In this document: positions 1 to 64,000 of the stretch, piece after piece
Layout of the letters: each line of letters begins with the position of its first letter
Numbering within the stretch: position 1 is the stretch's first letter
IMG/VR virus record: IMGVR_UViG_3300009159_000053
Coordinates: 1 to 64,000 of that record
DNA length: 64,000 nucleotides
Reading direction: 5' to 3' (one strand)
Source of the DNA: a virus
Made by a program: the position numbers and the translations under genes
Notes under the pieces: model-generated
What the model saw: the letters and a program-made list of their open reading frames with translations, nothing else
What the model was told of the DNA's origin: nothing
The model's database searches: none

Positions 1-288
1 CTCATTGCCTTTTTGATCTTTAGTTACAAATGTAATACCAGAATCACGAACAGGCTCACGATAGAAATCTGAGTAACCAACTAATCCTGGTTCACCCTTT
101 GGATTCTCTCTAACTCCGCCACCCTTTGGATCAACTGCTCTTGGCGTTGAATCTTTTGGATCATATACAGAAAGACGACGTGCATCACCGTAGGAACGGA
201 TTGGATGCTTGTATGCCGTCTCTTCAGGCATATCATGCTCAACGTAGTGTCTTCCTGCTGAGTCTTGGAATTCTGCATATCTGGCCAT
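1..288 (-). CDS. Hypothetical phage protein, C-terminus cut by window edge
   Basis: An open frame starts at an ATG (288-286) and stays open for 96 codons to the window edge, so the C-terminus is missing. The product begins MARYAEFQDSAGRHYVEHD and is polar, rich in D, P, G and R, with no membrane segment. I do not recognise the family. Its composition and length resemble the unknown small proteins at 19.9-24.8 kb. No strong ribosome-binding site is visible. It sits downstream of a terminator-like hairpin (451-474), so it probably has its own promoter. A longer frame across 81-368 on the same strand is a shadow of this one. Confidence 0.6.
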   Translation of the reverse strand, partial: MARYAEFQDSAGRHYVEHDMPEETAYKHPIRSYGDARRLSVYDPKDSTPRAVDPKGGGVRENPKGEPGLVGYSDFYREPVRDSGITFVTKDQKGNE

Positions 289-450
289 GAATGTATTGTG
301 ACATTGTGGCTACTGTCTGGAGTGGCTATTGCAAAAAATTTAAAGGGCGCTGTTTTATGTTTTAGCAATGATCTACCACATAGCCATTAACCAACTCTTC
401 GAGTTTCAAAAATTTTGGGCTATGTATTCCTTGTAATAACAAAAGAGACA

Positions 451-474
451 GCCCACGATACCAATACCGTGGGC
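451..474 (-). terminator. Terminator-like hairpin after the left small-gene operon
   Basis: Arms GCCCACG (451-457) and CGTGGGC (468-474) pair perfectly. The stem extends inward by three more pairs to a TTGG loop. On the minus strand it is followed by TGTCTCTTTTG. It lies 70 nt past the stop of the HNH gene, where leftward transcription of the 546-1681 block would end. The plus strand also has a short T run (477-480), so it may work both ways. Confidence 0.55.
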
Positions 475-545
475 CGTTTTAGATAACCCCCCACTGATGG
501 GGAGATTACTTGCAAATCATAACATCTATTAGGACAAGTGCAAAA

Positions 546-914
546 TTACAGATTGGTATGAGTGTAGTGCCCTCTCTCGTGGGTCCTCTGCCTATGACAG
601 TTAGAACATACGACATCGCACTTGCGGATCTCTTTAATCATCTTCTCCCAACTGCCTGTCTTGTGTAATGCTGCTGGTGTGAACTTCTTATCACTTGGAT
701 CACGATGATCTAGATCTAAGACATAGTAAGGATATTTAACGCCGCAATCCATACATCCTCTATGTTCTTTATACTTACGGATGTAATCACGTATCTGATC
801 CTTCTTGGTCTTATTACGGATTAACTGGGCGCCTCTATTTTTAAGGTAGTACTTCTTACCTGCCTTTTTACTAGTCGCCTTAGCCTTATCGGACTTCCTG
901 TCCTTATATGGCAT
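546..914 (-). CDS. HNH endonuclease (small, free-standing)
   Basis: This 122-residue basic protein has a lysine-rich N-terminus (about residues 1-48) followed by an HNH/zinc module. A first CxxC (CMDC) is followed by the DLDHRD motif, which supplies the catalytic histidine, and then by CSNCHRQRTH as the second metal knuckle. The family makes nicks or breaks in DNA. Free-standing phage HNH proteins act as homing nucleases or in packaging. The start lies 3 nt beyond the stop of the membrane-protein gene, suggesting translational coupling. No packaging genes are nearby, so a homing or selfish role is the simpler guess. A second, longer HNH protein lies at 7811-8422. Confidence 0.8.
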   Translation of the reverse strand: MPYKDRKSDKAKATSKKAGKKYYLKNRGAQLIRNKTKKDQIRDYIRKYKEHRGCMDCGVKYPYYVLDLDHRDPSDKKFTPAALHKTGSWEKMIKEIRKCDVVCSNCHRQRTHERGHYTHTNL

Positions 915-917
915 TAG

Positions 918-1088
918 TTATTGCTGAGAATATAAAAATGCCGCAACAATCCAGAGTAAGGCAATCATCACCGACAAGATCTTCATTACTAGATATACGG
1001 GATTACCAGCCTTGCGGGATACCCACAACACATATATCGCTACGACGCTCACGCAAGTCAATGCTAAGAAGTCAGTTATTAAGATCAT
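918..1088 (-). CDS. Small two-helix membrane protein
   Basis: This 56-codon frame starts at ATG 1088 with GGAG six bases upstream. Two hydrophobic segments (about residues 2-24 and 34-53) flank a short basic loop (SRKAGNP). Size and topology fit a small phage inner-membrane protein, and a holin-like role is possible. No lysin adjoins it: the only lytic enzyme outside the tail is at 12826-13425 on the other strand. Nothing in the sequence fixes the function. Confidence 0.55.
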   Translation of the reverse strand: MILITDFLALTCVSVVAIYVLWVSRKAGNPVYLVMKILSVMIALLWIVAAFLYSQQ

Positions 1089-1104
1089 TTGATTCTCCGA
1101 TCAG

Positions 1105-1245
1105 TTATTTACAACTCGAACAGTAATTAGGAACTCGCATATTGTCTGCGGAGATCATATAGTCCTTAGAGCACCTGGAACAGGTGACCATGACTACATC
1201 CTTAGTACGACGATCTCTTCGCAACTCTAGACCAAATAGATACAT
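1105..1245 (-). CDS. Zinc-ribbon microprotein (46 aa)
   Basis: Starts at ATG 1245 with a strong GAGGAG site five bases upstream, inside the end of the preceding gene. Two CxxC knuckles (CSRC near residue 22, CSSC near residue 42) are spaced as in a one-domain zinc ribbon. The N-terminus is basic (LRRDRRTK). Such proteins can bind nucleic acid or other proteins; the sequence does not say which. The stop lies 16 nt before the next start. Confidence 0.6.
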   Translation of the reverse strand: MYLFGLELRRDRRTKDVVMVTCSRCSKDYMISADNMRVPNYCSSCK

Positions 1246-1247
1246 GA

Positions 1248-1376
1248 CTACTCCTCAAACTCAGTTGGTGGTAAATTGCCCCAAGTTGGGTTTCTTGCAC
1301 CACACATCACGCAGGTTACTTGACCATCCATATCTAGATCAAATTCGCACTTAGTGGCGCAGTCATTAGTACTCAT
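1248..1376 (-). CDS. Cysteine-rich microprotein (42 aa)
   Basis: Starts at ATG 1376. Cysteines at residues 6, 10, 22 and 25 could bind one metal (Cx3C...CxxC). The C-terminus is acidic (PPTEFEE). Its stop at 1248 is 2 nt from the next start, and its last codons carry the ribosome-binding site of that gene, so the two are probably co-translated. Function unknown. Confidence 0.5.
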   Translation of the reverse strand: MSTNDCATKCEFDLDMDGQVTCVMCGARNPTWGNLPPTEFEE

Positions 1377-1398
1377 GGGATAAACCCTATACCCTCTT

Positions 1399-1412
1399 GG
1401 CTACTGCTTTGG
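1399..1412 (-). repeat. GGCTACTGCTTTGG element, copy 1 (leader motif)
   Basis: The 14-mer GGCTACTGCTTTGG lies 23 nt upstream of the 42-aa gene. An identical copy is at 1708-1721, just upstream of the tRNA-Gly. Both are next to TATACCCTC (here 1388-1396). Read on the minus strand the order is CAGTAGCC then GAGGGTATA, which could be a phage promoter element. The shorter core CAGTAGCC also occurs at 308-315 and 1923-1930 in the same orientation. Confidence 0.4.
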
Positions 1413-1432
1413 TTAGTACTGAGAAAAAATTA

Positions 1433-1588
1433 TTAGGGGCCTTCTTGGGCATCCTTAACTATCTGAGTTATCTGGTCAATGGTAGGGGCCGATAAATTTA
1501 GACCTTTGATACCCTTAAGTATCTCCTTGGCCATCTGCAGGCGTGTACTAGCCTTTATTTCATCAAATAGGTGTGAATGCTGTTCCAT
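1433..1588 (-). CDS. Hypothetical 51-aa protein
   Basis: The plausible start is ATG 1588, which leaves out the tRNA; the frame stays open further upstream but would translate through the tRNA. The product is mixed-charge and probably helical (MEQHSHLFDEIKASTRLQ), with no cysteines and no membrane segment. AAGG lies close to the start. It is the first coding frame after the tRNA-Gly in the leftward unit. Function unknown, and a chance frame cannot be excluded. Confidence 0.4.
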   Translation of the reverse strand: MEQHSHLFDEIKASTRLQMAKEILKGIKGLNLSAPTIDQITQIVKDAQEGP

Positions 1589-1605
1589 AGCCTTATTATA
1601 TATAG

Positions 1606-1681
1606 TGGAGCGGATGACGAGACTCGAACTCGCAACATCCACCTTGGCAAGGTGGTGCGCTACCAATTGCGCTACATCCGC
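1606..1681 (-). tRNA. tRNA-Gly(GCC) with encoded CCA
   Basis: The minus strand folds as a full cloverleaf. The 7-bp acceptor pairs GCGGATG (from 1681) with CATCCGC. The D arm is followed by an anticodon arm with loop TTGCCAA (anticodon GCC), then a T arm with GTTCGAGTC, discriminator T and encoded CCA. Encoded CCA is common in phage and actinobacterial tRNAs. It may supplement the host glycine pool; the glycine-rich fibre genes at 59-64 kb need much Gly. An attachment-site role is also possible, since phage integrases often use tRNA genes, but nothing shows it here. Confidence 0.93.
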
Positions 1682-1707
1682 ATATACCCTCATCCTAGAC
1701 CTCTTTC

Positions 1708-1721
1708 GGCTACTGCTTTGG
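1708..1721 (-). repeat. GGCTACTGCTTTGG element, copy 2 (tRNA leader)
   Basis: Exact copy of 1399-1412, placed 27 nt upstream of the tRNA-Gly on the minus strand, again with TATACCCTC next to it (1684-1691). Two identical 14-mers before two transcription units in the same orientation suggest a shared promoter or activator site. TTGACG about 17 nt further upstream could be a -35 box, but no well-spaced -10 is evident. Confidence 0.4.
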
Positions 1722-2070
1722 CCTAAACACGTCAACCATGTCTCCAACCTGGGGGGTCCCCTGTGCGCTGGCGTTTAATGGTGGGGGGGTCTTGGCAATT
1801 TATTAGTGTTAACAATCTCCCCTGACTATTAATCAGGTGCGATCTTGTTAACATGCGCTCAATAACTATGTGTTCCACATGGCTTGATGACTATTTGATG
1901 ACGGCATAACTAATTAGCGTTCGGCTACTGACTACGGCAACAGTTTGTTAATACGGATACCACCAGCCTATTAGCCAACTCTCCGAGTTGTTATCAGATC
2001 AATACATCATTAGTGCCTTATCTCCTTGTAATAGCCAGTTGATCAAACGCATACGCATCACTACATAGCC

Positions 2071-2150
2071 ACATGTTCCATGTAGCAATTAGTATCTCTT
2101 GGCATCACATAACTATTAACTATTAACTATTCATTAGACATGGAACATGT
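2071..2150. repeat. 13-bp perfect inverted repeat with tandem heptamer inside
   Basis: ACATGTTCCATGT (2071-2083) and ACATGGAACATGT (2138-2150) are exact reverse complements 54 nt apart. The spacer contains AACTATT three times in tandem (2111-2131). The core TGGAACATG recurs in the intercistronic hairpin at 6428-6459. A pair of protein-binding sites or a cruciform is likelier than a terminator, since no T run follows. Confidence 0.5.
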
Positions 2151-2267
2151 ATCTATCTATCTCTTATATATATCTCTCTTAGTTATTACTGGAAAAAAAT
2201 ACTTCGGGCGCAATTTCCCACATAACTAATTAACTAAACATCTCTCACAAGGCGCACACACTTAACT

Positions 2268-2312
2268 AACTAACTTGATGACCAACTCCCAAAGTTAGTT
2301 CGCAACTAACTT
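2268..2312. promoter_or_regulatory. AACTAACTT inverted-repeat array, copy set 1
   Basis: Three copies of one 9-mer alternate in orientation: AACTAACTT (2268-2276), AAGTTAGTT (2292-2300) and AACTAACTT (2304-2312). The last two form a tight palindrome around CGC. The same arms form hairpins at 11257-11293, 11302-11334 and 13513-13544, all between genes of the rightward block. Loops and spacers differ while arms are kept, as expected for an operator or a conserved RNA stem. Confidence 0.5.
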
Positions 2313-2523
2313 GCTTCCACCACCGCCACCGCCACCATGAGTAAGTTCGCAATTTCGAACGGGTGTTCGAGATAGTTAGTTCCAGCCCCAGTTCGCCAGT
2401 TAGCCCCCACGCTCAGGCTCTCAGGCTCAATCGGGCAAATCGGACATACCGCCACTCCTATCAGGTGATCAAGGTCAACTGGATTTTGTGCTAAAATCGG
2501 CTCAGGCACACAACGATAAAAGT

Positions 2524-2560
2524 TTGATCTTTTTAGAAACCTCTAGGGGCAAAAGATCAA
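2524..2560. repeat. Perfect 10-bp inverted repeat
   Basis: TTGATCTTTT (2524-2533) pairs with AAAAGATCAA (2551-2560) across 17 nt. As a plus-strand hairpin it is AT-rich. No gene ends just upstream, so it is likelier an operator or leader structure than a terminator. Confidence 0.4.
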
Positions 2561-2607
2561 TAATTTTCAAGTGAAAAAAGCCTAGATAGAGATTGAACTC
2601 TAGTGAA

Positions 2608-2644
2608 CTTAATAAGTCATTAAATCCTTCGGGAACTTATTAAG
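2608..2644 (+). other. Stem-loop with UUCG tetraloop
   Basis: CTTAATAAGT (2608-2617) pairs perfectly with ACTTATTAAG (2635-2644). Directly inside the 3' arm, TCC-TTCG-GGA makes a three-pair stem capped by the very stable UUCG loop, leaving a 7-nt bulge. The UUCG cap favours an RNA structure on the plus strand, i.e. part of the 5' leader of the rightward operon. Confidence 0.45.
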
Positions 2645-2730
2645 GTGATAGCAAATCAATTAACTATTAATTACATAGAGAATTAGGCAAACATAATCAA
2701 TATGTTTTCTATTAATTAATCATGGATAGT

Positions 2731-2745
2731 TTTGTTAATAACAAA
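2731..2745. promoter_or_regulatory. 15-bp perfect palindrome (operator candidate)
   Basis: TTTGTTA-A-TAACAAA is a perfect palindrome with an odd centre, typical of a dimeric HTH repressor site. It lies about 205 nt before the first rightward gene, next to a very AT-rich tract. No obvious repressor gene adjoins it; the HTH proteins at 8931-9089 and 10376-10564 are candidates in the operon. Confidence 0.4.
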
Positions 2746-2829
2746 TGCCGACAGTATCCAATCTGATCTAAGCACTAAGAAGTTAATTAATAATAAATAA
2801 AATAAACATATTGCTATATGTGTTTTCTG

Positions 2830-2876
2830 CTATTACTGGCAATAAATAATCTGCGAATTATCTTTACCAGTAATAG
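2830..2876 (+). other. Leader stem-loop before the rightward operon
   Basis: CTATTACTGG (2830-2839) pairs perfectly with CCAGTAATAG (2867-2876). The loop contains a smaller helix, ATAAT against ATTAT. It lies 75 nt upstream of the first start codon (2951). The frame at 2818-3015 reads straight through it and is rejected as a gene. Confidence 0.45.
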
Positions 2877-2950
2877 TGGTGAATACATAATGTATTCAAT
2901 ACAACTTAATATAGAACTTAATTCCTTCCCCCCAACAAAAGGAATAAGTA

Positions 2951-3133
2951 ATGAAAACAAATACATATATAGATACAAACGGAAATATCGTTGCTACTGG
3001 AACAATCTCAATTAACCAAATTGATCTCGTTCTATCTAATGGAACTCGGTTCTTTTCTACTCGTTCCGATAATTACACTCTTGATGTTTTGAAAAACTTA
3101 AACATCAACAAAATAGTCAAAGGACTAAAATAA
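2951..3133 (+). CDS. Hypothetical 60-aa protein, first gene of the rightward operon
   Basis: Starts at ATG 2951 with AAAAGGAATAAGT as ribosome-binding site. The product looks like a small beta-rich domain (alternating hydrophobic residues in NGNIVATGTISINQIDLVL) with a lysine-rich end. No known motif. The next gene starts at the base after its stop, so the two are surely co-translated. Confidence 0.6.
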   Translation: MKTNTYIDTNGNIVATGTISINQIDLVLSNGTRFFSTRSDNYTLDVLKNLNINKIVKGLK

Positions 3134-3418
3134 ATGGAAAACAAAAAAATGATCATTAATGATCTAACTTATGATGAAGTTGCGTTATTACTTACATCAT
3201 TAAAAACCATGATAATAAAGATGAAGGAACTTGAAGCCCCTGAGTTCTTTATTGAAATGGCAATACCTTTGTTTGATCAGGTCGAGATTATTCTTGATGA
3301 AAAAGTGGCTGAACAAAAAGCGTTCATTGAATTGGTTAGCGACCAACTTGATGATGTTTTACTCGCTTCATCAATTATTGAAAAAGACCCTGATGTGGTA
3401 ATACCTGAATACAAATAA
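3134..3418 (+). CDS. Hypothetical acidic 94-aa protein
   Basis: The start abuts the previous stop. The product is acidic and appears all-helical, with regularly spaced leucine and isoleucine (LLTSLKTMIIKMKELEAPEF). A small dimerising or protein-binding role would fit, but no family is recognised. It is followed by the 239-nt gap holding the putative structured RNA (3425-3605). Confidence 0.6.
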   Translation: MENKKMIINDLTYDEVALLLTSLKTMIIKMKELEAPEFFIEMAIPLFDQVEIILDEKVAEQKAFIELVSDQLDDVLLASSIIEKDPDVVIPEYK

Positions 3419-3424
3419 ATAAGT

Positions 3425-3605
3425 TTGTGTTAGTAATAACCGATTAAATAGGTTCGGGCGGTTTTCTGAATATCAAATGGTTGCTATTTAATCATTTGAG
3501 TTTTGTTCCTTCATTTATGAACGACAACAGATTAGCCAATGTGTGCCTACATAGAACTCCATAATAGATAAAGAGATCGTCTTTATTCCGTTATTGCTAA
3601 CACAA
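3425..3605 (+). ncRNA. Putative structured RNA / 5' leader closed by a 16-bp long-range stem
   Basis: The ends pair over 16 bp: TTGTGTTAGTAATAAC (3425-3440) with GTTATTGCTAACACAA (3590-3605). The only non-Watson-Crick position is T3434 opposite G3596, a G-U pair in the plus-strand RNA but a mismatch (A-C) in the minus strand. Inside are a perfect 10-bp helix (3442-3451 with 3484-3493), an incompatible 7-bp helix (3473-3479 with 3493-3499), a hairpin at 3510-3521 and a 7-bp hairpin with 5-nt loop (3568-3586). It ends 52 nt before the AAA ATPase gene, so a cis-regulatory leader or a free small RNA are both possible. No known RNA family is recognised. Confidence 0.5.
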
Positions 3606-3657
3606 TTCAATTCCCCAGTAATACAAACCAAACCAACAAATAGAAACGGAAAACAAA

Positions 3658-4521
3658 ATGACTACAACAAATAACAAATCCTTCTTTGTTCCTTCGCTGG
3701 AACAAACTGGGCATTACATTGAACGATCTTTCGGTGGTGGTATTACCGAAACTCAGATGTATGACTATTCACTTGAAAACAAAATGAATGTGTTAATTGA
3801 AGGTGATGCTGGAACTGGTAAAACAACTTCCGCTATGGCTTACGCATCAAAACGCAAAATGAACTTCTTTGCCGTTCCTTCTAATAACGCACTTGATTTC
3901 ACACAATTAACTGGCGGTTTATTTCCTGATAGCAACGGCGAGTTAAAGTGGATTGACGGCGCAATTACAAAGATCGTTCGTGAAGGTGGCGTGTTATTAA
4001 TTAACGAATTAAATAACGCACCAAAAAATCTTTCACAATATCTAATGAGTTTATTAGATGATCGCCGATCAATTACATTGATGAGCCACGACAACGAAGT
4101 TATCCATGCTCACCCTGATTTATTAGTGGTTGCTGATATGAACCCTAATTATCGTGGAACTCAATTACTTAATGAAGCGTGGAAAGATCGCTTCGCAATT
4201 AAGTTAACTTACAACTACGACACAAAGATTGAAAAACAAATCCTTAGTTCAAGTTCATTACTGGAACTTGCTAATGGTATGCGTTCAACGCTTCGTGTTA
4301 GTGATGTTTCTAATTCATCAACCATATTTGAAACTCCAGTATCAACTCGTATCTTAAAAACATTCGAGAAACTTGCTAAGGGTCTTTCTTATGAGTTTGC
4401 TAGTGAAGTATTTGTTAATAACTTTGCTGATGATGAGAAGCCAGCAGTTCGTATGTTGCTAGAAGGTAGCGAATACAACATCAAATCCGATCTCGGATTA
4501 CTTGAAACAGTTAACGCTTAG
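3658..4521 (+). CDS. MoxR/CobS-like AAA+ ATPase
   Basis: This 287-residue single-domain AAA+ protein has Walker A GDAGTGKT (49-56), a Walker B region GVLLINEL (111-118), a sensor-1 asparagine in ADMNP (about 162) and an arginine finger region KDRF (about 176-179). MoxR-type ATPases act as chaperones with a VWA-domain partner, opening or inserting metals into target complexes. That partner is encoded 14 nt downstream. Oddly, Walker B has Asn where Asp usually binds magnesium (INE for DE); the Glu is kept. Phage cobS-like genes are known in cyanophages. AT-rich codon use matches the neighbours. Confidence 0.85.
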   Translation: MTTTNNKSFFVPSLEQTGHYIERSFGGGITETQMYDYSLENKMNVLIEGDAGTGKTTSAMAYASKRKMNFFAVPSNNALDFTQLTGGLFPDSNGELKWIDGAITKIVREGGVLLINELNNAPKNLSQYLMSLLDDRRSITLMSHDNEVIHAHPDLLVVADMNPNYRGTQLLNEAWKDRFAIKLTYNYDTKIEKQILSSSSLLELANGMRSTLRVSDVSNSSTIFETPVSTRILKTFEKLAKGLSYEFASEVFVNNFADDEKPAVRMLLEGSEYNIKSDLGLLETVNA

Positions 4522-4535
4522 TTAGGAATAAATAA

Positions 4536-6416
4536 ATGGATTATCCATTCTTAGATTTAGATACGGCTTTAGCCCAATCTGATCTAAAAAATAAGCAGAA
4601 GCAAGAAGCGGAAATTAAACGCCAAAGAGTTGAACGATTTGCTCAATTCTTTGGCAGAGTTAATTCCGCATTAACACTTCGTAAGGTTGAAGTTAAAGTT
4701 GAACATGCGGATATAAACGCACCTGCTTGGTCAGGTGCTAGTCATGTTTGTTTTAACTCTCGATTACTTGGCAACTTAAATACAGCAAAAGAAATTGCTG
4801 GATTGCGTGGTCTTGATTTACACGAAGTTAGCCACATTCTTTATACACCAAGAGAAGGTTCTGAAATCTTTGAATGGTGTAGAGATAATGATTATTTATT
4901 TGCTTACAATGCGTTAGACGATCAACGAATTGAAACTTTATTTACAACTCGTTATCCGTCAACGATTGATTGGTTCACATCAACAATTCTTATTCACTTT
5001 GTTGATGACCCAAAAGCATTTGAAACTTCGTATGGCTTATTGCGTGGTCGGCAATATCTACCAACTGAATTGTTGGCACGATCACGCAACGCATATAAGT
5101 TCCAAGATCAATTAGATGAAATCTGCGAAATTGTTGACCAGTATCGTGTATTAATTTTTCCTGATGATACTGAATTAGCAAAAGATTTAATCAAACGATT
5201 TGATGCGTTAATGCCAAAACAAGAAGTTTCCCAAGACGGATTAGCGGATTGGGAAAAAGATTTACTTGGTAATGGTGGCAAGAAAGTTATGATCTCAATT
5301 AAATCTCCATTTGGTCATGGTGATAGACCGCATGAAGGTATAGAGAGTTCATCAACATCTCGCCCAGTTCCACCAATTCAACAAAAGCGTGATCGTGATA
5401 GGGCTAAAACAAAACCTATTAAAGATGATGCTAAATTGGCAGAACAATTAAAATCAGAACCAGTAATTGAAATTGATTTAACAGATCAAAATAAAAATAC
5501 TGGTAATGGTAAAACTGCTGGTAATCAAACTCCTGATGATCAATCTGCTTTATCAGATATGTTAAATAACATATTAGATAATCAACAGATTGCTAACGAG
5601 ATCAACGACATCATTAGACAAATTGGTGGCTTACCTTCTCTTGCTACTAATAATTCTAAAGAGCCACAAAAATCTCGGTATCATAATCAAACTCCTGATG
5701 CTAAAACTTTCCAAGCATCTCTATCTTTTAGTAGAGAGTTAGAAAGATTAAAAGCAACCTTTGACCCTGCTTGGAATAAATATCAATCACAGGGTCGCTT
5801 ACAGGCGCATAGATATATGCGTGGTGATGATTTAGATACGATCTTTGATCAATGGTCAGAAGGTCAAGATGATGCCACAGAGATCGAGTGCGTAATCCTT
5901 TTAGACAATTCAGGTTCAATGAGTGGCAGTAAAGAAACTTCTGCTTATCGGGCTATGTATGCGATTAAAAGAGCATTAGATCGCATTAACGCAAACACCA
6001 CAGTAATTACATTCAATACGCATACAAACATTTTGTATCGTGCTGATGAAAAAGCAACTGGTGTAATTCGTAATGCTGGCTCTCAGGGTGGAACTAATCC
6101 AACAGAAGCAATTACTTACGCAACTAAAATACTTGCTGAAACTGAAAAGCCAGTTCGTATTTTCTTTGCCATTACTGACGGAGAGTGGGAACATTATTCC
6201 GTTAGAGAAAATGATGAAGCAATTAAGAAACTAGGTAATGCTGGTGTATTAACTGCTTTTGCTTATATTGCTGATCAAGATGAATTAGTAAAACTTGATC
6301 AGGAAAAATCACACTATTGCGAAATTGGTGCGATTGTAAATAATCCCCTTAACTTAATTAGCATGGCTAAATCAATCGTGAAGTATGCGATTAGTCGGCG
6401 ATTAGTTAACGCATAA
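4536..6416 (+). CDS. Metallopeptidase-like / VWA-domain protein, partner of the MoxR ATPase
   Basis: This 626-residue protein resembles the DUF2201/CobT-type architecture. The N-terminal part carries HEVSH (residues 96-100), an HExxH zinc-protease motif. A charged, low-complexity middle (about 250-390) follows, then a C-terminal VWA domain with a complete MIDAS: DNSGS near 456, the Thr of GGTNP near 517 and the Asp of ITDGE near 547. With the AAA ATPase directly upstream it should form a MoxR-VWA remodelling or proteolytic pair. Target unknown; virion maturation or host takeover are guesses. AGGA precedes the start. A strong hairpin follows the stop. Confidence 0.8.
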   Translation: MDYPFLDLDTALAQSDLKNKQKQEAEIKRQRVERFAQFFGRVNSALTLRKVEVKVEHADINAPAWSGASHVCFNSRLLGNLNTAKEIAGLRGLDLHEVSHILYTPREGSEIFEWCRDNDYLFAYNALDDQRIETLFTTRYPSTIDWFTSTILIHFVDDPKAFETSYGLLRGRQYLPTELLARSRNAYKFQDQLDEICEIVDQYRVLIFPDDTELAKDLIKRFDALMPKQEVSQDGLADWEKDLLGNGGKKVMISIKSPFGHGDRPHEGIESSSTSRPVPPIQQKRDRDRAKTKPIKDDAKLAEQLKSEPVIEIDLTDQNKNTGNGKTAGNQTPDDQSALSDMLNNILDNQQIANEINDIIRQIGGLPSLATNNSKEPQKSRYHNQTPDAKTFQASLSFSRELERLKATFDPAWNKYQSQGRLQAHRYMRGDDLDTIFDQWSEGQDDATEIECVILLDNSGSMSGSKETSAYRAMYAIKRALDRINANTTVITFNTHTNILYRADEKATGVIRNAGSQGGTNPTEAITYATKILAETEKPVRIFFAITDGEWEHYSVRENDEAIKKLGNAGVLTAFAYIADQDELVKLDQEKSHYCEIGAIVNNPLNLISMAKSIVKYAISRRLVNA

Positions 6417-6427
6417 CAAACAAATGT

Positions 6428-6459
6428 GGTGGAACATGGTCGGGGGGCTATGTTCCACC
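6428..6459 (+). terminator. Intercistronic 14-bp hairpin
   Basis: GGTGGAACATGGTC (6428-6441) pairs with GGCTATGTTCCACC (6446-6459) through 12 Watson-Crick and two G-U pairs around a GGGG loop. No T run follows, so it may be a partial terminator, an mRNA-end stabiliser or an RNase III site separating the AAA/VWA pair from the next genes. Both G-U pairs favour the plus-strand RNA. Confidence 0.5.
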
Positions 6460-6483
6460 CTTCTAACTAAGGAGAATAAATAA

Positions 6484-7104
6484 ATGAAATCCGCAGAACT
6501 AAAAATAGGAACTAAATATGGCGTAATTCCAGCATGGGATTATTCATCAAGCGATAAGAAAAATCCTGATCGTGTTCAACGCAATCATGTTGCTAACGCA
6601 ACTCTTGTATCAACTGATAAATATGAATACAAAGTTTATAGATCAGATAAAAAAGATGATCAAAACTTTGCGCCAGCAAATAAAGGTTCTCGTAATGTTG
6701 GTTATTTAGTTTGTTCAGATGATTACATTCAATCAGGACAAGCATCAACAACTATCTTTTGGTTGGCTAGACCACAAGACATTGTTGCTGAATACGCAAC
6801 TCTTGAACCAAAGTGGGCGCAAAGAGAGCAACAAGAATTACTGGAACGCCAAAAGCAAGAAGCAGAACAGAAAGAGCGTGAACGCAAACAGCGTGAAGCA
6901 AGGGAATACCACGAAAGAGTTTCTGCTTCTTTAATCGCATCTCTTAAAACAATTCTTGGTGATCGTGCTAATCACATAACAGTTGACCAACGCAATCGCA
7001 GAGTTGGAGATAACTACATTGAAGTTTCAGAGATGAGTATTGATCTCAAAACTATGAGCATATTAATCGAGAAAGTTCTTGAAGCGAAAGATTTGGTGGG
7101 TTAA
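6484..7104 (+). CDS. Hypothetical protein with central coiled coil
   Basis: This 206-residue protein has a mixed alpha/beta N-terminal part (1-105), a highly charged helix rich in Q, E, K and R (about 113-146, probably coiled coil) and a short C-terminal alpha/beta part. AAGGAGAA sits nine bases before the start. Its stop overlaps the next start (TAATG). No family recognised. Its place behind the AAA/VWA pair makes a substrate or adaptor role conceivable. Confidence 0.6.
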   Translation: MKSAELKIGTKYGVIPAWDYSSSDKKNPDRVQRNHVANATLVSTDKYEYKVYRSDKKDDQNFAPANKGSRNVGYLVCSDDYIQSGQASTTIFWLARPQDIVAEYATLEPKWAQREQQELLERQKQEAEQKERERKQREAREYHERVSASLIASLKTILGDRANHITVDQRNRRVGDNYIEVSEMSIDLKTMSILIEKVLEAKDLVG

Positions 7105-7832
7105 TGACTACACAAACTAAAGATAGTTTTTATCTTGAACGATTAAAAACTAAGTTCAATAATAAAGACGGCTATTGGAGTGTTGGAGATACCAGCACTT
7201 CAATTTGGCAACCACACACTCGCAATAAGTTTGATGTATTAACTGAACAGAAGTTAATTGATATAACTTTTGATGAACAAACTTACAAAAGTTTTCAACT
7301 AATAATTGTTGGGTTTAATTATGAGTTCAGATCAGTTTTGGACTTAAATGGAAATACAACTGATAACTATTTGGCTGATAATGAAATTGGTGGATACGCA
7401 AATGATGTTAAATCTTTTGTTCACTACGAAGGTATTGCTTACGAAATCGGTGGCGTTGGCGATACACGACAAAACTTAAATTGGTTAGGTGAACTTGCCA
7501 CGCTTTATATTTATGGTGGTGATACTGACCCCAATAAAGTTATTAAAAAATGCCAAAAGAAATTAGATTTACTTTCACAAATTGTAGATGTGAGAGATGA
7601 ATTAATTTCTATTTCTAATGAAAGGATTGGTTCATACGATACAAAAAATCCATACAACATTAATGTTGGAGATCAGGTGTTTATTCAAGCGCATGGGCGT
7701 TTGCGTAAAGGCAAAATTGTATCCACAACTGGTAGCAGATTTAATGTTGCTTATCTAACTCCGTCAAACCATAGTGATCTTAAATATAAGACACTTAGAT
7801 TGGATTGTTTGTGGCTACCAATAAATCCGTAA
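7104..7832 (+). CDS. Hypothetical protein with C-terminal SH3/KOW-like segment
   Basis: 242 residues, coupled to the previous gene through TAATG. The first 150 residues look globular and are unrecognised. The C-terminal part has the pattern of a small beta-barrel (VGDQVFIQAHGRLRKGKIV, then an R-F-N-V-A-Y strand), as in SH3/KOW domains that bind RNA or peptides. This is a pattern match by eye only. Confidence 0.55.
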   Translation: MTTQTKDSFYLERLKTKFNNKDGYWSVGDTSTSIWQPHTRNKFDVLTEQKLIDITFDEQTYKSFQLIIVGFNYEFRSVLDLNGNTTDNYLADNEIGGYANDVKSFVHYEGIAYEIGGVGDTRQNLNWLGELATLYIYGGDTDPNKVIKKCQKKLDLLSQIVDVRDELISISNERIGSYDTKNPYNINVGDQVFIQAHGRLRKGKIVSTTGSRFNVAYLTPSNHSDLKYKTLRLDCLWLPINP

Positions 7833-8422
7833 TTAAATTAAAACGAACTAAAGTGTGTATAGGTTGCTTTACTGCTCTACCACTTAATCGGTTTAATAAA
7901 CACATTGACGGAAAATACAAAGTTAGGGCAAGGTGTAAATCTTGCTTTGCCCTAATGCGTAAAGGTTCATCAACCCGCAAAGCAGAAAAATTAAACTTAC
8001 TTGCTAAGGGTAGAAGGCGTTGTAGTTATTGTCGCAAGATCAAATCACTATCTCGCTTTCAACCTAAATCACACGCAAGCGGTAATAAAGGCTATGAAGG
8101 GGCTTGTAAGCCTTGTGTGTCTATCAGACAAGCGGAAAAACACAAAACTAATCACAAAGAAGTAAGGGAGTTTGTATTTAATTATTTACTACAAAATCCT
8201 TGTATTGATTGTGGTGAAGGTAATGTGCTGGCTTTGGAGTTCGATCACTTACATAGTAAAAAGTTTAATATCGGAACTGCGCTTGGTAGCAACAAACTTT
8301 CTAAATTAATTAAATCAGAAATTAAAAAGTGCGTTGTTAGGTGTTCCAGTTGCCACCGAATTAAAACTCATCAAGAACAAAATAGTTGGAGATACCAATT
8401 ATTTTTAGAAAGGAGTAAATAA
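7811..8422 (+). CDS. HNH endonuclease with extra zinc knuckles
   Basis: About 203 residues. Three zinc modules come in order: CIGC...CKSC (near 18-48), CSYC...CKPC (near 72-100), and an HNH domain with CIDC, LEFDHLHSKKF and CSSCHRIKTH (about 135-190). The HNH end resembles the 546-914 protein. No ATG is available. GTG 7811 is preferred over TTG 7805, both inside the end of the preceding gene, so translation is coupled. It may be a homing nuclease that landed in this operon. The stop abuts the next start. Confidence 0.78.
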   Translation: MATNKSVIKLKRTKVCIGCFTALPLNRFNKHIDGKYKVRARCKSCFALMRKGSSTRKAEKLNLLAKGRRRCSYCRKIKSLSRFQPKSHASGNKGYEGACKPCVSIRQAEKHKTNHKEVREFVFNYLLQNPCIDCGEGNVLALEFDHLHSKKFNIGTALGSNKLSKLIKSEIKKCVVRCSSCHRIKTHQEQNSWRYQLFLERSK

Positions 8423-8581
8423 ATGAGATCAAAAACTTATTATCGAGTTCGAACTGCGGTTCGTATTCTTTTTTGGAGTGCGTTAGCAGTTGGGATTTAT
8501 TACTTAGCAACACATATTAACTGGGTCGGTGATCACTATTGCTTTGGCACTATTGATCAATGTTATTTAGGTGGTAAGTAA
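8423..8581 (+). CDS. Single-pass membrane microprotein (52 aa)
   Basis: Starts at ATG 8423 directly after the HNH stop, with AAGGAG upstream. A basic N-terminus (MRSKTYYRVRTAVR) precedes one hydrophobic helix (about 13-30). The C-terminal tail has two cysteines (40 and 47) that could form a disulfide outside the membrane. The next gene starts at the base after its stop. Confidence 0.55.
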   Translation: MRSKTYYRVRTAVRILFWSALAVGIYYLATHINWVGDHYCFGTIDQCYLGGK

Positions 8582-8758
8582 ATGGGTTATGTAGAAATTG
8601 TTAGACAAGTTCAAGATCACGAATTAGATTTATGTGATCAATGCGGTCAGCAAGGCGTTCGCAATAATGGCAAAACAATTACTGATAACTATTCTCAGGA
8701 CATTCTTTGGTTTTGCTATAACTGCGTAGAAACACAAAAGAGATCACTCTCTCGCTAA
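8582..8758 (+). CDS. Zinc-ribbon microprotein (58 aa)
   Basis: CDQC (18-21) and CYNC (46-49) form a two-knuckle zinc ribbon with a 24-residue spacer. It abuts the membrane microprotein gene and ends the first half of the operon; terminator-like hairpins follow (8798-8839). Function unknown. Confidence 0.6.
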   Translation: MGYVEIVRQVQDHELDLCDQCGQQGVRNNGKTITDNYSQDILWFCYNCVETQKRSLSR

Positions 8759-8767
8759 CTTAAAATT

Positions 8768-8907
8768 GTTGGGTAGGCGTTAACACAAGACCTTACTGGG
8801 GTTTTGTTTTCATTCCCCACTCCTTTCACTTGTGAAGGGCGGTCAAGACTTTTATTTCCTTAATTTGCTTTGGATAATAAAACGAGCCGTATCTGCGCCT
8901 ACTCAAC
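8768..8907 (+). ncRNA. Second long-range stem region (putative structured RNA or terminator complex)
   Basis: GTTGGGTAGGCG (8768-8779) pairs with CGCCTACTCAAC (8896-8907): 12 bp with one G-U pair in plus-strand RNA. Inside are GGGG/CCCC (8798-8801 with 8815-8818) and a 7-bp hairpin (8822-8828 with 8833-8839) followed by GCGGTCAAGACTTTTATTT. The inner hairpin may be a terminator for the 6484-8758 genes. The outer stem is not explained by that and copies the logic of 3425-3605. Both regions contain GGGCGGT. Confidence 0.4.
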
Positions 8908-8930
8908 TCCTAATAGAATTGGAGTAAGTA

Positions 8931-9089
8931 ATGTTTAATGAAAATGAAAAGAAAAAGATAGTTCACCAAAGAATTGCGTATCAAAAATCTTTATCCGAAG
9001 TTGCTCGTATGTTTGGAACTTCAAGAATACAGATTAGAAAGATAGAAACGGAATATCTAAATCAATTAAGGGAGAATAAAAATGGCTGA
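8931..9089 (+). CDS. Small HTH protein (52 aa)
   Basis: Starts at ATG 8931 with TTGGAG six to seven bases upstream. Residues 17-41 (QKSLSEVARMFGTSRIQIRKIETEY, read here as positions) have the spacing of a helix-turn-helix of the sigma-region-4/Xre type, with G29 at the turn. A DNA-binding regulator is likely. Its stop overlaps the next start by eight bases. Confidence 0.6.
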   Translation: MFNENEKKKIVHQRIAYQKSLSEVARMFGTSRIQIRKIETEYLNQLRENKNG

Positions 9090-9282
9090 TGATTTACTTG
9101 ATGAAAGTTTATTTGATGAAGTGTTTAGCACCGAGCCTGAATGTAATTGTGAGTGCGGTTGTAAAGTTCCAGTATTAGGTCAATGCGTTGATTGCGGTGA
9201 TGATACTGGGCATCAAAATAACAATGGATTACCTAAATACGATTACTTGAACGAACTATTTACTACAAAGGAGAGCCAATGA
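9082..9282 (+). CDS. Acidic cysteine-rich protein (66 aa)
   Basis: An acidic N-terminus (DDLLDESLFDEVF) is followed by a cysteine cluster CNCECGC (about 23-29) and CVDC (36-39), enough to bind one or two zinc ions. GGGAGAATAAA precedes the start. It overlaps the next gene by four bases. Function unknown. Confidence 0.6.
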   Translation: MADDLLDESLFDEVFSTEPECNCECGCKVPVLGQCVDCGDDTGHQNNNGLPKYDYLNELFTTKESQ

Positions 9283-9590
9283 ACCAAGAACAAATGGATT
9301 TAATTAAATCTATTAACTTTGCTAATGAGTTTATTAAAATTGTTCGTGGGTTTAAGTTAGATCAAGAACGGCAAGATAGTTTGCCACAAGAAGTAAAAGA
9401 GTATTTAGCCAACGAACACCTAAACAAATTAATTACAGATCAGGGATTAGAACCTGAAATGTTAGTTTGGGGCTTACTACACATGATTGAAATACTCTTA
9501 AATGTTGCTGAATTAGAACCTAATGATTTAGTTGAAATTATGGAGAAGTTTGTTGAACAAATATCTAATAGTAATGGAGATCAAACATGA
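9279..9590 (+). CDS. Hypothetical acidic helical protein (103 aa)
   Basis: ATGA overlap with the previous gene and AAGGAG upstream. The product is acidic and leucine-rich, apparently all helical, without cysteines or membrane segments. It overlaps the WhiB gene by four bases, so the three are probably made together. No family recognised. Confidence 0.55.
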   Translation: MNQEQMDLIKSINFANEFIKIVRGFKLDQERQDSLPQEVKEYLANEHLNKLITDQGLEPEMLVWGLLHMIEILLNVAELEPNDLVEIMEKFVEQISNSNGDQT

Positions 9591-9910
9591 CTAGACCTAA
9601 AAGCCAAGTGTCTTTTACTAAAGCAAGAAAAGTAGTAAAACCAGTTGAATTAACCACACCTACTCCACAAGATATTGATGATGCGCCATGCCAAACAGTT
9701 GACCCTGAAATCTTTTTTCCTGATCCAACTGATGTAATTGGTATTAAAAAAGCCAAAACTTTTTGTGGTAATTGCGATCAAGCAATTAAAACTAAATGTT
9801 TATCTTTCGCATTATCTAACAAAGTTAGATATGGCGTATGGGGTGGATTAACTGAGATTGAACGCCAAAGTTTGCTTCGCAAACAATATAGGAGTGGTAT
9901 CAATGGTTAA
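9587..9910 (+). CDS. WhiB-like iron-sulfur regulator
   Basis: 107 residues. A first cysteine (APCQ, near 33) is followed by CGNC and a fourth cysteine in TKCL, then the WhiB signature GVWGG (about 86-90) and a basic tail. WhiB proteins bind a 4Fe-4S cluster and act with the primary sigma factor of actinobacteria; phage copies can block host WhiB regulation or superinfection. The last spacing is Cx2C-x7-C instead of the usual x5. It is one of two WhiB genes here, on opposite strands. The next gene overlaps its end. Confidence 0.88.
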   Translation: MTRPKSQVSFTKARKVVKPVELTTPTPQDIDDAPCQTVDPEIFFPDPTDVIGIKKAKTFCGNCDQAIKTKCLSFALSNKVRYGVWGGLTEIERQSLLRKQYRSGING

Positions 9911-10373
9911 TACTTTTATTCCTTATCCTGACTTTGTTAAGTCTGCTAAGGCTCTTGATTACAGGCGATTAGGTAAGCAACGAGTTGAAGCGTGGCAAAT
10001 ACTTAGGGCGTTAATGGGTATTAGTCAGGGCTGGCGTAATCACCCTGCTACAAAGATGTGGCGTGGGCATGAGAAGGCTTTGTGTGAATACGGAATTGCG
10101 ATCTGCCAAGAGTGGATAGATCGTGGCTACAAAGATACTTTGTTGCCCAGTTTTGTAGCAATACACCCAACCTTCCCTGATACTGGATTACCTTTTTGGT
10201 TTGGTAATTCAGAACTTCATAATTCGCATCAAAGTAATCTAAATCGTAAAGATAATACTTATTATCAATTTAATGTGCCAGTAGATTTACCTTATCTATG
10301 GGCTGATACGGAAACTAAAACTACAAAGTGGGGAACTAAACCTAATGAAACTAAGCAGAAAGTTAAAAGATAA
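9903..10373 (+). CDS. Pyrimidine-dimer glycosylase-like protein (Pyr_excise / MSMEG_6728 family)
   Basis: ATG 9903 with AGGAG ten bases upstream is the likely start; the longer frame only re-reads the WhiB gene. The N-terminal half matches the family: TFIPYPDF, then DYRRLGKQRVEAWQIL and WRNHPATKMWRGHEKAL. The family resembles T4 endonuclease V, which nicks DNA at UV-induced dimers. About 156 residues, with a lysine-rich tail. DNA repair in a sunlit habitat would fit, but the enzymatic role is inferred from family resemblance only. Confidence 0.7.
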   Translation: MVNTFIPYPDFVKSAKALDYRRLGKQRVEAWQILRALMGISQGWRNHPATKMWRGHEKALCEYGIAICQEWIDRGYKDTLLPSFVAIHPTFPDTGLPFWFGNSELHNSHQSNLNRKDNTYYQFNVPVDLPYLWADTETKTTKWGTKPNETKQKVKR

Positions 10374-10375
10374 AC

Positions 10376-10564
10376 ATGAGCGAATGGCTAACAAATACAG
10401 ACATAGCAAAACTAACTGGATTAAAGATCGAAACTCTACACAGTTATCTAAATCGCAACACCCTTCCCAAACCCGACAAATACATGGGGAGAACACCAGT
10501 TTGGTTAACAACAACCATAAAACAATGGGCATCAGAGAGAGAATTGGAGATTGAAAATGAATAA
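10376..10564 (+). CDS. Excisionase/AlpA-like HTH protein (62 aa)
   Basis: The order WLTNTDIAKLTGLKIETLH, then a proline-containing stretch and a GRTPVWL turn is that of MerR-like winged HTH proteins used as phage excisionases and AlpA-type regulators. The integrase lies 0.9 kb downstream on the same strand, so a recombination directionality factor is the natural guess. It overlaps the next gene by eight bases. Confidence 0.6.
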   Translation: MSEWLTNTDIAKLTGLKIETLHSYLNRNTLPKPDKYMGRTPVWLTTTIKQWASERELEIENE

Positions 10565-10718
10565 AGATCAAGCAATTACTGAATTGTTAAATCTACGCCA
10601 GTTGTGGGAATTAGAACAACAAAATACAGAAGCAGACGGCAATTCAGATTACGCAACCTATACAGGTGCTATCAACGCTATTGATGTTGCTATTAAAATT
10701 GTAAAGGAGATCAAGTAA
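10557..10718 (+). CDS. Hypothetical helical microprotein (53 aa)
   Basis: Starts inside the end of the HTH gene and its stop overlaps the next start (TAATG). Product MNKDQAITELLNLRQ and onward, mostly helical and acidic, without motifs. Gene packing is the main support. Confidence 0.5.
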   Translation: MNKDQAITELLNLRQLWELEQQNTEADGNSDYATYTGAINAIDVAIKIVKEIK

Positions 10719-11254
10719 TGGGTTTAGATATGTATTTGTATGCTGAAAAATATATTGGTAGCGGTGCTGATAAAACTGGTTCTTATACCAAAATTAAAAA
10801 TCTTGCTGGATTAAAAGATTTACCAACTCCTGATTTTTCTGCTTTAATTGTTAAATCAATGGTTGGTTATTGGCGCAAAGCAAACTCTATTCATGGCTGG
10901 ATTGTTGATAAGTGTGGAGAAGGCGTTGATAAGTGCCAAGTAATTTATTTAAGTGATGAAGATTTATTACAATTAAAAAATGATTGTATTAAGGCTTTGG
11001 CTAATCCTAGTCGTGAATATCAGATAGAAAACCAAAAAGTTTTTTATCAATTATGCGATTACTTAAATAGTTTAGAAACTGAATTAACTCCTGATACTTT
11101 TCAAAATCCACTTCCACCAGTTGACGGATTTTTCTTTGGTGGTAGTGATCTGACCGATCATTACTATTACCAACTGGAATACACGATTGATTTAATTACT
11201 TCCCTATTAGAGAGCGATCACGAATTAGGATTTAGTTATCAAGCCAGTTGGTAG
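10718..11254 (+). CDS. Conserved phage protein of the MGLDMYL type
   Basis: 178 residues starting MGLDMYLYAEKY and containing GYWRKANSIHGWIV and the CGEGVDKCQ segment. This pattern is widespread in phages and prophages of many hosts and has no established function that I know of. GGAG lies upstream. It is the last gene before two AACTAACTT hairpins and a clear terminator (11375-11410), so it closes the operon. Confidence 0.7.
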   Translation: MGLDMYLYAEKYIGSGADKTGSYTKIKNLAGLKDLPTPDFSALIVKSMVGYWRKANSIHGWIVDKCGEGVDKCQVIYLSDEDLLQLKNDCIKALANPSREYQIENQKVFYQLCDYLNSLETELTPDTFQNPLPPVDGFFFGGSDLTDHYYYQLEYTIDLITSLLESDHELGFSYQASW

Positions 11255-11256
11255 AT

Positions 11257-11334
11257 TGAACTAACTTTATTTAATTCCAGAAAAGTTAGTTCACGCTCAA
11301 TAACTAACTTGTCTGGTGTTCCACCAAGTTAGTT
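11257..11334 (+). promoter_or_regulatory. Two tandem AACTAACTT hairpins
   Basis: TGAACTAACTTT (11257-11268) pairs perfectly with AAAGTTAGTTCA (11282-11293). Then AACTAACTTG (11302-11311) pairs with CAAGTTAGTT (11325-11334). The arms match the array at 2268-2312 and the hairpin at 13513-13544, while the loops differ. No T run follows either hairpin, and a separate terminator lies 40 nt downstream, so termination is not their obvious job. Confidence 0.5.
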
Positions 11335-11374
11335 CCAAGCCTGACCGCCTAATTCCCTATGTAGCCGATAGTTC

Positions 11375-11410
11375 AGCCCTTAGTCCGATTTGGATTAGGG
11401 GCTTATCTTT
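11375..11410 (+). terminator. Rho-independent terminator
   Basis: AGCCCTTAGTCC (11375-11386) pairs with GGATTAGGGGCT (11392-11403), 12 bp including two G-U pairs, around GATTT. TATCTTTTG follows. It separates the 3.6-11.3 kb operon from the integrase. Confidence 0.7.
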
Positions 11411-11421
11411 TGATTAAGAAC

Positions 11422-11478
11422 CTACTCACCAGTAGTATTACTCGCCAGTAGAAGGGTCATTACTCGCCAGTAGAAGGG
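11422..11478 (+). repeat. Direct repeats in front of the integrase
   Basis: ATTACTCGCCAGTAGAAGGG occurs twice (11437-11456 and 11459-11478), 22 bp apart. A degenerate third copy, TACTCACCAGTAG, starts at 11423. The core TACT-CGCC-AGTA is itself a short palindrome. The last copy contains the AAGGG ribosome-binding site of the integrase, so a protein bound here, or an RNA fold, would control integrase translation or transcription. Arm-type integrase or excisionase sites are another possibility. Confidence 0.55.
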
Positions 11479-11485
11479 GCAACTT

Positions 11486-12823
11486 ATGGCGTATGTGATT
11501 AAACGCAACGGCAGATTTACAGGCTATTACAGGCTTCAAAATCGCCGTTTATCGGCTGGCACATGGGCTAATGAAACCGAAGCCATGTATCACGCCATAC
11601 AAGCCGAGAAGCAGGGCTTAAAAGCCCCCTCAAAGGCTAATTTAAGGGTGGTTGATTTTGTAGATCAATGGCTGGCGGTGGCTGATCTAATGCCGATCAC
11701 AAAAAAGGGCTATAAGTCGGTCTTAACTAGATTTGTAATTCCAGTTATAGGAGATCGAGAACTAACTTCCCTGAAGCCTTCAGACCTAGTTAAGTTAATT
11801 GATGATCTCAAACTATCGGGAGTTAGACCTGCCACCTTAAATCAGGTGAAGGCTTCTCTTGGCTCAATGTTTTCAAAGTTGGTTAATGCTGGTCAATTAG
11901 AGAGCAATCCGACACATGGAATTAAGATCAAGGTCAATCATGCCAATATATCTAATCTCCTAGACCCTGATGAGTTTAAGGAGATCATTAAGCATTTACC
12001 GACACAAGGAACTAAATTATTCGCCCAATTCTTAGTAGCAAGTGGGTGTCGGTTTGGTGAAGCAACGGAAGTAAGAGCAAAAGACATTAATTTCAAAACT
12101 GGCGAAATCTTTATTCAAAGGCGAGTTAGTGATCTAGGAACAAATTACAACAATGGAACTAGGTTCATGGTGATAGATGCCACCAAGTCAGGGCATAAGA
12201 GAAGCCTAGTAATAGGAAAAGCCCTATTACAGCAGTTAAATGCGTATGTCCTAGCAAAAGGCATAGCAAAAGATGATCTGATGTTTCCAAGAACAATACT
12301 CTTAACGGAAGGTAAACTTAAAGGTTCACGAAGCGCAAAGCCCTCTCGACCATTCGAGAAAGGCGGAAAACAGTTCCAGCATGGAACTCTTTACTCCTAT
12401 ACACATGGGGGTTGTAGATGCGAAGGGTGTAGGCAAGCAGTAGCAAACTACCGCAAAGCCAAAGCCCAAGCAGAAGCACTAGCAGAAGCAGAGCAGGTAA
12501 GAAGCCGAAGCCGTAAGGCAAAGCAGAAGCATCAGCAGAAGCACAAGCAAGGGAGTTTCATCAACAATATGAGCCACATGCCTCGTGATGTATGGAGAAC
12601 AACTTGGAACAAAGCAATAGCCAAGTCCGCAATCGGCTGGTCGCCTAGAACTCATGATTTACGACATGCAAACGCTACGCAGTTGTTAAAGAACGGCATA
12701 GATGTCCATGAAGTAAAAGAGCGATTAGGACACCAATCGATCAAGACGACAGAGCGGTATTTACACCGCCTTCGTTCACACCAGTCAAAGGCATCTGAAA
12801 GTGCCAACGACTATTTGGAGTGA
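11486..12823 (+). CDS. int: Tyrosine integrase with inserted cysteine motif
   Basis: This 445-residue phage integrase has an arm-binding N-terminus (1-50), a SAM-like core-binding domain (about 52-150) and a catalytic domain. Arg lies in SGCRFGEA (about 190), HDLRH near 390 and LGHQSIKTTERY near 413-424, with Tyr as the nucleophile. Between catalytic strands, about residues 290-365, is an insert with GGCRCEGCR and a low-complexity A/K/Q/E run. It catalyses site-specific recombination into the host chromosome, so the phage may be temperate. The start is ATG 11486 with AAGGGG upstream. The next gene overlaps its stop. Confidence 0.9.
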   Translation: MAYVIKRNGRFTGYYRLQNRRLSAGTWANETEAMYHAIQAEKQGLKAPSKANLRVVDFVDQWLAVADLMPITKKGYKSVLTRFVIPVIGDRELTSLKPSDLVKLIDDLKLSGVRPATLNQVKASLGSMFSKLVNAGQLESNPTHGIKIKVNHANISNLLDPDEFKEIIKHLPTQGTKLFAQFLVASGCRFGEATEVRAKDINFKTGEIFIQRRVSDLGTNYNNGTRFMVIDATKSGHKRSLVIGKALLQQLNAYVLAKGIAKDDLMFPRTILLTEGKLKGSRSAKPSRPFEKGGKQFQHGTLYSYTHGGCRCEGCRQAVANYRKAKAQAEALAEAEQVRSRSRKAKQKHQQKHKQGSFINNMSHMPRDVWRTTWNKAIAKSAIGWSPRTHDLRHANATQLLKNGIDVHEVKERLGHQSIKTTERYLHRLRSHQSKASESANDYLE

Positions 12824-12825
12824 TG

Positions 12826-13425
12826 ATGAAAACAAACGCAAGAATAAGAGCCGAGCAGATGCCAAAGGCAATAGCCAAAGCATCAGCAAAAGCCCAAGCA
12901 AGACTAAAGGCTTTAATACTTGGTGGGTCAATTTCGACCTTAGCCGTAGCATTTGGAGTAGCAACTACATCAGATGCCATAGCACCAACAAGAGCCGAAG
13001 CACTAATAGTTAGCGAAACAACAAACGAAGCAACCTTAAAGAAGTATGAAAATACTCATAAGTTAACCGATCTTGAATTGGTTGAGTTGCTTCATGCCGT
13101 AGGCTTTACAGGCACAGACCTGAAAGAAGCATGGGCAGTTGCTAAGAAAGAAAGTAATGGGCGACCCCTCGCTCACAATCCTAATACAAACACAGGTGAT
13201 AACTCGTGGGGCATGTTTCAAATAAACATGATCGGAGAGTTAGGCAAAGATCGTAGAGAAAAATTTGGTTTAGAAAATAATGCCGAATTGCTCAACCCTG
13301 TGGTTAATGCAAAGATCGCTTACTACATGAGTAGAGGCGGTAAAGATTGGAGTTCTTGGCATGGACTTACTCCAAAGACTAAGCAGTTAATGGAACAGTT
13401 CCCAGCAAAGAACGCAAAGCAATAG
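12826..13425 (+). CDS. Membrane-anchored lytic transglycosylase (SLT fold)
   Basis: 199 residues. A basic, Ala/Lys-rich N-terminus (1-27) precedes one hydrophobic segment (about 30-48), i.e. a signal anchor. The SLT/lysozyme-like domain follows, with the catalytic Glu in AVAKKES (near 108), SWGMFQIN (about 128-135) and NAKIAYYMSRGG. It should cut peptidoglycan glycan strands from outside the membrane, as a lysin, spanin-like or superinfection factor. ATG 12826 has GGAG five bases upstream; 12823 is an alternative. The domain is a paralogue of the tape-measure C-terminus (50321-52360). The codons for residues 13-28 are part of the AGCA-rich repeat. Confidence 0.8.
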   Translation: MKTNARIRAEQMPKAIAKASAKAQARLKALILGGSISTLAVAFGVATTSDAIAPTRAEALIVSETTNEATLKKYENTHKLTDLELVELLHAVGFTGTDLKEAWAVAKKESNGRPLAHNPNTNTGDNSWGMFQINMIGELGKDRREKFGLENNAELLNPVVNAKIAYYMSRGGKDWSSWHGLTPKTKQLMEQFPAKNAKQ

Positions 13426-13483
13426 CAGAAGCCATAGCAGAAGCATAAGCAAGCAAAGCAATAGGAGAAGCAATAGGAGAAGC
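13416..13483 (+). repeat. AGCA-rich low-complexity tract
   Basis: The tract repeats AAGCAATAG, CAGAAGC and GGAGAAGC units and runs from inside the lysin gene into non-coding DNA. Similar tracts occur inside the integrase (about 12458-12550), at the lysin start (12859-12913) and at the end of the next gene (13850-13920). They keep the same words in different reading frames and in non-coding DNA, so the repeat is at DNA level. Confidence 0.55.
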
Positions 13484-13504
13484 CCCATCAGAGATGGTGG
13501 GGCT
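13481..13504 (+). terminator. Hairpin terminator after the lysin gene
   Basis: AGCCCCATCA (13481-13490) and TGGTGGGGCT (13495-13504) form 10 pairs (one G-U) around GAGA. The T run after it is weak (ATCTT). Its arms resemble those of the terminator at 11375. Confidence 0.55.
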
Positions 13505-13512
13505 ATCTTAAA

Positions 13513-13544
13513 ACTAACTTACCTGGCAGCCAGGAGAAGTTAGT
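13513..13544 (+). promoter_or_regulatory. AACTAACTT hairpin, copy set 3
   Basis: ACTAACTT (13513-13520) pairs with AAGTTAGT (13537-13544). Inside, CCTGG (13522-13526) pairs with CCAGG (13530-13534). A further CAGTTAGTTAGG follows. It ends 20 nt before the next gene, so as an RNA it would sit next to the ribosome-binding site (AGGGG). Confidence 0.5.
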
Positions 13545-13563
13545 CAGTTAGTTAGGGGCAATC

Positions 13564-13890
13564 ATGGGAGAACACTCTTTCGTAGATCGTTATATAGAAT
13601 TAGATAAGCAATACATACAGCATAAGCAAGAACAATATAAACATTACAAAGAACCTAATCTGCCTTACACCGAAAAATTGTTTTGGGATAAATTAATTCA
13701 TTTAGGTTGGAGAAAAGATTACACAACAACAGAGTGTTTAGTATTAGTTTGCTCTGTTTGTGAAGGAGCCATAACAAAGGTAGTTCTTAAAAATAATGTA
13801 AATATTAGACCTTTATTAAATATTGAAGATAAAGTAGAAATTCACAAGACAGCATATTGCAAAGCAACAGCAAAGCAGAGCAAAGCATAA
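13564..13890 (+). CDS. Hypothetical protein (108 aa), last gene of the rightward block
   Basis: ATG 13564 with AGGGG upstream. The N-terminus is rich in Y, H, Q and K (residues 9-32); a CSVC pair (about 64-67) lies in the middle; the tail (KATAKQSKA) is encoded by the AGCA repeat. No known family. It faces the NrdJ gene tail to tail across 26 nt. Confidence 0.55.
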   Translation: MGEHSFVDRYIELDKQYIQHKQEQYKHYKEPNLPYTEKLFWDKLIHLGWRKDYTTTECLVLVCSVCEGAITKVVLKNNVNIRPLLNIEDKVEIHKTAYCKATAKQSKA

Positions 13891-13903
13891 GCAAAAGGCA
13901 AAG

Positions 13904-13922
13904 CAATAGCAGAAGGCTATTG
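13904..13922. terminator. Bidirectional hairpin between converging operons
   Basis: CAATAGC (13904-13910) pairs with GCTATTG (13916-13922) around AGAAG. It overlaps the NrdJ stop codon (13917-13919). T-rich sequence follows on both sides (ATTATCTTT on plus; TTTGCCTTTTGC on minus). It is the only structure available to stop both converging transcripts. Confidence 0.4.
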
Positions 13923-15950
13923 ATTATCTTTAATTAGCCTAACTTCGCAGGCATCGGTTGTACAGTAAGCCTCACCAATAGCATCAGCAGCCATACCAGC
14001 ATAAACTCCTGACAAATCAATTGGAAATAATTTCATAGTTCCTTCTGATTCATATTCTTCAGCAGTGATTTGAGTGTAAGGCATTTGAGGATAGGTAGCA
14101 TTACCAGAAGGTAAGAAGGATACGGTTTTAAGTTGACCATCATACATATGCAAAGCCGTACCAATAGCCGAGGCTTCGGTCTCAGGATTAAAACTAATAG
14201 TCACACTTACAGAGTTGTCTGACCAATACCTTTGTGCAGTTGCAGCAAGAGCCATCTTTTCGTAAATGCTTACGTCTTTTTCAGAACGTCTAGCATTAGA
14301 TTTGATTGGGAAAAATACAACAGAAGTAGTATTTGGAGATTCACTTGCTGGTTCTACTCTGTAGTTAGCCATCTTAAACAAAGGCAACATTGGATCAGAG
14401 TTTGCAAACCGAATAGCACGATTAAAGTACTCTCCGCCTACAGTCCAGTGAACGCCAGGTGATTCACCTGCCAAGATGCTAACTGTTCCACTTGGCTTCA
14501 CGGTAGTCATCTTGATTGACTCACGAATACCAAGCCATTCAGAATAAGTGGTGTCGTAGGTCTTGATTACTTTGTATCCTTCATCCATCCACTGACGGAG
14601 TATTGGTAATCCTTTTCTATCTGCAAAGTTAGCCACTCCTGAAACAGAAGTTCCAATGCGCCGATTTCTTTGCATTATGGCGTTTGTTTCTTCCCAGTGC
14701 GTAGGGATAAGGGTTACCGTCTTAGCGTATAGATAAGCAAACTTTAGAGTTCTTTTAAAATCTTCTATATCGTCGTGGCGATTTAGATAGGTCTCTACTA
14801 AAGTACAGCATTCAAAAGATTCAAGAGATTGTTCTGCACAGGGGTTATATCCTGCAATGCGCCAATCTTTATTATTAATTGGATCAATGAGACGACCATA
14901 TTGTTTCGAGATATCCATCCAAACAACTCCTGGCTCTCCGTTACGAGCAATGCCGTCAATAATGTTATCTAAATTATCTCCAACATTTACCGATACAGAG
15001 TTGTTGGACATCCAAGCCCATCCTGGTTTTTCTGGATTGTAAGAGTTTCTTTCTGGAAATTTTTCTGCGTTCTTTAAATTTAAGAAATCTTCATCATCAA
15101 TTCGACCAATAAGTAACTCAGCAGACCGCCGAACATTACCAGATACAACACAAACCCCAATAAGGTTCCCAATATCAGCAATATCAATGCGGGTAAGTTT
15201 CTCACCAGCACGTTCTTTGAAGATTCCATCGATGTAATTATGTAACTTAATGAGCGGTTCTGGACCTGCTGCTGTTCCACCAAATGTCTTGATGGGTTCG
15301 CCTGCCTTGCGAATTTCTGCATAATCAAACCTAGGACGTTTTGAGTCTGATCGTAGGTAAGAGTTAATAAGCGTGGCCGTTGACTCGACCCAGCCTTCTC
15401 TGGTATCTGGAATGACATATATTTCCCCCTCCTGCGGTTTGTAAATCGTAAAGTCTTTGTCGGCACCCTTATCGTCGAACCCAACTCCAACACCAAGCAT
15501 ACTAGCCTCCATTAAAAACGCAAAAGGCTTTGCTGGATCGGTCTTAGTCATTGAGCCAGTCGATACAAACGCACAGTTTTGTAAGGCTGCTGAGTTACGT
15601 TTTTCATTTACAAGCGGAGTACCCATAACCCAAAGACCCCTACCTGGTGGTGTCCACTTTAAGTTCCACAAACGGTCGAAAGCCTCTTTGGCTGAGGCGG
15701 CTGCTTTAGCATCTGACCAAGGTAAGCGGTTTGTTTTAGCGTGGTCTTTTTGTAAAGAATACATACCGTTGATTACTCTCTCACAAACGTCAACCCAAGT
15801 TTCTTTAGTACCATCTGCTTTAAGTCGTGAATAGGTCCTAAGAAAAGTTATTTCACCAACGGAATTACCAGCGGCATCTTGATATCCGAAGGGAGCCTTT
15901 AAACTCTTATATGGTGTAACAAACTCTTCGGCTAACTTAAAAGAAAACAT
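13917..15950 (-). CDS. nrdJ: Class II (adenosylcobalamin-dependent) ribonucleotide reductase
   Basis: This 677-residue protein is of the monomeric RTPR type. It reduces ribonucleotides to deoxyribonucleotides with vitamin B12 coenzyme. Visible catalytic parts: first redox Cys126 in NCAF; NPCAEQ with thiyl Cys371 and Glu373; second redox Cys382, 11 residues later as in the Lactobacillus enzyme; the phosphate/cobalamin-side motif PSGTVSILAGESPG; and a C-terminal swinging pair Cys663-x4-Cys668. Everything needed is present, so it should be active. A 178-nt gap lies upstream and probably holds its promoter; I see no B12 riboswitch in it. It supplies dNTPs for the replication genes further right. 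Confidence 0.93.
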   Translation of the reverse strand: MFSFKLAEEFVTPYKSLKAPFGYQDAAGNSVGEITFLRTYSRLKADGTKETWVDVCERVINGMYSLQKDHAKTNRLPWSDAKAAASAKEAFDRLWNLKWTPPGRGLWVMGTPLVNEKRNSAALQNCAFVSTGSMTKTDPAKPFAFLMEASMLGVGVGFDDKGADKDFTIYKPQEGEIYVIPDTREGWVESTATLINSYLRSDSKRPRFDYAEIRKAGEPIKTFGGTAAGPEPLIKLHNYIDGIFKERAGEKLTRIDIADIGNLIGVCVVSGNVRRSAELLIGRIDDEDFLNLKNAEKFPERNSYNPEKPGWAWMSNNSVSVNVGDNLDNIIDGIARNGEPGVVWMDISKQYGRLIDPINNKDWRIAGYNPCAEQSLESFECCTLVETYLNRHDDIEDFKRTLKFAYLYAKTVTLIPTHWEETNAIMQRNRRIGTSVSGVANFADRKGLPILRQWMDEGYKVIKTYDTTYSEWLGIRESIKMTTVKPSGTVSILAGESPGVHWTVGGEYFNRAIRFANSDPMLPLFKMANYRVEPASESPNTTSVVFFPIKSNARRSEKDVSIYEKMALAATAQRYWSDNSVSVTISFNPETEASAIGTALHMYDGQLKTVSFLPSGNATYPQMPYTQITAEEYESEGTMKLFPIDLSGVYAGMAADAIGEAYCTTDACEVRLIKDNQ

Positions 15951-16128
15951 ATCGGTAAACCCCCACTATTTCTGTTTGGATGCAAATACCCCTCGATGGG
16001 AATGCGTATTGTGACGGGTCTTAACCTATCACACACTTGTTAACTTGGTAGAGTACTTATGCCTTAGACAAAAGGGTAAAGTTCCCTCCACTGTGTTCCA
16101 CTACTCTCCACTTACTGTTATCAGATAA

Positions 16129-17634
16129 CTAATCTTCTATTGATTGTTGAATAATTTTTGTTACAGTATCTTCTTTTAAAGCATCAGGTAACTCTCGAAG
16201 AGCCTGTGCTCTATCACCAAATATTGCAGAAAGAACGCCACCAGAACTTTGACGCTCTGCGGTAATGCGAACAAACTCTCTGTTTTCTTCTAACTCTTTT
16301 AAATTACCAACAAGTTTAAACAGCCGATCAATTTCTTGAGATACATTGGGATCAGCATATCCGCCATTCATCTCTTCTGCAAAACGCATAAAAGCCACTC
16401 TTTGGCCTTGCATTTCAATGATTGCGTTCAATAAAGCCTTAAGTTGATCTTTAGTCTTTACTTCAACAGGAAGGTTGAAAGCACAACTGTTGTCAGGCTT
16501 GAAAGCAGGACAGTTTGAAGCAACAAAACAGGTATTGCACTGACGAAGTGACGAATGTTGATTATTAATAATTGGGACATCTTTAAGAACATCTTTTCCC
16601 TCTTCATCAGTTTCAACTATTGTCTTCATTTTATATCCAAAGACAGGCAAGTTTTGAACCTCTAAAGGGTCTCTTTGTATCACTTCATTTGCAGAATTTT
16701 TCCGCACTTCAACCTCACTGTTATCAGAAGAGGGTAATTCAAATCCCATTAAACCTGTTAACAACTCATCGCTATTATCAGATACTTTCTCCTCTTTACC
16801 ACCATTGATGATGTGAAAATTTGGGCTTTTCTTATCCATAGACTCCTCTAATCGTTTGTAAGACCATACCGCAACTCTAGTTGCTTCAAGGGTACCATCC
16901 TGGACAAACTCCAAATAGTCTAGTCCAGCCTTCTCTACAATGGGCTTGTATCGTGGTCGTGCTTGATCTTTCATTCTCTTTGGATAACGAACTAATTTAG
17001 TTCCATCCCAAATAATAGTTTCACCTCTTCGCATAGGTGATAACCAAGACAATGTGCTGGCTGTAGCAAATGGTATCTGTCTTAAGTTATCTGGTTTAGC
17101 ACATCCAAGGGCGTGATAGACGGTATTAAATTGTTTAGAGTAACTCCGTGTAACGGCTGCTAAGTTAGTTACTGACTCAATTTCAGCATAAGGCACTACT
17201 ACGTTTTTGTACTTTTCAGAGATATCCTTAAGATTTAACAACCCATATTCCTCATGCCATACTACCCATAGTTTTGGATCATTACCAAAAAATGGACGTT
17301 GTTTTTCTACCCAATCTAACCCTAAAGTAAGTGAATCAAATTCTTGAAAAGCCTCTGCTCTATCAGCGTTATTGACTAAAAACTCTTGATAGTCTGCGGC
17401 TATCTCTAATAATTCTTCTTTAGATAGACCTGCTTTGTCCGCTTGTGCTGCCCCAGATTCTATATAAACTTTAGTCTCTGGAGTAAAATGTTCGCTAATA
17501 AGCCAAAGTTTAGTTTTTGGTAAACCACGTTTTCTAAGACCCCAATAGTTGAGTCCCATTGACTCAACTTTCTGACCTTCTAACAAGGTACGGTTTGAAC
17601 CAACTTCAGTTCCTGAAAAAATTAATTTAGTCAT
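16129..17634 (-). CDS. Large unknown protein, possibly tRNA-guanine-transglycosylase-like (DpdA-like)
   Basis: 501 residues. The N-terminal 230 residues could be a TIM barrel of the TGT/DpdA group: YIESGA resembles their DSGA strand, then VYHALGCAKPDNLRQIPF and ATASTLSW resemble the HGxG and substrate-loop region. A cysteine cluster CNTC-x5-C-x7-C (about 368-385) follows, then a charged helical C-terminus. DpdA-type enzymes insert 7-deazaguanine into phage DNA, but no deazaguanine synthesis genes lie in this window, so the call is tentative. It overlaps the HAD-like gene by eight bases. Confidence 0.4.
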   Translation of the reverse strand: MTKLIFSGTEVGSNRTLLEGQKVESMGLNYWGLRKRGLPKTKLWLISEHFTPETKVYIESGAAQADKAGLSKEELLEIAADYQEFLVNNADRAEAFQEFDSLTLGLDWVEKQRPFFGNDPKLWVVWHEEYGLLNLKDISEKYKNVVVPYAEIESVTNLAAVTRSYSKQFNTVYHALGCAKPDNLRQIPFATASTLSWLSPMRRGETIIWDGTKLVRYPKRMKDQARPRYKPIVEKAGLDYLEFVQDGTLEATRVAVWSYKRLEESMDKKSPNFHIINGGKEEKVSDNSDELLTGLMGFELPSSDNSEVEVRKNSANEVIQRDPLEVQNLPVFGYKMKTIVETDEEGKDVLKDVPIINNQHSSLRQCNTCFVASNCPAFKPDNSCAFNLPVEVKTKDQLKALLNAIIEMQGQRVAFMRFAEEMNGGYADPNVSQEIDRLFKLVGNLKELEENREFVRITAERQSSGGVLSAIFGDRAQALRELPDALKEDTVTKIIQQSIED

Positions 17635-18115
17635 CCCAAAACTCTAGTTCTTTTGGATTGGCCGCATCCTTTGAACGAGCAATATTTACTCGATTAATAG
17701 ACTCCTCTATTTGATTCCAAGTACGAACTTTTTTAGGTGCATCAGGTCGTCTTTCTACAGCCAAATATCCTGGATTCATAAACATGATGGCTGGAATACC
17801 TTGTTCTTCAAAAACCCAAGCACACATAGACGGGTCAGAATCAACATACATCTCTATTGGAGCACGAGAACGACTCATAACAAATTGTCTCTTTTTTAAG
17901 TCTTCGCCTTCTAAATAAAAAGAACGATCAATTAAATCATCATAATTAATAATTCCGTGAGAATTAAGCCAATGTTCTGCATCCTCTGTTTTTCTAGAGG
18001 TCATAATGGCTACACGATTATTGGTGTTTAATGCATAGTAAAGCATTACTCCTGCTCGGATTGGTTCTCCTGTGTCCGAACTAAGTACGCCGTCTAGTGA
18101 TAGTAATATATTAAT
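17627..18115 (-). CDS. HAD-like protein with ATT start and degenerate motif I
   Basis: The frame is open from the stop of the nucleotidyltransferase gene (18119-18121) and has no ATG, GTG or TTG before residue 24. ATT 18115 lies six bases after AAAGGA and gives NILLSLDGVLSSD, a typical HAD first strand. Later parts fit too: MTSRKTEDAEHW (motif II), then YVDSDPSMCAWVFEEQGIP and MFMNPGY (motifs III/IV). Motif I is S-L-D-G where phosphatases have D-x-D, so the nucleophile is a serine and hydrolase activity is doubtful. About 162 residues; ATG 18046 would cut off the core strand. Confidence 0.6.
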   Translation of the reverse strand: MNILLSLDGVLSSDTGEPIRAGVMLYYALNTNNRVAIMTSRKTEDAEHWLNSHGIINYDDLIDRSFYLEGEDLKKRQFVMSRSRAPIEMYVDSDPSMCAWVFEEQGIPAIMFMNPGYLAVERRPDAPKKVRTWNQIEESINRVNIARSKDAANPKELEFWDD

Positions 18116-18118
18116 TAG

Positions 18119-19054
18119 TTATCCTTTTGCTCGGTATGTTGCCGCTCTACGAATTAGGGTCTGAGTATCTGGTAAATCAATACCATAAGTTTCATCTGCT
18201 TGTTTTGCTTTGTATGCTGACCAGTACTCAGACAGTTGTTTTAGTGCAGAAACTGTTCCATATTTCTTACCAGCCTGCCATCTATAATTATAAAAATCTT
18301 CATAACCTTTACCATCTGGTCTAAAAGCGTATCGACGAGAATGGTGGATATCTTCAAAAAGAGCCGAACCTTGCATTAAAGCGGTTTGTAAACCAAACTC
18401 AGCGTTACGACGAGATGCTGGGTTTTTTGCATTTTGTAAATCTGTTAAATACTTTGAATAACGCATAACAATTTCTGAGGCTTTGGAAGTATCTTTTTGA
18501 ATGGCTGATTCCCACGCTAAATTTTGTGTAGCACCCTGTTGCTTAGGAAACACTGTCCACTCATTGTGGTTAAGGTCGTATGCAGCATAAGGATTAATTG
18601 TTCTAATATCTGTGGCTCCAGGATTAACGTAAAAAGTTACTTCAAATCCATTCCAGTTAGTCATTTCAGGCTGTAGGTGTTCTCTAAAATCTTCATTTAA
18701 CATTTTGCTAATTTCAATATCTGATAATCCCATATATTCTGGATGGGCTTTTCTAAATAAAAAATAATCAACCCCAATGAGGATATCTAAATCTCCTGGT
18801 TCACGATCTGCTGACCATTGGAAAGATATCGCTGAACCTGCAATCCAAACTCTTGTCCACAAATCTGCATGGCGATAAGCGTCATCTAAAAATCCATACA
18901 ATTTTTGAAGAATACCATTACGAACCCAACCTTTTAAAGTTGTGTTTACAAATAACTGCGGGTCTAACTCTTCTTCAGGATCAGAAAAATAAGAAGTAGG
19001 GGCAGCCTGTAATTGAACAGGACTTACAAAGCCAGTTAAATCACTCATAGACAT
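18119..19054 (-). CDS. Nucleotidyltransferase-fold protein
   Basis: 311 residues. The pol-beta-type nucleotidyltransferase motif is visible: WIAGSAISF (about 69-77) followed by GDLDILIGV (about 86-94), giving the G-S and D-x-D metal ligands; a third acidic residue probably lies in FEVTFYVN (near 140). The C-terminal half is helical. Such proteins transfer NMP groups to RNA, protein or small molecules. It stands between an HAD-like and small unknown genes. The substrate cannot be read from the sequence. Confidence 0.7.
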   Translation of the reverse strand: MSMSDLTGFVSPVQLQAAPTSYFSDPEEELDPQLFVNTTLKGWVRNGILQKLYGFLDDAYRHADLWTRVWIAGSAISFQWSADREPGDLDILIGVDYFLFRKAHPEYMGLSDIEISKMLNEDFREHLQPEMTNWNGFEVTFYVNPGATDIRTINPYAAYDLNHNEWTVFPKQQGATQNLAWESAIQKDTSKASEIVMRYSKYLTDLQNAKNPASRRNAEFGLQTALMQGSALFEDIHHSRRYAFRPDGKGYEDFYNYRWQAGKKYGTVSALKQLSEYWSAYKAKQADETYGIDLPDTQTLIRRAATYRAKG

Positions 19055-19067
19055 AGTCTATGGCTCT

Positions 19068-19358
19068 TTAGGCTTGTGGGGTGTCTATGCCTCTATCACT
19101 TAGTGCATTTATCAATTTTTCCTTGAATTCTGCAACATTGTCCTTTGGTTGCAGACTTGCCAATACAGTACGTGCAACTCGATCTGCAAGTAATTGGCTT
19201 TCAATATCGGAGACTAACTCTCTGCTTGTTTGATATATATCAAAAGTAGTTGCTCTTCTTTGAATTACTTCGCTAGGTTCAAGCACCTCGGTAAACACAG
19301 TTCCATCTAATCTAATACCTACAGTATAGGCTGCTTGGATCATCTCATTATCAGACAT
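19068..19358 (-). CDS. Hypothetical protein (96 aa)
   Basis: ATG 19358 is chosen because it follows the previous stop by two bases and has GGGAA upstream; a longer frame re-reads that gene. The product has a short beta-like N-terminus (YTVGIRLDGTVFTEVL) and a charged helical rest. No family recognised. It ends 13 nt before the nucleotidyltransferase start. Confidence 0.55.
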   Translation of the reverse strand: MSDNEMIQAAYTVGIRLDGTVFTEVLEPSEVIQRRATTFDIYQTSRELVSDIESQLLADRVARTVLASLQPKDNVAEFKEKLINALSDRGIDTPQA

Positions 19359-19360
19359 TA

Positions 19361-19906
19361 TTATATTCCCATCAACTTTCTCTTTCGTTGTGCTACGGAT
19401 ATTGCTACAGGACAAAAGTCGCACAAATAAGTTTTTGGACCTGCGGATTCTTCATACTTCTCCATACCCTCTGCTCTGCGTTCCTTTATTGTTTTCGGCA
19501 CCAACATCTTGTCTTTAATATGCCAATCTGAACAGCCATCCTTTGGTTTGTTGTGTTGCCTATAGCAAGTCATTGCATCTTCCATAAAGGTAGATCGTGA
19601 TTCGTAGAAAGTATCATCCACCTCTGCAATACCAGCAGAACCTCCACCTTTTATTTGTCTAATAATTTCTTTTTTTGACTCTGTCTTAGCCCATGCTTTT
19701 AATGGCAATACAAATAGTTTTCCTTTATGCGGTTCTCCAGAAGGAAAGACATGCTGTTCACAGGCAATTTCTAATAGGTAATCTTGCTCAGGCGCACCCT
19801 CATAAGGTGGTAACTCTTCTAATGTTTGACAGACAAGACAGTACAACAACCTAAACTGTGGTTCATTATCTTGTTTTTTCTGTCCAAGAATTGGTACATT
19901 ACTCAT
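19361..19906 (-). CDS. Hypothetical cysteine-containing protein (181 aa)
   Basis: CLVC near residue 23, further cysteines near 49 and 113, and CDFC near 163 suggest one or two metal sites. The C-terminus is very basic (AQRKRKLMG). It is immediately followed by the 96-aa gene. It might be an iron-sulfur or zinc protein; the spacing fits no family I know. Confidence 0.55.
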   Translation of the reverse strand: MSNVPILGQKKQDNEPQFRLLYCLVCQTLEELPPYEGAPEQDYLLEIACEQHVFPSGEPHKGKLFVLPLKAWAKTESKKEIIRQIKGGGSAGIAEVDDTFYESRSTFMEDAMTCYRQHNKPKDGCSDWHIKDKMLVPKTIKERRAEGMEKYEESAGPKTYLCDFCPVAISVAQRKRKLMGI

Positions 19907-19942
19907 AGTGCTCCTTGTGGTAGTCCGTTTATCCTATACTAT

Positions 19943-20119
19943 TTAAGCGGCTAAGGCTATTTTACGATGACCTTGATTGTGGTCTAACCTATCTGTTCTT
20001 TTAATTGAATATCCACAACAAGATTTACCCTTGTTTACGTTTGACTTTGGGCTTTTCTTACTTGCTTTACCACACTTACGGGCGTCATTACGACCCCCAC
20101 CACTCTTACTTCTCGCCAA
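19943..20119 (-). CDS. Basic cysteine-containing microprotein (58 aa, TTG start)
   Basis: The TTG at 20119 lies inside the last codons of the upstream gene, overlapping by 14 bases, and opens a frame beginning ARSKSGGGRNDARKCGKASK. The product is lysine- and serine-rich with Cys in KCGK and SCCG. It fills an otherwise empty 200-nt gap. The unusual start lowers confidence. Confidence 0.45.
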   Translation of the reverse strand: MARSKSGGGRNDARKCGKASKKSPKSNVNKGKSCCGYSIKRTDRLDHNQGHRKIALAA

Positions 20120-20456
20120 GAGGTAGGCCGTAGTCTGGGTTCTTTGCGTTATCGTGTCCGCTTTGGAAGTGGGTGTTCAATGCACGCTTAACGATGGTTT
20201 GATGTTTGGAAGTAGTTCGAGAATATTTTGTTGTAGATTGTTGCCAACCCGCATCTCCGTGCCATGCAATAGGTGTTCCGTAAGAACGTACTGTATATGT
20301 TGGATTTGATTTGCGATATTCACGAGTTTCATCATCTGACATATAGCCAGGGCCAGTGGTACCTTCTACACCAGATAGTGCTGATGCTTGAAAAGGTTCT
20401 TTGCTTGAAATAAAATCAGGAGCCTTTGCTAAATTTGTTTTTGCTACTCTTGCCAT
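20106..20456 (-). CDS. Hypothetical protein (116 aa)
   Basis: ATG 20456 is three bases after the upstream stop and is preferred over an upstream start that overlaps that gene. The product (MARVAKTNLAKAPDF) is polar, rich in T, S, G and Y, and seems largely disordered. It belongs to a run of a dozen small, unrecognised genes. Confidence 0.55.
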   Translation of the reverse strand: MARVAKTNLAKAPDFISSKEPFQASALSGVEGTTGPGYMSDDETREYRKSNPTYTVRSYGTPIAWHGDAGWQQSTTKYSRTTSKHQTIVKRALNTHFQSGHDNAKNPDYGLPLGEK

Positions 20457-20458
20457 AA

Positions 20459-20740
20459 TTAATCCTGAAACTGATCTGTGTTTAACCACGAATGTAGGTG
20501 GTGTGCTTCAACAATTGCAGATGCGGGTGCTGCTTTCTTGCCTTTATACAAAATACCTTCTGGAAGTTTAATATTTGAATTATTCTTGCCTTTGTTTACT
20601 GCAGAGATAGCACGTTTTGATGGTCCAAGCATTGATGCTGGAACTGGTGGATAATGGTTTCCTTGCAAATGTGCAAGCAATCCCATATCTTTATTCTTGC
20701 CTTTCATTGAGGCATATTCTGCTGCATGCATACTTCCCAT
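20459..20740 (-). CDS. Hypothetical basic protein (93 aa)
   Basis: ATG 20740. Lys-, Ala- and Pro-containing sequence with several histidines (HAAEYASMKGKNKDM; EAHHLHSWLN near the end). No recognised domain. It is spaced 9 nt from the upstream gene and 2 nt from the downstream one. Confidence 0.55.
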   Translation of the reverse strand: MGSMHAAEYASMKGKNKDMGLLAHLQGNHYPPVPASMLGPSKRAISAVNKGKNNSNIKLPEGILYKGKKAAPASAIVEAHHLHSWLNTDQFQD

Positions 20741-20749
20741 AATTAATCC

Positions 20750-20998
20750 TTAATCTCTAAAAGATTGACGTTGAGTTTTTTGCATTCCTTGCAACATTCG
20801 ACCTGCTCTACCTTTACCCGCTACACTGGCTCTTGTTGCTTCTGTTGAACCTGTAGTAACTTTATGAGTCCCACTTTTTTCAATCATTGCTTTAGCGTGT
20901 GCTGCACTTGTTGCTGCAAAAGGAGTTACAGAGCCAGACCATCCACCGTCTTTTTGTTCAACTGTGTGAGTGAATTGTTTTGGCTGAAGATTATACAT
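20750..20998 (-). CDS. Hypothetical protein (82 aa)
   Basis: ATG 20998 abuts the previous stop. The sequence is rich in T, S, A and G, with a basic end (GKGRAGRMLQGMQKTQRQ). The middle (FAATSAAHAKAMIEKSG) resembles a small alpha/beta element. No family is recognised. Confidence 0.5.
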   Translation of the reverse strand: MYNLQPKQFTHTVEQKDGGWSGSVTPFAATSAAHAKAMIEKSGTHKVTTGSTEATRASVAGKGRAGRMLQGMQKTQRQSFRD

Positions 20999-21199
20999 TT
21001 ACTTACCTGGGTTTACCTTTGCTGGATACTCAGAGGTTGCAAAACCATAACCATAAAATGGATGAAGTGATTGACGGTTGGCTTCAGTAGCAGATGACTC
21101 TGGACCTACTTCAGTATCAGGACGTACCTTGCGATACTTTCCATCTGTTGCACCATCATCAAGTGACTTGTTCATTGAGCGAGATGAATTAACGGCCAT
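20999..21199 (-). CDS. Hypothetical protein (66 aa) with PFYGYG segment
   Basis: Polar and probably disordered. It contains HPFYGYGFATSEYPAKV, which echoes DPFYGYQKR in the 21790-21990 protein and EYPAS in the 21199-21393 protein. The start overlaps the upstream stop by one base. Confidence 0.5.
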   Translation of the reverse strand: MAVNSSRSMNKSLDDGATDGKYRKVRPDTEVGPESSATEANRQSLHPFYGYGFATSEYPAKVNPGK

Positions 21200-21393
21200 T
21201 ATTTCTTCTTCCTATTTGCCTCAATAACGGCTTCCACCGCTTGAGTTGATTGAGCATACTGTTCCTTGCGAGATGCTGGATACTCTCCTGTTGAAGAAGA
21301 TATTAATCCACCTGTATCTCTGACTAAATTATGCACCCTTTGGCGCTCTTTAGCACTCTGAATGCGGGTCCTTCTGCGGTCGTTAAACATCAT
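21199..21393 (-). CDS. Hypothetical basic protein (64 aa)
   Basis: Arg-rich N-terminus (MMFNDRRRTRIQSAKERQR), then STGEYPASRKEQYAQS and a helical, Lys-ending tail. It overlaps both neighbours by one to four bases. A nucleic-acid-binding role is possible from charge alone. Confidence 0.5.
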   Translation of the reverse strand: MMFNDRRRTRIQSAKERQRVHNLVRDTGGLISSSTGEYPASRKEQYAQSTQAVEAVIEANRKKK

Positions 21394-21590
21394 GACATTT
21401 TTTCCTTTATTCTTTTAGCGTTTTTTGCTGTTGTGCAAGACAAGCAGTGTCCTCTATTAGATAGGAATTCAACAGGATTCATAACGACGCCGCAAGTCGG
21501 ACAAGGTGATGAGCCGTTATACATAGTGGCGTTAGAAGCAATTAATCCTGCTTGTAACTCCATCGTCAACATACCGTCGCCATCATTCAT
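21390..21590 (-). CDS. Zinc-ribbon protein (66 aa)
   Basis: CPTC (about 30-33) and CLSC (about 49-52) make a classical two-knuckle ribbon, followed by a Lys-rich tail (TTAKNAKRIKEKMS). It overlaps its neighbours by one to four bases. Nucleic-acid binding is likely; the specific role is unknown. Confidence 0.6.
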   Translation of the reverse strand: MNDGDGMLTMELQAGLIASNATMYNGSSPCPTCGVVMNPVEFLSNRGHCLSCTTAKNAKRIKEKMS

Positions 21591-21787
21591 TAGAATCCTC
21601 TTTCATCTGCACAGCCGTTACACATACGCCCACCAGGCATGTAATCACTTGCGCCTTTTTTACCACAAGCGTCGCATTTCCATTTTGGATTTTCTCCTTT
21701 AAAAATGGTCGCTTTATTAACTAAACTCATGTATGAACCAGGAACACGTTTTGGATCATTACCACGATCAGGAACTATGTTTGCCAT
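21590..21787 (-). CDS. Zinc-ribbon protein with IVPDRG N-terminus (65 aa)
   Basis: The start is taken at ATG 21787 (21790 is equally possible; the two ATGs are adjacent). N-terminus MANIVPDRGNDPKR is nearly the same as MPTIVPDRGDDPKR in the gene just upstream. The C-terminal half has CDAC (about 37-40) and CNGC (about 57-60). The shared N-terminal peptide suggests a common binding partner or a duplicated signal. Confidence 0.6.
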   Translation of the reverse strand: MANIVPDRGNDPKRVPGSYMSLVNKATIFKGENPKWKCDACGKKGASDYMPGGRMCNGCADERGF

Positions 21788-21789
21788 CA

Positions 21790-21990
21790 TTAATACCTTT
21801 CTGGATCCCATTCACCAATTCGTTTTTGATATCCGTAAAAAGGATCTTTTGCTCCTGGTTTCCTAGCCTTTAACATCTCTTCATACTGTATTGGGCTAAC
21901 TCTTTTTTTACGTTCTACGTTATTTACCTCTTCAAGATAAGACATCTTGCGCTTTGGATCATCACCACGATCAGGAACTATAGTTGGCAT
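21790..21990 (-). CDS. Hypothetical protein with IVPDRG N-terminus (66 aa)
   Basis: Begins MPTIVPDRGDDPKRKM, the partner of the peptide in the next gene. The rest is basic and helical and ends DPFYGYQKRIGEWDPERY, which shares PFYGY with the 20999-21199 protein. It overlaps the upstream gene by one base. Confidence 0.6.
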   Translation of the reverse strand: MPTIVPDRGDDPKRKMSYLEEVNNVERKKRVSPIQYEEMLKARKPGAKDPFYGYQKRIGEWDPERY

Positions 21991-22352
21991 TAGTTACTCC
22001 CTAGTGCGTTTCGTTCGGCTGCTTGATAACCAGCAACACCGCCAGAGAACCAGGATACTCTTGGTTCAGAGTAATTTCTATCGATAGTTACAATGTCATC
22101 AATACCAGGTTGACTGCGATCTCCGTAGCCATAACGTTCTGGAAATAATTGAATCTGAGGTAGTGGTGGTCTAACCATTTCTTGAATATCTTTTCCAGGT
22201 ATGTTCATAACCATGAGAGCCTGTTGTGTAAGACGTTCTTGATTGGATGCCCATGGTCCTAGATAAGAGTACCTCTTGGCTACCTTGTCAGGTTGTACAG
22301 GTGCACGCCACGGCTTTGTATAATCATAAACGCCATCAAATTTCTGTGTCAT
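21990..22352 (-). CDS. Hypothetical protein (120 aa)
   Basis: Rich in aromatics, Pro and Gly (YDYTKPWRAPVQPDKV; LFPERYGYGDRSQPG). No cysteines, no membrane segment, no known motif. It overlaps the upstream gene by four bases. The composition fits a structural or minor virion protein as well as a disordered one. Confidence 0.5.
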   Translation of the reverse strand: MTQKFDGVYDYTKPWRAPVQPDKVAKRYSYLGPWASNQERLTQQALMVMNIPGKDIQEMVRPPLPQIQLFPERYGYGDRSQPGIDDIVTIDRNYSEPRVSWFSGGVAGYQAAERNALGSN

Positions 22353-23020
22353 CCTATTGCTCCTCTATGAGTTACCCAGGATGTTGCTTGTACTTTATTT
22401 GGTACATCAACACCTAACTCTCCAGCAGCATGCTGATACGCATGAACGAAGTGCTTGTATCTACCCATTGAACTTAAGCCTAGATCTTGAGACATAGTTC
22501 CTGTCTGGCGTGGAACTTTTAACTCTTCTAAATTCTTTGGCTTTCCTGTTCCAGCAAAAGGTCTTCCCATTGCAATGTCGTATGCATGACGATCAATTGT
22601 TACAGGCTCCTTATTACTTGGATCATTAATGTTCTTGAAGAAACTAGTTACTTTGTTTCCACCTAATACTTTTTCTGGCTCTTCACCAGCGTGAATTCTT
22701 TGGGCTTTTGCAACATTTGCTGGAAGGAGGGCGCTCTTAACATCGCCAGTCTTTACTAATTCTTTTGCTTCTCTAACATTTCTATCCCAATCACTTAATG
22801 GGGATAATGCCGCAATAATTCCTGCGCCACGTTTTGTGTCTCCACCACCAAGTTTGGTTGCTTCTTCGTGTGCCTTTTCATACCATTGATGTCCGCCTTC
22901 AATAAATGTTGGGGATGCTTCACGGTACTTTTTAATAACATTTTCTACATGGTCTTTAAATTGTGCTTGAGCAATATTCTGATCCCAACGACCATGAGGG
23001 TTGACTCCGAAGTAAGCCAT
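22349..23020 (-). CDS. Conserved phage protein (DUF7178-like pattern)
   Basis: 223 residues with an unusual conserved string of motifs: WYEKAHEEA, then AALSPLSDWDRN, GNKVTSFFKNI, VTIDRHAYDIAMG, and finally QATSWVTHRG. I recall this pattern from many phages under a DUF number; the helical make-up and the IDRHA motif hint at a helix-hairpin-helix glycosylase-like fold, but no activity is established. It differs from its tiny neighbours in being clearly globular. Confidence 0.6.
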   Translation of the reverse strand: MAYFGVNPHGRWDQNIAQAQFKDHVENVIKKYREASPTFIEGGHQWYEKAHEEATKLGGGDTKRGAGIIAALSPLSDWDRNVREAKELVKTGDVKSALLPANVAKAQRIHAGEEPEKVLGGNKVTSFFKNINDPSNKEPVTIDRHAYDIAMGRPFAGTGKPKNLEELKVPRQTGTMSQDLGLSSMGRYKHFVHAYQHAAGELGVDVPNKVQATSWVTHRGAIG

Positions 23021-23021
23021 A

Positions 23022-23555
23022 TTATGCCCACGCAGGTCTTAGATAGGCAAGCATTGCTTTACGGCGTGCATCAATGGTTCCTGGTTGGTCTGCAACAGTG
23101 TTTGCTTTACCATCATTTACTAGATGTGGAGCAGGTGTTAGTTGTGTCTGTGGTGCACTTCTTTCTGACATATAAACAACTGCGCCATTTATGTTTACTA
23201 ACTTTGCTTTCATTTGGCGTTCAATACCCGTCATTGGGTGTATTTGTTCTGGCCAATAATACATAGAAGGTTCAATGCGCTCACCCTTGTGAACACCACG
23301 TTGATAGGCCTTCTGATTTACACGGTTCTTAATAGAGTCTAATAGACGATCATCTCTTCGAGATCGCATTGTGCCAAGATAACCATCTGGATACTCTGCA
23401 GAAGGAATGCGACCCATGCCCATGCGGGATTCATCAATTGCACTACGTGCTATAGGAGTTCCTGCACCACCTTGATTGTTATAACCGTAGAGACCTCCAC
23501 CACCAAGAGATTGCCAGTTTTGTGATGCTGAAAGATTATTAACTCCACCAGCCAT
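23022..23555 (-). CDS. Hypothetical protein (177 aa)
   Basis: A Gly-rich N-terminus (GGGGLYGYNNQGGAG) precedes a segment with IPSAEYPDGYLGTMRSRRD and a basic helix. The EYP motif recurs in two other proteins of this cluster. It starts one base before the upstream stop ends. Unknown function; a minor structural protein is possible. Confidence 0.5.
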   Translation of the reverse strand: MAGGVNNLSASQNWQSLGGGGLYGYNNQGGAGTPIARSAIDESRMGMGRIPSAEYPDGYLGTMRSRRDDRLLDSIKNRVNQKAYQRGVHKGERIEPSMYYWPEQIHPMTGIERQMKAKLVNINGAVVYMSERSAPQTQLTPAPHLVNDGKANTVADQPGTIDARRKAMLAYLRPAWA

Positions 23556-24130
23556 TACACACCTCTATCTCTGCGGTTTTTTGCAATAGTTGCATAGACC
23601 TCATTTACTGAAATTTTTTTACCCTTATATGTAGAGCCACGACTTATCTGAGATTGTTCTGCAAATTCTTGAGCCTTTGGTTTTGGTTCCATTCTTTCAT
23701 ACTCTGCTGTTCGATGAGCACTTGCTACAAACTCTGGGTTAGATTCAACACCAGGAACTTTGCGACCAAAATAAACATTACCACCCTGTGGGCGCCTTAC
23801 ATCTGTTCCACCTAAATCATATCCAGCAATTTGTTTATTTTCTACACCAGCGGTACGTGCTCCTGGAAGGGTACTGTGTTTAACACTTATATCTGCAAAT
23901 ATTTTTCCACCAGTTTTCCATGCACCTTGATAAACATCGCCTGTTGCTTTTGTTTTATTTTCTTCTTTAAAACTCTTTGCTTGTTCTGCAGTATATGGTG
24001 CGTCAGTAATCTTTTCAGCACCAGGAATTGAAACCATAACTCCAGGACTTTTAGGAGATTCACCAGTCTTAAAACTTCTGCTGGCTCCACCTTCGTTGGC
24101 TAAATTAGCAAATTGTTCATTACTAAGCAT
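23555..24130 (-). CDS. Hypothetical protein (191 aa)
   Basis: ATG 24130 overlaps the upstream gene by eight bases; the longer frame re-reads that gene. The sequence is Lys/Glu/Gly-rich (SFKTGESPKSPGVMVSIPG) with a beta-rich middle and a basic end. No domain recognised. Confidence 0.5.
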   Translation of the reverse strand: MLSNEQFANLANEGGASRSFKTGESPKSPGVMVSIPGAEKITDAPYTAEQAKSFKEENKTKATGDVYQGAWKTGGKIFADISVKHSTLPGARTAGVENKQIAGYDLGGTDVRRPQGGNVYFGRKVPGVESNPEFVASAHRTAEYERMEPKPKAQEFAEQSQISRGSTYKGKKISVNEVYATIAKNRRDRGV

Positions 24131-24380
24131 TTGGGTTTCTACCACCAGAGTTAGGTGTAACTGATGTATTTGTAGAAGTATCATCCCAATTAAATGTTGT
24201 GCCAGCGGTTTTTTTAGATAATGATAAAGGTTTACCGCCACCAATACTTCTATTTTTCCATGCAGTTGCTTGAGCAGCAGATCCTGCTGTAGAAGAACTA
24301 AATGATAACGGCGTGTCTACATCTGGTGTTTGTGGCACCATTGAATTACTACCGCCGAATTGTGAATTCGACAATGGCAT
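24123..24380 (-). CDS. Hypothetical Ser/Thr/Asn-rich protein (85 aa)
   Basis: ATG 24380 lies one base after the upstream stop. The product (MPLSNSQFGGSNSMVPQTP) is low-complexity, rich in S, T, N and G, and probably disordered. It overlaps the next gene by eight bases. Confidence 0.5.
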   Translation of the reverse strand: MPLSNSQFGGSNSMVPQTPDVDTPLSFSSSTAGSAAQATAWKNRSIGGGKPLSLSKKTAGTTFNWDDTSTNTSVTPNSGGRNPNA

Positions 24381-24381
24381 T

Positions 24382-24798
24382 TTAGTAGGCGTCGCCCATT
24401 CCACCTTGGAAGTTAGGATTTTGACGTCCTGAAACCGAAGGAATGGTTCTTGCGTTAGTCATTGTTGATCCTGAACAAGGGTCAATACAAGGCATTGTTG
24501 TAGTAATTCTATGTGCAGCACCTTTGCGCTCAGACGCTGCTGAATCTGCTACAAGTACATTCTTTCTATTTGCTTTTGTACCGTACATTGGTTCTGCTGC
24601 TTGAGTGTTCTTCTTTGGCATCAATGTACCAACAGAAGGTGTACCACTTACATTAGTAAATGTTGCATTTGCACCAGATGGGGTGTATTGATCTGGGCTC
24701 ATATCTTTTTTCATTTTAGTACCTGCTGACTCTAGATGGTTTGAAGGTGCGCCCATGCGACGTCGCATTGCGTGACCCATATCTGTCCAATTTGCCAT
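24382..24798 (-). CDS. Hypothetical protein (138 aa)
   Basis: Starts at ATG 24798 with AAGGAG inside a hairpin (24805-24825). Met-rich N-terminus (MANWTDMGHAMRRRMGAP), Thr/Ser/Gly-rich rest, one CIDPC. It is the first of the small-gene run transcribed after SpoVS. No family recognised. Confidence 0.5.
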   Translation of the reverse strand: MANWTDMGHAMRRRMGAPSNHLESAGTKMKKDMSPDQYTPSGANATFTNVSGTPSVGTLMPKKNTQAAEPMYGTKANRKNVLVADSAASERKGAAHRITTTMPCIDPCSGSTMTNARTIPSVSGRQNPNFQGGMGDAY

Positions 24799-24804
24799 GG
24801 TGAC

Positions 24805-24825
24805 TCCTTAGTGTATGTCTAAGGA
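24805..24825 (-). promoter_or_regulatory. Hairpin that covers a ribosome-binding site
   Basis: On the minus strand TCCTTAG and CTAAGGA form a perfect 7-bp stem with a 7-nt loop. The 3' arm contains AAGG of the AAGGAG site for the ATG at 24798, so the stem would hide it. Translation of the small-gene run could thereby be regulated. Confidence 0.45.
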
Positions 24826-24835
24826 TAGAACTAAA

Positions 24836-25132
24836 TTAACTTGCTGTAATGGCGAATACAATGGCGGAAATTTCTCCATCACGGGATTCAATAGTGGTAA
24901 ATCCTGGTTTGCAGGTTAAATCTAAACCCCTAGGGGCTACATAGCCACGAGATATAGCAATTGCTTTAACTGCTTGATTTACTGCTCCCGCACCTACGGC
25001 ACGTAATTTTACTTCGTGTTTTTCGTAAATAACATGAGCAATTGCTGATGCCACACTTTGAGGATTTGAACTTGCACTAACTCTTAAAAACGGTTCGTCA
25101 GTAGAAATAGGAATTTCAGGTGAAGTTGTCAT
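24836..25132 (-). CDS. SpoVS-family protein
   Basis: 98 residues. After a 15-residue polar lead the SpoVS fold is obvious: LRVSASSNPQSVASAIA, VGAGAVNQAVKAIAISRGY and GLDLTCKPGFT follow the family closely. SpoVS of Bacillus affects sporulation and septation; the fold is Alba-like and may bind nucleic acid. In a phage it may act on host chromatin or division. It lies between RuvC and the small-gene run. Confidence 0.8.
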   Translation of the reverse strand: MTTSPEIPISTDEPFLRVSASSNPQSVASAIAHVIYEKHEVKLRAVGAGAVNQAVKAIAISRGYVAPRGLDLTCKPGFTTIESRDGEISAIVFAITAS

Positions 25133-25187
25133 GTCTAGTAGTCCTTTGAGTCGAATTTATGTACCGCTCCTAGAATATAGGGTAAGG

Positions 25188-25790
25188 CTAAAGTCTTGGG
25201 GCGTCTCTGTATTTAGGATCTTTCATTTGTTCGGCAACTGCCTTCTCGACCTCATTATAGAAGTTTTTTCCTAAGAGCCTTGCAAGAGCGTAAGAATCTG
25301 CGGCATTGTCATCATTAAATTCTATGCCCCATCTCTTGTATATTTGTAGCAACATCTCTTGTTTTTTTGCATTACCTTTTCCTGCAGCAAACTTTTTTAA
25401 GGTCATAGGTGGAACTTTTAAGGGAAATTTTCGAGGATCATCCTCTTCAAAATAATCAAAAATAGTTAGTCTGACGGTGGCTGACAACTCTCCCAATACG
25501 AGGGCTGCATGACTAGCAAGAACGGTGCCCTCCATTGCTATGTCTAAAATTGTATTATTATTTTCTTCAAGATAATCTAGATGATCTACTAACCATTGTC
25601 TAATATCAGCAAGTCTTTCAATTCCAAAATAAGGTGATTTATAAACCCATGTAATATATTTTGTTGGATCTTCAAATTGAAGTGCAGTTAATGCAAAGCC
25701 AGTAAGTGATTGATCTATTCCTATTGTTACGTTACAGTCTTTAGGTAAATTACCATCAATCGCTTTGGTTGGCACGGCGTTCTCTTTCAT
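25188..25790 (-). CDS. RuvC-like Holliday-junction resolvase
   Basis: 200 residues with an RNase H fold: IGIDQSLTGF (Asp26), AMEGTV (Glu near 87), a lysine-rich KKFAAGKGNAKKQEM segment and NDDNAADSYALARL with the C-terminal acidic residues. It should cut four-way junctions or branched replication products before packaging. It overlaps the upstream DUF6378-like gene by 35 bases. A second, unrelated resolvase-like gene lies at 28559-28876. Confidence 0.8.
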   Translation of the reverse strand: MKENAVPTKAIDGNLPKDCNVTIGIDQSLTGFALTALQFEDPTKYITWVYKSPYFGIERLADIRQWLVDHLDYLEENNNTILDIAMEGTVLASHAALVLGELSATVRLTIFDYFEEDDPRKFPLKVPPMTLKKFAAGKGNAKKQEMLLQIYKRWGIEFNDDNAADSYALARLLGKNFYNEVEKAVAEQMKDPKYRDAPRL

Positions 25791-26052
25791 CTATGACCAT
25801 TTGCACAGTCCCTAGATAACCCGCCCCATCAACTAGGTTGTCTCTCTTTTGTTGGTGCACTTCACGACAAATTTTTACCCATGCCATTGCTAATCCAACC
25901 TGTTCTTCAGTTACTTTAGTATTAAAAATAACTTCCCAACCTTTAGCAATACGATTAAAATTGTCTAACGGATGATCGTAAGACTTGTTACGATCACCCG
26001 TTATCAAACGCTGTGCTTCTTCAAGCACCGTCTCGTTATGGAACTCTGACAT
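25756..26052 (-). CDS. DUF6378-like phage protein
   Basis: 98 residues with the order ETVLEEAQRLITGDR, then YDHPLDNFNRIAKGW, WVKICREVHQQ and DNLVDGAGYLGT. The pattern matches a phage family of unknown function; the all-helical make-up with acidic residues hints at a MazG-like fold, unproven. It overlaps the subtilase stop by 17 bases. Confidence 0.6.
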   Translation of the reverse strand: MSEFHNETVLEEAQRLITGDRNKSYDHPLDNFNRIAKGWEVIFNTKVTEEQVGLAMAWVKICREVHQQKRDNLVDGAGYLGTVQMVIDERERRANQSD

Positions 26053-26929
26053 ACCGCCCAGTCACAAATTCATTCTTTGCCTCTGTGGTTGTAGCCATGA
26101 TTGCATTAAAGGTCTCATCAAAGGTTGCTTTTTTATTTAACAACCACCAACCTGCTAATGCTGCTGCAGAGTTAGATGTACCAACAACAAACTTAGTAGA
26201 TCCATCTGTAAGTTTTGTGTAGTAACGAGCATTCAAATAGAAATCTACTTGACCCTGTGCGCCATTACTGTATCGAGCAATGTATGGAGCAGCCGCTGCA
26301 TCATAAGCATATGGTTCAGATCCTGACCATGGATTATCAGTTGCACCAACTGCCACAGTATCTGGCAAACATGCTGGTGAGAATACGGCTTTTCTATTTG
26401 AGTCATTACCAACTGCGGCAATAACAGGAACATTTACTGCCTTTAATGTTGCAATAGATTCGCTCATTCCAGCAGGAACTCTGCAGTTACCCATCACAGC
26501 ACCCTGTGCAAGTAATACTACTGAGATGTTGTACTTTGCTCTGTTTGTAATAATCCAATCTAAAGCATTCTGCACATCATTTAAGTTATACAGACCAGCA
26601 ACTCCTGCTGGAGTCATTCCAACAATTCTTATTGGAATAATCTTTGCCGATGGATTTACAGCCGTGACAATAGACGCCATCTGTGTTCCGTGATTTAACA
26701 TCTTGTCATTTGTAGGAGCAAGGTTTGCAGCCCCTGGACCTTCCATAATGCTCTGTTGATTTGGGCATCTAGGAAGATTGATTAGACAGACTTCATATGC
26801 AATTTTATTTGCAAATAAAGAAGTAGCAACACCGCTATCAATTATTGCGATTGTTGGTTCGCTGTTTGCTTTTGCAGGTGATATAAGTCCAGTTATTAAA
26901 ACTAGAACAAGCATCATTATTTTATTCAT
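26036..26929 (-). CDS. Secreted subtilisin-like serine protease
   Basis: 297 residues. A signal peptide (MNKIMMLVLVLITGLISPAKA) is cut after about residue 21. The S8 triad is complete: Asp31 in IAIIDSG, His80 in NHGTQMAS and Ser252 in GTSNSAAALAG, with the oxyanion Asn175 in AVGND. No propeptide or C-terminal anchor is visible, and the usual Pro after the Ser is Ala. It should act outside the membrane, for example on envelope proteins or competing phage receptors. It is embedded among replication genes with four-base overlaps, so it is not a recent loose insert. Confidence 0.85.
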   Translation of the reverse strand: MNKIMMLVLVLITGLISPAKANSEPTIAIIDSGVATSLFANKIAYEVCLINLPRCPNQQSIMEGPGAANLAPTNDKMLNHGTQMASIVTAVNPSAKIIPIRIVGMTPAGVAGLYNLNDVQNALDWIITNRAKYNISVVLLAQGAVMGNCRVPAGMSESIATLKAVNVPVIAAVGNDSNRKAVFSPACLPDTVAVGATDNPWSGSEPYAYDAAAAPYIARYSNGAQGQVDFYLNARYYTKLTDGSTKFVVGTSNSAAALAGWWLLNKKATFDETFNAIMATTTEAKNEFVTGRYVRVP

Positions 26930-27390
26930 GTTATGAATGTATCCCTCCGTCCCATTCGGGACTCGTTTGTTCTCCGTGTTATTTCCCTCGAAACTAAAGT
27001 GATATCCCGTTCTTGATTTGAGAGCATCATCTCTAAGATCTTGCGATAAGCATACCGTTCCTCATAGGTATCTCCTAATTGGATAATCTCTGGATCGGTA
27101 GCAATCTGAGCCTTGGCTAAACTTACGGTTGAGCCTTTTGAGGCTGCTCCCATCTTGAGTATGAGCAGTTTGTTCTCAGCCATGTCTAAGGCTCTTTGAG
27201 CCTCACGCTCACTAAGTTGAGCCTGAACTAACTGCGAAGCAAAGTAATCGGCCCAACCAGTAAGAGTAGTAAACATTATTGCTAAATCTTCACTGCTCAA
27301 CTCTGTAATGTCAGGTGGTAATACTGCTTGTTCGTACTGTGGCTTTGGTAGGGCAAGACCCCTCTTCATTAAGACTTCTATCTCACTCAT
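26926..27390 (-). CDS. Hypothetical helical protein (154 aa)
   Basis: Mostly helical, with a probable coiled coil around residues 50-80 (QLSEREAQRALDMAENKLL). No cysteines or known motif. Overlaps both neighbours by one to four bases. Between a Cas4-like nuclease and the subtilase, a recombination accessory role is a guess. Confidence 0.55.
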   Translation of the reverse strand: MSEIEVLMKRGLALPKPQYEQAVLPPDITELSSEDLAIMFTTLTGWADYFASQLVQAQLSEREAQRALDMAENKLLILKMGAASKGSTVSLAKAQIATDPEIIQLGDTYEERYAYRKILEMMLSNQERDITLVSREITRRTNESRMGRRDTFIT

Positions 27391-28232
27391 TATTTTCCAA
27401 TCAAAGAGCAGTACTTACAGCCAACAGGATCGACATTACAGGCAGGTGAAACACCTGCATCAACTGCATCTATAACTTTCTGTGCAGCATTAAAGATTCT
27501 TTCTACTACGTAGTAGTCAGATTTAATTGTGAACTCTTTATAATCTTGGTCTGCTTTTAATTCATAAATAAAAACAATTTCATTGGGAGCATCATCGCCA
27601 AATTGTCTTTTGGCTAACTCTAAGTACATCTGTCCTTGAAGTAAGTGAGTTCTAAATGGACGGCGAATGTTTTTCCAAGCCTTTGTTAAGTCACCGTCTG
27701 CATCATAGAGTAACTCTGGCGCTTCAAACCTAAGTGTTCCTGCCCCAATAGATTTGATTTCAATTAAACAATCATCTCCAATACCTTTGACCCAACCATC
27801 TGCATGACCATGAATACGAAGGGGTTCATAAACTAAAGGAACCTCTTTGTACTCAAAGACTGATGGGCCATTATTTACCTCAGAACTAACTCCCCACTCA
27901 GATCTATCATCTGTTTCACAGTACCAGTTTCCATACAAGACACCCATATCTGCTAATCGATTTTGCCATTTAGCATGGATGAAATGTCCTTCATCAAATA
28001 TATTTTGAAGGCGAAGATTAGGTTTTTCTTTCTTGGCCTTACCACCATTTAATAGATAATAAGCATACTTGTGACACCAGTCGGCTTTAATAATTTCAGA
28101 AGGATGAAGTACGTCCGTCCTTCTATCTGACTCTGGCTGTCTCATTAGGTGACGTTCTATGTCTCCTATTAATCTAGTATCAGCCTTTTTAGTATCAAGG
28201 AACTTCTGTAAGTCTGTCTTAGGTGTTGCCAT
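27390..28232 (-). CDS. Cas4/RecB-like PD-(D/E)XK exonuclease
   Basis: ATG 28232 overlaps the WhiB stop (TAATG). 280 residues. Motifs: an early cysteine in KADWCHKYAYY, HGHADGW (the Asp ligand), CLIEIKSIG (E-x-K) and QGQMYLEL (the Gln motif), then a C-terminal cysteine cluster CNVDPVGCKYC. This is the Cas4 plan of an iron-sulfur nuclease that resects DNA ends to single strands. Close to recA, the SNF2 helicase and two resolvase genes, it probably serves phage recombination. No CRISPR array is present. Confidence 0.78.
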   Translation of the reverse strand: MATPKTDLQKFLDTKKADTRLIGDIERHLMRQPESDRRTDVLHPSEIIKADWCHKYAYYLLNGGKAKKEKPNLRLQNIFDEGHFIHAKWQNRLADMGVLYGNWYCETDDRSEWGVSSEVNNGPSVFEYKEVPLVYEPLRIHGHADGWVKGIGDDCLIEIKSIGAGTLRFEAPELLYDADGDLTKAWKNIRRPFRTHLLQGQMYLELAKRQFGDDAPNEIVFIYELKADQDYKEFTIKSDYYVVERIFNAAQKVIDAVDAGVSPACNVDPVGCKYCSLIGK

Positions 28233-28555
28233 TAGTATTCCTTGTCTGTACTGAAAATAAATTCTCTTAGGGACATTTTCTTTTTGTATTTCTTTTGCCA
28301 CTTTCTCATTAAAGCATTACGTTCTCTGTGGCTTAACCCACCCCAGATTCCGTGTGGCTCATCTCTTTTAACGGCATCCCACAAACATTGGGCACGTACT
28401 GGACAATGGTTTTTTCCTGTCTCACCAAAACAAAATGCTTTGGCCTGATCAGCAATGTCCTTGTACTGCTCTTTATCACGAGGAGGGTAGAAGATGTCGG
28501 TGTCTTGTCCCGAACATCTTGCTTCGTATCTCCAGGCATACTCTGGTTCATCCAT
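28232..28555 (-). CDS. WhiB-like iron-sulfur regulator
   Basis: 107 residues. The WhiB plan is complete: ARCSGQ (first Cys), KAFCFGETGKNHCPVRAQC (three Cys), GIWGG (about 69-73) and a very basic C-terminus. The second spacing is C-x8-C where host proteins have x2. It should modulate host transcription in actinobacteria. It lies within the replication operon, overlapping the Cas4-like gene by one base, so it is probably made early. Confidence 0.88.
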   Translation of the reverse strand: MDEPEYAWRYEARCSGQDTDIFYPPRDKEQYKDIADQAKAFCFGETGKNHCPVRAQCLWDAVKRDEPHGIWGGLSHRERNALMRKWQKKYKKKMSLREFIFSTDKEY

Positions 28556-28558
28556 GTG

Positions 28559-28876
28559 TTAGGCATCCTTGACTTTCTCTAGCATTTCTATGAAGTCGTC
28601 TTCAAGGAGAACCACGTAATTCTCCCCATCTAAATGGATACCAAGTACTGGCATTCTTCCATCTAAAATTGCCTCTCTTACTATTTTTTTTAAGACCGTA
28701 GACTTTATCGTAGTCTGTTTTTTACCAGTCCACTTATGTTCAATCAGCAGGTCGGCTGATCTTACATCGCCTTTACGTGACCAAAACGCACCAGAAGCAG
28801 CATTACGAGAACCGTTAACTTTTTTAGCGAGTCTCTTCTCATGCTTCTGAGATTGTTTTTGTCCTTCAGTCTTCAA
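28559..28876 (-). CDS. Hjc-like PD-(D/E)XK Holliday-junction resolvase
   Basis: 105 residues: a basic N-terminus (KHEKRLAKKVNGSRNAASG), then GDVRSADLLIEHKWTGK with the D and E-x-K metal site, and a C-terminal strand (MPVLGIHLDGENYVVL). The size and order match archaeal-type Hjc or VRR-NUC-like junction nucleases. It overlaps the upstream gene by 11 bases. Confidence 0.65.
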   Translation of the reverse strand: MKTEGQKQSQKHEKRLAKKVNGSRNAASGAFWSRKGDVRSADLLIEHKWTGKKQTTIKSTVLKKIVREAILDGRMPVLGIHLDGENYVVLLEDDFIEMLEKVKDA

Positions 28877-29114
28877 GTTCTATTTTGCCACTCTCGTAGC
28901 CCTCCAGCAAACGAGGAACAATATAGAACATTGTTTCACGCCAAAAACAAGGAGAACAACCACAAAATGGTTCTCCTGAAAGCGTTTCTAAAATTTCATC
29001 TTCGTCACCTTCCCACACGGCTTCAAAAAGCATGTCTGTATAAGTTTCTACACCTTTTTCTAAATCATGCGCCCATGCTTCATCGTTTACTATAAATTTT
29101 TTACTTTCAATCAT
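28866..29114 (-). CDS. Hypothetical acidic protein (82 aa)
   Basis: ATG 29114 overlaps the end of recA; the longer frame re-reads recA. The product is acidic, with GEPFCGCSPCFW (three close cysteines) at about 48-57. A metal site is possible. Located between recA and the resolvase gene. Confidence 0.5.
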   Translation of the reverse strand: MIESKKFIVNDEAWAHDLEKGVETYTDMLFEAVWEGDEDEILETLSGEPFCGCSPCFWRETMFYIVPRLLEGYESGKIELED

Positions 29115-30156
29115 TGTCAAAACCTCCAGCCATCGGTACATCGGAGGAACTAAGTACAACCTTTTGTAGTTCTTCCTTGAGATCAATTTCGCCACGGATA
29201 CTATCAATGACTGGTTCAATTCCCTGCCATTTTCTTTCTCCATAGTAATACCACCCACCTTTACGATCTATTATTCCTTTTACAACTGCTAGTGCTGCAA
29301 TTTCTTTTGCAAAATCGTATTCTCCTGGCAAACAATGGCCTCCATCTGCAAAATAAAAATCAAAATAAGCAACTCTTTGTGGAGGTGCTGTTTTATTTTT
29401 TAATGTTCTAACTTTAATTCTTTGTCCAATACGAACCTTATTACCGCTAGGTCCAACCTCAATCCATTCGTCTCTGCGAATTTCACATCTTGTAAAGAAG
29501 GCATAATTTTTTCCTTCTCCTCCTGGAGTTGTTCTTGGGTCGCCATGCATTACGCCAATCTTCATTCGATATTGGTTAATTATTAATCCTAAAACAGGAC
29601 GTTCATCTTCTACAAGACTTCTTTTAATTGCAGAACCAACAACTCGAAAAAACTTATTGGTAAGCAATGCACCTCTACCAACAGTCATTTCATTCATATC
29701 TTTTTCCATTTCAGGAGCAGGAGATAGAGCAGGCAAAGAATCAATAACAATTGCATCTACTGATTTTGATTCAGCAAATTCAATTACAGCCTGATACGCC
29801 TCTTCCATAATATTTGTTTCAATAACAATTACCCTAGAAGTGTCTACCCCACACATTTCTGCATAGTCAGGTACCCATTGTTCTGCGGCTACCCACACTG
29901 TTGTGTGTTCTGGGTTTAACTTTTGATTTGCTGCAATAGTTTTTAAAGCAACTGCAGTTTTTCCGTGAGAAGGTTCTCCTATTAATTCATTCCATTGATT
30001 TCCAGGAAATCCCCCTCCAAGAACATAGTCTAAGGTAGTTGAACCAGACGTAATTCTAGGAACCAAATCACTACGAATATCGGAAGCAATTACTACAACA
30101 TTATTACCAAACTTTTTATTTAATTGAGCAACAATCTTTTTGGCTTCGTCATTCAT
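29107..30156 (-). CDS. recA: RecA recombinase
   Basis: 349 residues from ATG 30156 (TAATG overlap with the zinc-ribbon gene). Walker A is GEPSHGKT (60-67), Walker B is AIVIDSL (near 135) and the L2-region segment is HGDPRTTPGGEG. It binds single-stranded DNA and pairs homologous strands, supporting recombination-dependent replication and repair. Walker A differs from the cellular GPESSGKT form, as is usual for phage RecA. It is encoded beside DNA polymerase and several nucleases. Confidence 0.88.
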   Translation of the reverse strand: MNDEAKKIVAQLNKKFGNNVVVIASDIRSDLVPRITSGSTTLDYVLGGGFPGNQWNELIGEPSHGKTAVALKTIAANQKLNPEHTTVWVAAEQWVPDYAEMCGVDTSRVIVIETNIMEEAYQAVIEFAESKSVDAIVIDSLPALSPAPEMEKDMNEMTVGRGALLTNKFFRVVGSAIKRSLVEDERPVLGLIINQYRMKIGVMHGDPRTTPGGEGKNYAFFTRCEIRRDEWIEVGPSGNKVRIGQRIKVRTLKNKTAPPQRVAYFDFYFADGGHCLPGEYDFAKEIAALAVVKGIIDRKGGWYYYGERKWQGIEPVIDSIRGEIDLKEELQKVVLSSSDVPMAGGFDND

Positions 30157-30530
30157 TACTCTATTCTCCCAATTATTCCTTGTGGATTCCAATTACTTTG
30201 CGTGTCATTACCTATAGAAGATTTTATATTTCCTTCTACTTTTGCACCAGTTAGTGATCCAAATTTACTTCCTGATTGTTGTAAAGGATATCCGCAATCG
30301 TAACATCTTGGAGCAGCGTTTTGAACAGCCATGTAGTTATTACTATTACAGTCAGGACACGACTGAGTTTGACCCGTGCTTCCAATACGAATACTTGGTT
30401 GTTGAGGTTGTGGTGGAACATATGGAGTCATAGGTTGTTGAGAAGGAGGCATTGGAACATTCTCAGTTCTTGGTTGTACAACCTGTGGTTGTGTTCCAAG
30501 TTGTTTAGCCCACCAATCTGAGTTACTCAT
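30156..30530 (-). CDS. Pro/Gln-rich zinc-ribbon protein (124 aa)
   Basis: A disordered Pro/Gln-rich half (15-50) precedes a zinc ribbon, CPDC (58-61) and CYDC (76-79), and a polar tail. It overlaps recA and the 50-aa gene. The ribbon may bind DNA or RecA; this is inferred only from position. Confidence 0.6.
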   Translation of the reverse strand: MSNSDWWAKQLGTQPQVVQPRTENVPMPPSQQPMTPYVPPQPQQPSIRIGSTGQTQSCPDCNSNNYMAVQNAAPRCYDCGYPLQQSGSKFGSLTGAKVEGNIKSSIGNDTQSNWNPQGIIGRIE

Positions 30531-30679
30531 TTTTGTTTTAACTCCTTTGCAATGGCACGACGCAATCTTCGTCCAGTTAATGTTGAAACTTGAACACGAG
30601 ATGATTTTCCATGTCCAACAAGTGAAACTTTCCTTATTTTAGGAAGGTCTTTATTTAAAGAGTTTTTAGTAACAATCAT
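30527..30679 (-). CDS. Basic microprotein (50 aa)
   Basis: ATG 30679 with GGAGAGG upstream. It overlaps the polymerase stop and the next start (ATGA at both ends). Very basic (MIVTKNSLNKDLPKIRK; TGRRLRRAIAKELKQK), so DNA or RNA binding is likely. Gene packing and the ribosome-binding site support it. Confidence 0.6.
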   Translation of the reverse strand: MIVTKNSLNKDLPKIRKVSLVGHGKSSRVQVSTLTGRRLRRAIAKELKQK

Positions 30680-32676
30680 TTTGCCTCTCCCCATTTGTCT
30701 ACTATTTTTACATCGGCAATTAGTGGAACAATAATTGCTGGGATGTGTACGCCTTCCATTGATTCTCTAACTGCTTCGGCAACCGATTCTGCTAGATCTT
30801 CACGAGCAACTGTAACAAGTTCATCATGCACAGTCAAAATTACATTGGCATCAGGTTCTGTTACTAAACAAGAGTGGGCTCTAATAATTGCTAACTTCAT
30901 TAAATCTGCTGCAGATCCTTGAATTACTGTGTTAAATGCTTGTCTTTCAGCCCTTGCTCTTAAACCTATCTCTTTACTTTTTAAATCTGGCAAGTATCTT
31001 CTGCGTCCATATACAGTGGGAACATATGGGACTGGACTTTTTGCCAAGGCTTGTCTAATAATTTTGGCTTTATATTTTGATATATCGTGAAACTTTTCTG
31101 TAAATCTATTTAATAAATTTTTTGCATCAGTAACTGTACAGCCAATACTTGCTGCAATTTTTTCTGGGCCAACACCGTAAGCAATAGAAAGAACAAGAAC
31201 CTTTCCCGCTTTACGATCTACTCCCATTGTATTGCCAATTGTTGTGTAGATATCTTCTCCATCTAAATAGTTTTTTACCATAATTGGATCTTTAGAAAAA
31301 GAAGCAATGATTCTAGGTTCAATCTGAGAGTAATCAGCAACTATTAATTTATATCCAGGAGGTGCAACAAATAGGTTTCTAATTAACTTTCCATACTCTC
31401 CTGCACTAGGTATGTTTTGTAAATTTGGATCGCTGCTGGAGAATCTGCCAGTTTCTGCTCCGTGGGCTTTAAAGTTGGTATGAACTCTGCCATTAATTAA
31501 CAAACTTTTTTTATCAAAAACTTTTTCTTTACCCATTGTAGTTCTTGTAACTTCTCCACCTAAATATGGCATAACGTAAGTTGTCATTAATTTATTTAAA
31601 TCTTGATACTCAAGAATTGCATCGACTAACTCATCTTTAGACCTATAAAATTCAAGAGCATCTGATGAAACAGAGTAATGATAGATAGTTAAGTTACTTG
31701 CATCAGTTGCTGCAACGGCTTGTCCTCTTGCAGTAAGGGCTACCCGTACACGTAAATTTGGTTTAATGCCACGACCTTCTGGTTTGGAAGAGAACAACAA
31801 TTCTTGTTTTTCTTTTACCGAATTCATAGCAAAAGGTTTTCCAGTTAATTTCCAAGCCTTAGCCTTTGCTAAATCAATGTCTTTTTCAAGACTTGCTTTT
31901 AAAGAAGTAAGTTCTTTTACATCAATTGTTGCACCAGTTAATTCCATATCACATAATGCTGGAATTAATCCCATTTCTAAATCCCATACATCTTTTAATC
32001 CGTTTTGTAATTTTGGAGAAAAAGTTTTATATAAATTCCAAGTTACTTCTGCATCTATGCCTGCATATTTAGCCACGACAGAAAAAGCGTGAGCCTCAAC
32101 TTCTGCACCTACGCCTTTTTCTACTTTTAAACTTAACTCTCTTTCAGCACAAGCAGCAAGATTTAAGGCTATTCTATTTCTATTGTCAATGATAAACGCT
32201 GCCATTAGAGTATCAAAAAATGGTTTTGAGGGAACAACACCACGATAATATTTAGCAATTGATTTTAAATCAAATTTAATGTTATGTCCTATTTTTAGTT
32301 TGTCACTAAAAAACAATGGTTTTAATGCTTGAAACACTTCACCAGGTAGTAACTGTTCTGGTGGTAAATCAAATACTGGTTTCCATTTTGCTTGGTTTTT
32401 AGAATAGTCGGCATCTGTTAAAGGTTTACCAGCAACTGCCTTGCGTTGACCACTTAACAAAATTTCTTTATCCCAACTTAAAAATTCCCCATTAGGATGA
32501 CCCATGGGAATTACATCTGTTCTTCCTTCTGTTGCTAAAGAAATCCACAATACGTCGTTTACCACAGGTTGAATTCTGTTTTCTCCAACTGTTTCTACAT
32601 CAAATGCAAATGCATTTACTGATGAGTAATACTCGACCAGATCTCTTAGTTGTTCTTTAGTTGTAATAATGTTCAT
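30676..32676 (-). CDS. polA: DNA polymerase I (family A) with 3'-5' exonuclease
   Basis: 666 residues. The 3'-5' exonuclease domain has FDVETVG (about 20-26), IGHNIKFDLKSI and AGIDAEVTW. The polymerase domain has motif A VADYSQIEPR (about 445), motif B RKAGKVLVLSIAYG (about 490) and motif C LTVHDELV (about 625). There is no 5'-3' exonuclease domain. It is the only DNA polymerase seen and should replicate the phage genome with DnaB and primase. GAGGG precedes the ATG. Confidence 0.93.
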   Translation of the reverse strand: MNIITTKEQLRDLVEYYSSVNAFAFDVETVGENRIQPVVNDVLWISLATEGRTDVIPMGHPNGEFLSWDKEILLSGQRKAVAGKPLTDADYSKNQAKWKPVFDLPPEQLLPGEVFQALKPLFFSDKLKIGHNIKFDLKSIAKYYRGVVPSKPFFDTLMAAFIIDNRNRIALNLAACAERELSLKVEKGVGAEVEAHAFSVVAKYAGIDAEVTWNLYKTFSPKLQNGLKDVWDLEMGLIPALCDMELTGATIDVKELTSLKASLEKDIDLAKAKAWKLTGKPFAMNSVKEKQELLFSSKPEGRGIKPNLRVRVALTARGQAVAATDASNLTIYHYSVSSDALEFYRSKDELVDAILEYQDLNKLMTTYVMPYLGGEVTRTTMGKEKVFDKKSLLINGRVHTNFKAHGAETGRFSSSDPNLQNIPSAGEYGKLIRNLFVAPPGYKLIVADYSQIEPRIIASFSKDPIMVKNYLDGEDIYTTIGNTMGVDRKAGKVLVLSIAYGVGPEKIAASIGCTVTDAKNLLNRFTEKFHDISKYKAKIIRQALAKSPVPYVPTVYGRRRYLPDLKSKEIGLRARAERQAFNTVIQGSAADLMKLAIIRAHSCLVTEPDANVILTVHDELVTVAREDLAESVAEAVRESMEGVHIPAIIVPLIADVKIVDKWGEAK

Positions 32677-32700
32677 TATTTTCCCTCACTAATAAGTTAA

Positions 32701-32740
32701 GTGGTGGAGCCTGAAAACGGAAATAAACAGGCTCCGCCAC
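32701..32740. terminator. Strong 13-bp hairpin between SSB-like and polymerase genes
   Basis: GTGGTGGAGCCTG (32701-32713) pairs with CAGGCTCCGCCAC (32728-32740) with one G-U (plus strand) or one C-A mismatch (minus strand). On the coding (minus) strand no long T run follows. It may be a partial terminator or processing site that sets polymerase levels. Confidence 0.4.
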
Positions 32741-32753
32741 ATTGGAATCTTGG

Positions 32754-33413
32754 TTAAACCAAGGAACGAGCAATCTTAAGCATTTCGGAGCGAGGGGTCT
32801 CTCGAATTACTTCGGCTGTATACGGAACAGCCCGTGCTACTAGTTCTTGAACCTCATCGAGGTTCAACTTCCATTCCTCCGCTAGGTCACGACCACGAAC
32901 AAACTCCATAGTGTAGTTTGTTGTAGGCCCTGTACCCATCCGAGAAATTTCCCAGAACTCTTTTGACAGAGGTCCTTTGCGCTCATCTTCATGAGACTTT
33001 TTAATTAGTCTTGCAAGTGTTGGAGGTGCTGTAAGAATCTGCACACCCTGTGCTTCGCCAGTTAGTACAAGCACATTAAATGCAAAACGTGAACGTGGTT
33101 TACTTCCAAGGATGTCAGTAAACGGATCATTTTCTGCTAAAGCAACAAAAGATTTTTTGCCTGTTGGCCGTTCAATCCAATGCTGCTCGTAGACACGGAA
33201 GGGTCCATCCTCTAAGAATTTAATTAATTGTGGTTGTTCAGAAAAACGAAACTCTGTTGGAAACTCTGAGGAATTCTCAGTTAAGAGAGCCTCTGCTGCT
33301 TCCCAACCTTGTTGAACTGTAGTACCAATCTTTGGTTCTGCAGTTTCGCTGTCTTCATCTAAATAATTTGCAGGATTTTCTGCAACATCATTTGTTGGTT
33401 TGGTTATTGGCAT
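32754..33413 (-). CDS. Putative single-stranded DNA-binding protein
   Basis: ATG 33413 is chosen over an upstream TTG (33464). 219 residues. A disordered acidic N-terminus (1-35) precedes a beta-rich core: RVYEQHWIERPTGKKSFV, RSRFAFNVLVLTG, then EISRMGTGPTTNYTMEFV. That last element is typical of phage OB-fold SSBs. A helical tail follows. Its place just before the polymerase in transcription supports the call. It lacks the zinc finger of T4 gp32. Confidence 0.5.
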   Translation of the reverse strand: MPITKPTNDVAENPANYLDEDSETAEPKIGTTVQQGWEAAEALLTENSSEFPTEFRFSEQPQLIKFLEDGPFRVYEQHWIERPTGKKSFVALAENDPFTDILGSKPRSRFAFNVLVLTGEAQGVQILTAPPTLARLIKKSHEDERKGPLSKEFWEISRMGTGPTTNYTMEFVRGRDLAEEWKLNLDEVQELVARAVPYTAEVIRETPRSEMLKIARSLV

Positions 33414-33473
33414 TTGTTTCTTCTTTCGGTAATGAGGCACGGAGGATGTTGTATCACTGTACAAACTTAATCA

Positions 33474-33950
33474 CTACTGGCTCTCTAGGTTTGTGATTTC
33501 CTTCCAACGACTTATTAAAGCCTCTGTTAGGTCATCTTGGTTAGACCACTCTACACGAGCAGACCCTAGTAATCCACGTTTTGAAAACTCTTCAATAGCG
33601 GACTCAATTAATGGTCTGGTGTACACCCTATTTCCTCCAATTTTTTCTCCCTTTAGAGTTTTAGACCGAAGTCTATAAGGTGCTCTAGGTATGTAGCCTT
33701 TTCTTTCCCATAAGCGAACAGTAACAATTGTTTTTTCTAACGCTAGTGCTAATGCACTAATAGTAAAAACCTCTGTTTCTTTTCCACTTAATGTTTTAAT
33801 GATCGGATTTGCATCCCAACCATTACTCTCCCCGTTTTTACGGCGAGAAACTTTTGGATCTTCTTCACGGCGTTTTCTTTTAGAACCTGGAATGTATTCT
33901 AAATCAGCAAACGCTTCTAAAATTTCATCGTCTCCACGTAATCCAGCCAT
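33474..33950 (-). CDS. MerR-like winged-HTH protein
   Basis: 158 residues. The central part, about 58-125, has the MerR order: FTISALALALEKTIVTVRLW, then ERKGYIPRAPYR, and later GNRVYTRPLIESAI. The N-terminus is highly basic. It may regulate the replication operon or bind the origin. It lies between SSB-like and unknown genes with 2- to 9-nt gaps. Confidence 0.65.
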   Translation of the reverse strand: MAGLRGDDEILEAFADLEYIPGSKRKRREEDPKVSRRKNGESNGWDANPIIKTLSGKETEVFTISALALALEKTIVTVRLWERKGYIPRAPYRLRSKTLKGEKIGGNRVYTRPLIESAIEEFSKRGLLGSARVEWSNQDDLTEALISRWKEITNLESQ

Positions 33951-33952
33951 AA

Positions 33953-34393
33953 TTATCTCTTATTTAAAATTAAAGCCCATACAATTTTTTGTGGATACAT
34001 TAAGTCAACCTCTTCTTCAGTTAACTTTCCCTCATACAATGCGGCCATTAAAGCATCCTCATCAATAATCTGAATAGTTTTATACAACTCAGTTTCAAGA
34101 CCTTTAGACACAATTAAATTATCAGCCATTTGTGGATCAATTTTACGAGACACTCTTCTTTGTTTTTGTAACATGGTTACGCCGTCTATTTCATTTGGAA
34201 GTTCTACAAAAATATTTCCATTGCCATCGACTTCACCCTTGGTGTCTACAACTTCAAATATTTTTTCTTTGAGCAGTTTTAATTCTGACTCAAAATACTC
34301 AACTTGTTTTTTAAAAAATATATATTGTTTAGCCTGTGCTTCAAGGTCATCTATTGCAGCCACTCTAGGTTCTTCTTTTTTTATTCTTGCCAT
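33953..34393 (-). CDS. Hypothetical helical protein (146 aa)
   Basis: A long N-terminal coiled coil (about 14-50, with FFKKQVEYFESELKLLKEK) is followed by a small beta segment (GNIFVELPNEIDG) and a helical end. The layout recalls small phage nuclease-inhibitor or recombination accessory proteins, without a clear match. Conserved position beside the SNF2 helicase. Confidence 0.55.
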   Translation of the reverse strand: MARIKKEEPRVAAIDDLEAQAKQYIFFKKQVEYFESELKLLKEKIFEVVDTKGEVDGNGNIFVELPNEIDGVTMLQKQRRVSRKIDPQMADNLIVSKGLETELYKTIQIIDEDALMAALYEGKLTEEEVDLMYPQKIVWALILNKR

Positions 34394-34403
34394 GTTAACC
34401 CCC

Positions 34404-35975
34404 TCAAGGTCTCTGTTGTTGTAGGAAACTTATCAGACTTCCCACGGTTAGGTCAATTCCTCCTTTAGAATTGATTCCCGTTCCATCCATTACTGCGTCT
34501 GCTACTGCATTTTTTTGTTGAAGCATTTCAAATTGTCGTTCTTCAATAGAGTCCTTTACAATAATATCTTGAATAATTATGCTTGGCCATCTACTTGATG
34601 CTCGTTTAATTCGTCCATTTCTTTGTACGGCTAAACCCGCAGACCAAGGCAGATCATAGTTTATTAACAAATTTGCAATAGGTAAATCTACACCGTAGCC
34701 ACCTGCATCTGATGAAATAAACACACGACAATCTGGGTCTGTAAGAAACTTTTCTTTACTTGCTTCTTTCTCTTTTGCATTCATACTTCCCGTATATATA
34801 GTCCCACCAGTAACTTCTTTAATTCTAGAAAGCATGCCGACCCAAGATGTAAAGATAACTACTTTTGCTTCTGGATCAGTCTCTAAATGATCAGCCACAT
34901 AACTTTTTAATACATCTAATTTTGGTTGTTTAGTTATGTTTTCTAACAACGAACGTTCTTTTAAACTGTATGCATAGGCACTGCCTTCGCCTTCTTGTTT
35001 TAAAAATTTTTCAGAACTATCGATCAATAAACTGGGATGATCACAAAGCATTCTTAAAGAAGTAATCTTAGACATAATAGAACCCCGCATCATGTCTGCT
35101 GGACCACCTGGCTTACTATCGTGTCCGTAGTGTGCTAGTAAAGAAAAGTTTGCTCCAAGTAATTGTTGTGCTTCATATAATTCTTGACTCAATTCATTAG
35201 CAATTAAGTTGTATAACTCAGAGGTTTTTGTGTCAAAAGAAATTTGAATTGGATCTAGATGAATTGTGTCGGGAAGATAGGGAGCGACGTCTGGATCTGT
35301 TTGTACTTTTCGGACCGACGCTTCTTTCATTTTTGCGTGAAATATATTTAAGTTTCTATACCGTTGAACACCACCAAAGTGATTTCTTACAATAAAAGTT
35401 TGATCAAACAAATCAAATCTTCCAAGTAATTTTGAATCTACAAATTGCATAATGCTATACACCTCTTCTGGTTTACCATTTTCTATTGGGGTGCCCGTAA
35501 GAGCAAATCTAATAGGTACATTTGCAGATAACTTTTTTACAGCCTTTGAACGTTTAGATCTAAAACCTTTAATGGCTGTGGCTTCATCGCACACAACCGC
35601 TCCCCAGTCTTCGTCTTTAATAGAGTCCCAATCATTAACAACTGTTTCATAATTACAAATAATATAATCTGCAGATCGTACTCCACTAAGTTCTCTATCC
35701 CAACGAATTAACCGAGTACTTTTTGAACCGTCTATAACTACGGTTCTTGCGTCAGAAAACTTTTGAATTTCTTTTTCCCATTGATATTTTAAACTAGATA
35801 AAGCAATTATTAAAATAGGTTTAGTTAACTCTCCGTTCTCTTTTAATTTTTCAAGTGCTGCAATAGTCATACAGGTTTTTCCAAGACCCATCTCATATGC
35901 AACAAGCATTCGTTTACGATTAACCATTTTGTCTACTGCTTCGGGTTGATATGGTTTTAAAATTCCTTTAAACAT
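34404..35975 (-). CDS. SNF2-family DNA helicase/translocase
   Basis: 523 residues. Motif I is YEMGLGKT (about 27-34), motif II is CDEATAIK (near 130), LTGTPIEN is motif III, and the C-terminal RecA-like lobe has VIFTSWVGM, the SDAGGYGVDLP loop and the arginine finger motif QRNGRIKR. It uses ATP to move along duplex DNA; phage members help replication fork remodelling or recombination. Overlaps the small zinc-ribbon gene by eight bases. Confidence 0.88.
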   Translation of the reverse strand: MFKGILKPYQPEAVDKMVNRKRMLVAYEMGLGKTCMTIAALEKLKENGELTKPILIIALSSLKYQWEKEIQKFSDARTVVIDGSKSTRLIRWDRELSGVRSADYIICNYETVVNDWDSIKDEDWGAVVCDEATAIKGFRSKRSKAVKKLSANVPIRFALTGTPIENGKPEEVYSIMQFVDSKLLGRFDLFDQTFIVRNHFGGVQRYRNLNIFHAKMKEASVRKVQTDPDVAPYLPDTIHLDPIQISFDTKTSELYNLIANELSQELYEAQQLLGANFSLLAHYGHDSKPGGPADMMRGSIMSKITSLRMLCDHPSLLIDSSEKFLKQEGEGSAYAYSLKERSLLENITKQPKLDVLKSYVADHLETDPEAKVVIFTSWVGMLSRIKEVTGGTIYTGSMNAKEKEASKEKFLTDPDCRVFISSDAGGYGVDLPIANLLINYDLPWSAGLAVQRNGRIKRASSRWPSIIIQDIIVKDSIEERQFEMLQQKNAVADAVMDGTGINSKGGIDLTVGSLISFLQQQRP

Positions 35976-36138
35976 TATCTATTGGCGTTGGAGCAGTTGC
36001 TAAACTGCCACACAAGGCGCACTCCATATCTAACATATATAAAGATACTTCTCCATCTTCAAACATTGCTTTTACATTCCACAAAGTAGAGCCGCAAATA
36101 CATACGTGTAAGGGTTGATCTTTATCTCTTAAGTCCAT
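35968..36138 (-). CDS. Zinc-ribbon microprotein (56 aa)
   Basis: CIC (13-15) and CALC (40-43) give four metal ligands. The start overlaps the primase stop (TAATG) and its stop lies inside the SNF2 start. Such a ribbon between primase and helicase may bind one of them. Confidence 0.55.
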   Translation of the reverse strand: MDLRDKDQPLHVCICGSTLWNVKAMFEDGEVSLYMLDMECALCGSLATAPTPIDNV

Positions 36139-37070
36139 TATAGGTAAGCGGCTTTTCCATGCAACATGTGTTTTGCAGTTTCTAGTCCAGTCAATATTTC
36201 TGACGGAGTCATATCTCCCACATCTTTTACATCAACACCCGTGTAATTAAAAAACAATAAATCAAAACCATATTTACGAGCATAATCTCGTATTTGTTCA
36301 CAGGCTTTTTTTCCAGCAGGATCATTATCAAATGCGGCTATCACTCTTTTTGCTCTACGAATTATTTTTGCTTGCTCTTCACTCATCATTGCGCCATAAA
36401 TTGATACGGATCCACAAATTCCGACAGAATCTAACCTCACCACATCTAAGGGAGATTCAACCACTATTAATTGTTCCTCGTTTAAATGTTGAACTCCAAA
36501 AACAGTTTTAGATTTTTTAACTCCAGCAGGTTGATTTTTAAAAAATCTCCCTCTAGCGCCTTTTTCTTGCCAACCTAATAATGAAAAGGTTTCGGGATCA
36601 CGAATAGGTAATATCCAGGCTTCATTTGTTTTGTCCCATAAAACTTCATATTTATTTACGGCCTCTCGTGTTAAAAATCTTTTCTTTAGTTCTATGTCGG
36701 GCGGCTCTCCGTATACCGCTAATCTAGCCTCAGACATTGGTATGGTTTCTTCAGCAACAACGTACTGTGGTAACTCTTTAATTCTTTTCATTAAAGAATC
36801 AATAGGAACTTCTGCGGTATCGTCAATGTAGTCTCGTGCATCATGATAATCAATACCTTTTATATCTGAAATTAAAGTATAAATATTTCCTTTATAACCA
36901 CAAGAAAAACAAATGTGAGCGCCTGTTTCAGAATTTATCCACCAAGAAGGCCTGTGATCATCTTTACCTGTTCTTTGTTTATGCATTGGGCATAAACCAT
37001 TAACTTCAGAACCTCTTTGTGCGTGAAGAGGTACCTCTAAAAATAAAAGAATTTTTTCTACATCAATCAC
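36138..37070 (-). CDS. DNA primase (CHC2 zinc finger plus TOPRIM)
   Basis: GTG 37070 overlaps the DnaB stop (GTGTGA); TTG 37082 is an alternative. About 310 residues. The zinc finger has CPMH (about 27-30) and CFSC (about 54-57). The TOPRIM part has VVESPLDVVRL and AFDNDPAGKKA. It makes RNA primers for DNA synthesis together with the helicase encoded just upstream. It is shorter than cellular DnaG and lacks a clear helicase-binding tail, as in phage primases. Confidence 0.88.
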   Translation of the reverse strand: MIDVEKILLFLEVPLHAQRGSEVNGLCPMHKQRTGKDDHRPSWWINSETGAHICFSCGYKGNIYTLISDIKGIDYHDARDYIDDTAEVPIDSLMKRIKELPQYVVAEETIPMSEARLAVYGEPPDIELKKRFLTREAVNKYEVLWDKTNEAWILPIRDPETFSLLGWQEKGARGRFFKNQPAGVKKSKTVFGVQHLNEEQLIVVESPLDVVRLDSVGICGSVSIYGAMMSEEQAKIIRRAKRVIAAFDNDPAGKKACEQIRDYARKYGFDLLFFNYTGVDVKDVGDMTPSEILTGLETAKHMLHGKAAYL

Positions 37071-38317
37071 ACACGGCCCCAATCAGAACAAAATTTGCAT
37101 TTCATCATTTGTTCTTCGTCATGAAAGCAACCTGTTTCCCAACGCCAAGTTAAAGCAGTTTCACTAGGACCACAGTTACGGCTGGCAACAATTTTTAATA
37201 ATCTAATATCTTCATCTTCTTCAACTGGCTCTAATCCTAAAATAACATCAGAGTCTTGAAAGAAAGAAGATGAGTAACCAATTGAGTCGGCAGTAACCTT
37301 TCCAGCACGCATTTTCCATAACAAGGTTTGTGTTGTAATGATGATTGGTTTGTTTACTCTTTGGGCTAACCGTTTTAACGATCGAGTAACATTTGTTATT
37401 GCTTGTGGTGTATTCATTTCTCCACTTACTTCATCCAACATTAAATAAACACCGTCTACAAATACTATGTCTGGTTTTGTTTGCTCAATCTTTGCTGCTA
37501 AGGCTGAGACCGTAATTCCATTTACAGCATCAATTAAATGAAAAGATGGTTCGGTTTCCATTTTATTTAAAATATCTATATACCTATCTTCTTCTGCTGG
37601 TAATAGTTTTCCACGACGTAATCTGCCATGAGAAATATTTGCTCTCATTGCATCGTGTCTTTGTTGTTGTTCATGGTTGTTCATTTCAAAAGATTGAAAC
37701 ATTGGAATAAATCCCTGCATATGAACATTGACAGCCATCTTTAATGCAATCTGCGACTTACCAGTTTTTGGTGGAGCAATTATTGTTATTAATTGACCGC
37801 CTTGTAAACCTGCAGTTGCTTCGTCGATCTTTGAAAAACCAGTAGGAATACCTAAGAACTCTTCGTTCTGTAGGGCTTGATATTCTTTGTAACGTTGTTC
37901 TGTATTTTTAGTTAAATCTATTTCATGTGTGCCAAGAATGCCTTGTTCATTAACCTTGGTAATAGTTGCTTCCATCGCAAGAAGAGCGGCATCGTGATTA
38001 TTGTCCTGTAATTGTTCAACTGCAGTTTCAAGTCCCTGTCGAGTAAGTAATCTGCGACGAAAGTCAACCATGGTATCCAAGAGGTACTCAAGATTGTCTT
38101 GAACATCCAAAACTTTGTAATTGGGATAATGATCTTTGACTGTTACGGCAGTAGGAACTTCGCTGTACTCACCATAGTGTTTACGAACAAATGACCATGC
38201 TTTACGGTTGTCGTCATCTAAAAACCAAGACTCATTAACACCACGCTGTAGTGCTGGAACGATGTCTCGATCACGGATGACCTTACTGACTAAACGATGT
38301 TCGTTGTCAGATGCCAT
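37067..38317 (-). CDS. DnaB-like replicative helicase
   Basis: 416 residues. An N-terminal helical domain (1-120), a linker, and a RecA-like core with Walker A APPKTGKS (about 182-189), the Walker B strand IVFVDGVYLML and the arginine-rich VTRSLKRLAQRV helix. The last 15 residues contain CKFC, perhaps a metal contact. It unwinds the fork. A DnaC-like loader and an initiator lie 1.4-3 kb upstream in transcription, completing a lambda-like initiation set. Confidence 0.88.
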   Translation of the reverse strand: MASDNEHRLVSKVIRDRDIVPALQRGVNESWFLDDDNRKAWSFVRKHYGEYSEVPTAVTVKDHYPNYKVLDVQDNLEYLLDTMVDFRRRLLTRQGLETAVEQLQDNNHDAALLAMEATITKVNEQGILGTHEIDLTKNTEQRYKEYQALQNEEFLGIPTGFSKIDEATAGLQGGQLITIIAPPKTGKSQIALKMAVNVHMQGFIPMFQSFEMNNHEQQQRHDAMRANISHGRLRRGKLLPAEEDRYIDILNKMETEPSFHLIDAVNGITVSALAAKIEQTKPDIVFVDGVYLMLDEVSGEMNTPQAITNVTRSLKRLAQRVNKPIIITTQTLLWKMRAGKVTADSIGYSSSFFQDSDVILGLEPVEEDEDIRLLKIVASRNCGPSETALTWRWETGCFHDEEQMMKCKFCSDWGRV

Positions 38318-38330
38318 TTAGTGCCCCCTC

Positions 38331-38747
38331 TTACAAGTTATCTAGTTCTATTCCTGCTGATCCGTATCTTGCTACTCTCCATTGAACATCTACTACGCCA
38401 CGAAGATTAGCACGGTAAGGAAGTTTTCTAACTAACTCACCTGGGTCCTCGTAGAGGTTCCAATAGTTAAATGGATTGACTACTTCTCTTTCTAACTTTT
38501 CAAAGGCTTTTTCAAGTAACTCTTTGGTCCACCCTTGATCAGCATAACCTGCTAACTCTAAAGAGATACCATAATTGTTTGATAACAACCAGAGTTTGTT
38601 AGCACCCTGAAGATTTATTTCCCCTAACTTTAAGCCAACTTTTGTAACTAATAATTTCTTAGTAACTTCTTCTACTAAAGGAATTACTACATCTGTTACA
38701 CAAATGACTTGCGGAGAGGAGACGTTTGATATGTCTCCATTTTTCAT
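38331..38747 (-). CDS. Hypothetical protein (138 aa)
   Basis: Mixed alpha/beta, with two Trp-rich segments (NKLWLLSNNYG; NPFNYWNLYEDPGE). No cysteine cluster or known motif. It overlaps the SWIM gene by four bases and precedes dnaB by 13 nt, so it may take part in replication. Confidence 0.55.
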   Translation of the reverse strand: MKNGDISNVSSPQVICVTDVVIPLVEEVTKKLLVTKVGLKLGEINLQGANKLWLLSNNYGISLELAGYADQGWTKELLEKAFEKLEREVVNPFNYWNLYEDPGELVRKLPYRANLRGVVDVQWRVARYGSAGIELDNL

Positions 38748-39052
38748 AGTACCTCGACTTTAGCATACCTAACTACAAAATCACGAAATGCCTTTGGGTC
38801 AGAGTTGGCTTGTGAGGCTAACTCTTCTGGGATTTCTTCTGGCACAAGGATCGAATAATGTCCGTTGTTCATTCTCATTTTATTGTTAACAAAAGAGACG
38901 TGCTTACACTTTAAACTCTTTTTCCAAACAGGGCAACTACACCTGACTCTTTTTGTTCCAGTATCAACCTCAACCTCAAACACGCCCGCAGCCTGAGAAG
39001 AGATAAACAATTGAACTGTCCGCCAAGGACTATCCATGCTCATCCCTTTCAT
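38744..39052 (-). CDS. SWIM zinc-finger protein (102 aa)
   Basis: The SWIM signature CxC-x8-CxH is visible: CSCPVWKKSLKCKH at about 38-51, after a beta hairpin (VFEVEVDTGTKRV). SWIM domains bind DNA or proteins in recombination factors and transposases. It overlaps the DnaC-like gene by four bases. Confidence 0.7.
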   Translation of the reverse strand: MKGMSMDSPWRTVQLFISSQAAGVFEVEVDTGTKRVRCSCPVWKKSLKCKHVSFVNNKMRMNNGHYSILVPEEIPEELASQANSDPKAFRDFVVRYAKVEVL

Positions 39053-39771
39053 TGTGCTGCTCTTAAATCTGCACCGACTATTGGAACTCGAATAAAGGCT
39101 TCGTTAGCAAAACTTGCCATTGCTTCCTTATACTCTGCTTCCCAATTCTCTAATTTTACATTGGTTGTAATAATTGTTGGCAGAGCCTTGTCGTATCTAA
39201 GACGTAGTATCTCATCAAATGATGAGTCATCGTACTTAGAACCGTATTCTTTTCCTAAGTCATCGATTACAAGAATTCTTACATTTAACCAATCAAATTT
39301 AGATCTGCCATGAAAGCCATCTATCTCATAGACAGATTGCTTCTTATCCTCAAAGTCAGAATCAAAGGTTGCTTTCTTTCTAGATAAGAATTCAGGATAA
39401 GTCATGTAGTACACAGGCCTAGCGCCAAGACCAAAGTCAGATGCACTCATGCCCAATACTCTTGCAGCATCAGCATCAGTATCAGGAAGGCGGCGAACAA
39501 ACTCCATAGCAGCAACTACTGCGTGGGTCGTCTTACCAATTCCAGGTCCGCCATCAAATAGAAGACCAACTCCATTAACTCCGATATGGCCGATCTGCTT
39601 TATAACCTGACCGCTCACACAGTCATCTATCCACGTACTCACCTCGTCAGGAAAGGATCCCGCTCTGTCCACAAGGTCTTGTGGCTCAAGGCCGAGGAAG
39701 CGACGTGGGATATTTGAGTTACGAAGTAGCCAGTGCTTCTTTAAGGCTGAGAGTTGATTGATGTCATACAT
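39049..39771 (-). CDS. DnaC-like AAA+ helicase loader
   Basis: The start ATG 39771 (MYDINQL) is chosen because upstream ATGs lie in the preceding gene; 240 residues. Walker A is GGPGIGKT (74-81) and Walker B is ILVIDDLG (about 161-168). The sensor region is PTIITTNV and the arginine finger region FIRVPIVG. It loads the DnaB-like helicase onto the origin. The order initiator, loader, helicase, primase in transcription supports this. Confidence 0.82.
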   Translation of the reverse strand: MYDINQLSALKKHWLLRNSNIPRRFLGLEPQDLVDRAGSFPDEVSTWIDDCVSGQVIKQIGHIGVNGVGLLFDGGPGIGKTTHAVVAAMEFVRRLPDTDADAARVLGMSASDFGLGARPVYYMTYPEFLSRKKATFDSDFEDKKQSVYEIDGFHGRSKFDWLNVRILVIDDLGKEYGSKYDDSSFDEILRLRYDKALPTIITTNVKLENWEAEYKEAMASFANEAFIRVPIVGADLRAAQ

Positions 39772-39910
39772 CGTCGTCTTCAAACTCATACTCATACATA
39801 CCGCCATAGCGCATGCCTACATTTAGGATCCAGGAACCAATCATTATCATTACATCGCCAAAAAATCTAAGCGCTCTATTATTAGTTGGATAAATTAATC
39901 TGTTACTCAT
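39764..39910 (-). CDS. Hypothetical microprotein (48 aa)
   Basis: ATG 39910 overlaps the upstream stop by eight bases and its own stop overlaps the loader start. A hydrophobic middle (VMIMIGSWILNVG) and an acidic end (EYEFEDDDV). It may be a short membrane or loader-binding peptide. Supported by packing only. Confidence 0.45.
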   Translation of the reverse strand: MSNRLIYPTNNRALRFFGDVMIMIGSWILNVGMRYGGMYEYEFEDDDV

Positions 39911-40052
39911 CTGACCCTCTGTCTACTATGACCTTTTCCCAATCGGTATTACAAGAGTAACACTTAAAATCCATATTCATGCTACCTCGTTCAACTGCTA
40001 CGCCTTGTGTCTTGTCTTTACAAGAAGGGCAAAAGAAACTGAACTCGAGCAT
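39903..40052 (-). CDS. Zinc-ribbon microprotein (49 aa)
   Basis: CPSC (8-11) and CYSC (31-34), a compact zinc ribbon, then an acidic tail. Starts four bases after the previous stop. One of at least eight cysteine-knuckle microproteins in this window. Confidence 0.55.
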   Translation of the reverse strand: MLEFSFFCPSCKDKTQGVAVERGSMNMDFKCYSCNTDWEKVIVDRGSDE

Positions 40053-40055
40053 TAT

Positions 40056-40337
40056 TTAAGATCTAAAAGTTACAACGCCAACAAATGATGTTGGCTTTCC
40101 TTTAGCGTCTTTTCCTTCGCCTGCAATCATCTTCACGCTCTTGCGTGGTGTAAGTGCTTGCACTTGGCTTTTGACCCAGCGCTTGCCTGCTGATGCGTTT
40201 GACCATGCAGCCATGTTCAGTGTCTCTGTGCCATCTATACCTTCAGTTGTTACACTGATGATAGCCATCCATGCGCCACCCTTTTCAACATTTTTATTTA
40301 GATGTGCACTAAATGTCTTTACTACCTTTTTAGCCAT
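40056..40337 (-). CDS. Hypothetical beta-rich protein (93 aa)
   Basis: Alternating hydrophobic residues (AWMAIISVTTEG; TSFVGVVTFRS) indicate a small beta domain with basic loops (PRKSVKM), possibly an OB-fold and nucleic-acid binding. It starts inside the end of the initiator gene, so the two are coupled. Confidence 0.55.
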   Translation of the reverse strand: MAKKVVKTFSAHLNKNVEKGGAWMAIISVTTEGIDGTETLNMAAWSNASAGKRWVKSQVQALTPRKSVKMIAGEGKDAKGKPTSFVGVVTFRS

Positions 40338-41316
40338 TTACATTCTCCTTTAGTCGTTTTTCGTATCTTGCTAGTTGTGCTCTACCAGAAAGTGAATTCT
40401 GGAAAGTACGTCCATCACTTGCTTGCATTGTTCCCATCTTAACTGATGTATCTATTGGGGCGTTAATTTTATTAAGACCAAGGTTCTCTCTGGCTTGATT
40501 CATCTTCTTCCCAAAAGAAGCAAGGTACATCTTATACAGCATAGGTGCTTCATCGCCAATGTTCTTAAAGTTTCTCTCATCTGCCATAAACAGACGGAGT
40601 AACTCTAACTCAATGAGGGCGTTGGTTTCGTATTGCTTTCTAAATTTAGCGAGGGCTCCTGAGAGTTGTTTGACGCTAACTGTTCCAGGGAGTAAGGGGT
40701 ACTTGCGCCCGACACGATAAGAAAACTCTGCAGCGACATCCATTGGAGTCCACTCATGCTCTGGTCGTCGTCCCCTAGTCTTAGGATCGGATTTTCTGAT
40801 CTTAGGGCCTGGAACATCTTTCGGTTCGACGAGTCCAAAGCCTGCCAGATTATCTCCATCATCTTGATATTGTCTCATAGGTACTCGTATCTCTTTCATT
40901 AGAATCCCTTTGGATTCAGAATCTTTTAATTTATTACTATCTTTACTATTAGGTACTAATGACTTATTAGTCATACTACTATGTGACTTATAGTCATGTG
41001 AGGTGCGGTAATTTTCAGTGCGGTAATCTACTGCATCCTTTTCTGTAGTGCGGTAATTTTCCACCACTTCATACCAGTCCATACCTTTAAAACCATTAGC
41101 CCTCTTGCTGGGAGTTCTAATAAGTAGCCCATGCTTCTCTAAGGCTTTGAGAGCACTTCTAACGGTTCGGTCAGAAGTTTTGTTAGTCTGTCTACACAAC
41201 TCCTCTACTGAGGTCTTAAAACGGTCTTTGGAGCCCGATAAATGGCAAATTACAGCAAGCAGTCGGAACTGATAATCGGTAAGGGGAACTGAATAAGCCT
41301 CTAAAGGGATTTTCAA
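40330..41316 (-). CDS. Replication initiator (winged-HTH, lambda O-like layout)
   Basis: 328 residues. The N-terminal winged HTH (about 10-85, with VPLTDYQFRLLAVICH, SDRTVRSALKALEKHGLL) matches phage replication proteins. A polar linker (90-150) with ENYRT repeats follows, then a helical C-terminus likely to contact the loader or helicase. The linker DNA carries the direct repeats and palindromes described at 40918-41061, the same arrangement as ori inside lambda O. It heads the replication operon with the unknown gene 41313-41903. Confidence 0.7.
   Translation of the reverse strand: MKIPLEAYSVPLTDYQFRLLAVICHLSGSKDRFKTSVEELCRQTNKTSDRTVRSALKALEKHGLLIRTPSKRANGFKGMDWYEVVENYRTTEKDAVDYRTENYRTSHDYKSHSSMTNKSLVPNSKDSNKLKDSESKGILMKEIRVPMRQYQDDGDNLAGFGLVEPKDVPGPKIRKSDPKTRGRRPEHEWTPMDVAAEFSYRVGRKYPLLPGTVSVKQLSGALAKFRKQYETNALIELELLRLFMADERNFKNIGDEAPMLYKMYLASFGKKMNQARENLGLNKINAPIDTSVKMGTMQASDGRTFQNSLSGRAQLARYEKRLKENVNG
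40918..41061. other. Candidate replication origin inside the initiator gene
   Basis: Three direct repeats of GTGCGGTAAT(TTTC): 41003-41016, 41018-41028 (shorter match) and 41048-41061, spaced 15 and 30 bp. To their left lie two palindromes, ATGACT-TATT-AGTCAT (40959-40974) and TGACT-TAT-AGTCA (40984-40996), and an AT-rich tract (40918-40958). Iterons, palindromes and an AT-rich unwinding element in this order inside an initiator gene define lambda-type origins. Confidence 0.55.
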
Positions 41317-41903
41317 GGGGTGTCTTCCTTAAAGGGGGATATGTCTTTGCCCCCATCTCCCTCTTCAATGCGCTTGGCTACTTCAATGGCTAACACATCA
41401 AGCACCGTGGTCATTATGTAGTCAGCCATGTGTTCCACAAAGACACCCATACTATCCATCATTGCGGTATACAGTTCGTCAGTTCCTACCTCTGAGTAAT
41501 CAACCTCAATCTTATCTAATCCTTCTGAGATATCCCAGACCTCTATACCAAAATCTTCAACAGCGCCAAGTATTAGATGAGCCTGTGTCGAGTTGTCCCA
41601 CGCTATTCCAATTACATCATTAGGAGTTATCTGGCGAATAATTTCTTTTACTGGGTTATCGGTAATAACTATGTCATCCGCAGCAATGAGTAGATGATCT
41701 ATTTCAAAAGCATTTACTATAAAGCAAGTTATCTTTATAGAGTGCTTCTTACATACCTCTATAACACTCTCAGCAAAATGGTTTTCATTTCCCGTTACTG
41801 GAATAAAGACCTTTAACTCATTAGTTGCGCCGTATTTATTAATGAGGGCTTCCATACCCTCATCAACACATACGTCTTCAAAAGAGATAACTCCTATATT
41901 CAT
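41313..41903 (-). CDS. Hypothetical acidic protein (196 aa)
   Basis: Rossmann-like beginning (MNIGVISFEDVCVDEG, then VFIPVTGNENHFAESVIEVC) and repeated beta-alpha units; the C-terminus is acidic. The layout recalls nucleotide-binding YspA/DprA-type domains, without the decisive residues. It overlaps the initiator gene by four bases. Confidence 0.5.
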   Translation of the reverse strand: MNIGVISFEDVCVDEGMEALINKYGATNELKVFIPVTGNENHFAESVIEVCKKHSIKITCFIVNAFEIDHLLIAADDIVITDNPVKEIIRQITPNDVIGIAWDNSTQAHLILGAVEDFGIEVWDISEGLDKIEVDYSEVGTDELYTAMMDSMGVFVEHMADYIMTTVLDVLAIEVAKRIEEGDGGKDISPFKEDTP

Positions 41904-41910
41904 ACGCCTC

Positions 41911-42189
41911 CTACAGTTGTGATAAACGAGTAGGTGATTTAATCACTACTGGTTTGTTTAAGTACATTCCTATTGCTAAAGATACAAAAGTTGCTGCAGG
42001 AACTAAAACAAAAAAATCATAATACAAATCCATTTGCGCCCAAAGACCTAAGAAACTTAGAGGTAGCGCAAAGTATTTGTTTAAGGTTGGCTTAGTAATA
42101 AAGCCAGAAATAAATAGATCTAGAAATTCAATTACGTAAGTAACTGCCATTCCTGTGAGTAATACTGGGATAACTATGTCTGTAGTCAT
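41911..42189 (-). CDS. Membrane protein, holin candidate
   Basis: 92 residues with three hydrophobic segments (about 5-30, 40-53 and 60-79) and a basic tail (KSPTRLSQL). Size and topology fit a class I holin. It lies between the tail genes and the replication genes, with no endolysin next to it; the transglycosylase is at 12826-13425. Another small membrane protein is at 918-1088. Function not certain. Confidence 0.5.
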   Translation of the reverse strand: MTTDIVIPVLLTGMAVTYVIEFLDLFISGFITKPTLNKYFALPLSFLGLWAQMDLYYDFFVLVPAATFVSLAIGMYLNKPVVIKSPTRLSQL

Positions 42190-42200
42190 AGCCCAAGATC

Positions 42201-44411
42201 CTACACCGTAGTGGTGGTGTACTCCACTCCATCATAGGTGCGTAATCTCCAGAAGGCATTCTGGGGTACCCAGTCATTCATAGTCTTACCTAATCTAGGA
42301 ACTTTTTTAGGTTTATTTGGGTACAAATGGGTATAAGAAGCATCATCAGTTCCTTCCCAAACCGCTCCATACTCTGAAGGCAATGACCCATCAAAGTAAT
42401 CTGTGGCTATCTGAGACTGTTCAAACTGAATCAAATCAAGAAAAATGGTTCCAGCGGTAGTTCCATAAAAAGAAACCTTGGCATAAGAAGCATTTGATGC
42501 GGAATCTGTTAATCCAGTTAAAGTAAAATTTGCAAAAGATGTGGTTACAGATATAACTTCAGTTACCGTTTCTACAACAGAATCAGCATCATTGTAAAAA
42601 GTAATTTTTAAATTTGCAGATAAAGCGGCCAACGCTTTTATGGATGCAGATAATGTGTAATATTTTCCAACAGTAATAGGTATCTCATAGTCAGTAGTAA
42701 TACTCCATGGGTTTGTTACTACAAATCGACCACTGTAATCTCCTGAATATCCATATGTTGGAACACTAGAGTTTTGTGTAAAGGTTGCCCCACTTAATGC
42801 CCACGTAGTTGAGTTGACCTCAAAAGATGGATTTTTAATATAGTTTGTTTTTAAAGGAAGTAAAAACACATCAATTGCACGTGCTTCATCGTAAGCAACA
42901 ACGGCGCCCTCCTGCATACAGACCTGGTCTATATAATAAGTACCAGCAGCGCTGTAATCAATTGAAATTCCTGCATAACTAGAGTCTGCATCAGACGTTG
43001 CAGTTTTGCTTGCAGACTTCCACGTATTATTAGCAGCAACAGCAGTAGAACTTTTTGCTGCTGATGTAGGTTGTCCATCTTTATTGTAAAATGTAACTGA
43101 TAAAGTTATATTTCCCGCACTTGCTGGAGACTTTAATTTACAAGAAACAGTGTACTCAGTGTTTGGTAATACTGGAACACCTTGTGTAATTACATTGCCA
43201 CCTCCCACAACTGCAATAACTGAACCATTAAGAGCAGAAGCGTTATAAGAAGTAGTTGCAACTGTTGTTACATTAAACTGATTACTTGCTGGAACAGTAG
43301 TGATAGAATATGTTCCATTAAAATCTGAAGTTAATCCTGAAAGAATAACTGTTTGACCTACTGAATACCCGTGGTTTGCAACAGCAACTTGAAGAACGGT
43401 TGTACCTGCATTTCGTTGTAAACCAGTTACTGTTTTTGCGGTTGGGTTTGCATAACCCAAAGCCATACTGCCTGCGGCTGATGCAACTACTTTTCCAGTC
43501 TTTGTTGTGTCAATTTGGTTTGTATTTGAGTCAGGAACTTGTTCAGTGCTAGAGGTTAGCACTGCGTTACTAACAATCCAATTTCCAACTCCTCCATAAA
43601 AAGTCGAGTCTTGAACTGTTAATAATAAGTTTTCAGAAACAGTAATAGTTGGTTCAAATCCAGTCAATGATTCAGCATATGTTTCAATACCGTTTTGAGT
43701 TCCTTTATGAGTATACATATAAAGGGCTTCACGAATTAATCTTTTTTGATTTTTAACTGGCAAAGCAGATTCTGAAAGTAATCCGTAGTTTGTAACTTCT
43801 GCTGGTATTAATTCAAAAGGAGTTTCTAACCCCGTATGTCTTGGCTTTAATAGATCAATCAAAGTGTATAATTCTTCTTGAGCAAAAGTTAATCCCGACA
43901 TAAATTTATAAAGGTCAGAATCTACATCAACTGCTCCCAAGGGTTCTTGAGATTTGCTTGTAAAAACTCTTGGAATAGTTGCCATAAACCTATCTTGTAT
44001 ACCGTGGTCTGACGGAACAATTGCTGTAATAGAACCAGCAACTTTCCAGACTAAAGTATTAGTAAACAAAAACATTCTGTAATAAACTTGTCTGCCAGGA
44101 ACTAAAGGTATATCTGTTGGGTTATCTTCTCCATCAATAATTGATGTTCTACTAACAGTTCCTTCTGTTGCAAATTCATCATAAATAATTACGCCGTCTT
44201 CAGAAGTTTCGGGAAATCCTGCTTGATTTCTTACAAGTCTTATGCGAGTAAATTCACCTCTAGGGGTTTGCCATTCAACAAGCACTTTCGAAAAAGAAGA
44301 CACCGTAGATAGTTCTGTTGCCAATACTGACATTGGTTGAACAGAGAATCTAAGATTAACAAAAGACCCATAACTAGATGAGCCGTAATAATTTACGCCA
44401 TATTTTGCCAC
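42201..44411 (-). CDS. Baseplate/tail fibre protein with carbohydrate-binding-like modules
   Basis: 736 residues. The N-terminal 240 resemble phage tail protein I (attachment to the baseplate wedge). An Ig-like or wrapper module follows with ANHGYSVGQTVILSG and FNGTYSITTVP (about 325-380), then two CBM-like jelly-roll modules (from about 400, and from about 520: NYIKNPSFEVNSTTW). It probably bridges baseplate and fibre and touches host glycans. The wrapper module recurs in the 55525-56424 protein. Last gene of the tail block. Confidence 0.65.
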   Translation of the reverse strand: MAKYGVNYYGSSSYGSFVNLRFSVQPMSVLATELSTVSSFSKVLVEWQTPRGEFTRIRLVRNQAGFPETSEDGVIIYDEFATEGTVSRTSIIDGEDNPTDIPLVPGRQVYYRMFLFTNTLVWKVAGSITAIVPSDHGIQDRFMATIPRVFTSKSQEPLGAVDVDSDLYKFMSGLTFAQEELYTLIDLLKPRHTGLETPFELIPAEVTNYGLLSESALPVKNQKRLIREALYMYTHKGTQNGIETYAESLTGFEPTITVSENLLLTVQDSTFYGGVGNWIVSNAVLTSSTEQVPDSNTNQIDTTKTGKVVASAAGSMALGYANPTAKTVTGLQRNAGTTVLQVAVANHGYSVGQTVILSGLTSDFNGTYSITTVPASNQFNVTTVATTSYNASALNGSVIAVVGGGNVITQGVPVLPNTEYTVSCKLKSPASAGNITLSVTFYNKDGQPTSAAKSSTAVAANNTWKSASKTATSDADSSYAGISIDYSAAGTYYIDQVCMQEGAVVAYDEARAIDVFLLPLKTNYIKNPSFEVNSTTWALSGATFTQNSSVPTYGYSGDYSGRFVVTNPWSITTDYEIPITVGKYYTLSASIKALAALSANLKITFYNDADSVVETVTEVISVTTSFANFTLTGLTDSASNASYAKVSFYGTTAGTIFLDLIQFEQSQIATDYFDGSLPSEYGAVWEGTDDASYTHLYPNKPKKVPRLGKTMNDWVPQNAFWRLRTYDGVEYTTTTV

Positions 44412-44423
44412 TAGGGAATCCCC

Positions 44424-44873
44424 TTAACAGCCAGCGAGTAAGAAAGAACTAATTGTTTCTCCTGTTGCGTTAACCGCAGCCCAAGAGGCGGCTGTTCCGT
44501 TAGTGGTTAAATAGTACCCACTATTTCCTGTTTGAGAAGGTAACGCATTAATTGTAGTCCAAGAAGTTGCATAATCACTACCAGATGATTTAGTTAATAC
44601 TTGACCTGTAGATCCACCACTGGGCACTGCTCCCCAGACATCTGTTAACCCGTACTCAATATTAGTAATTCTATCTTTTAAAGTATTCCAAGCCGTGGTT
44701 ACGGTGTCATAGTTACCTACACCACCAGAGCCTGTCTTTATATTAGTTCCGAGGTTAGCCTGTATAGAATTTACTTCTTCTTGAAGGCTATTAACGTGTT
44801 CGGCCAGAACGGTATCAGTAAAGTCAACTTTTGTAGTAAAAGACTTTACCGATGCTGGATATGATGCTGTCAC
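44424..44873 (-). CDS. Small tail-fibre-like protein (149 aa)
   Basis: GTG 44873 with GAGAGG upstream. A helical N-terminus (LAEHVNSLQEEVNSIQANLG, probably trimeric coiled coil) is followed by a Gly/Ser/Thr-rich part with STGQVLTKSSGSDYATSW, a repeat common in phage fibres. A short fibre or fibre-hinge protein is likely. Confidence 0.6.
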   Translation of the reverse strand: MTASYPASVKSFTTKVDFTDTVLAEHVNSLQEEVNSIQANLGTNIKTGSGGVGNYDTVTTAWNTLKDRITNIEYGLTDVWGAVPSGGSTGQVLTKSSGSDYATSWTTINALPSQTGNSGYYLTTNGTAASWAAVNATGETISSFLLAGC

Positions 44874-44939
44874 TTAATTTCCTCTCAGACCTAACGGTCT
44901 ATTTTCTCTTGTTTGTCTCCTATTTACTGTCTTAACTCC

Positions 44940-45467
44940 CTACCCATTGGTTGTATGGGTATGCCCACCAGTAGTTCTTGTTGCTAAAGTAGACTTTAAA
45001 GTACTTACTGTGCTCTCTAAAGTAGTTATCTTTCCTTCTGCCGTTGTCATACGTGTCTCTAAACTTTTTACCTTATTTGCTAAAGCCATAAAGGTAGCGG
45101 TCAAATCTACTTCTGTAGTTCCGTCAGATTTTTTGACAGTTATAATATGAGCCGATAGTCCAGTTAAAGAGGTTGTATTAGCCAGAGGTTTGATAAATAT
45201 CTTTTTATTCTTACCCTGGTTTTTACCAAATGATCCAATCCAAATAGGGTAGTTTAAACTACCTCCAATAAATTGAATCCAAACACCCTGACCTATAACG
45301 GGAACGTCAATACTTAGATTAGAGGGTTCTACAGAATCAATCCAATCCGTTATCTCTGTCCCTGTAAGTTGTGGAATAGAAACTTTTAGACGTCTTTGAT
45401 CTTTTGGATCCCTATTGTTTTTAACAACTCCCCTATATATTCCAAAGTACAGATTATCTGTATTCAT
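44940..45467 (-). CDS. Baseplate spike protein (gp5/gpV-like OB domain)
   Basis: ATG 45467 is used (a TTG one codon upstream overlaps the previous gene). 175 residues. The OB-fold of the spike family is visible: FGIYRGVVKNNRDP, RLKVSIPQL, VPVIGQGVWIQF and YPIWIGSFG. A helical stretch (125-160) and GGHTHTTNG end follow; histidines there could bind iron at the spike tip. It pierces the envelope at infection. Confidence 0.8.
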   Translation of the reverse strand: MNTDNLYFGIYRGVVKNNRDPKDQRRLKVSIPQLTGTEITDWIDSVEPSNLSIDVPVIGQGVWIQFIGGSLNYPIWIGSFGKNQGKNKKIFIKPLANTTSLTGLSAHIITVKKSDGTTEVDLTATFMALANKVKSLETRMTTAEGKITTLESTVSTLKSTLATRTTGGHTHTTNG

Positions 45468-47026
45468 CAAATCTCACTAAGGTTTACGTTTTCTTCTAAG
45501 AAACGAAATATTTCATCAGGTTCTCCTATTAGCGTTGTTAAAGAAGATCCTGCTCCAAACTCATACAGAGCAGTAACCGTTACGGTTTCTATACCTGGGG
45601 CTTGTTGAACTACAAACTCAATGTCTCTAGGATAAATCGTGTCTTCAAATGCCATATTTACATAACCAAAACCTGTAAGCAAAGCATTCTTTATGTTTTC
45701 TTCTGCTTCGTCAGTTGTGTAGGTTTCTAATTTTGTGTACTGCATAGTGACAACTGCGTCAACATATGTAGGAGGTTGAATTGTTACAGTGCTTCCAATC
45801 AAAACCTTGTCAGCAAGATACTCGGAAACATCTTCTTGAAGTCGAGTAAATTCCGCTGTTGGGTCCTCATTGTCATCTAACCCAGGAGCAATGTCGGTAT
45901 CTTGCGCTGTTCTAGTTGGAGCAAGGTATAGAGTCACTGATGTCCAAACATTTGCAGTTGCATTTGCTTTTCCTACTCCACTTACCGAAACCGCAAGATC
46001 AGAAAAATCTTTTAATGTTACGGCTCTATTTCCTGAACGCAGAGACGATGGAGCAGCAACACGGATCTGTTCATTACTTTCAGGATCTGAACCACCTAAT
46101 CCAACAGCAGCATTTGTTAAAGTAATTGCACCTTGAATTGCGGTTGTCTGACCTTCGGATAACCCAGGAATATAATCAATACTATCTAAAGTACTGGCTG
46201 ATATATTTCCAATAGACCCTCCACCAACAGTGTACCTAACTCTAATTTCTGAGTAGTTTGTAGGAATCGCTCCTGATACACCGTCACCAAAATTTATAGT
46301 AACAATATTGTCTGAGTCAGAAAAAACTGAGTAAACAAGATTTGTTGGACCGTAATCTAACAAGTGTTGCACTTGTGTCCATTTAGAAAATATGTCTCCA
46401 TCTTGAACAAATACCTCAATTGTTCCATCAACTACTGGTGTCTCTCCAAGTTCAAAAGACATATTCGGAGTGCCATCTGCTGTTCCAACTAACTCTCCAT
46501 ATGTAGTTACATCTTCAGCAACAAGAATTACTGATCGTCCCTGTGTTGCTCCCACCGTATATGTACCAGGAGTTTCTCCAGCAATAGCGGCTACAACAGC
46601 CTCCGCATCAGTAGTAAAGTAAACGGTTTCAACAGTGTCTTCAATAACAACTGTTCCAGTTAGTACAGTTCCTGCGGGTATGGTTACCGAACTTGCTGAT
46701 GTATTTGAAAAAATAACATCAACGGTTGCTGCTCTATAGCCAGCGGGAGTATAGCCATAAGTTAAAGCAATATTTAAAATACTATCTCTTTGAGTAGCAG
46801 TTGCTAAGAAAGCCTCATTAGCGGTTCTATCTATATAGTAAGAGACTAAGTCTCCCATATATGCAAAAGCCTCAACTAAAGCAACACCAAAGTCTGCAGG
46901 ATCTGCTGCGGTCCACTCAGGAATTCGATCTTGAATTCGGGCAATCAGTGCGTCTCTAAGCGAATAGTAATCCCTACCAGTGTAATCAACTGATACTGGG
47001 ATATTAGATACTGGGGCTATGGTCAT
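45467..47026 (-). CDS. Baseplate J-like wedge protein
   Basis: 519 residues. DYTGRDYYSLRDALIARIQ and AFAYMGDLVSYYIDR at the N-terminus, then a beta-rich middle and VSVSGVGKANATANVW, typical of the baseplate J / gp6 family that forms the wedge ring. Overlaps both neighbours by one to four bases. Confidence 0.85.
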   Translation of the reverse strand: MTIAPVSNIPVSVDYTGRDYYSLRDALIARIQDRIPEWTAADPADFGVALVEAFAYMGDLVSYYIDRTANEAFLATATQRDSILNIALTYGYTPAGYRAATVDVIFSNTSASSVTIPAGTVLTGTVVIEDTVETVYFTTDAEAVVAAIAGETPGTYTVGATQGRSVILVAEDVTTYGELVGTADGTPNMSFELGETPVVDGTIEVFVQDGDIFSKWTQVQHLLDYGPTNLVYSVFSDSDNIVTINFGDGVSGAIPTNYSEIRVRYTVGGGSIGNISASTLDSIDYIPGLSEGQTTAIQGAITLTNAAVGLGGSDPESNEQIRVAAPSSLRSGNRAVTLKDFSDLAVSVSGVGKANATANVWTSVTLYLAPTRTAQDTDIAPGLDDNEDPTAEFTRLQEDVSEYLADKVLIGSTVTIQPPTYVDAVVTMQYTKLETYTTDEAEENIKNALLTGFGYVNMAFEDTIYPRDIEFVVQQAPGIETVTVTALYEFGAGSSLTTLIGEPDEIFRFLEENVNLSEI

Positions 47027-47424
47027 AGCAACTCCTCATAGATTGGTTTAGTACCTTGAATAAGAACCAATCCGACGACGGTACTTACTATTTCGTCGTT
47101 TGGTAATCCATATATTACTTCTATAGTTAGAACGTTTGTGTATGGGTCACTGGTTACGTTAACTTTTTCCAGAGTTAATAACGCTAATTGCTCTGTAAAT
47201 GCTTTAGTTACCTCTGACTCTATTTCAACAGCCGCTGTGTTTTCTGTGTTAAAAAGAGAGTAAGGAATTAAAGTACCAAAATTAGGACGCATAACTCTTT
47301 CTCGTAATGTAGTGCCTAATACTGATTTAACTTTATCTGACCAAATTTTTGATTGAGATTGGCTTGAAGCCACTCGACCATATGGGTCAATTAAAAAAGG
47401 AAGAGAGATCGCTTTTTCAGCCAT
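47023..47424 (-). CDS. gp25-like baseplate wedge protein
   Basis: 133 residues. The gp25/IraD pattern is clear: VLGTTLRERVMRPNFGT, then IESEVTKAF and VTSDPYTNVLTIEV. It starts sheath polymerisation at the baseplate. Four-base overlap with baseplate J. Confidence 0.85.
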   Translation of the reverse strand: MAEKAISLPFLIDPYGRVASSQSQSKIWSDKVKSVLGTTLRERVMRPNFGTLIPYSLFNTENTAAVEIESEVTKAFTEQLALLTLEKVNVTSDPYTNVLTIEVIYGLPNDEIVSTVVGLVLIQGTKPIYEELL

Positions 47425-48674
47425 TATTTACCTGTCCACTTTCTTGGGGTAACTTTGTAACCAGCAGATCTTTGAGACACTAGTGGCGACTTAGCACTTA
47501 GTTTAGTGGATGTTGCCTTCCCCTTGGCCTGAGCGTTTTTCAAATCTCTTGTTGGAACAGTACCAGCATTAGAAGGTCTAAATGCACTAGATTTGTTATC
47601 ACCAACTCCATCGGTTACACAAACAAACTCTACTTGGTATCTACCATCGGCATGCATATAGTGTTGTACTTTTTTTACAATCCAAAAGCCATCACTATTG
47701 TCTCCAGTACCCCTTACTTCAATAGTTCTCCAAGGAGCGATTCTTGGGTCCCCTTGTCCAACACCCGTTGCTGGAATTTTAAATCTTCCCAAATGAGATG
47801 CGGCTTCAGATAATGATCTAGCCATTGCGTTACTGTTTACCACAACGGTGGTTTTATTTTGAAAAAATAATGGGTCTTTTGTATTTTGTCTTAAAGACTT
47901 TCCTACTTTATTTGGTGAAGTTGTTGATGAGTAAACTTTACCAGTTACTGGATCAACACCGCTGACTGTGTTTCTGGTTCTATTGTACTCATCTGGATTT
48001 TCAATATAATCTCCAATACGGCTTTCAAACACATCTAGAGTAGGTGCGCTGTAATAATTAGATGGAGATGTTAACAGATCTTTAAATGCCATAACTGGAA
48101 TTACGGTCATAAATTGATTTATCATTTTATCTATAGGATGAAAATGTAATTCAGTTCCTGATACTTGCATTCCATAACCAATTTGATTTGCTAATTCATT
48201 TAATTTTTCCCAGTAAGATTGACCAGCCAAAGACTGTTGAGTAAATCTAGTTGGATGAGATGTAACTACTGGTTTTAATTTAAACTTTCTAGCAATATCA
48301 ATAGCAATCTCAGGGGCTGTTTTATTTATCCATACCTTAGAAGACTGTTCTTTTAAAGGATAGGATGCTCCTACACAAATAATTTTTAATTCACGATATT
48401 GATCTTGTTTAATTGGAAAAGAAACTATGTTTGTATATCCCCTAAAGATGCCAGATACTTTATCGTTTTTCCAAGTAATCTCAACGGGCACTCCAGTCTT
48501 TATACTTTTATATAAAGATGTTGTAACACTTCTATATTTAATTTCCACAATGTCATGTTTACCCATTTCTTGATGTAAAGTAATGCTGCGTGGTAAAGAT
48601 GTTATAGAAGGAAAGTCTGGATAGGTAACTTTAAAAGAAGTACTTCTTCTATTTTGAAGTCCTGGATTAAGCAT
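47424..48674 (-). CDS. Baseplate hub protein (gpD/gp27-like)
   Basis: 416 residues. STSFKVTYPDFPSITSLPR, GIFRGYTNIVS and WINKTAPEIAIDIARKF match the late-control gpD family, i.e. the hub that carries the spike. The C-terminal part is basic. It lies between the gp25-like and LysM genes in the usual order. Confidence 0.75.
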   Translation of the reverse strand: MLNPGLQNRRSTSFKVTYPDFPSITSLPRSITLHQEMGKHDIVEIKYRSVTTSLYKSIKTGVPVEITWKNDKVSGIFRGYTNIVSFPIKQDQYRELKIICVGASYPLKEQSSKVWINKTAPEIAIDIARKFKLKPVVTSHPTRFTQQSLAGQSYWEKLNELANQIGYGMQVSGTELHFHPIDKMINQFMTVIPVMAFKDLLTSPSNYYSAPTLDVFESRIGDYIENPDEYNRTRNTVSGVDPVTGKVYSSTTSPNKVGKSLRQNTKDPLFFQNKTTVVVNSNAMARSLSEAASHLGRFKIPATGVGQGDPRIAPWRTIEVRGTGDNSDGFWIVKKVQHYMHADGRYQVEFVCVTDGVGDNKSSAFRPSNAGTVPTRDLKNAQAKGKATSTKLSAKSPLVSQRSAGYKVTPRKWTGK

Positions 48675-48942
48675 TTGGAATCCTTAATTGTGTACCTGGT
48701 TGTATTGTGTCTGGATTTATAATTTTAGGATTAATGTCTAAAATTTGCCACCATAAACCAGGGCTTCCTAAAAATTTAGTTGCTAATATATCTAGTCGAT
48801 CAGTTTCAACCCACTCATATATAAAATAACTTTGTAAATAATCTGGGTAAGTTCTAAAAACTGTTAAGTGATACTCTTGTTTTTTAGCATGCCAAGCCTT
48901 AAATAGAGGTCCATCAGCGTATCTGCTATCTAAAAAGATCAT
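48667..48942 (-). CDS. LysM-like / gpX-like baseplate protein (91 aa)
   Basis: The C-terminal two thirds have a LysM pattern: DRLDILATKFLGSPGLWWQIL, then NPKIINPDTIQPGTQLRIP. The family (gpX, gp53) sits between tube and hub or binds peptidoglycan. Overlaps the hub gene by eight bases. Confidence 0.75.
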   Translation of the reverse strand: MIFLDSRYADGPLFKAWHAKKQEYHLTVFRTYPDYLQSYFIYEWVETDRLDILATKFLGSPGLWWQILDINPKIINPDTIQPGTQLRIPNA

Positions 48943-48944
48943 TT

Positions 48945-50321
48945 TTAATCCTTTATTTCTGGAGGGTCGTAGAATCTATGACAACTAATTTGTACGTTAG
49001 AAATAATAGGAACCATTCTGTCATTAAATACAGTGTGATTTATATTTATGGAACCTATTCTTACCAAGTACCTAAGTCCATCACCTAAATGAAGTTCTAC
49101 TTGAGCACCCGTTAAGTAACCTCTATCTGCAGTTTTATCATTTAGACTAGATGTATAAGTTGCGTTTGGTCCATTTATTGTTCTAAACAAATATTCTAAA
49201 TCATACATAGTACCTTTTTTATAAATCATTTTTAAATCTTCTAGTTTATTAAAGTTTCCTGGATAAGGATTCTCTGCACCAGTTATAAATCCATTAGAAT
49301 CTAGATAAGTCATGTCGCCAATTCTATTTAATAACAAAGTAAAATCTACAGTGCTTTGATTTAATCCAGCACCTACAGGAGTTATACCCCCATCAGCACC
49401 GCTCTGTACAACTTCTGGGTTAAATCCTTCGGCAATTCCCCACCCCATACTTACCTCTGTTGGATTGTATAGAAATTTAAATCCATACATTTTAGGATCA
49501 ATTGATGAGTCAGTTTTTTTATTATAAAACTGTGTATTATCTATACGACTACGAGACATTTGAATAGTTCCCTTAGCGGCAGGCGCTGACTCAAGTACTG
49601 TTCCAGTAATTGGGTCGTATTTAATTGGGGTATACATATTTTTTGCATCTGTGTAATTGCCTGCATCTGAAATTCCCCTAAAAGTATTTTCACTTTGAGG
49701 ACCCTTACTTCTAAAATATGCGGATCTAACCATTGGTGCGTTGTAGGTATAGAAAGGTGTTGGAGGTGTTGTAGTTGGTGGAGGGTCTTCTGTAGCACCT
49801 TTTATTGGTTTTTCTACAGATTTCTTTCCACTTGGCTTTTTTGTTTTTGGATTAATCACAGGTTTTCTTGCATCAAATTCTTTTTTTGCAGCAGCCTGAG
49901 AAGAAGATATTAATTGATTTTGAATAGATTTCTTTAAAGTTTCAGCCGTATTTATTCTAGTTGTAAGAACAGCGATTGCTGAATTCATTGCATTTATATT
50001 ACCTATAGCCGTATTTAAGTTTGCTTGTTCCCCCGCAGAGTATGGAGGCGGTGCATAAGCGGTGTAAAGGTTTCTTAAGGTAGTTTCTAATCCAGCCAAC
50101 TCTACATACCTTGCTTTTTTTGCAGTTGTTAGTACGTCAAACTCAAAGACCGCTGCTTGTAATGCCTTCTGTTGTTTTGCTTTTTCAGCCTTAATGTTCT
50201 TTTCTTCATTAACTCGTTGCTGTTCGTTTTGTACGTTAGAAATAATTTGGGCTGTAGTTAAACTAACAGATCCTGGTCTAGCATATTTATTAGGGCCACT
50301 TGTTATTAATCTACCAGCCAT
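48945..50321 (-). CDS. Tail/baseplate protein with long coiled coil
   Basis: 458 residues. A charged helical region (about 30-160), a Pro/Lys-rich linker (KPSGKKSVEKPIKG) and a beta-rich C-terminus (VDFTLLLNRIGDMTYLDSN; LGDGLRYLVRIGSININH). By order, between tape measure and LysM protein, it should be a tube-initiator or inner baseplate protein. No exact family recognised. Confidence 0.65.
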   Translation of the reverse strand: MAGRLITSGPNKYARPGSVSLTTAQIISNVQNEQQRVNEEKNIKAEKAKQQKALQAAVFEFDVLTTAKKARYVELAGLETTLRNLYTAYAPPPYSAGEQANLNTAIGNINAMNSAIAVLTTRINTAETLKKSIQNQLISSSQAAAKKEFDARKPVINPKTKKPSGKKSVEKPIKGATEDPPPTTTPPTPFYTYNAPMVRSAYFRSKGPQSENTFRGISDAGNYTDAKNMYTPIKYDPITGTVLESAPAAKGTIQMSRSRIDNTQFYNKKTDSSIDPKMYGFKFLYNPTEVSMGWGIAEGFNPEVVQSGADGGITPVGAGLNQSTVDFTLLLNRIGDMTYLDSNGFITGAENPYPGNFNKLEDLKMIYKKGTMYDLEYLFRTINGPNATYTSSLNDKTADRGYLTGAQVELHLGDGLRYLVRIGSININHTVFNDRMVPIISNVQISCHRFYDPPEIKD

Positions 50322-52360
50322 TATTTACTCCCCATCGCTTGAAGATCTTTATCATTTAATAGTATTTCTTTTATTTTTTTGGCTAGAGAGTTAGCCTCTG
50401 CTATTGATGCATTGGCTAAATTTACATTTACATTTACGGTGTTTGTTCCAACACTTGCGGTAGATACTCCTGAAGTATGTTGCAAATACTTTCCACTAGT
50501 ATAGGTAGTCCATGGATTAAAGTTTGTTCCACCTTTAGAAATATCATAAGCAATTTTTGCATTTATAGTTGGATCTTTAAGACTTTCAGGTCCTGTGTAA
50601 CCTATGGATTTATATTTCTTTAGATAAGCCTCATTACGTTTTACGCCCATATTAGGATTACGAGGATCATTGTTCTCCATATTAATTTGAAATAATCCGT
50701 AAGACTTATCAAGACCTGTTGGATTGTATGCGTTTGCTCTTCCACCAGATTCAGCCTTTACAATTCCGTAGGCTGTATTTAAGGATGCTCCGCTAAACCC
50801 AGCATTTTGTAGAGTTTGTACTAAACCAGGATCCATTCCAGCCGCCATCTGTGTTCCTGTTTGAGATGTTTGGACTGCGTTAGCAGGAGTTCCAAACATA
50901 CTTGCTAATGCTTTAGTACCTAAATAACCAAGGCCAGATAAAATTCCCCCACCAATTGCTCCAGGAACTGCGCCAATTCCACCAAAGAATGCTCCACCAA
51001 TTCCACCAGCCGCAGCACCTATGCCAACTGTGCTTAAAAATCCCTGACCAGTTGCTGCACCAACAGCGCCACCAAGCACTGGTACTGCTCTTCCTAACCC
51101 TGTCATACCAACCTTAGCAGCAGTTGCAGCGCCACCAGATGCAAGCACACTCGTCGCACCCTTTGCAGCCATTGCAGCCATTGCTTTCCTTGCGCCAGCG
51201 GCTATTGCAACTGTGGATACACCCGCAGCAATTCCTCCAGCAACTCCACTGACAACTGACCCGCCAGGTGTATTAGAGAATCCTTGAACAAATCCTTTTG
51301 CTTTAAAGAACCCATCAGGCAATCTTTCTAACTGTGCATTTAATGCGGCCGCTGCAGTTGCTGCATTATTAAACCCAGCAATCATTGGCTCTGTACCCCG
51401 CTCCATCAATGACGTCATTGATGTAGCAATTTTCATTTGTGCATTTAATGGGTTATCAGGATTAAAGGGTGCATTTTCTAAATCAATATTTCTTTTACCT
51501 GCAGCCATGTCTGTGAGCAGGGTTCCAAACATTTCTTGTTGTGATTGAGAAAATCCTAGAGCCTTTAAAGATTGTCCTGCAAAACCCTCACGCAAAGCCA
51601 CCGACATTTGTTCAGCAGTTACTTTTCTACCTTGCGTCATTCTGTCAAAGAGTTGTTTAGCAATGTCTCCAGTAGATCTGGCTTTTCCAGTTTTTGGATC
51701 AAAAGTACTAATACCATATTGATAAAGATTTCCACCCATTGCACCAGTGTGCAAACCACCTATAGCCTGAGCAGCAGTAGCATTTGGCATACCTAAGTAA
51801 CGTGCAGCGCCACCAACTTCTTGCATTGCTCTAGTAAAGTCTGCAGTTCCTGGCATGTAATTATATCCTTGGACAAGCATTGCAGCGGCTGCGGCATCTT
51901 CACCAGGACCTGTAATTCCTCCACCCAAAGCACCAAAGGTGGCCCGTGCTAATCCAGCACGATTCATGGCTCCAGCACTACGAAGTGATGCGGTGTAAAA
52001 ACCAGATGCACGAGCAATAGTTGTTCCAAGATCTGGAATTGCATCGTACATTCCGCCAGCAACACCTAAACCAAACTGAACTCCACCAACTGCAGCAGCA
52101 CCTTTTTTAGTGTATAGCCATGGCATCATTCCGCCTTGGCTATTACCTGTTCCATTACTAAACTGAGCGTTGTTACTTCCTAAACCTAAACTAGATCCTT
52201 GGCCAACACTTGGAGTTAAGATTGAAGTTACAGATTTTAAAGTGGTACCAGCAAGTCCACTTAATCTTTTTAATGCCGACTCTATAGAACTTAATTTTTT
52301 TACAGTATTATCTAGACCTGCATTAAGCCCAGATACTTGGGAGATAGGGTCTTTAGCCAC
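50321..52360 (-). CDS. Tape measure protein with C-terminal lytic transglycosylase
   Basis: 679 residues, GTG start at 52360. A helical N-terminus, a Gly/Ala-rich hydrophobic middle (about 365-490, with repeated AAxGGxGGAF-like units), and an SLT domain at about 510-625 with KAESGGRANAYN and SYGLFQIN. It sets the tail length, roughly 100 nm by the usual 0.15 nm per residue, and its SLT domain opens the cell wall. It follows the frameshifted chaperone gene as in other tailed phages. Confidence 0.88.
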   Translation of the reverse strand: MAKDPISQVSGLNAGLDNTVKKLSSIESALKRLSGLAGTTLKSVTSILTPSVGQGSSLGLGSNNAQFSNGTGNSQGGMMPWLYTKKGAAAVGGVQFGLGVAGGMYDAIPDLGTTIARASGFYTASLRSAGAMNRAGLARATFGALGGGITGPGEDAAAAAMLVQGYNYMPGTADFTRAMQEVGGAARYLGMPNATAAQAIGGLHTGAMGGNLYQYGISTFDPKTGKARSTGDIAKQLFDRMTQGRKVTAEQMSVALREGFAGQSLKALGFSQSQQEMFGTLLTDMAAGKRNIDLENAPFNPDNPLNAQMKIATSMTSLMERGTEPMIAGFNNAATAAAALNAQLERLPDGFFKAKGFVQGFSNTPGGSVVSGVAGGIAAGVSTVAIAAGARKAMAAMAAKGATSVLASGGAATAAKVGMTGLGRAVPVLGGAVGAATGQGFLSTVGIGAAAGGIGGAFFGGIGAVPGAIGGGILSGLGYLGTKALASMFGTPANAVQTSQTGTQMAAGMDPGLVQTLQNAGFSGASLNTAYGIVKAESGGRANAYNPTGLDKSYGLFQINMENNDPRNPNMGVKRNEAYLKKYKSIGYTGPESLKDPTINAKIAYDISKGGTNFNPWTTYTSGKYLQHTSGVSTASVGTNTVNVNVNLANASIAEANSLAKKIKEILLNDKDLQAMGSK

Positions 52361-52520
52361 TTGTCATCCTTTCGTATCTAACTCGGGCAACCTCTAACCA
52401 GTTACTTCTCTCTCGTCGAGACATGTCCTTTATCTCTGAGAGAGACCAACTGTCGTACAACTCACTTATGGCAGACCATTCAGAGAACAATCTGACATAA
52501 CCAATTACATTAGAACTGAA
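52353..52520 (-). CDS. Frameshift extension of the tail-assembly chaperone
   Basis: A 55-codon frame continues +1 from the end of the 52510-53313 gene and stops inside the tape-measure start. It has no upstream start codon and is closed by a TAG at the level of the TTA GGA codons, so shifting must occur in the last six codons. TTT-C (52521-52518) allows tRNA-Phe to slip from TTT to TTC. The product (SNVIGYVRLFSEWSAISEL and onward) is a basic, helical GT-type extension. Confidence 0.65.
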   Translation of the reverse strand, partial: FSSNVIGYVRLFSEWSAISELYDSWSLSEIKDMSRRERSNWLEVARVRYERMTSG

Positions 52521-53313
52521 ATAAGGATCCTAAATTAATAGGAACCGTTACCTCACTTCCTGTGTCAGGATCAACAACTACCACATCCTCAAACTGAGGA
52601 CCTGGTGCTCTCTTGTTAATCTCGTCAATAATTTTTCTACGATCAATTACGCTAAGTGCAAGCACTTGGCTCTTGCTATATACAGGGTTCTCACCAATAC
52701 GGACAACGGTGTTCTCTAGAACAATTGTGCTTAGTTCTGCAGGTGTCTTCTCCATATTGTTAATCATTTCTCGCTGTACAACTCCATTAGGAAGTTTGAC
52801 TGTGTAGTCAATAGACTTTCCTTTAACAGTAAATACCCGCTCATTTATTGGGTCAGTAAGAAGTTTTACTTTAATATCTGTATTGACATCAACTTCTACA
52901 AGTTTATCTTCACCATCAACAAATATTGGGATCTTTATTTTGCTACCAAAGGTTGCTTTTAAAATTCCAAGAAGAATGGCATCTCTATCACCAACTAGTA
53001 GATCATCAAGGATCTTGTCTGTGGCTGGTTCATTACCAATCTTTACAGTTCCTAGTTGTAGAACTGTAAGAATTGCTTTACCTAAATTATTAGTCTTTGA
53101 AATTGTCTCTTCATCTTTACCGTTAAGTTCACGAACTTCTGCGGTTCTGATGACCTCCCCAGCGGCGTTTATATAGCCGCCAGGAAGTTCAACAGTAGTA
53201 TCTGAAGGAGATACAATTTCAGGCGTTCTTTCTTTTGGCGTTTCATTTATCGCCTTGTTTAACAGTTGATTTGCTAATGCGGGATTAACCGCTGCACTAA
53301 TTGTGTTCGTCAT
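52510..53313 (-). CDS. Tail-assembly chaperone (G-like)
   Basis: 267 residues, acidic. A disordered N-terminus (1-70), then a helical and beta mix (TDKILDDLLVGDRDAILLGILKATFG) as in phage tail chaperones; it ends FQF next to its stop. Position between tail tube and tape measure is the canonical one for the G/GT pair. A second frame downstream (52353-52520) is probably fused to it in a fraction of translations. Confidence 0.7.
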   Translation of the reverse strand: MTNTISAAVNPALANQLLNKAINETPKERTPEIVSPSDTTVELPGGYINAAGEVIRTAEVRELNGKDEETISKTNNLGKAILTVLQLGTVKIGNEPATDKILDDLLVGDRDAILLGILKATFGSKIKIPIFVDGEDKLVEVDVNTDIKVKLLTDPINERVFTVKGKSIDYTVKLPNGVVQREMINNMEKTPAELSTIVLENTVVRIGENPVYSKSQVLALSVIDRRKIIDEINKRAPGPQFEDVVVVDPDTGSEVTVPINLGSLFQF

Positions 53314-53336
53314 TGTTATCCTTTGTTAGATTATGC

Positions 53337-53960
53337 TTAGAACGCTGCTGCGTCTGTAGATAAGTTTGCTGCCCAGTTAACATTAAAGCCCTCATGGACT
53401 AGAGTCATCTGTTCAACAAGTAGAGCATTATCACCTGCGTTTAGATCTGAGTATGCCACAGCAGTTGGCCAGCAGTTGTAAACTTCAAAACGCATTGCTA
53501 CGTGGTCTGTTGCTGCTGGAGAGTTTTGAGCAGTCTCACCTGCTGATGGAACTGGATGAGATAAGACTTTAATCTCTAGATCGCAACGGAAGTTTTCATT
53601 CTTAGCACGGGTTGAACCCCCACCTTGAACTGTTGCGAATAGGTTACGCATCCATTCCCAGTTTTGATTTGTTCCAAGAATTACGCCACGTTGTAACGTA
53701 ATAGGAGCAAACGTAGTCTGTCCAGGAATCTGGTGAACGGTAGTGTTGTATCCACCTTCACGGTAAGGAATGGAGTCGGTTGTAACCGCCATTCCAGAGA
53801 TTGATGTAAAACCAAAAGTAACTGCATTAGCAAGATTGTTAGTTGCAGTACTAGTTGGTGCACCACCAACACTTGTCAATGGTTTAAACGTAACTAAAAA
53901 TCTAAAGTTACGTAACGGATCGGTAATTAAATTTGACCGATTATTAATGATTGTAGGCAT
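53337..53960 (-). CDS. Tail tube protein
   Basis: 207 residues with the T4 gp19-like pattern: NFRFLVTF, FTSISGMAVTTDSIPYREGG, and ITLQRGVILG. The C-terminal half has MRFEVYNCWPTAVAYSDLNAG. It polymerises as the inner tube, directly after the sheath in transcription, as usual for myoviruses. Confidence 0.9.
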   Translation of the reverse strand: MPTIINNRSNLITDPLRNFRFLVTFKPLTSVGGAPTSTATNNLANAVTFGFTSISGMAVTTDSIPYREGGYNTTVHQIPGQTTFAPITLQRGVILGTNQNWEWMRNLFATVQGGGSTRAKNENFRCDLEIKVLSHPVPSAGETAQNSPAATDHVAMRFEVYNCWPTAVAYSDLNAGDNALLVEQMTLVHEGFNVNWAANLSTDAAAF

Positions 53961-53981
53961 TTATTTATTATCTCCTTCGGG

Positions 53982-55493
53982 TTAGTTCAGCGTCTTTTGG
54001 CTGAGATCGATGACGATGAACTCTGCTGGATATTGAAGAGCAACACCAACTTGAATGTGAACTTCACCATTTGCAATATCTGCATCTGAGTTGTTCTCTG
54101 CATCGCACTTTACAAAGTAAGCCTGTGCTGGAGTTGCTCCACGCAGACCACCCTGATTGCGATACTCATTTAAGAATGATCCAAGATTTGTGTTTATACG
54201 TGCCCACAGTCTTTCATCATTGTTTTCAAATAATGCAAACTCTGTTAAGTTCTTTAGGTTCTTGCGGATGTAAATTAAAGAACGACGCATGTTCACATAC
54301 TTGTTTGCAGTTCCATCTTGCTTTAATGTACGAGCACCCATTACAGAAAGTCCAGCACCAGGGATTTGGCGAATTGGATTTACTGGGGATGTGCTTGCAT
54401 TCATTGTGTCTAACTCTGCAGAGGTAAATGACTTTTCTACAGAAACGATTCCTAGTACTGGAGTTGAGATACCAGCAGGAGCCTTGAATACGCCACGGCT
54501 TGCATCTGTTGATAGGTAAAGACCAACAACTGCGCCAGTAGGTTCAATCTTACGAAGTGCTCCAGAACTACGTCCTAGTGGATCAGAAATGAACACGTTA
54601 GGATAGTAGACAGCAGCATTGCTTGTATCTGCAAGAGAACCAGCAAAAGAAACAGCATTTGCAACTGTTAAATCTGGATCGGTTCCAATTACAACAAAGC
54701 CGTTACTGTCTTCTGCCCAAGATGTTGCAGCATCAAAGACTGAAACTGTTCCAGATGCTAATGCATTTGCAACAGGTAGGAATAGTACTAGTGGACGGTC
54801 TAGTGAGGTAAAGCGCTCAAATACTGACGAACCACCAGCCTTGTAGTTGGTGTAGTCAGTAGCAGCGGTTGCTGTGCCATTTGAACCACTTGTTAGTGGG
54901 TAGGTTGCTAGAGTAATAGATGCACCAGCATAACCACCAGCAACAGATACTGAGATGTTTGGTGAAATAATGTTAATTACTGTTGGAGCATAATCACTTG
55001 AAGCAGCGTCATTAAATACAATATTTGAATATTGTTCAAGAAGAATGTCATCAGAAATGTCGTTTGCTACACCTGACTCTTTGTAAAGAGTAAGTGTATA
55101 AGTGCTTGCAACGTCACCAGCAGTCAATACAACACGAAGGTTGTTACCATCTGTTCCAGCGTTCTTTGAAGTAACAGTCGCAGCAGTTGCACCGCCACCA
55201 TCTGTTAAGTTTCTAGAAGCAGCAACAGCGTTAGCCGCAAGCAGACGTTGAACATAAAGTTCACGTCCACCATTACTAAAGAATGAGCCAACTTGGAAGG
55301 TGGCTGGATAGGTTGCGTTGTAACCTCCGAAGTACTTGGTAAATTCATACCAAGAGTTAACAAGGGTTACTGTTTCTGGGCCTTGTGCAAAAGGTGCAAC
55401 AATTGCGCCAGCAGCATTTGCAGTAACTCCACTTGGGAGTACTGGTGGTAGTAGGCGTTCACTTATGTAAACACCTGGACGGCTATAAGCCAT
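53982..55493 (-). CDS. Tail sheath protein
   Basis: 503 residues. SRPGVYISERLLPP, VAPFAQGPETVTLVNSW and FSNGGRELYVQRL at the N-terminus and GARTLKQDGTANKYVNMRRS with RINTNLGSFLNEYRNQGGL near the C-terminus are hallmarks of contractile sheath proteins. It defines the phage as a myovirus. Confidence 0.95.
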   Translation of the reverse strand: MAYSRPGVYISERLLPPVLPSGVTANAAGAIVAPFAQGPETVTLVNSWYEFTKYFGGYNATYPATFQVGSFFSNGGRELYVQRLLAANAVAASRNLTDGGGATAATVTSKNAGTDGNNLRVVLTAGDVASTYTLTLYKESGVANDISDDILLEQYSNIVFNDAASSDYAPTVINIISPNISVSVAGGYAGASITLATYPLTSGSNGTATAATDYTNYKAGGSSVFERFTSLDRPLVLFLPVANALASGTVSVFDAATSWAEDSNGFVVIGTDPDLTVANAVSFAGSLADTSNAAVYYPNVFISDPLGRSSGALRKIEPTGAVVGLYLSTDASRGVFKAPAGISTPVLGIVSVEKSFTSAELDTMNASTSPVNPIRQIPGAGLSVMGARTLKQDGTANKYVNMRRSLIYIRKNLKNLTEFALFENNDERLWARINTNLGSFLNEYRNQGGLRGATPAQAYFVKCDAENNSDADIANGEVHIQVGVALQYPAEFIVIDLSQKTLN

Positions 55494-55524
55494 TTTTTCT
55501 CCTAACTAGTTTGGGGGAGGGACC

Positions 55525-56424
55525 TTATGGTGCCGATTGAGTGTACGTATCGATGGTAGTGAACTGAGAGCGACCAAGGGTCTGACTTCCAGTTGTACCT
55601 GTGACGTTTAGTTGCAACACTTTGTACATCTTATTGAATGTTTCAGCCGCAATCTCAGATGAGACACGGACTGTTATTGCATTTACAAATAGTCTTTTTC
55701 CTTGTTCTGTAATATCTCTCTTAGAAATATCAAGAACATCCAAACGACGAGTTGTTCCAAACACAGTATTTGGTCCTGTATCTAAAACAGCAAATCGTAA
55801 TGGAATCTTTGAGTAAAGAAGTTGTGCCAAAATTTGACGGTCATGTCTTGGTTGGCGAGAAAAAGAAGTTATTTGATAATCAATGTTTACTGGAATTGGA
55901 TAGTTTATATCCCAGTTATGCTCATCAGTATCCCAAGCAGTATTTGTACCAATGACTGATGGGTTAGTTAAATAGGCTGGCTTTACTCTACCTCTCATGG
56001 CACGAGAAAAGTCTTCAGAGATATCAATCATATCAATAGTTATATAAGGATAAGACTGCGCTCTGATTTCCTGATCGGGTTGTCCAAACCATACTCCTAC
56101 TTTTCTAGTAGTTCCTGGAGTAGCAGTGCCACCTGAAGCAACTCTTGCAATGTTTGCATTTGTTTTTGCATATTTAAATGTAGTAGAAGTTGGAATTAAC
56201 GTAATGTTGTAGGTGCCATTAAAGGGCGTTGAAGCACCAGCAATTGTAACTGTGTCTCCAACTTCAAAGCCGTGCTCTGTAGATGTAGTTATTGTAACTA
56301 CATTGGTAGTAAGCGCTTTGTGTGTAATAGTTTTTGCCGTTGCAGATGCAGCCTGTTGATCAGTAACGGTCATCTCCTTTAAGAGATTTCTTAGTGCTTC
56401 ATCTTCATCTAATAAGAATGTCAT
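55525..56424 (-). CDS. Tail completion / sheath-terminator-like protein
   Basis: 299 residues. A wrapper module near the N-terminus (TEHGFEVGDTVTIAG, PFNGTYNITLIP; about 45-100) interrupts a protein whose rest (YPYITIDMIDISEDFSR, RLFVNAITVRVSSEI) resembles tail-completion proteins found before the sheath. The module is shared with the fibre protein at 42201-44411. Overlaps the next gene by four bases. Confidence 0.6.
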   Translation of the reverse strand: MTFLLDEDEALRNLLKEMTVTDQQAASATAKTITHKALTTNVVTITTSTEHGFEVGDTVTIAGASTPFNGTYNITLIPTSTTFKYAKTNANIARVASGGTATPGTTRKVGVWFGQPDQEIRAQSYPYITIDMIDISEDFSRAMRGRVKPAYLTNPSVIGTNTAWDTDEHNWDINYPIPVNIDYQITSFSRQPRHDRQILAQLLYSKIPLRFAVLDTGPNTVFGTTRRLDVLDISKRDITEQGKRLFVNAITVRVSSEIAAETFNKMYKVLQLNVTGTTGSQTLGRSQFTTIDTYTQSAP

Positions 56425-56741
56425 AGGTGACCATCCAGATGTCTCATAGCACGATTAACTAAAAACTTTTCAGCCTCAGTCTGTCTGTTATTAAATCTAC
56501 GTATAGCAGCAGTTGGCTGTGTATCTGGGGTTCCGTATTCAAGATCTAGGATCTGAACTTTATGGGCTGGGTTTCCATGAACTGTAAAGGATCCATTATC
56601 ATGGCGAACATGCAGGTGCTTAACAATCTTTTCTGGCCAACCAGAAGCACGGGCCTCTGAACGCAAGTGAGCGCCCATGAAGCGTGTAGTTTCTACACTG
56701 GCTTTAGTTAGGGATTCTTTGGCTCTCTTTAGGTAGGTCAC
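56421..56741 (-). CDS. Neck protein-like (106 aa)
   Basis: Basic, with HDNGSFTVHGNPAHKVQILDLEYGTPDTQP in the middle, an arrangement seen in gp10-type neck or head-tail joining proteins. It lies just before the tail completion gene, which supports a neck role. Confidence 0.5.
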   Translation of the reverse strand: MTYLKRAKESLTKASVETTRFMGAHLRSEARASGWPEKIVKHLHVRHDNGSFTVHGNPAHKVQILDLEYGTPDTQPTAAIRRFNNRQTEAEKFLVNRAMRHLDGHL

Positions 56742-56944
56742 TTCTTCTTCTTCGCTTTCGCCTTCGCTTTTGCGCCAACGTACACAGCACCAGCAAGATA
56801 GGCTGCGGTTGTACCTGCAAGAATCGATGCGATAGCGGGACGTTTTTCTTTAGGGCGGAATCCAAACACACCCCGAATAAACTCTTCACGTTCGCCTTGA
56901 TTATTCATCTCAGCGACCTGTTCGTACCAAGGCTTATAAGCCAT
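56738..56944 (-). CDS. Small protein with a hydrophobic segment and lysine tail (68 aa)
   Basis: ATG 56944 with AAAGGGG upstream. A hydrophobic Ala/Gly-rich segment (about 36-58) is followed by a tail of Lys-Ala repeats. A membrane anchor or DNA contact is possible. First gene after the terminator at 57024-57046. Confidence 0.55.
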   Translation of the reverse strand: MAYKPWYEQVAEMNNQGEREEFIRGVFGFRPKEKRPAIASILAGTTAAYLAGAVYVGAKAKAKAKKKK

Positions 56945-57023
56945 AATAAATAACCCCTTTATCGCAACCTGTGGGACAGTAGTCAGGCACCGCAGCGGTG
57001 TTCTGATATAGCAATGATAAATG

Positions 57024-57046
57024 AAAAAGCCACCCGTAGGTGGCTT
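57024..57046 (-). terminator. Rho-independent terminator
   Basis: On the minus strand AAGCCACC and GGTGGCTT form a perfect 8-bp stem around TACG, followed by TTTCATTTATC. It ends the transcript of the lysine-rich block (57052-58733) and separates it from the neck/tail genes. Confidence 0.8.
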
Positions 57047-57051
57047 AGTCA

Positions 57052-57297
57052 TTACTTCTTTTTCTTTTCTCGCTTGTCTTCAGCCTTCTCGCCTTTTTTA
57101 CCTTCTTTGGCTTCGTGCTTCTTAGATGCGGATTTAATCTTCTTTATATTAGCAACATCCATCTTGCGGTCATCCTCTTGGGACTTAGGCTTGCGATGCT
57201 TCTTATCCATCTTTTCAAACTTGGCCTTCTCTTCTTTATCCAATCCCTTTGTGGTCTTGGCATCCTGCTTCTTGTCAGAGGCCTTGGTGTACTTCAT
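57052..57297 (-). CDS. Lysine-rich protein (81 aa)
   Basis: About one residue in three is lysine (MKYTKASDKKQDAKTTKG; EKAEDKREKKKK), with many Asp/Glu, so it is probably disordered and binds nucleic acid. First in position before the terminator, overlapping the next gene by one base. No family recognised. Confidence 0.6.
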   Translation of the reverse strand: MKYTKASDKKQDAKTTKGLDKEEKAKFEKMDKKHRKPKSQEDDRKMDVANIKKIKSASKKHEAKEGKKGEKAEDKREKKKK

Positions 57298-57416
57298 TAG
57301 ACGATCTTCTTTTTCTTCTTCTTCTTTAGCGCTTTAAAATCTGCGCCAGTAATTTTATCAGCAGGCTTTGCAGCGTTAGCAATCTTCATCTGCTTAGGGC
57401 TTAGTGACTTCTTCAT
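57297..57416 (-). CDS. Lysine-rich microprotein (39 aa)
   Basis: ATG 57416; the stop overlaps the next start as TAATG. Helical middle (SPKQMKIANAAKPADKITG) and a run of eight basic residues at the end. Member of the basic-protein block. Confidence 0.55.
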   Translation of the reverse strand: MKKSLSPKQMKIANAAKPADKITGADFKALKKKKKKKIV

Positions 57417-57481
57417 TACTTACCCTTCTGGCAAGTGGAACACTTGCACTTGCAGTTCTTCATTGTGCACTTAAGAGCCAT
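57416..57481 (-). CDS. Cysteine-rich 21-aa peptide
   Basis: ATG 57481 to a TAA overlapping the next start. The whole product has five cysteines (CTMKNCKCKCSTC), enough for a metal cluster. It is very short, but its overlaps on both sides fit the TAATG chain of this block. Confidence 0.45.
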   Translation of the reverse strand: MALKCTMKNCKCKCSTCQKGK

Positions 57482-57600
57482 TATTTTTTGTCCTTCTTTT
57501 TCTTGTCTGTCTTCTTCTTAGCATACTTCTTATTAGCAGCGGCTAGAGTCTTCATGCCGTGCTTATCTTTTGGCTTCATACAGCCACAGGTGCTACACAT
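57481..57600 (-). CDS. Cysteine/lysine microprotein (39 aa)
   Basis: Begins MCSTCGCMKPKDKHG: three cysteines in the first seven residues, then an Ala/Lys helix and a Lys-rich end. It is the same idea as the 21-aa peptide. Overlaps it as TAATG. Confidence 0.55.
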   Translation of the reverse strand: MCSTCGCMKPKDKHGMKTLAAANKKYAKKKTDKKKKDKK

Positions 57601-57602
57601 AT

Positions 57603-57779
57603 TTATTTACCTTTCGTCTTAGTCTTCTTAGCCTTTTTAGCAACTGCTGCATTATCGACTAAGTTTGGGTAGGGGCGTCCTGCTGCCTTGGCTCTCGCCT
57701 TAGCCGCAGACTTCTGAGATGGTGTTAACTTCTTATCTTTACCTGAAGGATCTTTTGTATTCCAAAATGCTTTTGCCAT
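57603..57779 (-). CDS. Basic protein (58 aa)
   Basis: ATG 57779 is chosen (an upstream start overlaps the next gene). KDPSGKDKKLTPSQKSAAKARAK and a KKAKKTKTKGK tail. Probably a small nucleic-acid-binding protein of the same block. Confidence 0.55.
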   Translation of the reverse strand: MAKAFWNTKDPSGKDKKLTPSQKSAAKARAKAAGRPYPNLVDNAAVAKKAKKTKTKGK

Positions 57780-58039
57780 TAACAATCCCACTTTCTTAAT
57801 GCTAGTGCCTTACGAGTTGGCTTGCCATTCTTTTCCATTGGTCCCTTGACCCCACCCATTCTTGCACAAAATGATTTACGACGTGCTGCTTTTTTAGGAG
57901 ACTTCTTTGCCTCTTTTGCCGATACTGGAGGTTTTAATGTTCCGCCAGTTTCACGCTTATAGGATGCACGACCCTTTGCATTTAATCCACCCTCTGGATT
58001 CTTACCTTCCTTGCGTTGCCATGCTGCTGTCTTTGCCAT
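57779..58039 (-). CDS. DUF6321-like basic protein (86 aa)
   Basis: AWQRKEGKNPEGGLNAKGRAS, FCARMGGVKGP and the ending RKWDC form a pattern I recall in many phages and cyanophages under a DUF number. Several basic clusters and two cysteines. Role unknown, likely virion or DNA-associated. Confidence 0.65.
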   Translation of the reverse strand: MAKTAAWQRKEGKNPEGGLNAKGRASYKRETGGTLKPPVSAKEAKKSPKKAARRKSFCARMGGVKGPMEKNGKPTRKALALRKWDC

Positions 58040-58290
58040 TATCGTCCCTGACTTCTATGAGGATTGCTTTTGTGCCAACTCTTTACAGCCTTGACACCTT
58101 GCTTAACAGTCTTTGATCCGCCCATTTTTGTGAGATTGATTTTATCCCACTTACCTTGATTGGTATTGGTGTGCTCAACAACCACATCACCCTTTTTATT
58201 TTTAGAAACTTTATGAACTACCTTGGCTTTTTTCTTAGGAACACCAATAGCAAGAGTTACTGGCTTTTCTGGCTTCTTCTTATCAGCCAT
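58039..58290 (-). CDS. Basic protein (83 aa)
   Basis: Lys-rich (ADKKKPEKPVTLAIGVPKKKA), a small beta segment (GDVVVEHTNTNQGKW), then another basic end. No recognised family. Adjacent genes overlap by one base on each side. Confidence 0.55.
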   Translation of the reverse strand: MADKKKPEKPVTLAIGVPKKKAKVVHKVSKNKKGDVVVEHTNTNQGKWDKINLTKMGGSKTVKQGVKAVKSWHKSNPHRSQGR

Positions 58291-58472
58291 TAAGCCACCG
58301 ACTTCTTATGCTTATAACGAATTGGGGCTTTAGGTTTTCTCACTATGCCGCCCTTCTTTCGTTTTAATTTAGCACCGCCAGCCTCGTATTTACTCTCAGT
58401 AACATTTGTTTGAATATTCTTCTGTGGCTGCTTACCAGCCCTTGCTCCAATGTTCCTGCGCCGTCTTGCCAT
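58290..58472 (-). CDS. Arg/Lys-rich protein (60 aa)
   Basis: Starts MARRRRNIGARAGKQPQ and contains KRKKGGIVRKPKAPIRYKHKK. Very likely disordered and nucleic-acid-binding. Overlaps both neighbours. Confidence 0.55.
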   Translation of the reverse strand: MARRRRNIGARAGKQPQKNIQTNVTESKYEAGGAKLKRKKGGIVRKPKAPIRYKHKKSVA

Positions 58473-58648
58473 TACTTACTCTTCTTCTTCTTTGACATTC
58501 CCGCTTCGCTCATTGCAATAGCAACAGCCTGCTTCTTTGATTTAACAACTGGGCCTTTACCAGGACCCCTCTTACCTGAGTGCAACTTTCCTTCTTTGTA
58601 CTCCTTCATAACCTTTTCAACTTTGCCTTTTGCTTTTTTAGTTGCCAT
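58472..58648 (-). CDS. DUF6496-like basic protein (58 aa)
   Basis: Three ATGs lie in a row; the third (58648) has GAGG at the best distance. The pattern VEKVMKEYKEGKLHSGKRG, then KSKKQAVAIAMSEAGMSKKK is a known phage family of unknown role. Basic throughout. Confidence 0.65.
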   Translation of the reverse strand: MATKKAKGKVEKVMKEYKEGKLHSGKRGPGKGPVVKSKKQAVAIAMSEAGMSKKKKSK

Positions 58649-58733
58649 CATCATCCTCTTCTACTTGGTCATCTAATTCTACCGCATCAAACTCAAAGAG
58701 AGATGGGTCTAATAACTCTTCAAAATTTCCCAA
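58638..58733 (-). CDS. Acidic microprotein (31 aa)
   Basis: TTG 58733 lies three bases after the upstream stop. The product (GNFEELLDPSLFEFDAVEL, then DDQVEEDDDG) is strongly acidic, in contrast to the basic block it precedes. It could neutralise or chaperone these proteins. No ribosome-binding site is visible. Confidence 0.4.
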   Translation of the reverse strand: MGNFEELLDPSLFEFDAVELDDQVEEDDDGN

Positions 58734-58735
58734 GG

Positions 58736-59269
58736 CTAGTTTGCGTATGCTTGGAACTGAGGATCATTTACTAACTCCTCTGAGTTGACTAGGTTGCAGT
58801 CTATAGTTACTACTGAATAACGTTCGGCGTATCTTCCACGAGGTAAGACTCTGGTAGGAACAAATACTGCATCTTGGAATACGACACGATCCTTAATGTG
58901 TTGGTTTGGATCGGTGACCATTGCAGGGAGTAATCTATTTATATCTGCTACAGAAACAACGAGGCGCAGAGTATCTACTACGTAGAATCCTCGTTCATTC
59001 ATTATGTTTGTACCACGCATTAATTGCGCCAAAATTACGGGCAAATCAAAGGGGTCATTCCATCTGCGGCCCTTAGTAGGATCTTGATTTGATACATCGT
59101 AAACTGGATCTACGTAATTGGCATAGTCAGCAGCAAGTGCTGCATCATCCCAACTCCACCAATCAACAATTGTTCCTACAGGATCACGGAGTTCATCGAC
59201 CATACCCTCATCCATAGAGAGAGTCTCAAAACCTATCTTAAATCGTCCTTGGACTTTTGAACCACGCAT
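58736..59269 (-). CDS. Structural protein, neck/minor-virion-like (177 aa)
   Basis: WWSWDDAALAADYANYVDPVYDV, then GRRWNDPFDLPVILAQLMRG and VFQDAVFVPTRVLPRGRYAE are the visible marks. It resembles small head-tail connector proteins of myoviruses by size and position. No decisive motif. Confidence 0.45.
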   Translation of the reverse strand: MRGSKVQGRFKIGFETLSMDEGMVDELRDPVGTIVDWWSWDDAALAADYANYVDPVYDVSNQDPTKGRRWNDPFDLPVILAQLMRGTNIMNERGFYVVDTLRLVVSVADINRLLPAMVTDPNQHIKDRVVFQDAVFVPTRVLPRGRYAERYSVVTIDCNLVNSEELVNDPQFQAYAN

Positions 59270-59307
59270 GGTGTGGATTATCCCCTACCGTTATTTTTAT
59301 AAAAGGA

Positions 59308-60669
59308 TTAACTATTAGGATAACGAATAATTACTAAACCTGAACCGCCTGCTCCACCATTACCGTTGCTGTAACCGCCACCACCACCACCACCGCCAGT
59401 ATTAGCAGTACCAGCAGTTCCAGCAGTTCCATTACCTGCACCACCAGCACCTCCACCACCAGTACTTGCTGCACCACCAGTTCCAGTACCTCCAGCGCCC
59501 CCTGCGCCACCACCGCCACCGCCAGCGTAAAAATAAGTATTATTTGAAATTTGACCAGTTACAGTTGCATAACCCCATGCAGAAGCAGCGGATGAACCAA
59601 TACCTCCAGCACCACCTGCTCTACTACTAGTTCCATCTCCACCTACGCCCCCTGCGCCACCACCGCCACCAGCACCGTAGTTTGCACTTGCACTATTTGT
59701 ACCTGAATAACCACTATTGTTTCCTTGTGAAGGAGACGTTGATGGTATATTACCTAATCCAATATTTGATGTTGTACCAAATCCGTTAGTTCCTCCACCT
59801 GAACCACCATCTTCAATTCCTGAATAATTACCGTCTCCACCAATTCCACCACCACCACCAGTTGATGTAATAGTAGAAAATACAGAATTTGAACCATTGG
59901 TTCCATTATTAACTGAAATAGAACCACCATTACCACCTGCACCAACAGTTACTGTGTAAGTATTTCCTGCTGGTAATAATAAACCAGAAACAATACGGAA
60001 CCCACCTGCTCCACCACCACCAGCATAGTTTCTTCCACCCCCACCACCACCAGCAATTACAAGTGCTTCGGCATTTTTAATTTTTTCATTTGCAGTAAAA
60101 GTACTAGTAGAAGTAAATGTATGATAAGTGTAAGCGCCATCAGCAGTAATAGTTCCACCAGTGGCACGAGTACCACCTACGCCGTATAGGTAAGCAGTTG
60201 AGTGTTGGTCAAAAGTTCCAGCACCAGCAGTTATAGTAATTTTTGTTATTGCTGAAGAATCACTCCACTGAGAAGCACTTATTTGAACATAAGCGGTAGT
60301 CGCATTGTTTTCAGTTACTGTATCCACACTAACAGATTTATTATTTGAACTTGTATAATTTGAAATATAAACAGAAGAACTGCCAAAAACGCTAGCAGTT
60401 GAACTAGCATAATTATCAAAAGTTTCAAGAAAAGACGTAACTTGATCACTTGATGTAGCAGTAGCGCCATTACCTCTTAAATAGCGGTTAAGATAATTTG
60501 AGGTGCTATCGTTAAAAGTAATTTGAGCAGTAGCAGAATTACCTGATTCTCTTAAAGAATGAACTAATAATAAATCTGTATAGGTTGCTGGGATATTGTT
60601 AAAATTAATACTAGCCGCACCGCCACTACCAACAGTGACTGCTCCAATTAATTGATATGACTGTGCCAT
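59308..60669 (-). CDS. Glycine-rich receptor-binding protein, copy 1
   Basis: 453 residues. N-terminal domain (about 1-170) with ASINFNNIPATYTDLLLVHSL and TAYLYGVGG; C-terminal domain (about 205-453) of Gly/Ala/Ser/Asn repeats starting EALVIAGGGGGG and ending GLVIIRYPN. Glycine-rich sandwiches at fibre tips bind receptors, as in T-even adhesins. Overlaps the next gene by one base. Two paralogues lie upstream and another at the right edge. Confidence 0.75.
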   Translation of the reverse strand: MAQSYQLIGAVTVGSGGAASINFNNIPATYTDLLLVHSLRESGNSATAQITFNDSTSNYLNRYLRGNGATATSSDQVTSFLETFDNYASSTASVFGSSSVYISNYTSSNNKSVSVDTVTENNATTAYVQISASQWSDSSAITKITITAGAGTFDQHSTAYLYGVGGTRATGGTITADGAYTYHTFTSTSTFTANEKIKNAEALVIAGGGGGGRNYAGGGGAGGFRIVSGLLLPAGNTYTVTVGAGGNGGSISVNNGTNGSNSVFSTITSTGGGGGIGGDGNYSGIEDGGSGGGTNGFGTTSNIGLGNIPSTSPSQGNNSGYSGTNSASANYGAGGGGGAGGVGGDGTSSRAGGAGGIGSSAASAWGYATVTGQISNNTYFYAGGGGGGAGGAGGTGTGGAASTGGGGAGGAGNGTAGTAGTANTGGGGGGGGYSNGNGGAGGSGLVIIRYPNS

Positions 60670-62018
60670 TATGCTGAGTACCTCACAATCACAATACCCG
60701 AACCACCAGCACGTGAACTTCCACTGCTAGGAGAACCTCCGCCACCACCGCCGCCAGTATTTACTGTTCCAGCAACTAAACCAGCACCGCCGCCGCCTGT
60801 TCCACCTGAACCAGCGCTGACTCCACTGGCAGAACCTCCACCACCGCCACCTGCGAAGTAGTAGTTACCGCTAGATAAAACTCCAGTACCAGTTGCTAAA
60901 GCCATTGCGTTTATAGTTGCGTAATTGGCGTAACTAACGCCACCTGCACCGATTCCACCTGCACCAGATTGTCCACCTGTTCCATTGGCACCAGCAGCAC
61001 CTGCGCCTCCACCACCGCCTGCGTATGAATTGCTTGATGAATTACCATTACCACCAGCGTAACCTTCTACAGGAGAATATGATCCAGCGTTACCTGCTCC
61101 ACCAAATCTTTGTGCACCATCTTGAGACAAACCACCACCACCTGAGCCGCCTGATCCTCCAGCACCATCTCCACCGCCAGTAGCACTAATAGACCCTAAA
61201 GATGAGTTAACCCCACTGGAACCTGAAGCCCCACCCGCTCCAACTGTAACTGTATAAGATTGTCCTGATAAAGATTGAGATAAAAGAACACGGAATCCAC
61301 CTGCTCCACCACCTCCACCTGTTTCTGCTGAACCACCTACAGATGCACCTGCACCGCCGCCTGCTACTACCAAGTAATCAGCGGTAATTCCTTGAGTAGG
61401 TGTAAATACTCCTGAAGAAGTAAATGTGTGATACCAATAAGTTCCATCTGTTCTTACTGTATTTCCACCAGTTGCTTTTGGCTTTAATGCTGCTGCTATT
61501 CCATAGAGTGTTGCTGTGCAACCCGATGCTAAATTATTAACGCCAAAATCTCGACTTAAAGTAACTGAGTCAATAGCACTAGTAGAACGCCATAAGGTTG
61601 CATATGCTTCCACTACACTGCTTGGAGTATTTCCTCTTGATATAAATGTTTTATATGTTGTTGTATTTGAATAGTTCATAAAATTAATTATAATAGTTGA
61701 TAAACTTGTACTACTAGTTTGAGCAATATCTGCTGGTTCAAAAAATGCAGTACTAGTATATCTAGTACCGCTAGCCGTAGAACCATCACCTTTTATTGGA
61801 GTTCCTGAATAATTTGAGCCAGTATCACCATTAACTCTACATCTAAAACCATTTGTTGCAGAACCTGTAGTCGTACTTTTTCCAGTAAATACAATAACTA
61901 AATCTGTATAATTTTGTGGTATATTAGAAAACGTAATCGATGCCGTCGCACTACCTAAAGTCTGACTAGCAATTTTTGTATATGTAGGACCTGCATTATA
62001 GTTGTATACAACAGCCAT
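60669..62018 (-). CDS. Glycine-rich receptor-binding protein, copy 2
   Basis: 449 residues with the same plan: N-terminal ASITFSNIPQNYTDLVIVFTG and LYGIAAALK, C-terminal DYLVVAGGGAGASVGG to GIVIVRYSA. The Gly-rich halves are similar at DNA level between copies (runs of CCACCACC), so recombination between them can swap tips. One-base overlap with copy 1. Confidence 0.75.
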   Translation of the reverse strand: MAVVYNYNAGPTYTKIASQTLGSATASITFSNIPQNYTDLVIVFTGKSTTTGSATNGFRCRVNGDTGSNYSGTPIKGDGSTASGTRYTSTAFFEPADIAQTSSTSLSTIIINFMNYSNTTTYKTFISRGNTPSSVVEAYATLWRSTSAIDSVTLSRDFGVNNLASGCTATLYGIAAALKPKATGGNTVRTDGTYWYHTFTSSGVFTPTQGITADYLVVAGGGAGASVGGSAETGGGGGAGGFRVLLSQSLSGQSYTVTVGAGGASGSSGVNSSLGSISATGGGDGAGGSGGSGGGGLSQDGAQRFGGAGNAGSYSPVEGYAGGNGNSSSNSYAGGGGGAGAAGANGTGGQSGAGGIGAGGVSYANYATINAMALATGTGVLSSGNYYFAGGGGGGSASGVSAGSGGTGGGGAGLVAGTVNTGGGGGGGSPSSGSSRAGGSGIVIVRYSA

Positions 62019-62618
62019 TTATGCTCCTCGAATTCCGTATAGGGCAAAATGGCTGTATTGAGAAAATGTGCCTGAACTTATAATAATTTCTATTGTTGTA
62101 ATTGCGGCTGGGGTAGCAGACCATAGACCTGAGTAAAGACCTAAAGCACCACTTCCATTAGCATCAAAACCTTCTAATATTTTTACAGTTTTATTTTTAG
62201 AAGTTGATGTGTAATCCAATATATCAACAATACCTCCGTTAAATGTACTTGATGCACTAGTAAATCCTTGCCCTGATAAAACTATCGCATTGAAAGAACT
62301 TCCCGAATACGCTTGTGCGCCCAGTGATCCGCCACCACCACCATAAAGTTCGTGTGTATAATAATTGGTGCTGGTATCTGAATTAAATCTTAAACGACTA
62401 TAAACAGTACTGCTTGAACCACGACCAATATACCTAATTTGTAAATGTTTATAATTTTGCGGAATATTAGAAAAAGTAATGGTACTAGCACCACTGCTAT
62501 CAACTATTGCAGTAGAGATACTTTCAAATGTACCTGGAAAAGTTTCTTGGTCCCAGAGTTTAGATGACTTTATAACAGCACTAGAGATGCTGGCTGAAGT
62601 AAACTTTCTAACGCTCAC
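62019..62618 (-). CDS. Receptor-binding-like protein without glycine-rich tip
   Basis: 199 residues, corresponding only to the N-terminal domain of the two neighbours: STITFSNIPQNYKHLQIRYIG and FSQYSHFALYGIRG. It may be a cap or a truncated ancestor. Immediately precedes copy 2. Confidence 0.65.
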   Translation of the reverse strand: MSVRKFTSASISSAVIKSSKLWDQETFPGTFESISTAIVDSSGASTITFSNIPQNYKHLQIRYIGRGSSSTVYSRLRFNSDTSTNYYTHELYGGGGGSLGAQAYSGSSFNAIVLSGQGFTSASSTFNGGIVDILDYTSTSKNKTVKILEGFDANGSGALGLYSGLWSATPAAITTIEIIISSGTFSQYSHFALYGIRGA

Positions 62619-62651
62619 AGGACAAATCCTTTTCTAGAAAAAGGGGGAAAC

Positions 62652-62882
62652 TTAAATTACTAGTACTGCTGCTTCTTCGGCAGTTAAAGGTTCTCCTGCA
62701 ATTAATTTTGCCTTTGCAGATTCTTTTAGCGCAGCCTTTGCAGCAGCCTCTTCTTCACGAGCCTCTTGTGCTTCTAGTGCAGCAGCAGCATCTTGATCAC
62801 GTTGTGCAATTTCTGCAGCAGTTAGTGGAACAATCTGTGTTTGACCAGTAGCGCAATTTACAATTACTTTTGTATCAGCCAT
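62652..62882 (-). CDS. Fibre-associated small protein (76 aa)
   Basis: Short beta strand with CATGQTQIVPLTAAEIAQRD, then a very Ala/Glu-rich helix (AAAALEAQEAREEEAAAKAAL). This layout is common beside phage tail fibres, probably a fibre assembly or trimerising protein. One-base overlap with the next gene. Confidence 0.6.
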   Translation of the reverse strand: MADTKVIVNCATGQTQIVPLTAAEIAQRDQDAAAALEAQEAREEEAAAKAALKESAKAKLIAGEPLTAEEAAVLVI

Positions 62883-63256
62883 TATTCAGTTACCTCTTTC
62901 CAGGATGTGGTTGCTTCGTCCCATGTGAAGAACTTTCCTTCTTCAACAGGCATTGGTGTTGGTGCCTCCCAAAGGCATGTGTCATTGTTTAATGTCCATG
63001 ATGGGAATGGCTTTGGTGGAATGAATGCATCTTTTACAGCATCGTACTTGTATCCGATGCCAGCATAATTTTTGCGATAGGCAGTTCCACCACTTGTGTG
63101 TACTCCACCAACGGTGTTGTATGAAGTCTTCTTCCAGGTGCCACCTAATCCTAAATCATCTGCCAAAAATTCTTGGCCACGATTCTCTTGATCATCAGCA
63201 ACAACTAGAACACGAAGTACTATTCCAGCGTTATCAATCTCGGCAAAATGTGCCAT
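62882..63256 (-). CDS. Tail-fibre-region protein of the MAHFAEID type (124 aa)
   Basis: Starts MAHFAEIDNAGIVLRVLVVA and has KTSYNTVGGVHTSGGTAYRKN, GIGYKYDAVKDAFIPPKPF and WEAPTPMP. The pattern is common in cyanophage and other aquatic phage fibre regions. AAGGAG precedes the start. Function unknown. Confidence 0.7.
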   Translation of the reverse strand: MAHFAEIDNAGIVLRVLVVADDQENRGQEFLADDLGLGGTWKKTSYNTVGGVHTSGGTAYRKNYAGIGYKYDAVKDAFIPPKPFPSWTLNNDTCLWEAPTPMPVEEGKFFTWDEATTSWKEVTE

Positions 63257-63265
63257 TGTTTCTCC

Positions 63266-63439
63266 TTAATTCAATCCACTGTAGAGTGAAATACTATCCT
63301 TTAATTCTACATCACGCTTGGTAACGTAGCCACCATCTTTATCTAATTTTTCTTTTGCAGCCTCTTCATCCTTAGCCAGAATTTGAATTAGCATCCTTAC
63401 TTCATATGTATAACAGGTTGTAGTTTCATCTTGCGCCAT
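63266..63439 (-). CDS. Small protein (57 aa) in the fibre region
   Basis: ATG 63439 with AAAGGAG upstream. Product MAQDETTTCYTYEVRMLIQ, with a helix (AKDEEAAKEKLDKDG) and a beta end. No family recognised. The strong ribosome-binding site and exact fit between neighbours support it. Confidence 0.6.
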   Translation of the reverse strand: MAQDETTTCYTYEVRMLIQILAKDEEAAKEKLDKDGGYVTKRDVELKDSISLYSGLN

Positions 63440-63450
63440 TTATTTCTCCT

Positions 63451-64000
63451 TTAGCCTTTATATCTTACAACAATGATACCTGAACCACCAGCAGATTGAT
63501 CACTACCTCCACCACCGCCAGTATTTGATTTTCCATTGGCTACAGATCCACCTCCACCAGCGCCACCAGTTCCATATGTGGCGTTACTTGGAGCGCCACC
63601 GCCACCTCCTGCAAAATAAGTGTTTCCTGAAACAGTTTCTCCAGCACCAATAGAGCCTATAGAATTTATAAGACCACTTGTTCTACCAATGCCACCATTG
63701 GCATCTGTTGCTGCTGCTCCAGCGCCTCCACCACCGCCAGCCCTTTGACTTAAATTGTAGGTATAACCATTATTTCCTTGACCAACGGTTCCAGTACCAG
63801 CGGTTCCTGTTTGTCCACCACCTCCACCAGAGCCACCATTCTTACCATTACCCCCGCTAACACCGCCACCGCCACCGCCACCGCCAATAGTTTCTGTTAA
63901 AGATCCAAATTGTGAGTTACTGCCATTATTTCCAGGGATATTAGTTACAACTCCAGTTGCTCCTGCACCAACAGTGCAAGTATAACTGTTACCACTTGAT
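63451..64000 (-). CDS. Glycine-rich receptor-binding protein, copy 3 (cut by right edge)
   Basis: An open frame from the window edge to the stop at 63451, about 183 codons, N-terminus missing. The visible part is the Gly-rich tip: repeated GGGGGG, GNTYFAGGGGGAPSN and the end SGIIVVRYKG, matching copies 1 and 2. The preceding N-terminal domain lies beyond position 64000. Confidence 0.7.
   Translation of the reverse strand, partial: SSGNSYTCTVGAGATGVVTNIPGNNGSNSQFGSLTETIGGGGGGGGVSGGNGKNGGSGGGGGQTGTAGTGTVGQGNNGYTYNLSQRAGGGGGAGAAATDANGGIGRTSGLINSIGSIGAGETVSGNTYFAGGGGGAPSNATYGTGGAGGGGSVANGKSNTGGGGGSDQSAGGSGIIVVRYKG

Follow-up and report, generated by a model that had tools for sequence, protein, structure and literature searches.

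Known RNA and mobile elements comparable to this locus

The early genes of phage T7 are separated by RNase III sites, which are intercistronic hairpins of the phage message. GOLLD and other large phage and lake RNAs present in Rfam are long and non-coding, lie near a tRNA gene and contain many helices. At the DNA level, MITEs are short non-coding elements with inverted-repeat ends, present or absent between close relatives. Actinophages WC1, D29 and Kampy express non-coding RNAs of unknown function in abundance (PMC10986025).

The window analysed here is a stretch of 64,000 nucleotides at the start of a virus record 86.9 kb long, and two of its plus-strand regions are considered: element A (3425-3605) and RNA R (about 2655-2891), located 0.5 kb upstream of it. 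That a structured RNA lies at 3425-3605 was confirmed; it has no counterpart in Rfam and is a variable intercistronic element rather than a conserved leader. Like the T7-type hairpins it places a stem between two cistrons of a phage message, but its interior is up to 150 nt long, multi-branched and exchangeable, and the 11-12 bp stems of its short forms fall below the length needed for classical RNase III cutting. With MITEs it shares size, non-coding nature, inverted-repeat ends and patchy presence; it differs from them in having no multi-copy family and in keeping its outer stem when the interior is missing, and the repeats flanking such elements here vary in length. RNA R is, as the GOLLD-like RNAs are, a long phage non-coding RNA with many helices near a tRNA gene; in contrast to them, neither R nor A matches Rfam 15 even at permissive thresholds. 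Searched with the Rfam 15 families at gathering score, the window contains only a tRNA, in agreement with the preliminary description, which recognised no known family in element A; permissive scans of A, R and their relatives gave chance-level matches below gathering. The RNAs of WC1, D29 and Kampy are known by expression whereas R and A are known by covariation, and the likeness, that of an actinophage non-coding RNA, suits R better than A. No description of element A was found in the literature.

Genomic context

Divergent genes of the minus and plus strands flank a stretch at about 1.75-2.95 kb that is mostly non-coding and adjoins a tRNA-Gly gene. The plus-strand operon opens with a 60-aa ORF (2951-3133), followed by a 94-aa ORF (3134-3418) directly 5' of element A; neither has a family match. 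Next on the same strand come moxR (3658-4521), encoding an AAA+ ATPase (AAA_5; 'porphyrin biosynthesis' or CobS-like in phages), and the gene of a CobT-like VWA protein (4536-6416). Element A follows the stop codon of the 94-aa ORF and leaves 52 nt to the moxR start. It had been placed upstream of the MoxR/VWA operon; it does precede moxR, but it is intercistronic, the operon beginning earlier with the 60-aa ORF.

Among annotated proteins the ATPase is closest to those of Brevibacterium and Gordonia phages, at 39-43% identity, and the host is therefore likely to be actinobacterial; the virus is taken to be a freshwater-type actinophage. The same layout was seen in Gordonia phage GMA6 (L132:850-1905), where divergent genes are followed by about 1 kb without annotated genes and then by the ATPase and VWA genes; this region has no match to R and may contain an unrelated or too-diverged RNA.

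Structure of element A

The ends of element A are joined by a closing helix of 16 pairs (3425-3440 with 3590-3605), one of which is U-G in the plus-strand RNA. As had been described, this helix spans a 181-nt region; its score of 17 is the highest in the window and was reached in 0 of 30 dinucleotide-preserving shuffles of the window. The whole element folds on the plus strand with a minimum free energy of -47.6 kcal/mol (z -4.26, 0 of 200 shuffles as good), which bears out the folding-energy check that had been proposed, and on the minus strand with z -2.35. The homologous elements at the moxR site beat their shuffles too, but as they mostly do so on both strands, the strand cannot be assigned from folding energy alone.

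Four further structures are enclosed: helix Pa (3448-3453 with 3545-3550, alignment columns 29-34 with 126-131), hairpin Pc (3474-3498, pairing 3474-3483 with 3489-3498), hairpin Pe (3503-3527), invariant across the five long forms, and hairpin Pd (3568-3586), which is present in the pair counts of the long-form alignment. These five sequences, the window and the homologues L004, L007, L009 and L041, share 57 consensus pairs with 97.5% of cells paired, against 52% at most with slid partners. Compensatory changes were seen at two pairs, one in Pa (G-C to U-A, columns 33/127) and one in Pc (G-C to A-U, columns 60/74), and sliding gave none or one; others vary by G-U only. The 3' arm of the closing helix is identical in all five long forms, and its 5' arm carries uncompensated pair-breaking changes in L004, L007 and L041. 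The plus strand, favoured earlier from the single odd G-U pair, is supported by 20 G-U against 4 A-C cells. The compensatory changes expected of homologues were thus found, and the case for a plus-strand structured RNA in the long form is moderate because there are five sequences only and 21 of 500 shuffles reach the covariation score.

Two mutually exclusive helices had been proposed inside the element. Both exist as sequence: the 10-bp helix (3442-3451 with 3484-3493) is perfect, and the exclusive hairpin is Pc. The hairpin is dominant in four of the five long forms, but the 10-bp helix has a probability of 0.01 in the window ensemble and of 0.01 or less in four relatives, where forcing it costs 3 to 10 kcal/mol. 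A two-state switch was therefore rejected, as the 10-bp helix is not conserved and the two helices did not both hold in the relatives.

Forms at the moxR site

With the ATPase as protein query, 42 viral loci were retrieved, in which four main states were identified upstream of moxR. The long form (A1, 178-181 nt) comprises the window and its four homologues. The short form (A0) is a hairpin of 32-37 nt with the same outer stem as A1 (TTGTGTTAG/CTAACACAA, the outer 9 bp of the closing helix), identified for example in L002, L006, L008, L010 and L012. A third group, including L013-L023 and L027-L029, has no such stem before moxR, and element A is therefore not essential. The fourth state is a different element of about 135 nt (A2), found in L024, L025 and L026 and, further upstream of moxR, in L040. 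A scan of viral contigs with the A1 core gave nothing beyond the contigs already known, and element A was not found in annotated phages or plasmids.

The sequence identity between the window and L006 is 99.6% across the 480 nt upstream and 97.7% in moxR, yet the window has A1 and L006 a 37-nt A0 hairpin, while the A1-bearing L004 is merely 90.2% identical to the window upstream. The long interior was therefore recently gained, lost or exchanged. The closing stem is kept and the interior is exchangeable between close phages.

These distributions bear on the regulated leader that had been suggested, that is, a riboswitch or attenuator of moxR whose interior senses a signal. A large multi-helix fold preceding the gene and a long stretch of unpaired bases plus hairpin, identical in all five long forms, speak for such a leader; however, the long form is confined to five close contigs, the interior is missing in a near-identical phage, the two-state switch is not conserved, and the element stops short of the ribosome site and has no terminator-like T run. 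We consider a leader improbable.

The same exchange suits another reading, in which element A would be MITE-like non-autonomous mobile DNA, its closing helix being terminal inverted repeats (here of 16 bp) with no function as RNA. The presence of long and short forms in the nearly identical window and L006 argues for it, and so does a comparable closed element of 127-137 nt with ends of about 17 bp at a second intergenic site (L014:10440-10566, L015:7518-7646, L024:6967-7101 and L025:10414-10550), which is precisely missing from L016, L019 and L021 and keeps this explanation alive. In L025 an 11-nt direct repeat (TACAACTAAAT) stands on both sides of A2. Flanking repeats are nevertheless inconsistent in length, 11 nt at this A2 and about 4 nt at the D element. 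There is also one site per record, the A1 interior is unmatched elsewhere in the fetched loci or viral contigs, the outer stem persists when the interior is absent, and the inner helices are retained with G-U on one strand. Mobile DNA is accordingly unlikely, though far from negligible.

Possible role of element A in the moxR-VWA message

The ribosome site of moxR is unpaired with a probability of 0.70 when element A is included and 0.71 when it is removed, and masking of this site was rejected. No T run follows the stem in any form, the stem of the window being followed by TTCAATTCCCC; element A thus fails as an intrinsic terminator, defined as a G+C-rich stem and then a T run, and is missing from the list given by the terminator scan. 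A transcription terminator, long or short, would explain the strong stems right 3' of the stop codon in both forms, but besides the T run it is contradicted by the same strand running on into moxR and the VWA gene with no promoter-like site found between, and it is very improbable.

Neither promoter-like nor terminator-like sites were recognised at the ends of element A or before moxR, a weak negative in that actinobacterial promoters may be missed. This weighs against the free small RNA that had also been proposed, either transcribed from a dedicated promoter or released from the mRNA by cutting, as does the narrow distribution. A strong fold of about 180 nt with its ends closed by a 16-bp helix would fit such an RNA, and actinophages WC1, D29 and Kampy are known to produce abundant non-coding RNAs (PMC10986025); on balance this origin is quite doubtful.

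The reading that we tentatively prefer, at somewhat less than an even chance, is that of a structure in the mRNA between cistrons, the closed stem of which would serve as a local barrier or segment boundary tuning the moxR-VWA message. It is the most economical one for an element that is intercistronic, leaves the ribosome site unmasked, and has neither a T run nor a recognised promoter. In its favour are the outer stem that long and short forms have in common at one and the same position, the two compensatory pairs, the excess of G-U over A-C cells, and the long, compensated closing helix also retained by the unrelated-looking A2 elements. Against it stand the relatives that have no stem, the invariant 3' arm with pair-breaking changes in the 5' arm, the small number of long forms, and the shortness of the A0 stems in respect of RNase III. 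Element A would be transcribed within the polycistronic phage mRNA between the 94-aa ORF and moxR; the closed stem might slow 3' exonucleases or RNA polymerase, or be trimmed, and could thereby set the survival or reading of the moxR-VWA message relative to the preceding small genes. The large interior of the long form would contribute something optional.

RNA R, upstream of the operon

RNA R was first met when the relatives were scanned for closed stems (2817-2889 in the window), and its alignment was extended to about 240-260 nt. It comprises a 5' part (2655-2709), a core (2710-2795) and a 3' stem-loop (2815-2891), all on the plus strand. The core is formed by helices P2, P3 and P4 with the conserved motifs AUGGA, UGC and UAAYCAAU (78.1 bits with model R1), and the stem-loop by P5 with an apical P6 (89.5 bits with model R2). 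The 5' part is in many relatives a GAAA-capped hairpin with compensatory changes, and is weak in the window. In the core both partners differ in 17 of 20 pairs (24 sequences), with a covariation of 0.682 against 0.186 or less for slid partners; in the 3' stem-loop the corresponding values are 15 of 27 pairs (18 sequences) and 0.541 against 0.176 or less. The counts of G-U and A-C cells are 29 to 9 for the core and 56 to 4 for the stem-loop. Covariation is thus overwhelming in favour of R as a conserved new RNA family.

R is present in about 30 viral contigs and in nearly all relatives scanned, 0.6-1.8 kb before moxR. The core model found exactly one copy per record in 10 of 10 long records and also one in the record of the window, and the L118 record, with an ATPase only 50% identical, has R about 2 kb before the ATPase on the same strand. 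R was not found in the three annotated Brevibacterium and Gordonia phages examined nor, more widely, in annotated phages or bacterial genomes; a search of the genome collection with one exact core pattern gave nothing, a weak negative. Pattern matches in L111 and L125, at 19 bits, are probably due to chance. Short motifs of element A and of the R core resemble each other by eye, but model R1 has no match at A even with filters off, and the idea that A duplicates the core was rejected.

Since R stops shortly ahead of the first gene, beside its ribosome site in some relatives, it is likely to be a 5' leader. By analogy with other actinophages (PMC10986025), it is possible that R is a separate non-coding RNA. 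The preliminary description of a regulated leader or free small RNA upstream of the operon in fact suits R better than element A.

Two observations concern its margins. The R 3' arm (GAATACAT) can pair with ATGTATTC just downstream in an alternative hairpin, seen in the window (2880-2898), L009, L014 and L025, the last with a compensated pair (GGATAC/GTATCC). Upstream of R a motif like AATCCCTAGGGAA or CCTCTAGGGG, followed by GGTGA, was identified in the window (2536-2650), L025, L026, L108 and L113, and it may be part of a longer RNA.

Related elements and hairpin tips

The A2 elements (L024:1234-1374, L025:4788-4929, L026:4343-4482 and L040:4555-4687) share the conserved motifs CGACAR and AGCCCAAU, and their closing helix is compensated. 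Among the four sequences, 13 of 28 pairs have changes on both sides, a covariation stronger for its depth than that of A1. Model R3 gave no support for element A being the same element: its best match in the window is partial (E 0.13), aligning the 5' arm of A and leaving out the 3' arm, and in the whole record of the window this model has no match.

R hairpins in L012, L026 and L027 end in a recurring tip module, AACTAC[C/T]T...GCTACTTA in slightly varying versions, as do a second R hairpin of L026 and the A2 elements of L024-L026 (L012:4278, L024:1250, L025:4804, L026:2611/2737/4358 and L027:1277). Related versions were seen in L028 and L029. This pattern is a lead towards an exchange of hairpin tips among the RNAs of these phages; since the cassette AACUAC...GCUACUUA caps hairpins in both R and the moxR element of some relatives, tips may be traded within a phage. 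A wider view, which we hold to be unlikely, would be a new RNA system made of a single-copy R heading the early operon and intercistronic closed stems, with exchangeable and possibly traded RNA cassette tips.

Implications for freshwater-type actinophages

Uncultured freshwater-type actinophages may carry RNA classes missing from Rfam. The covariation of R suffices to define a family at once, and its roughly 30 contigs and conserved unpaired motifs make its function testable. The closing helix of element A, kept while the interior is swapped in near-identical phages, offers a natural experiment on the role of the stems for the CobS/CobT-like moxR-VWA genes.
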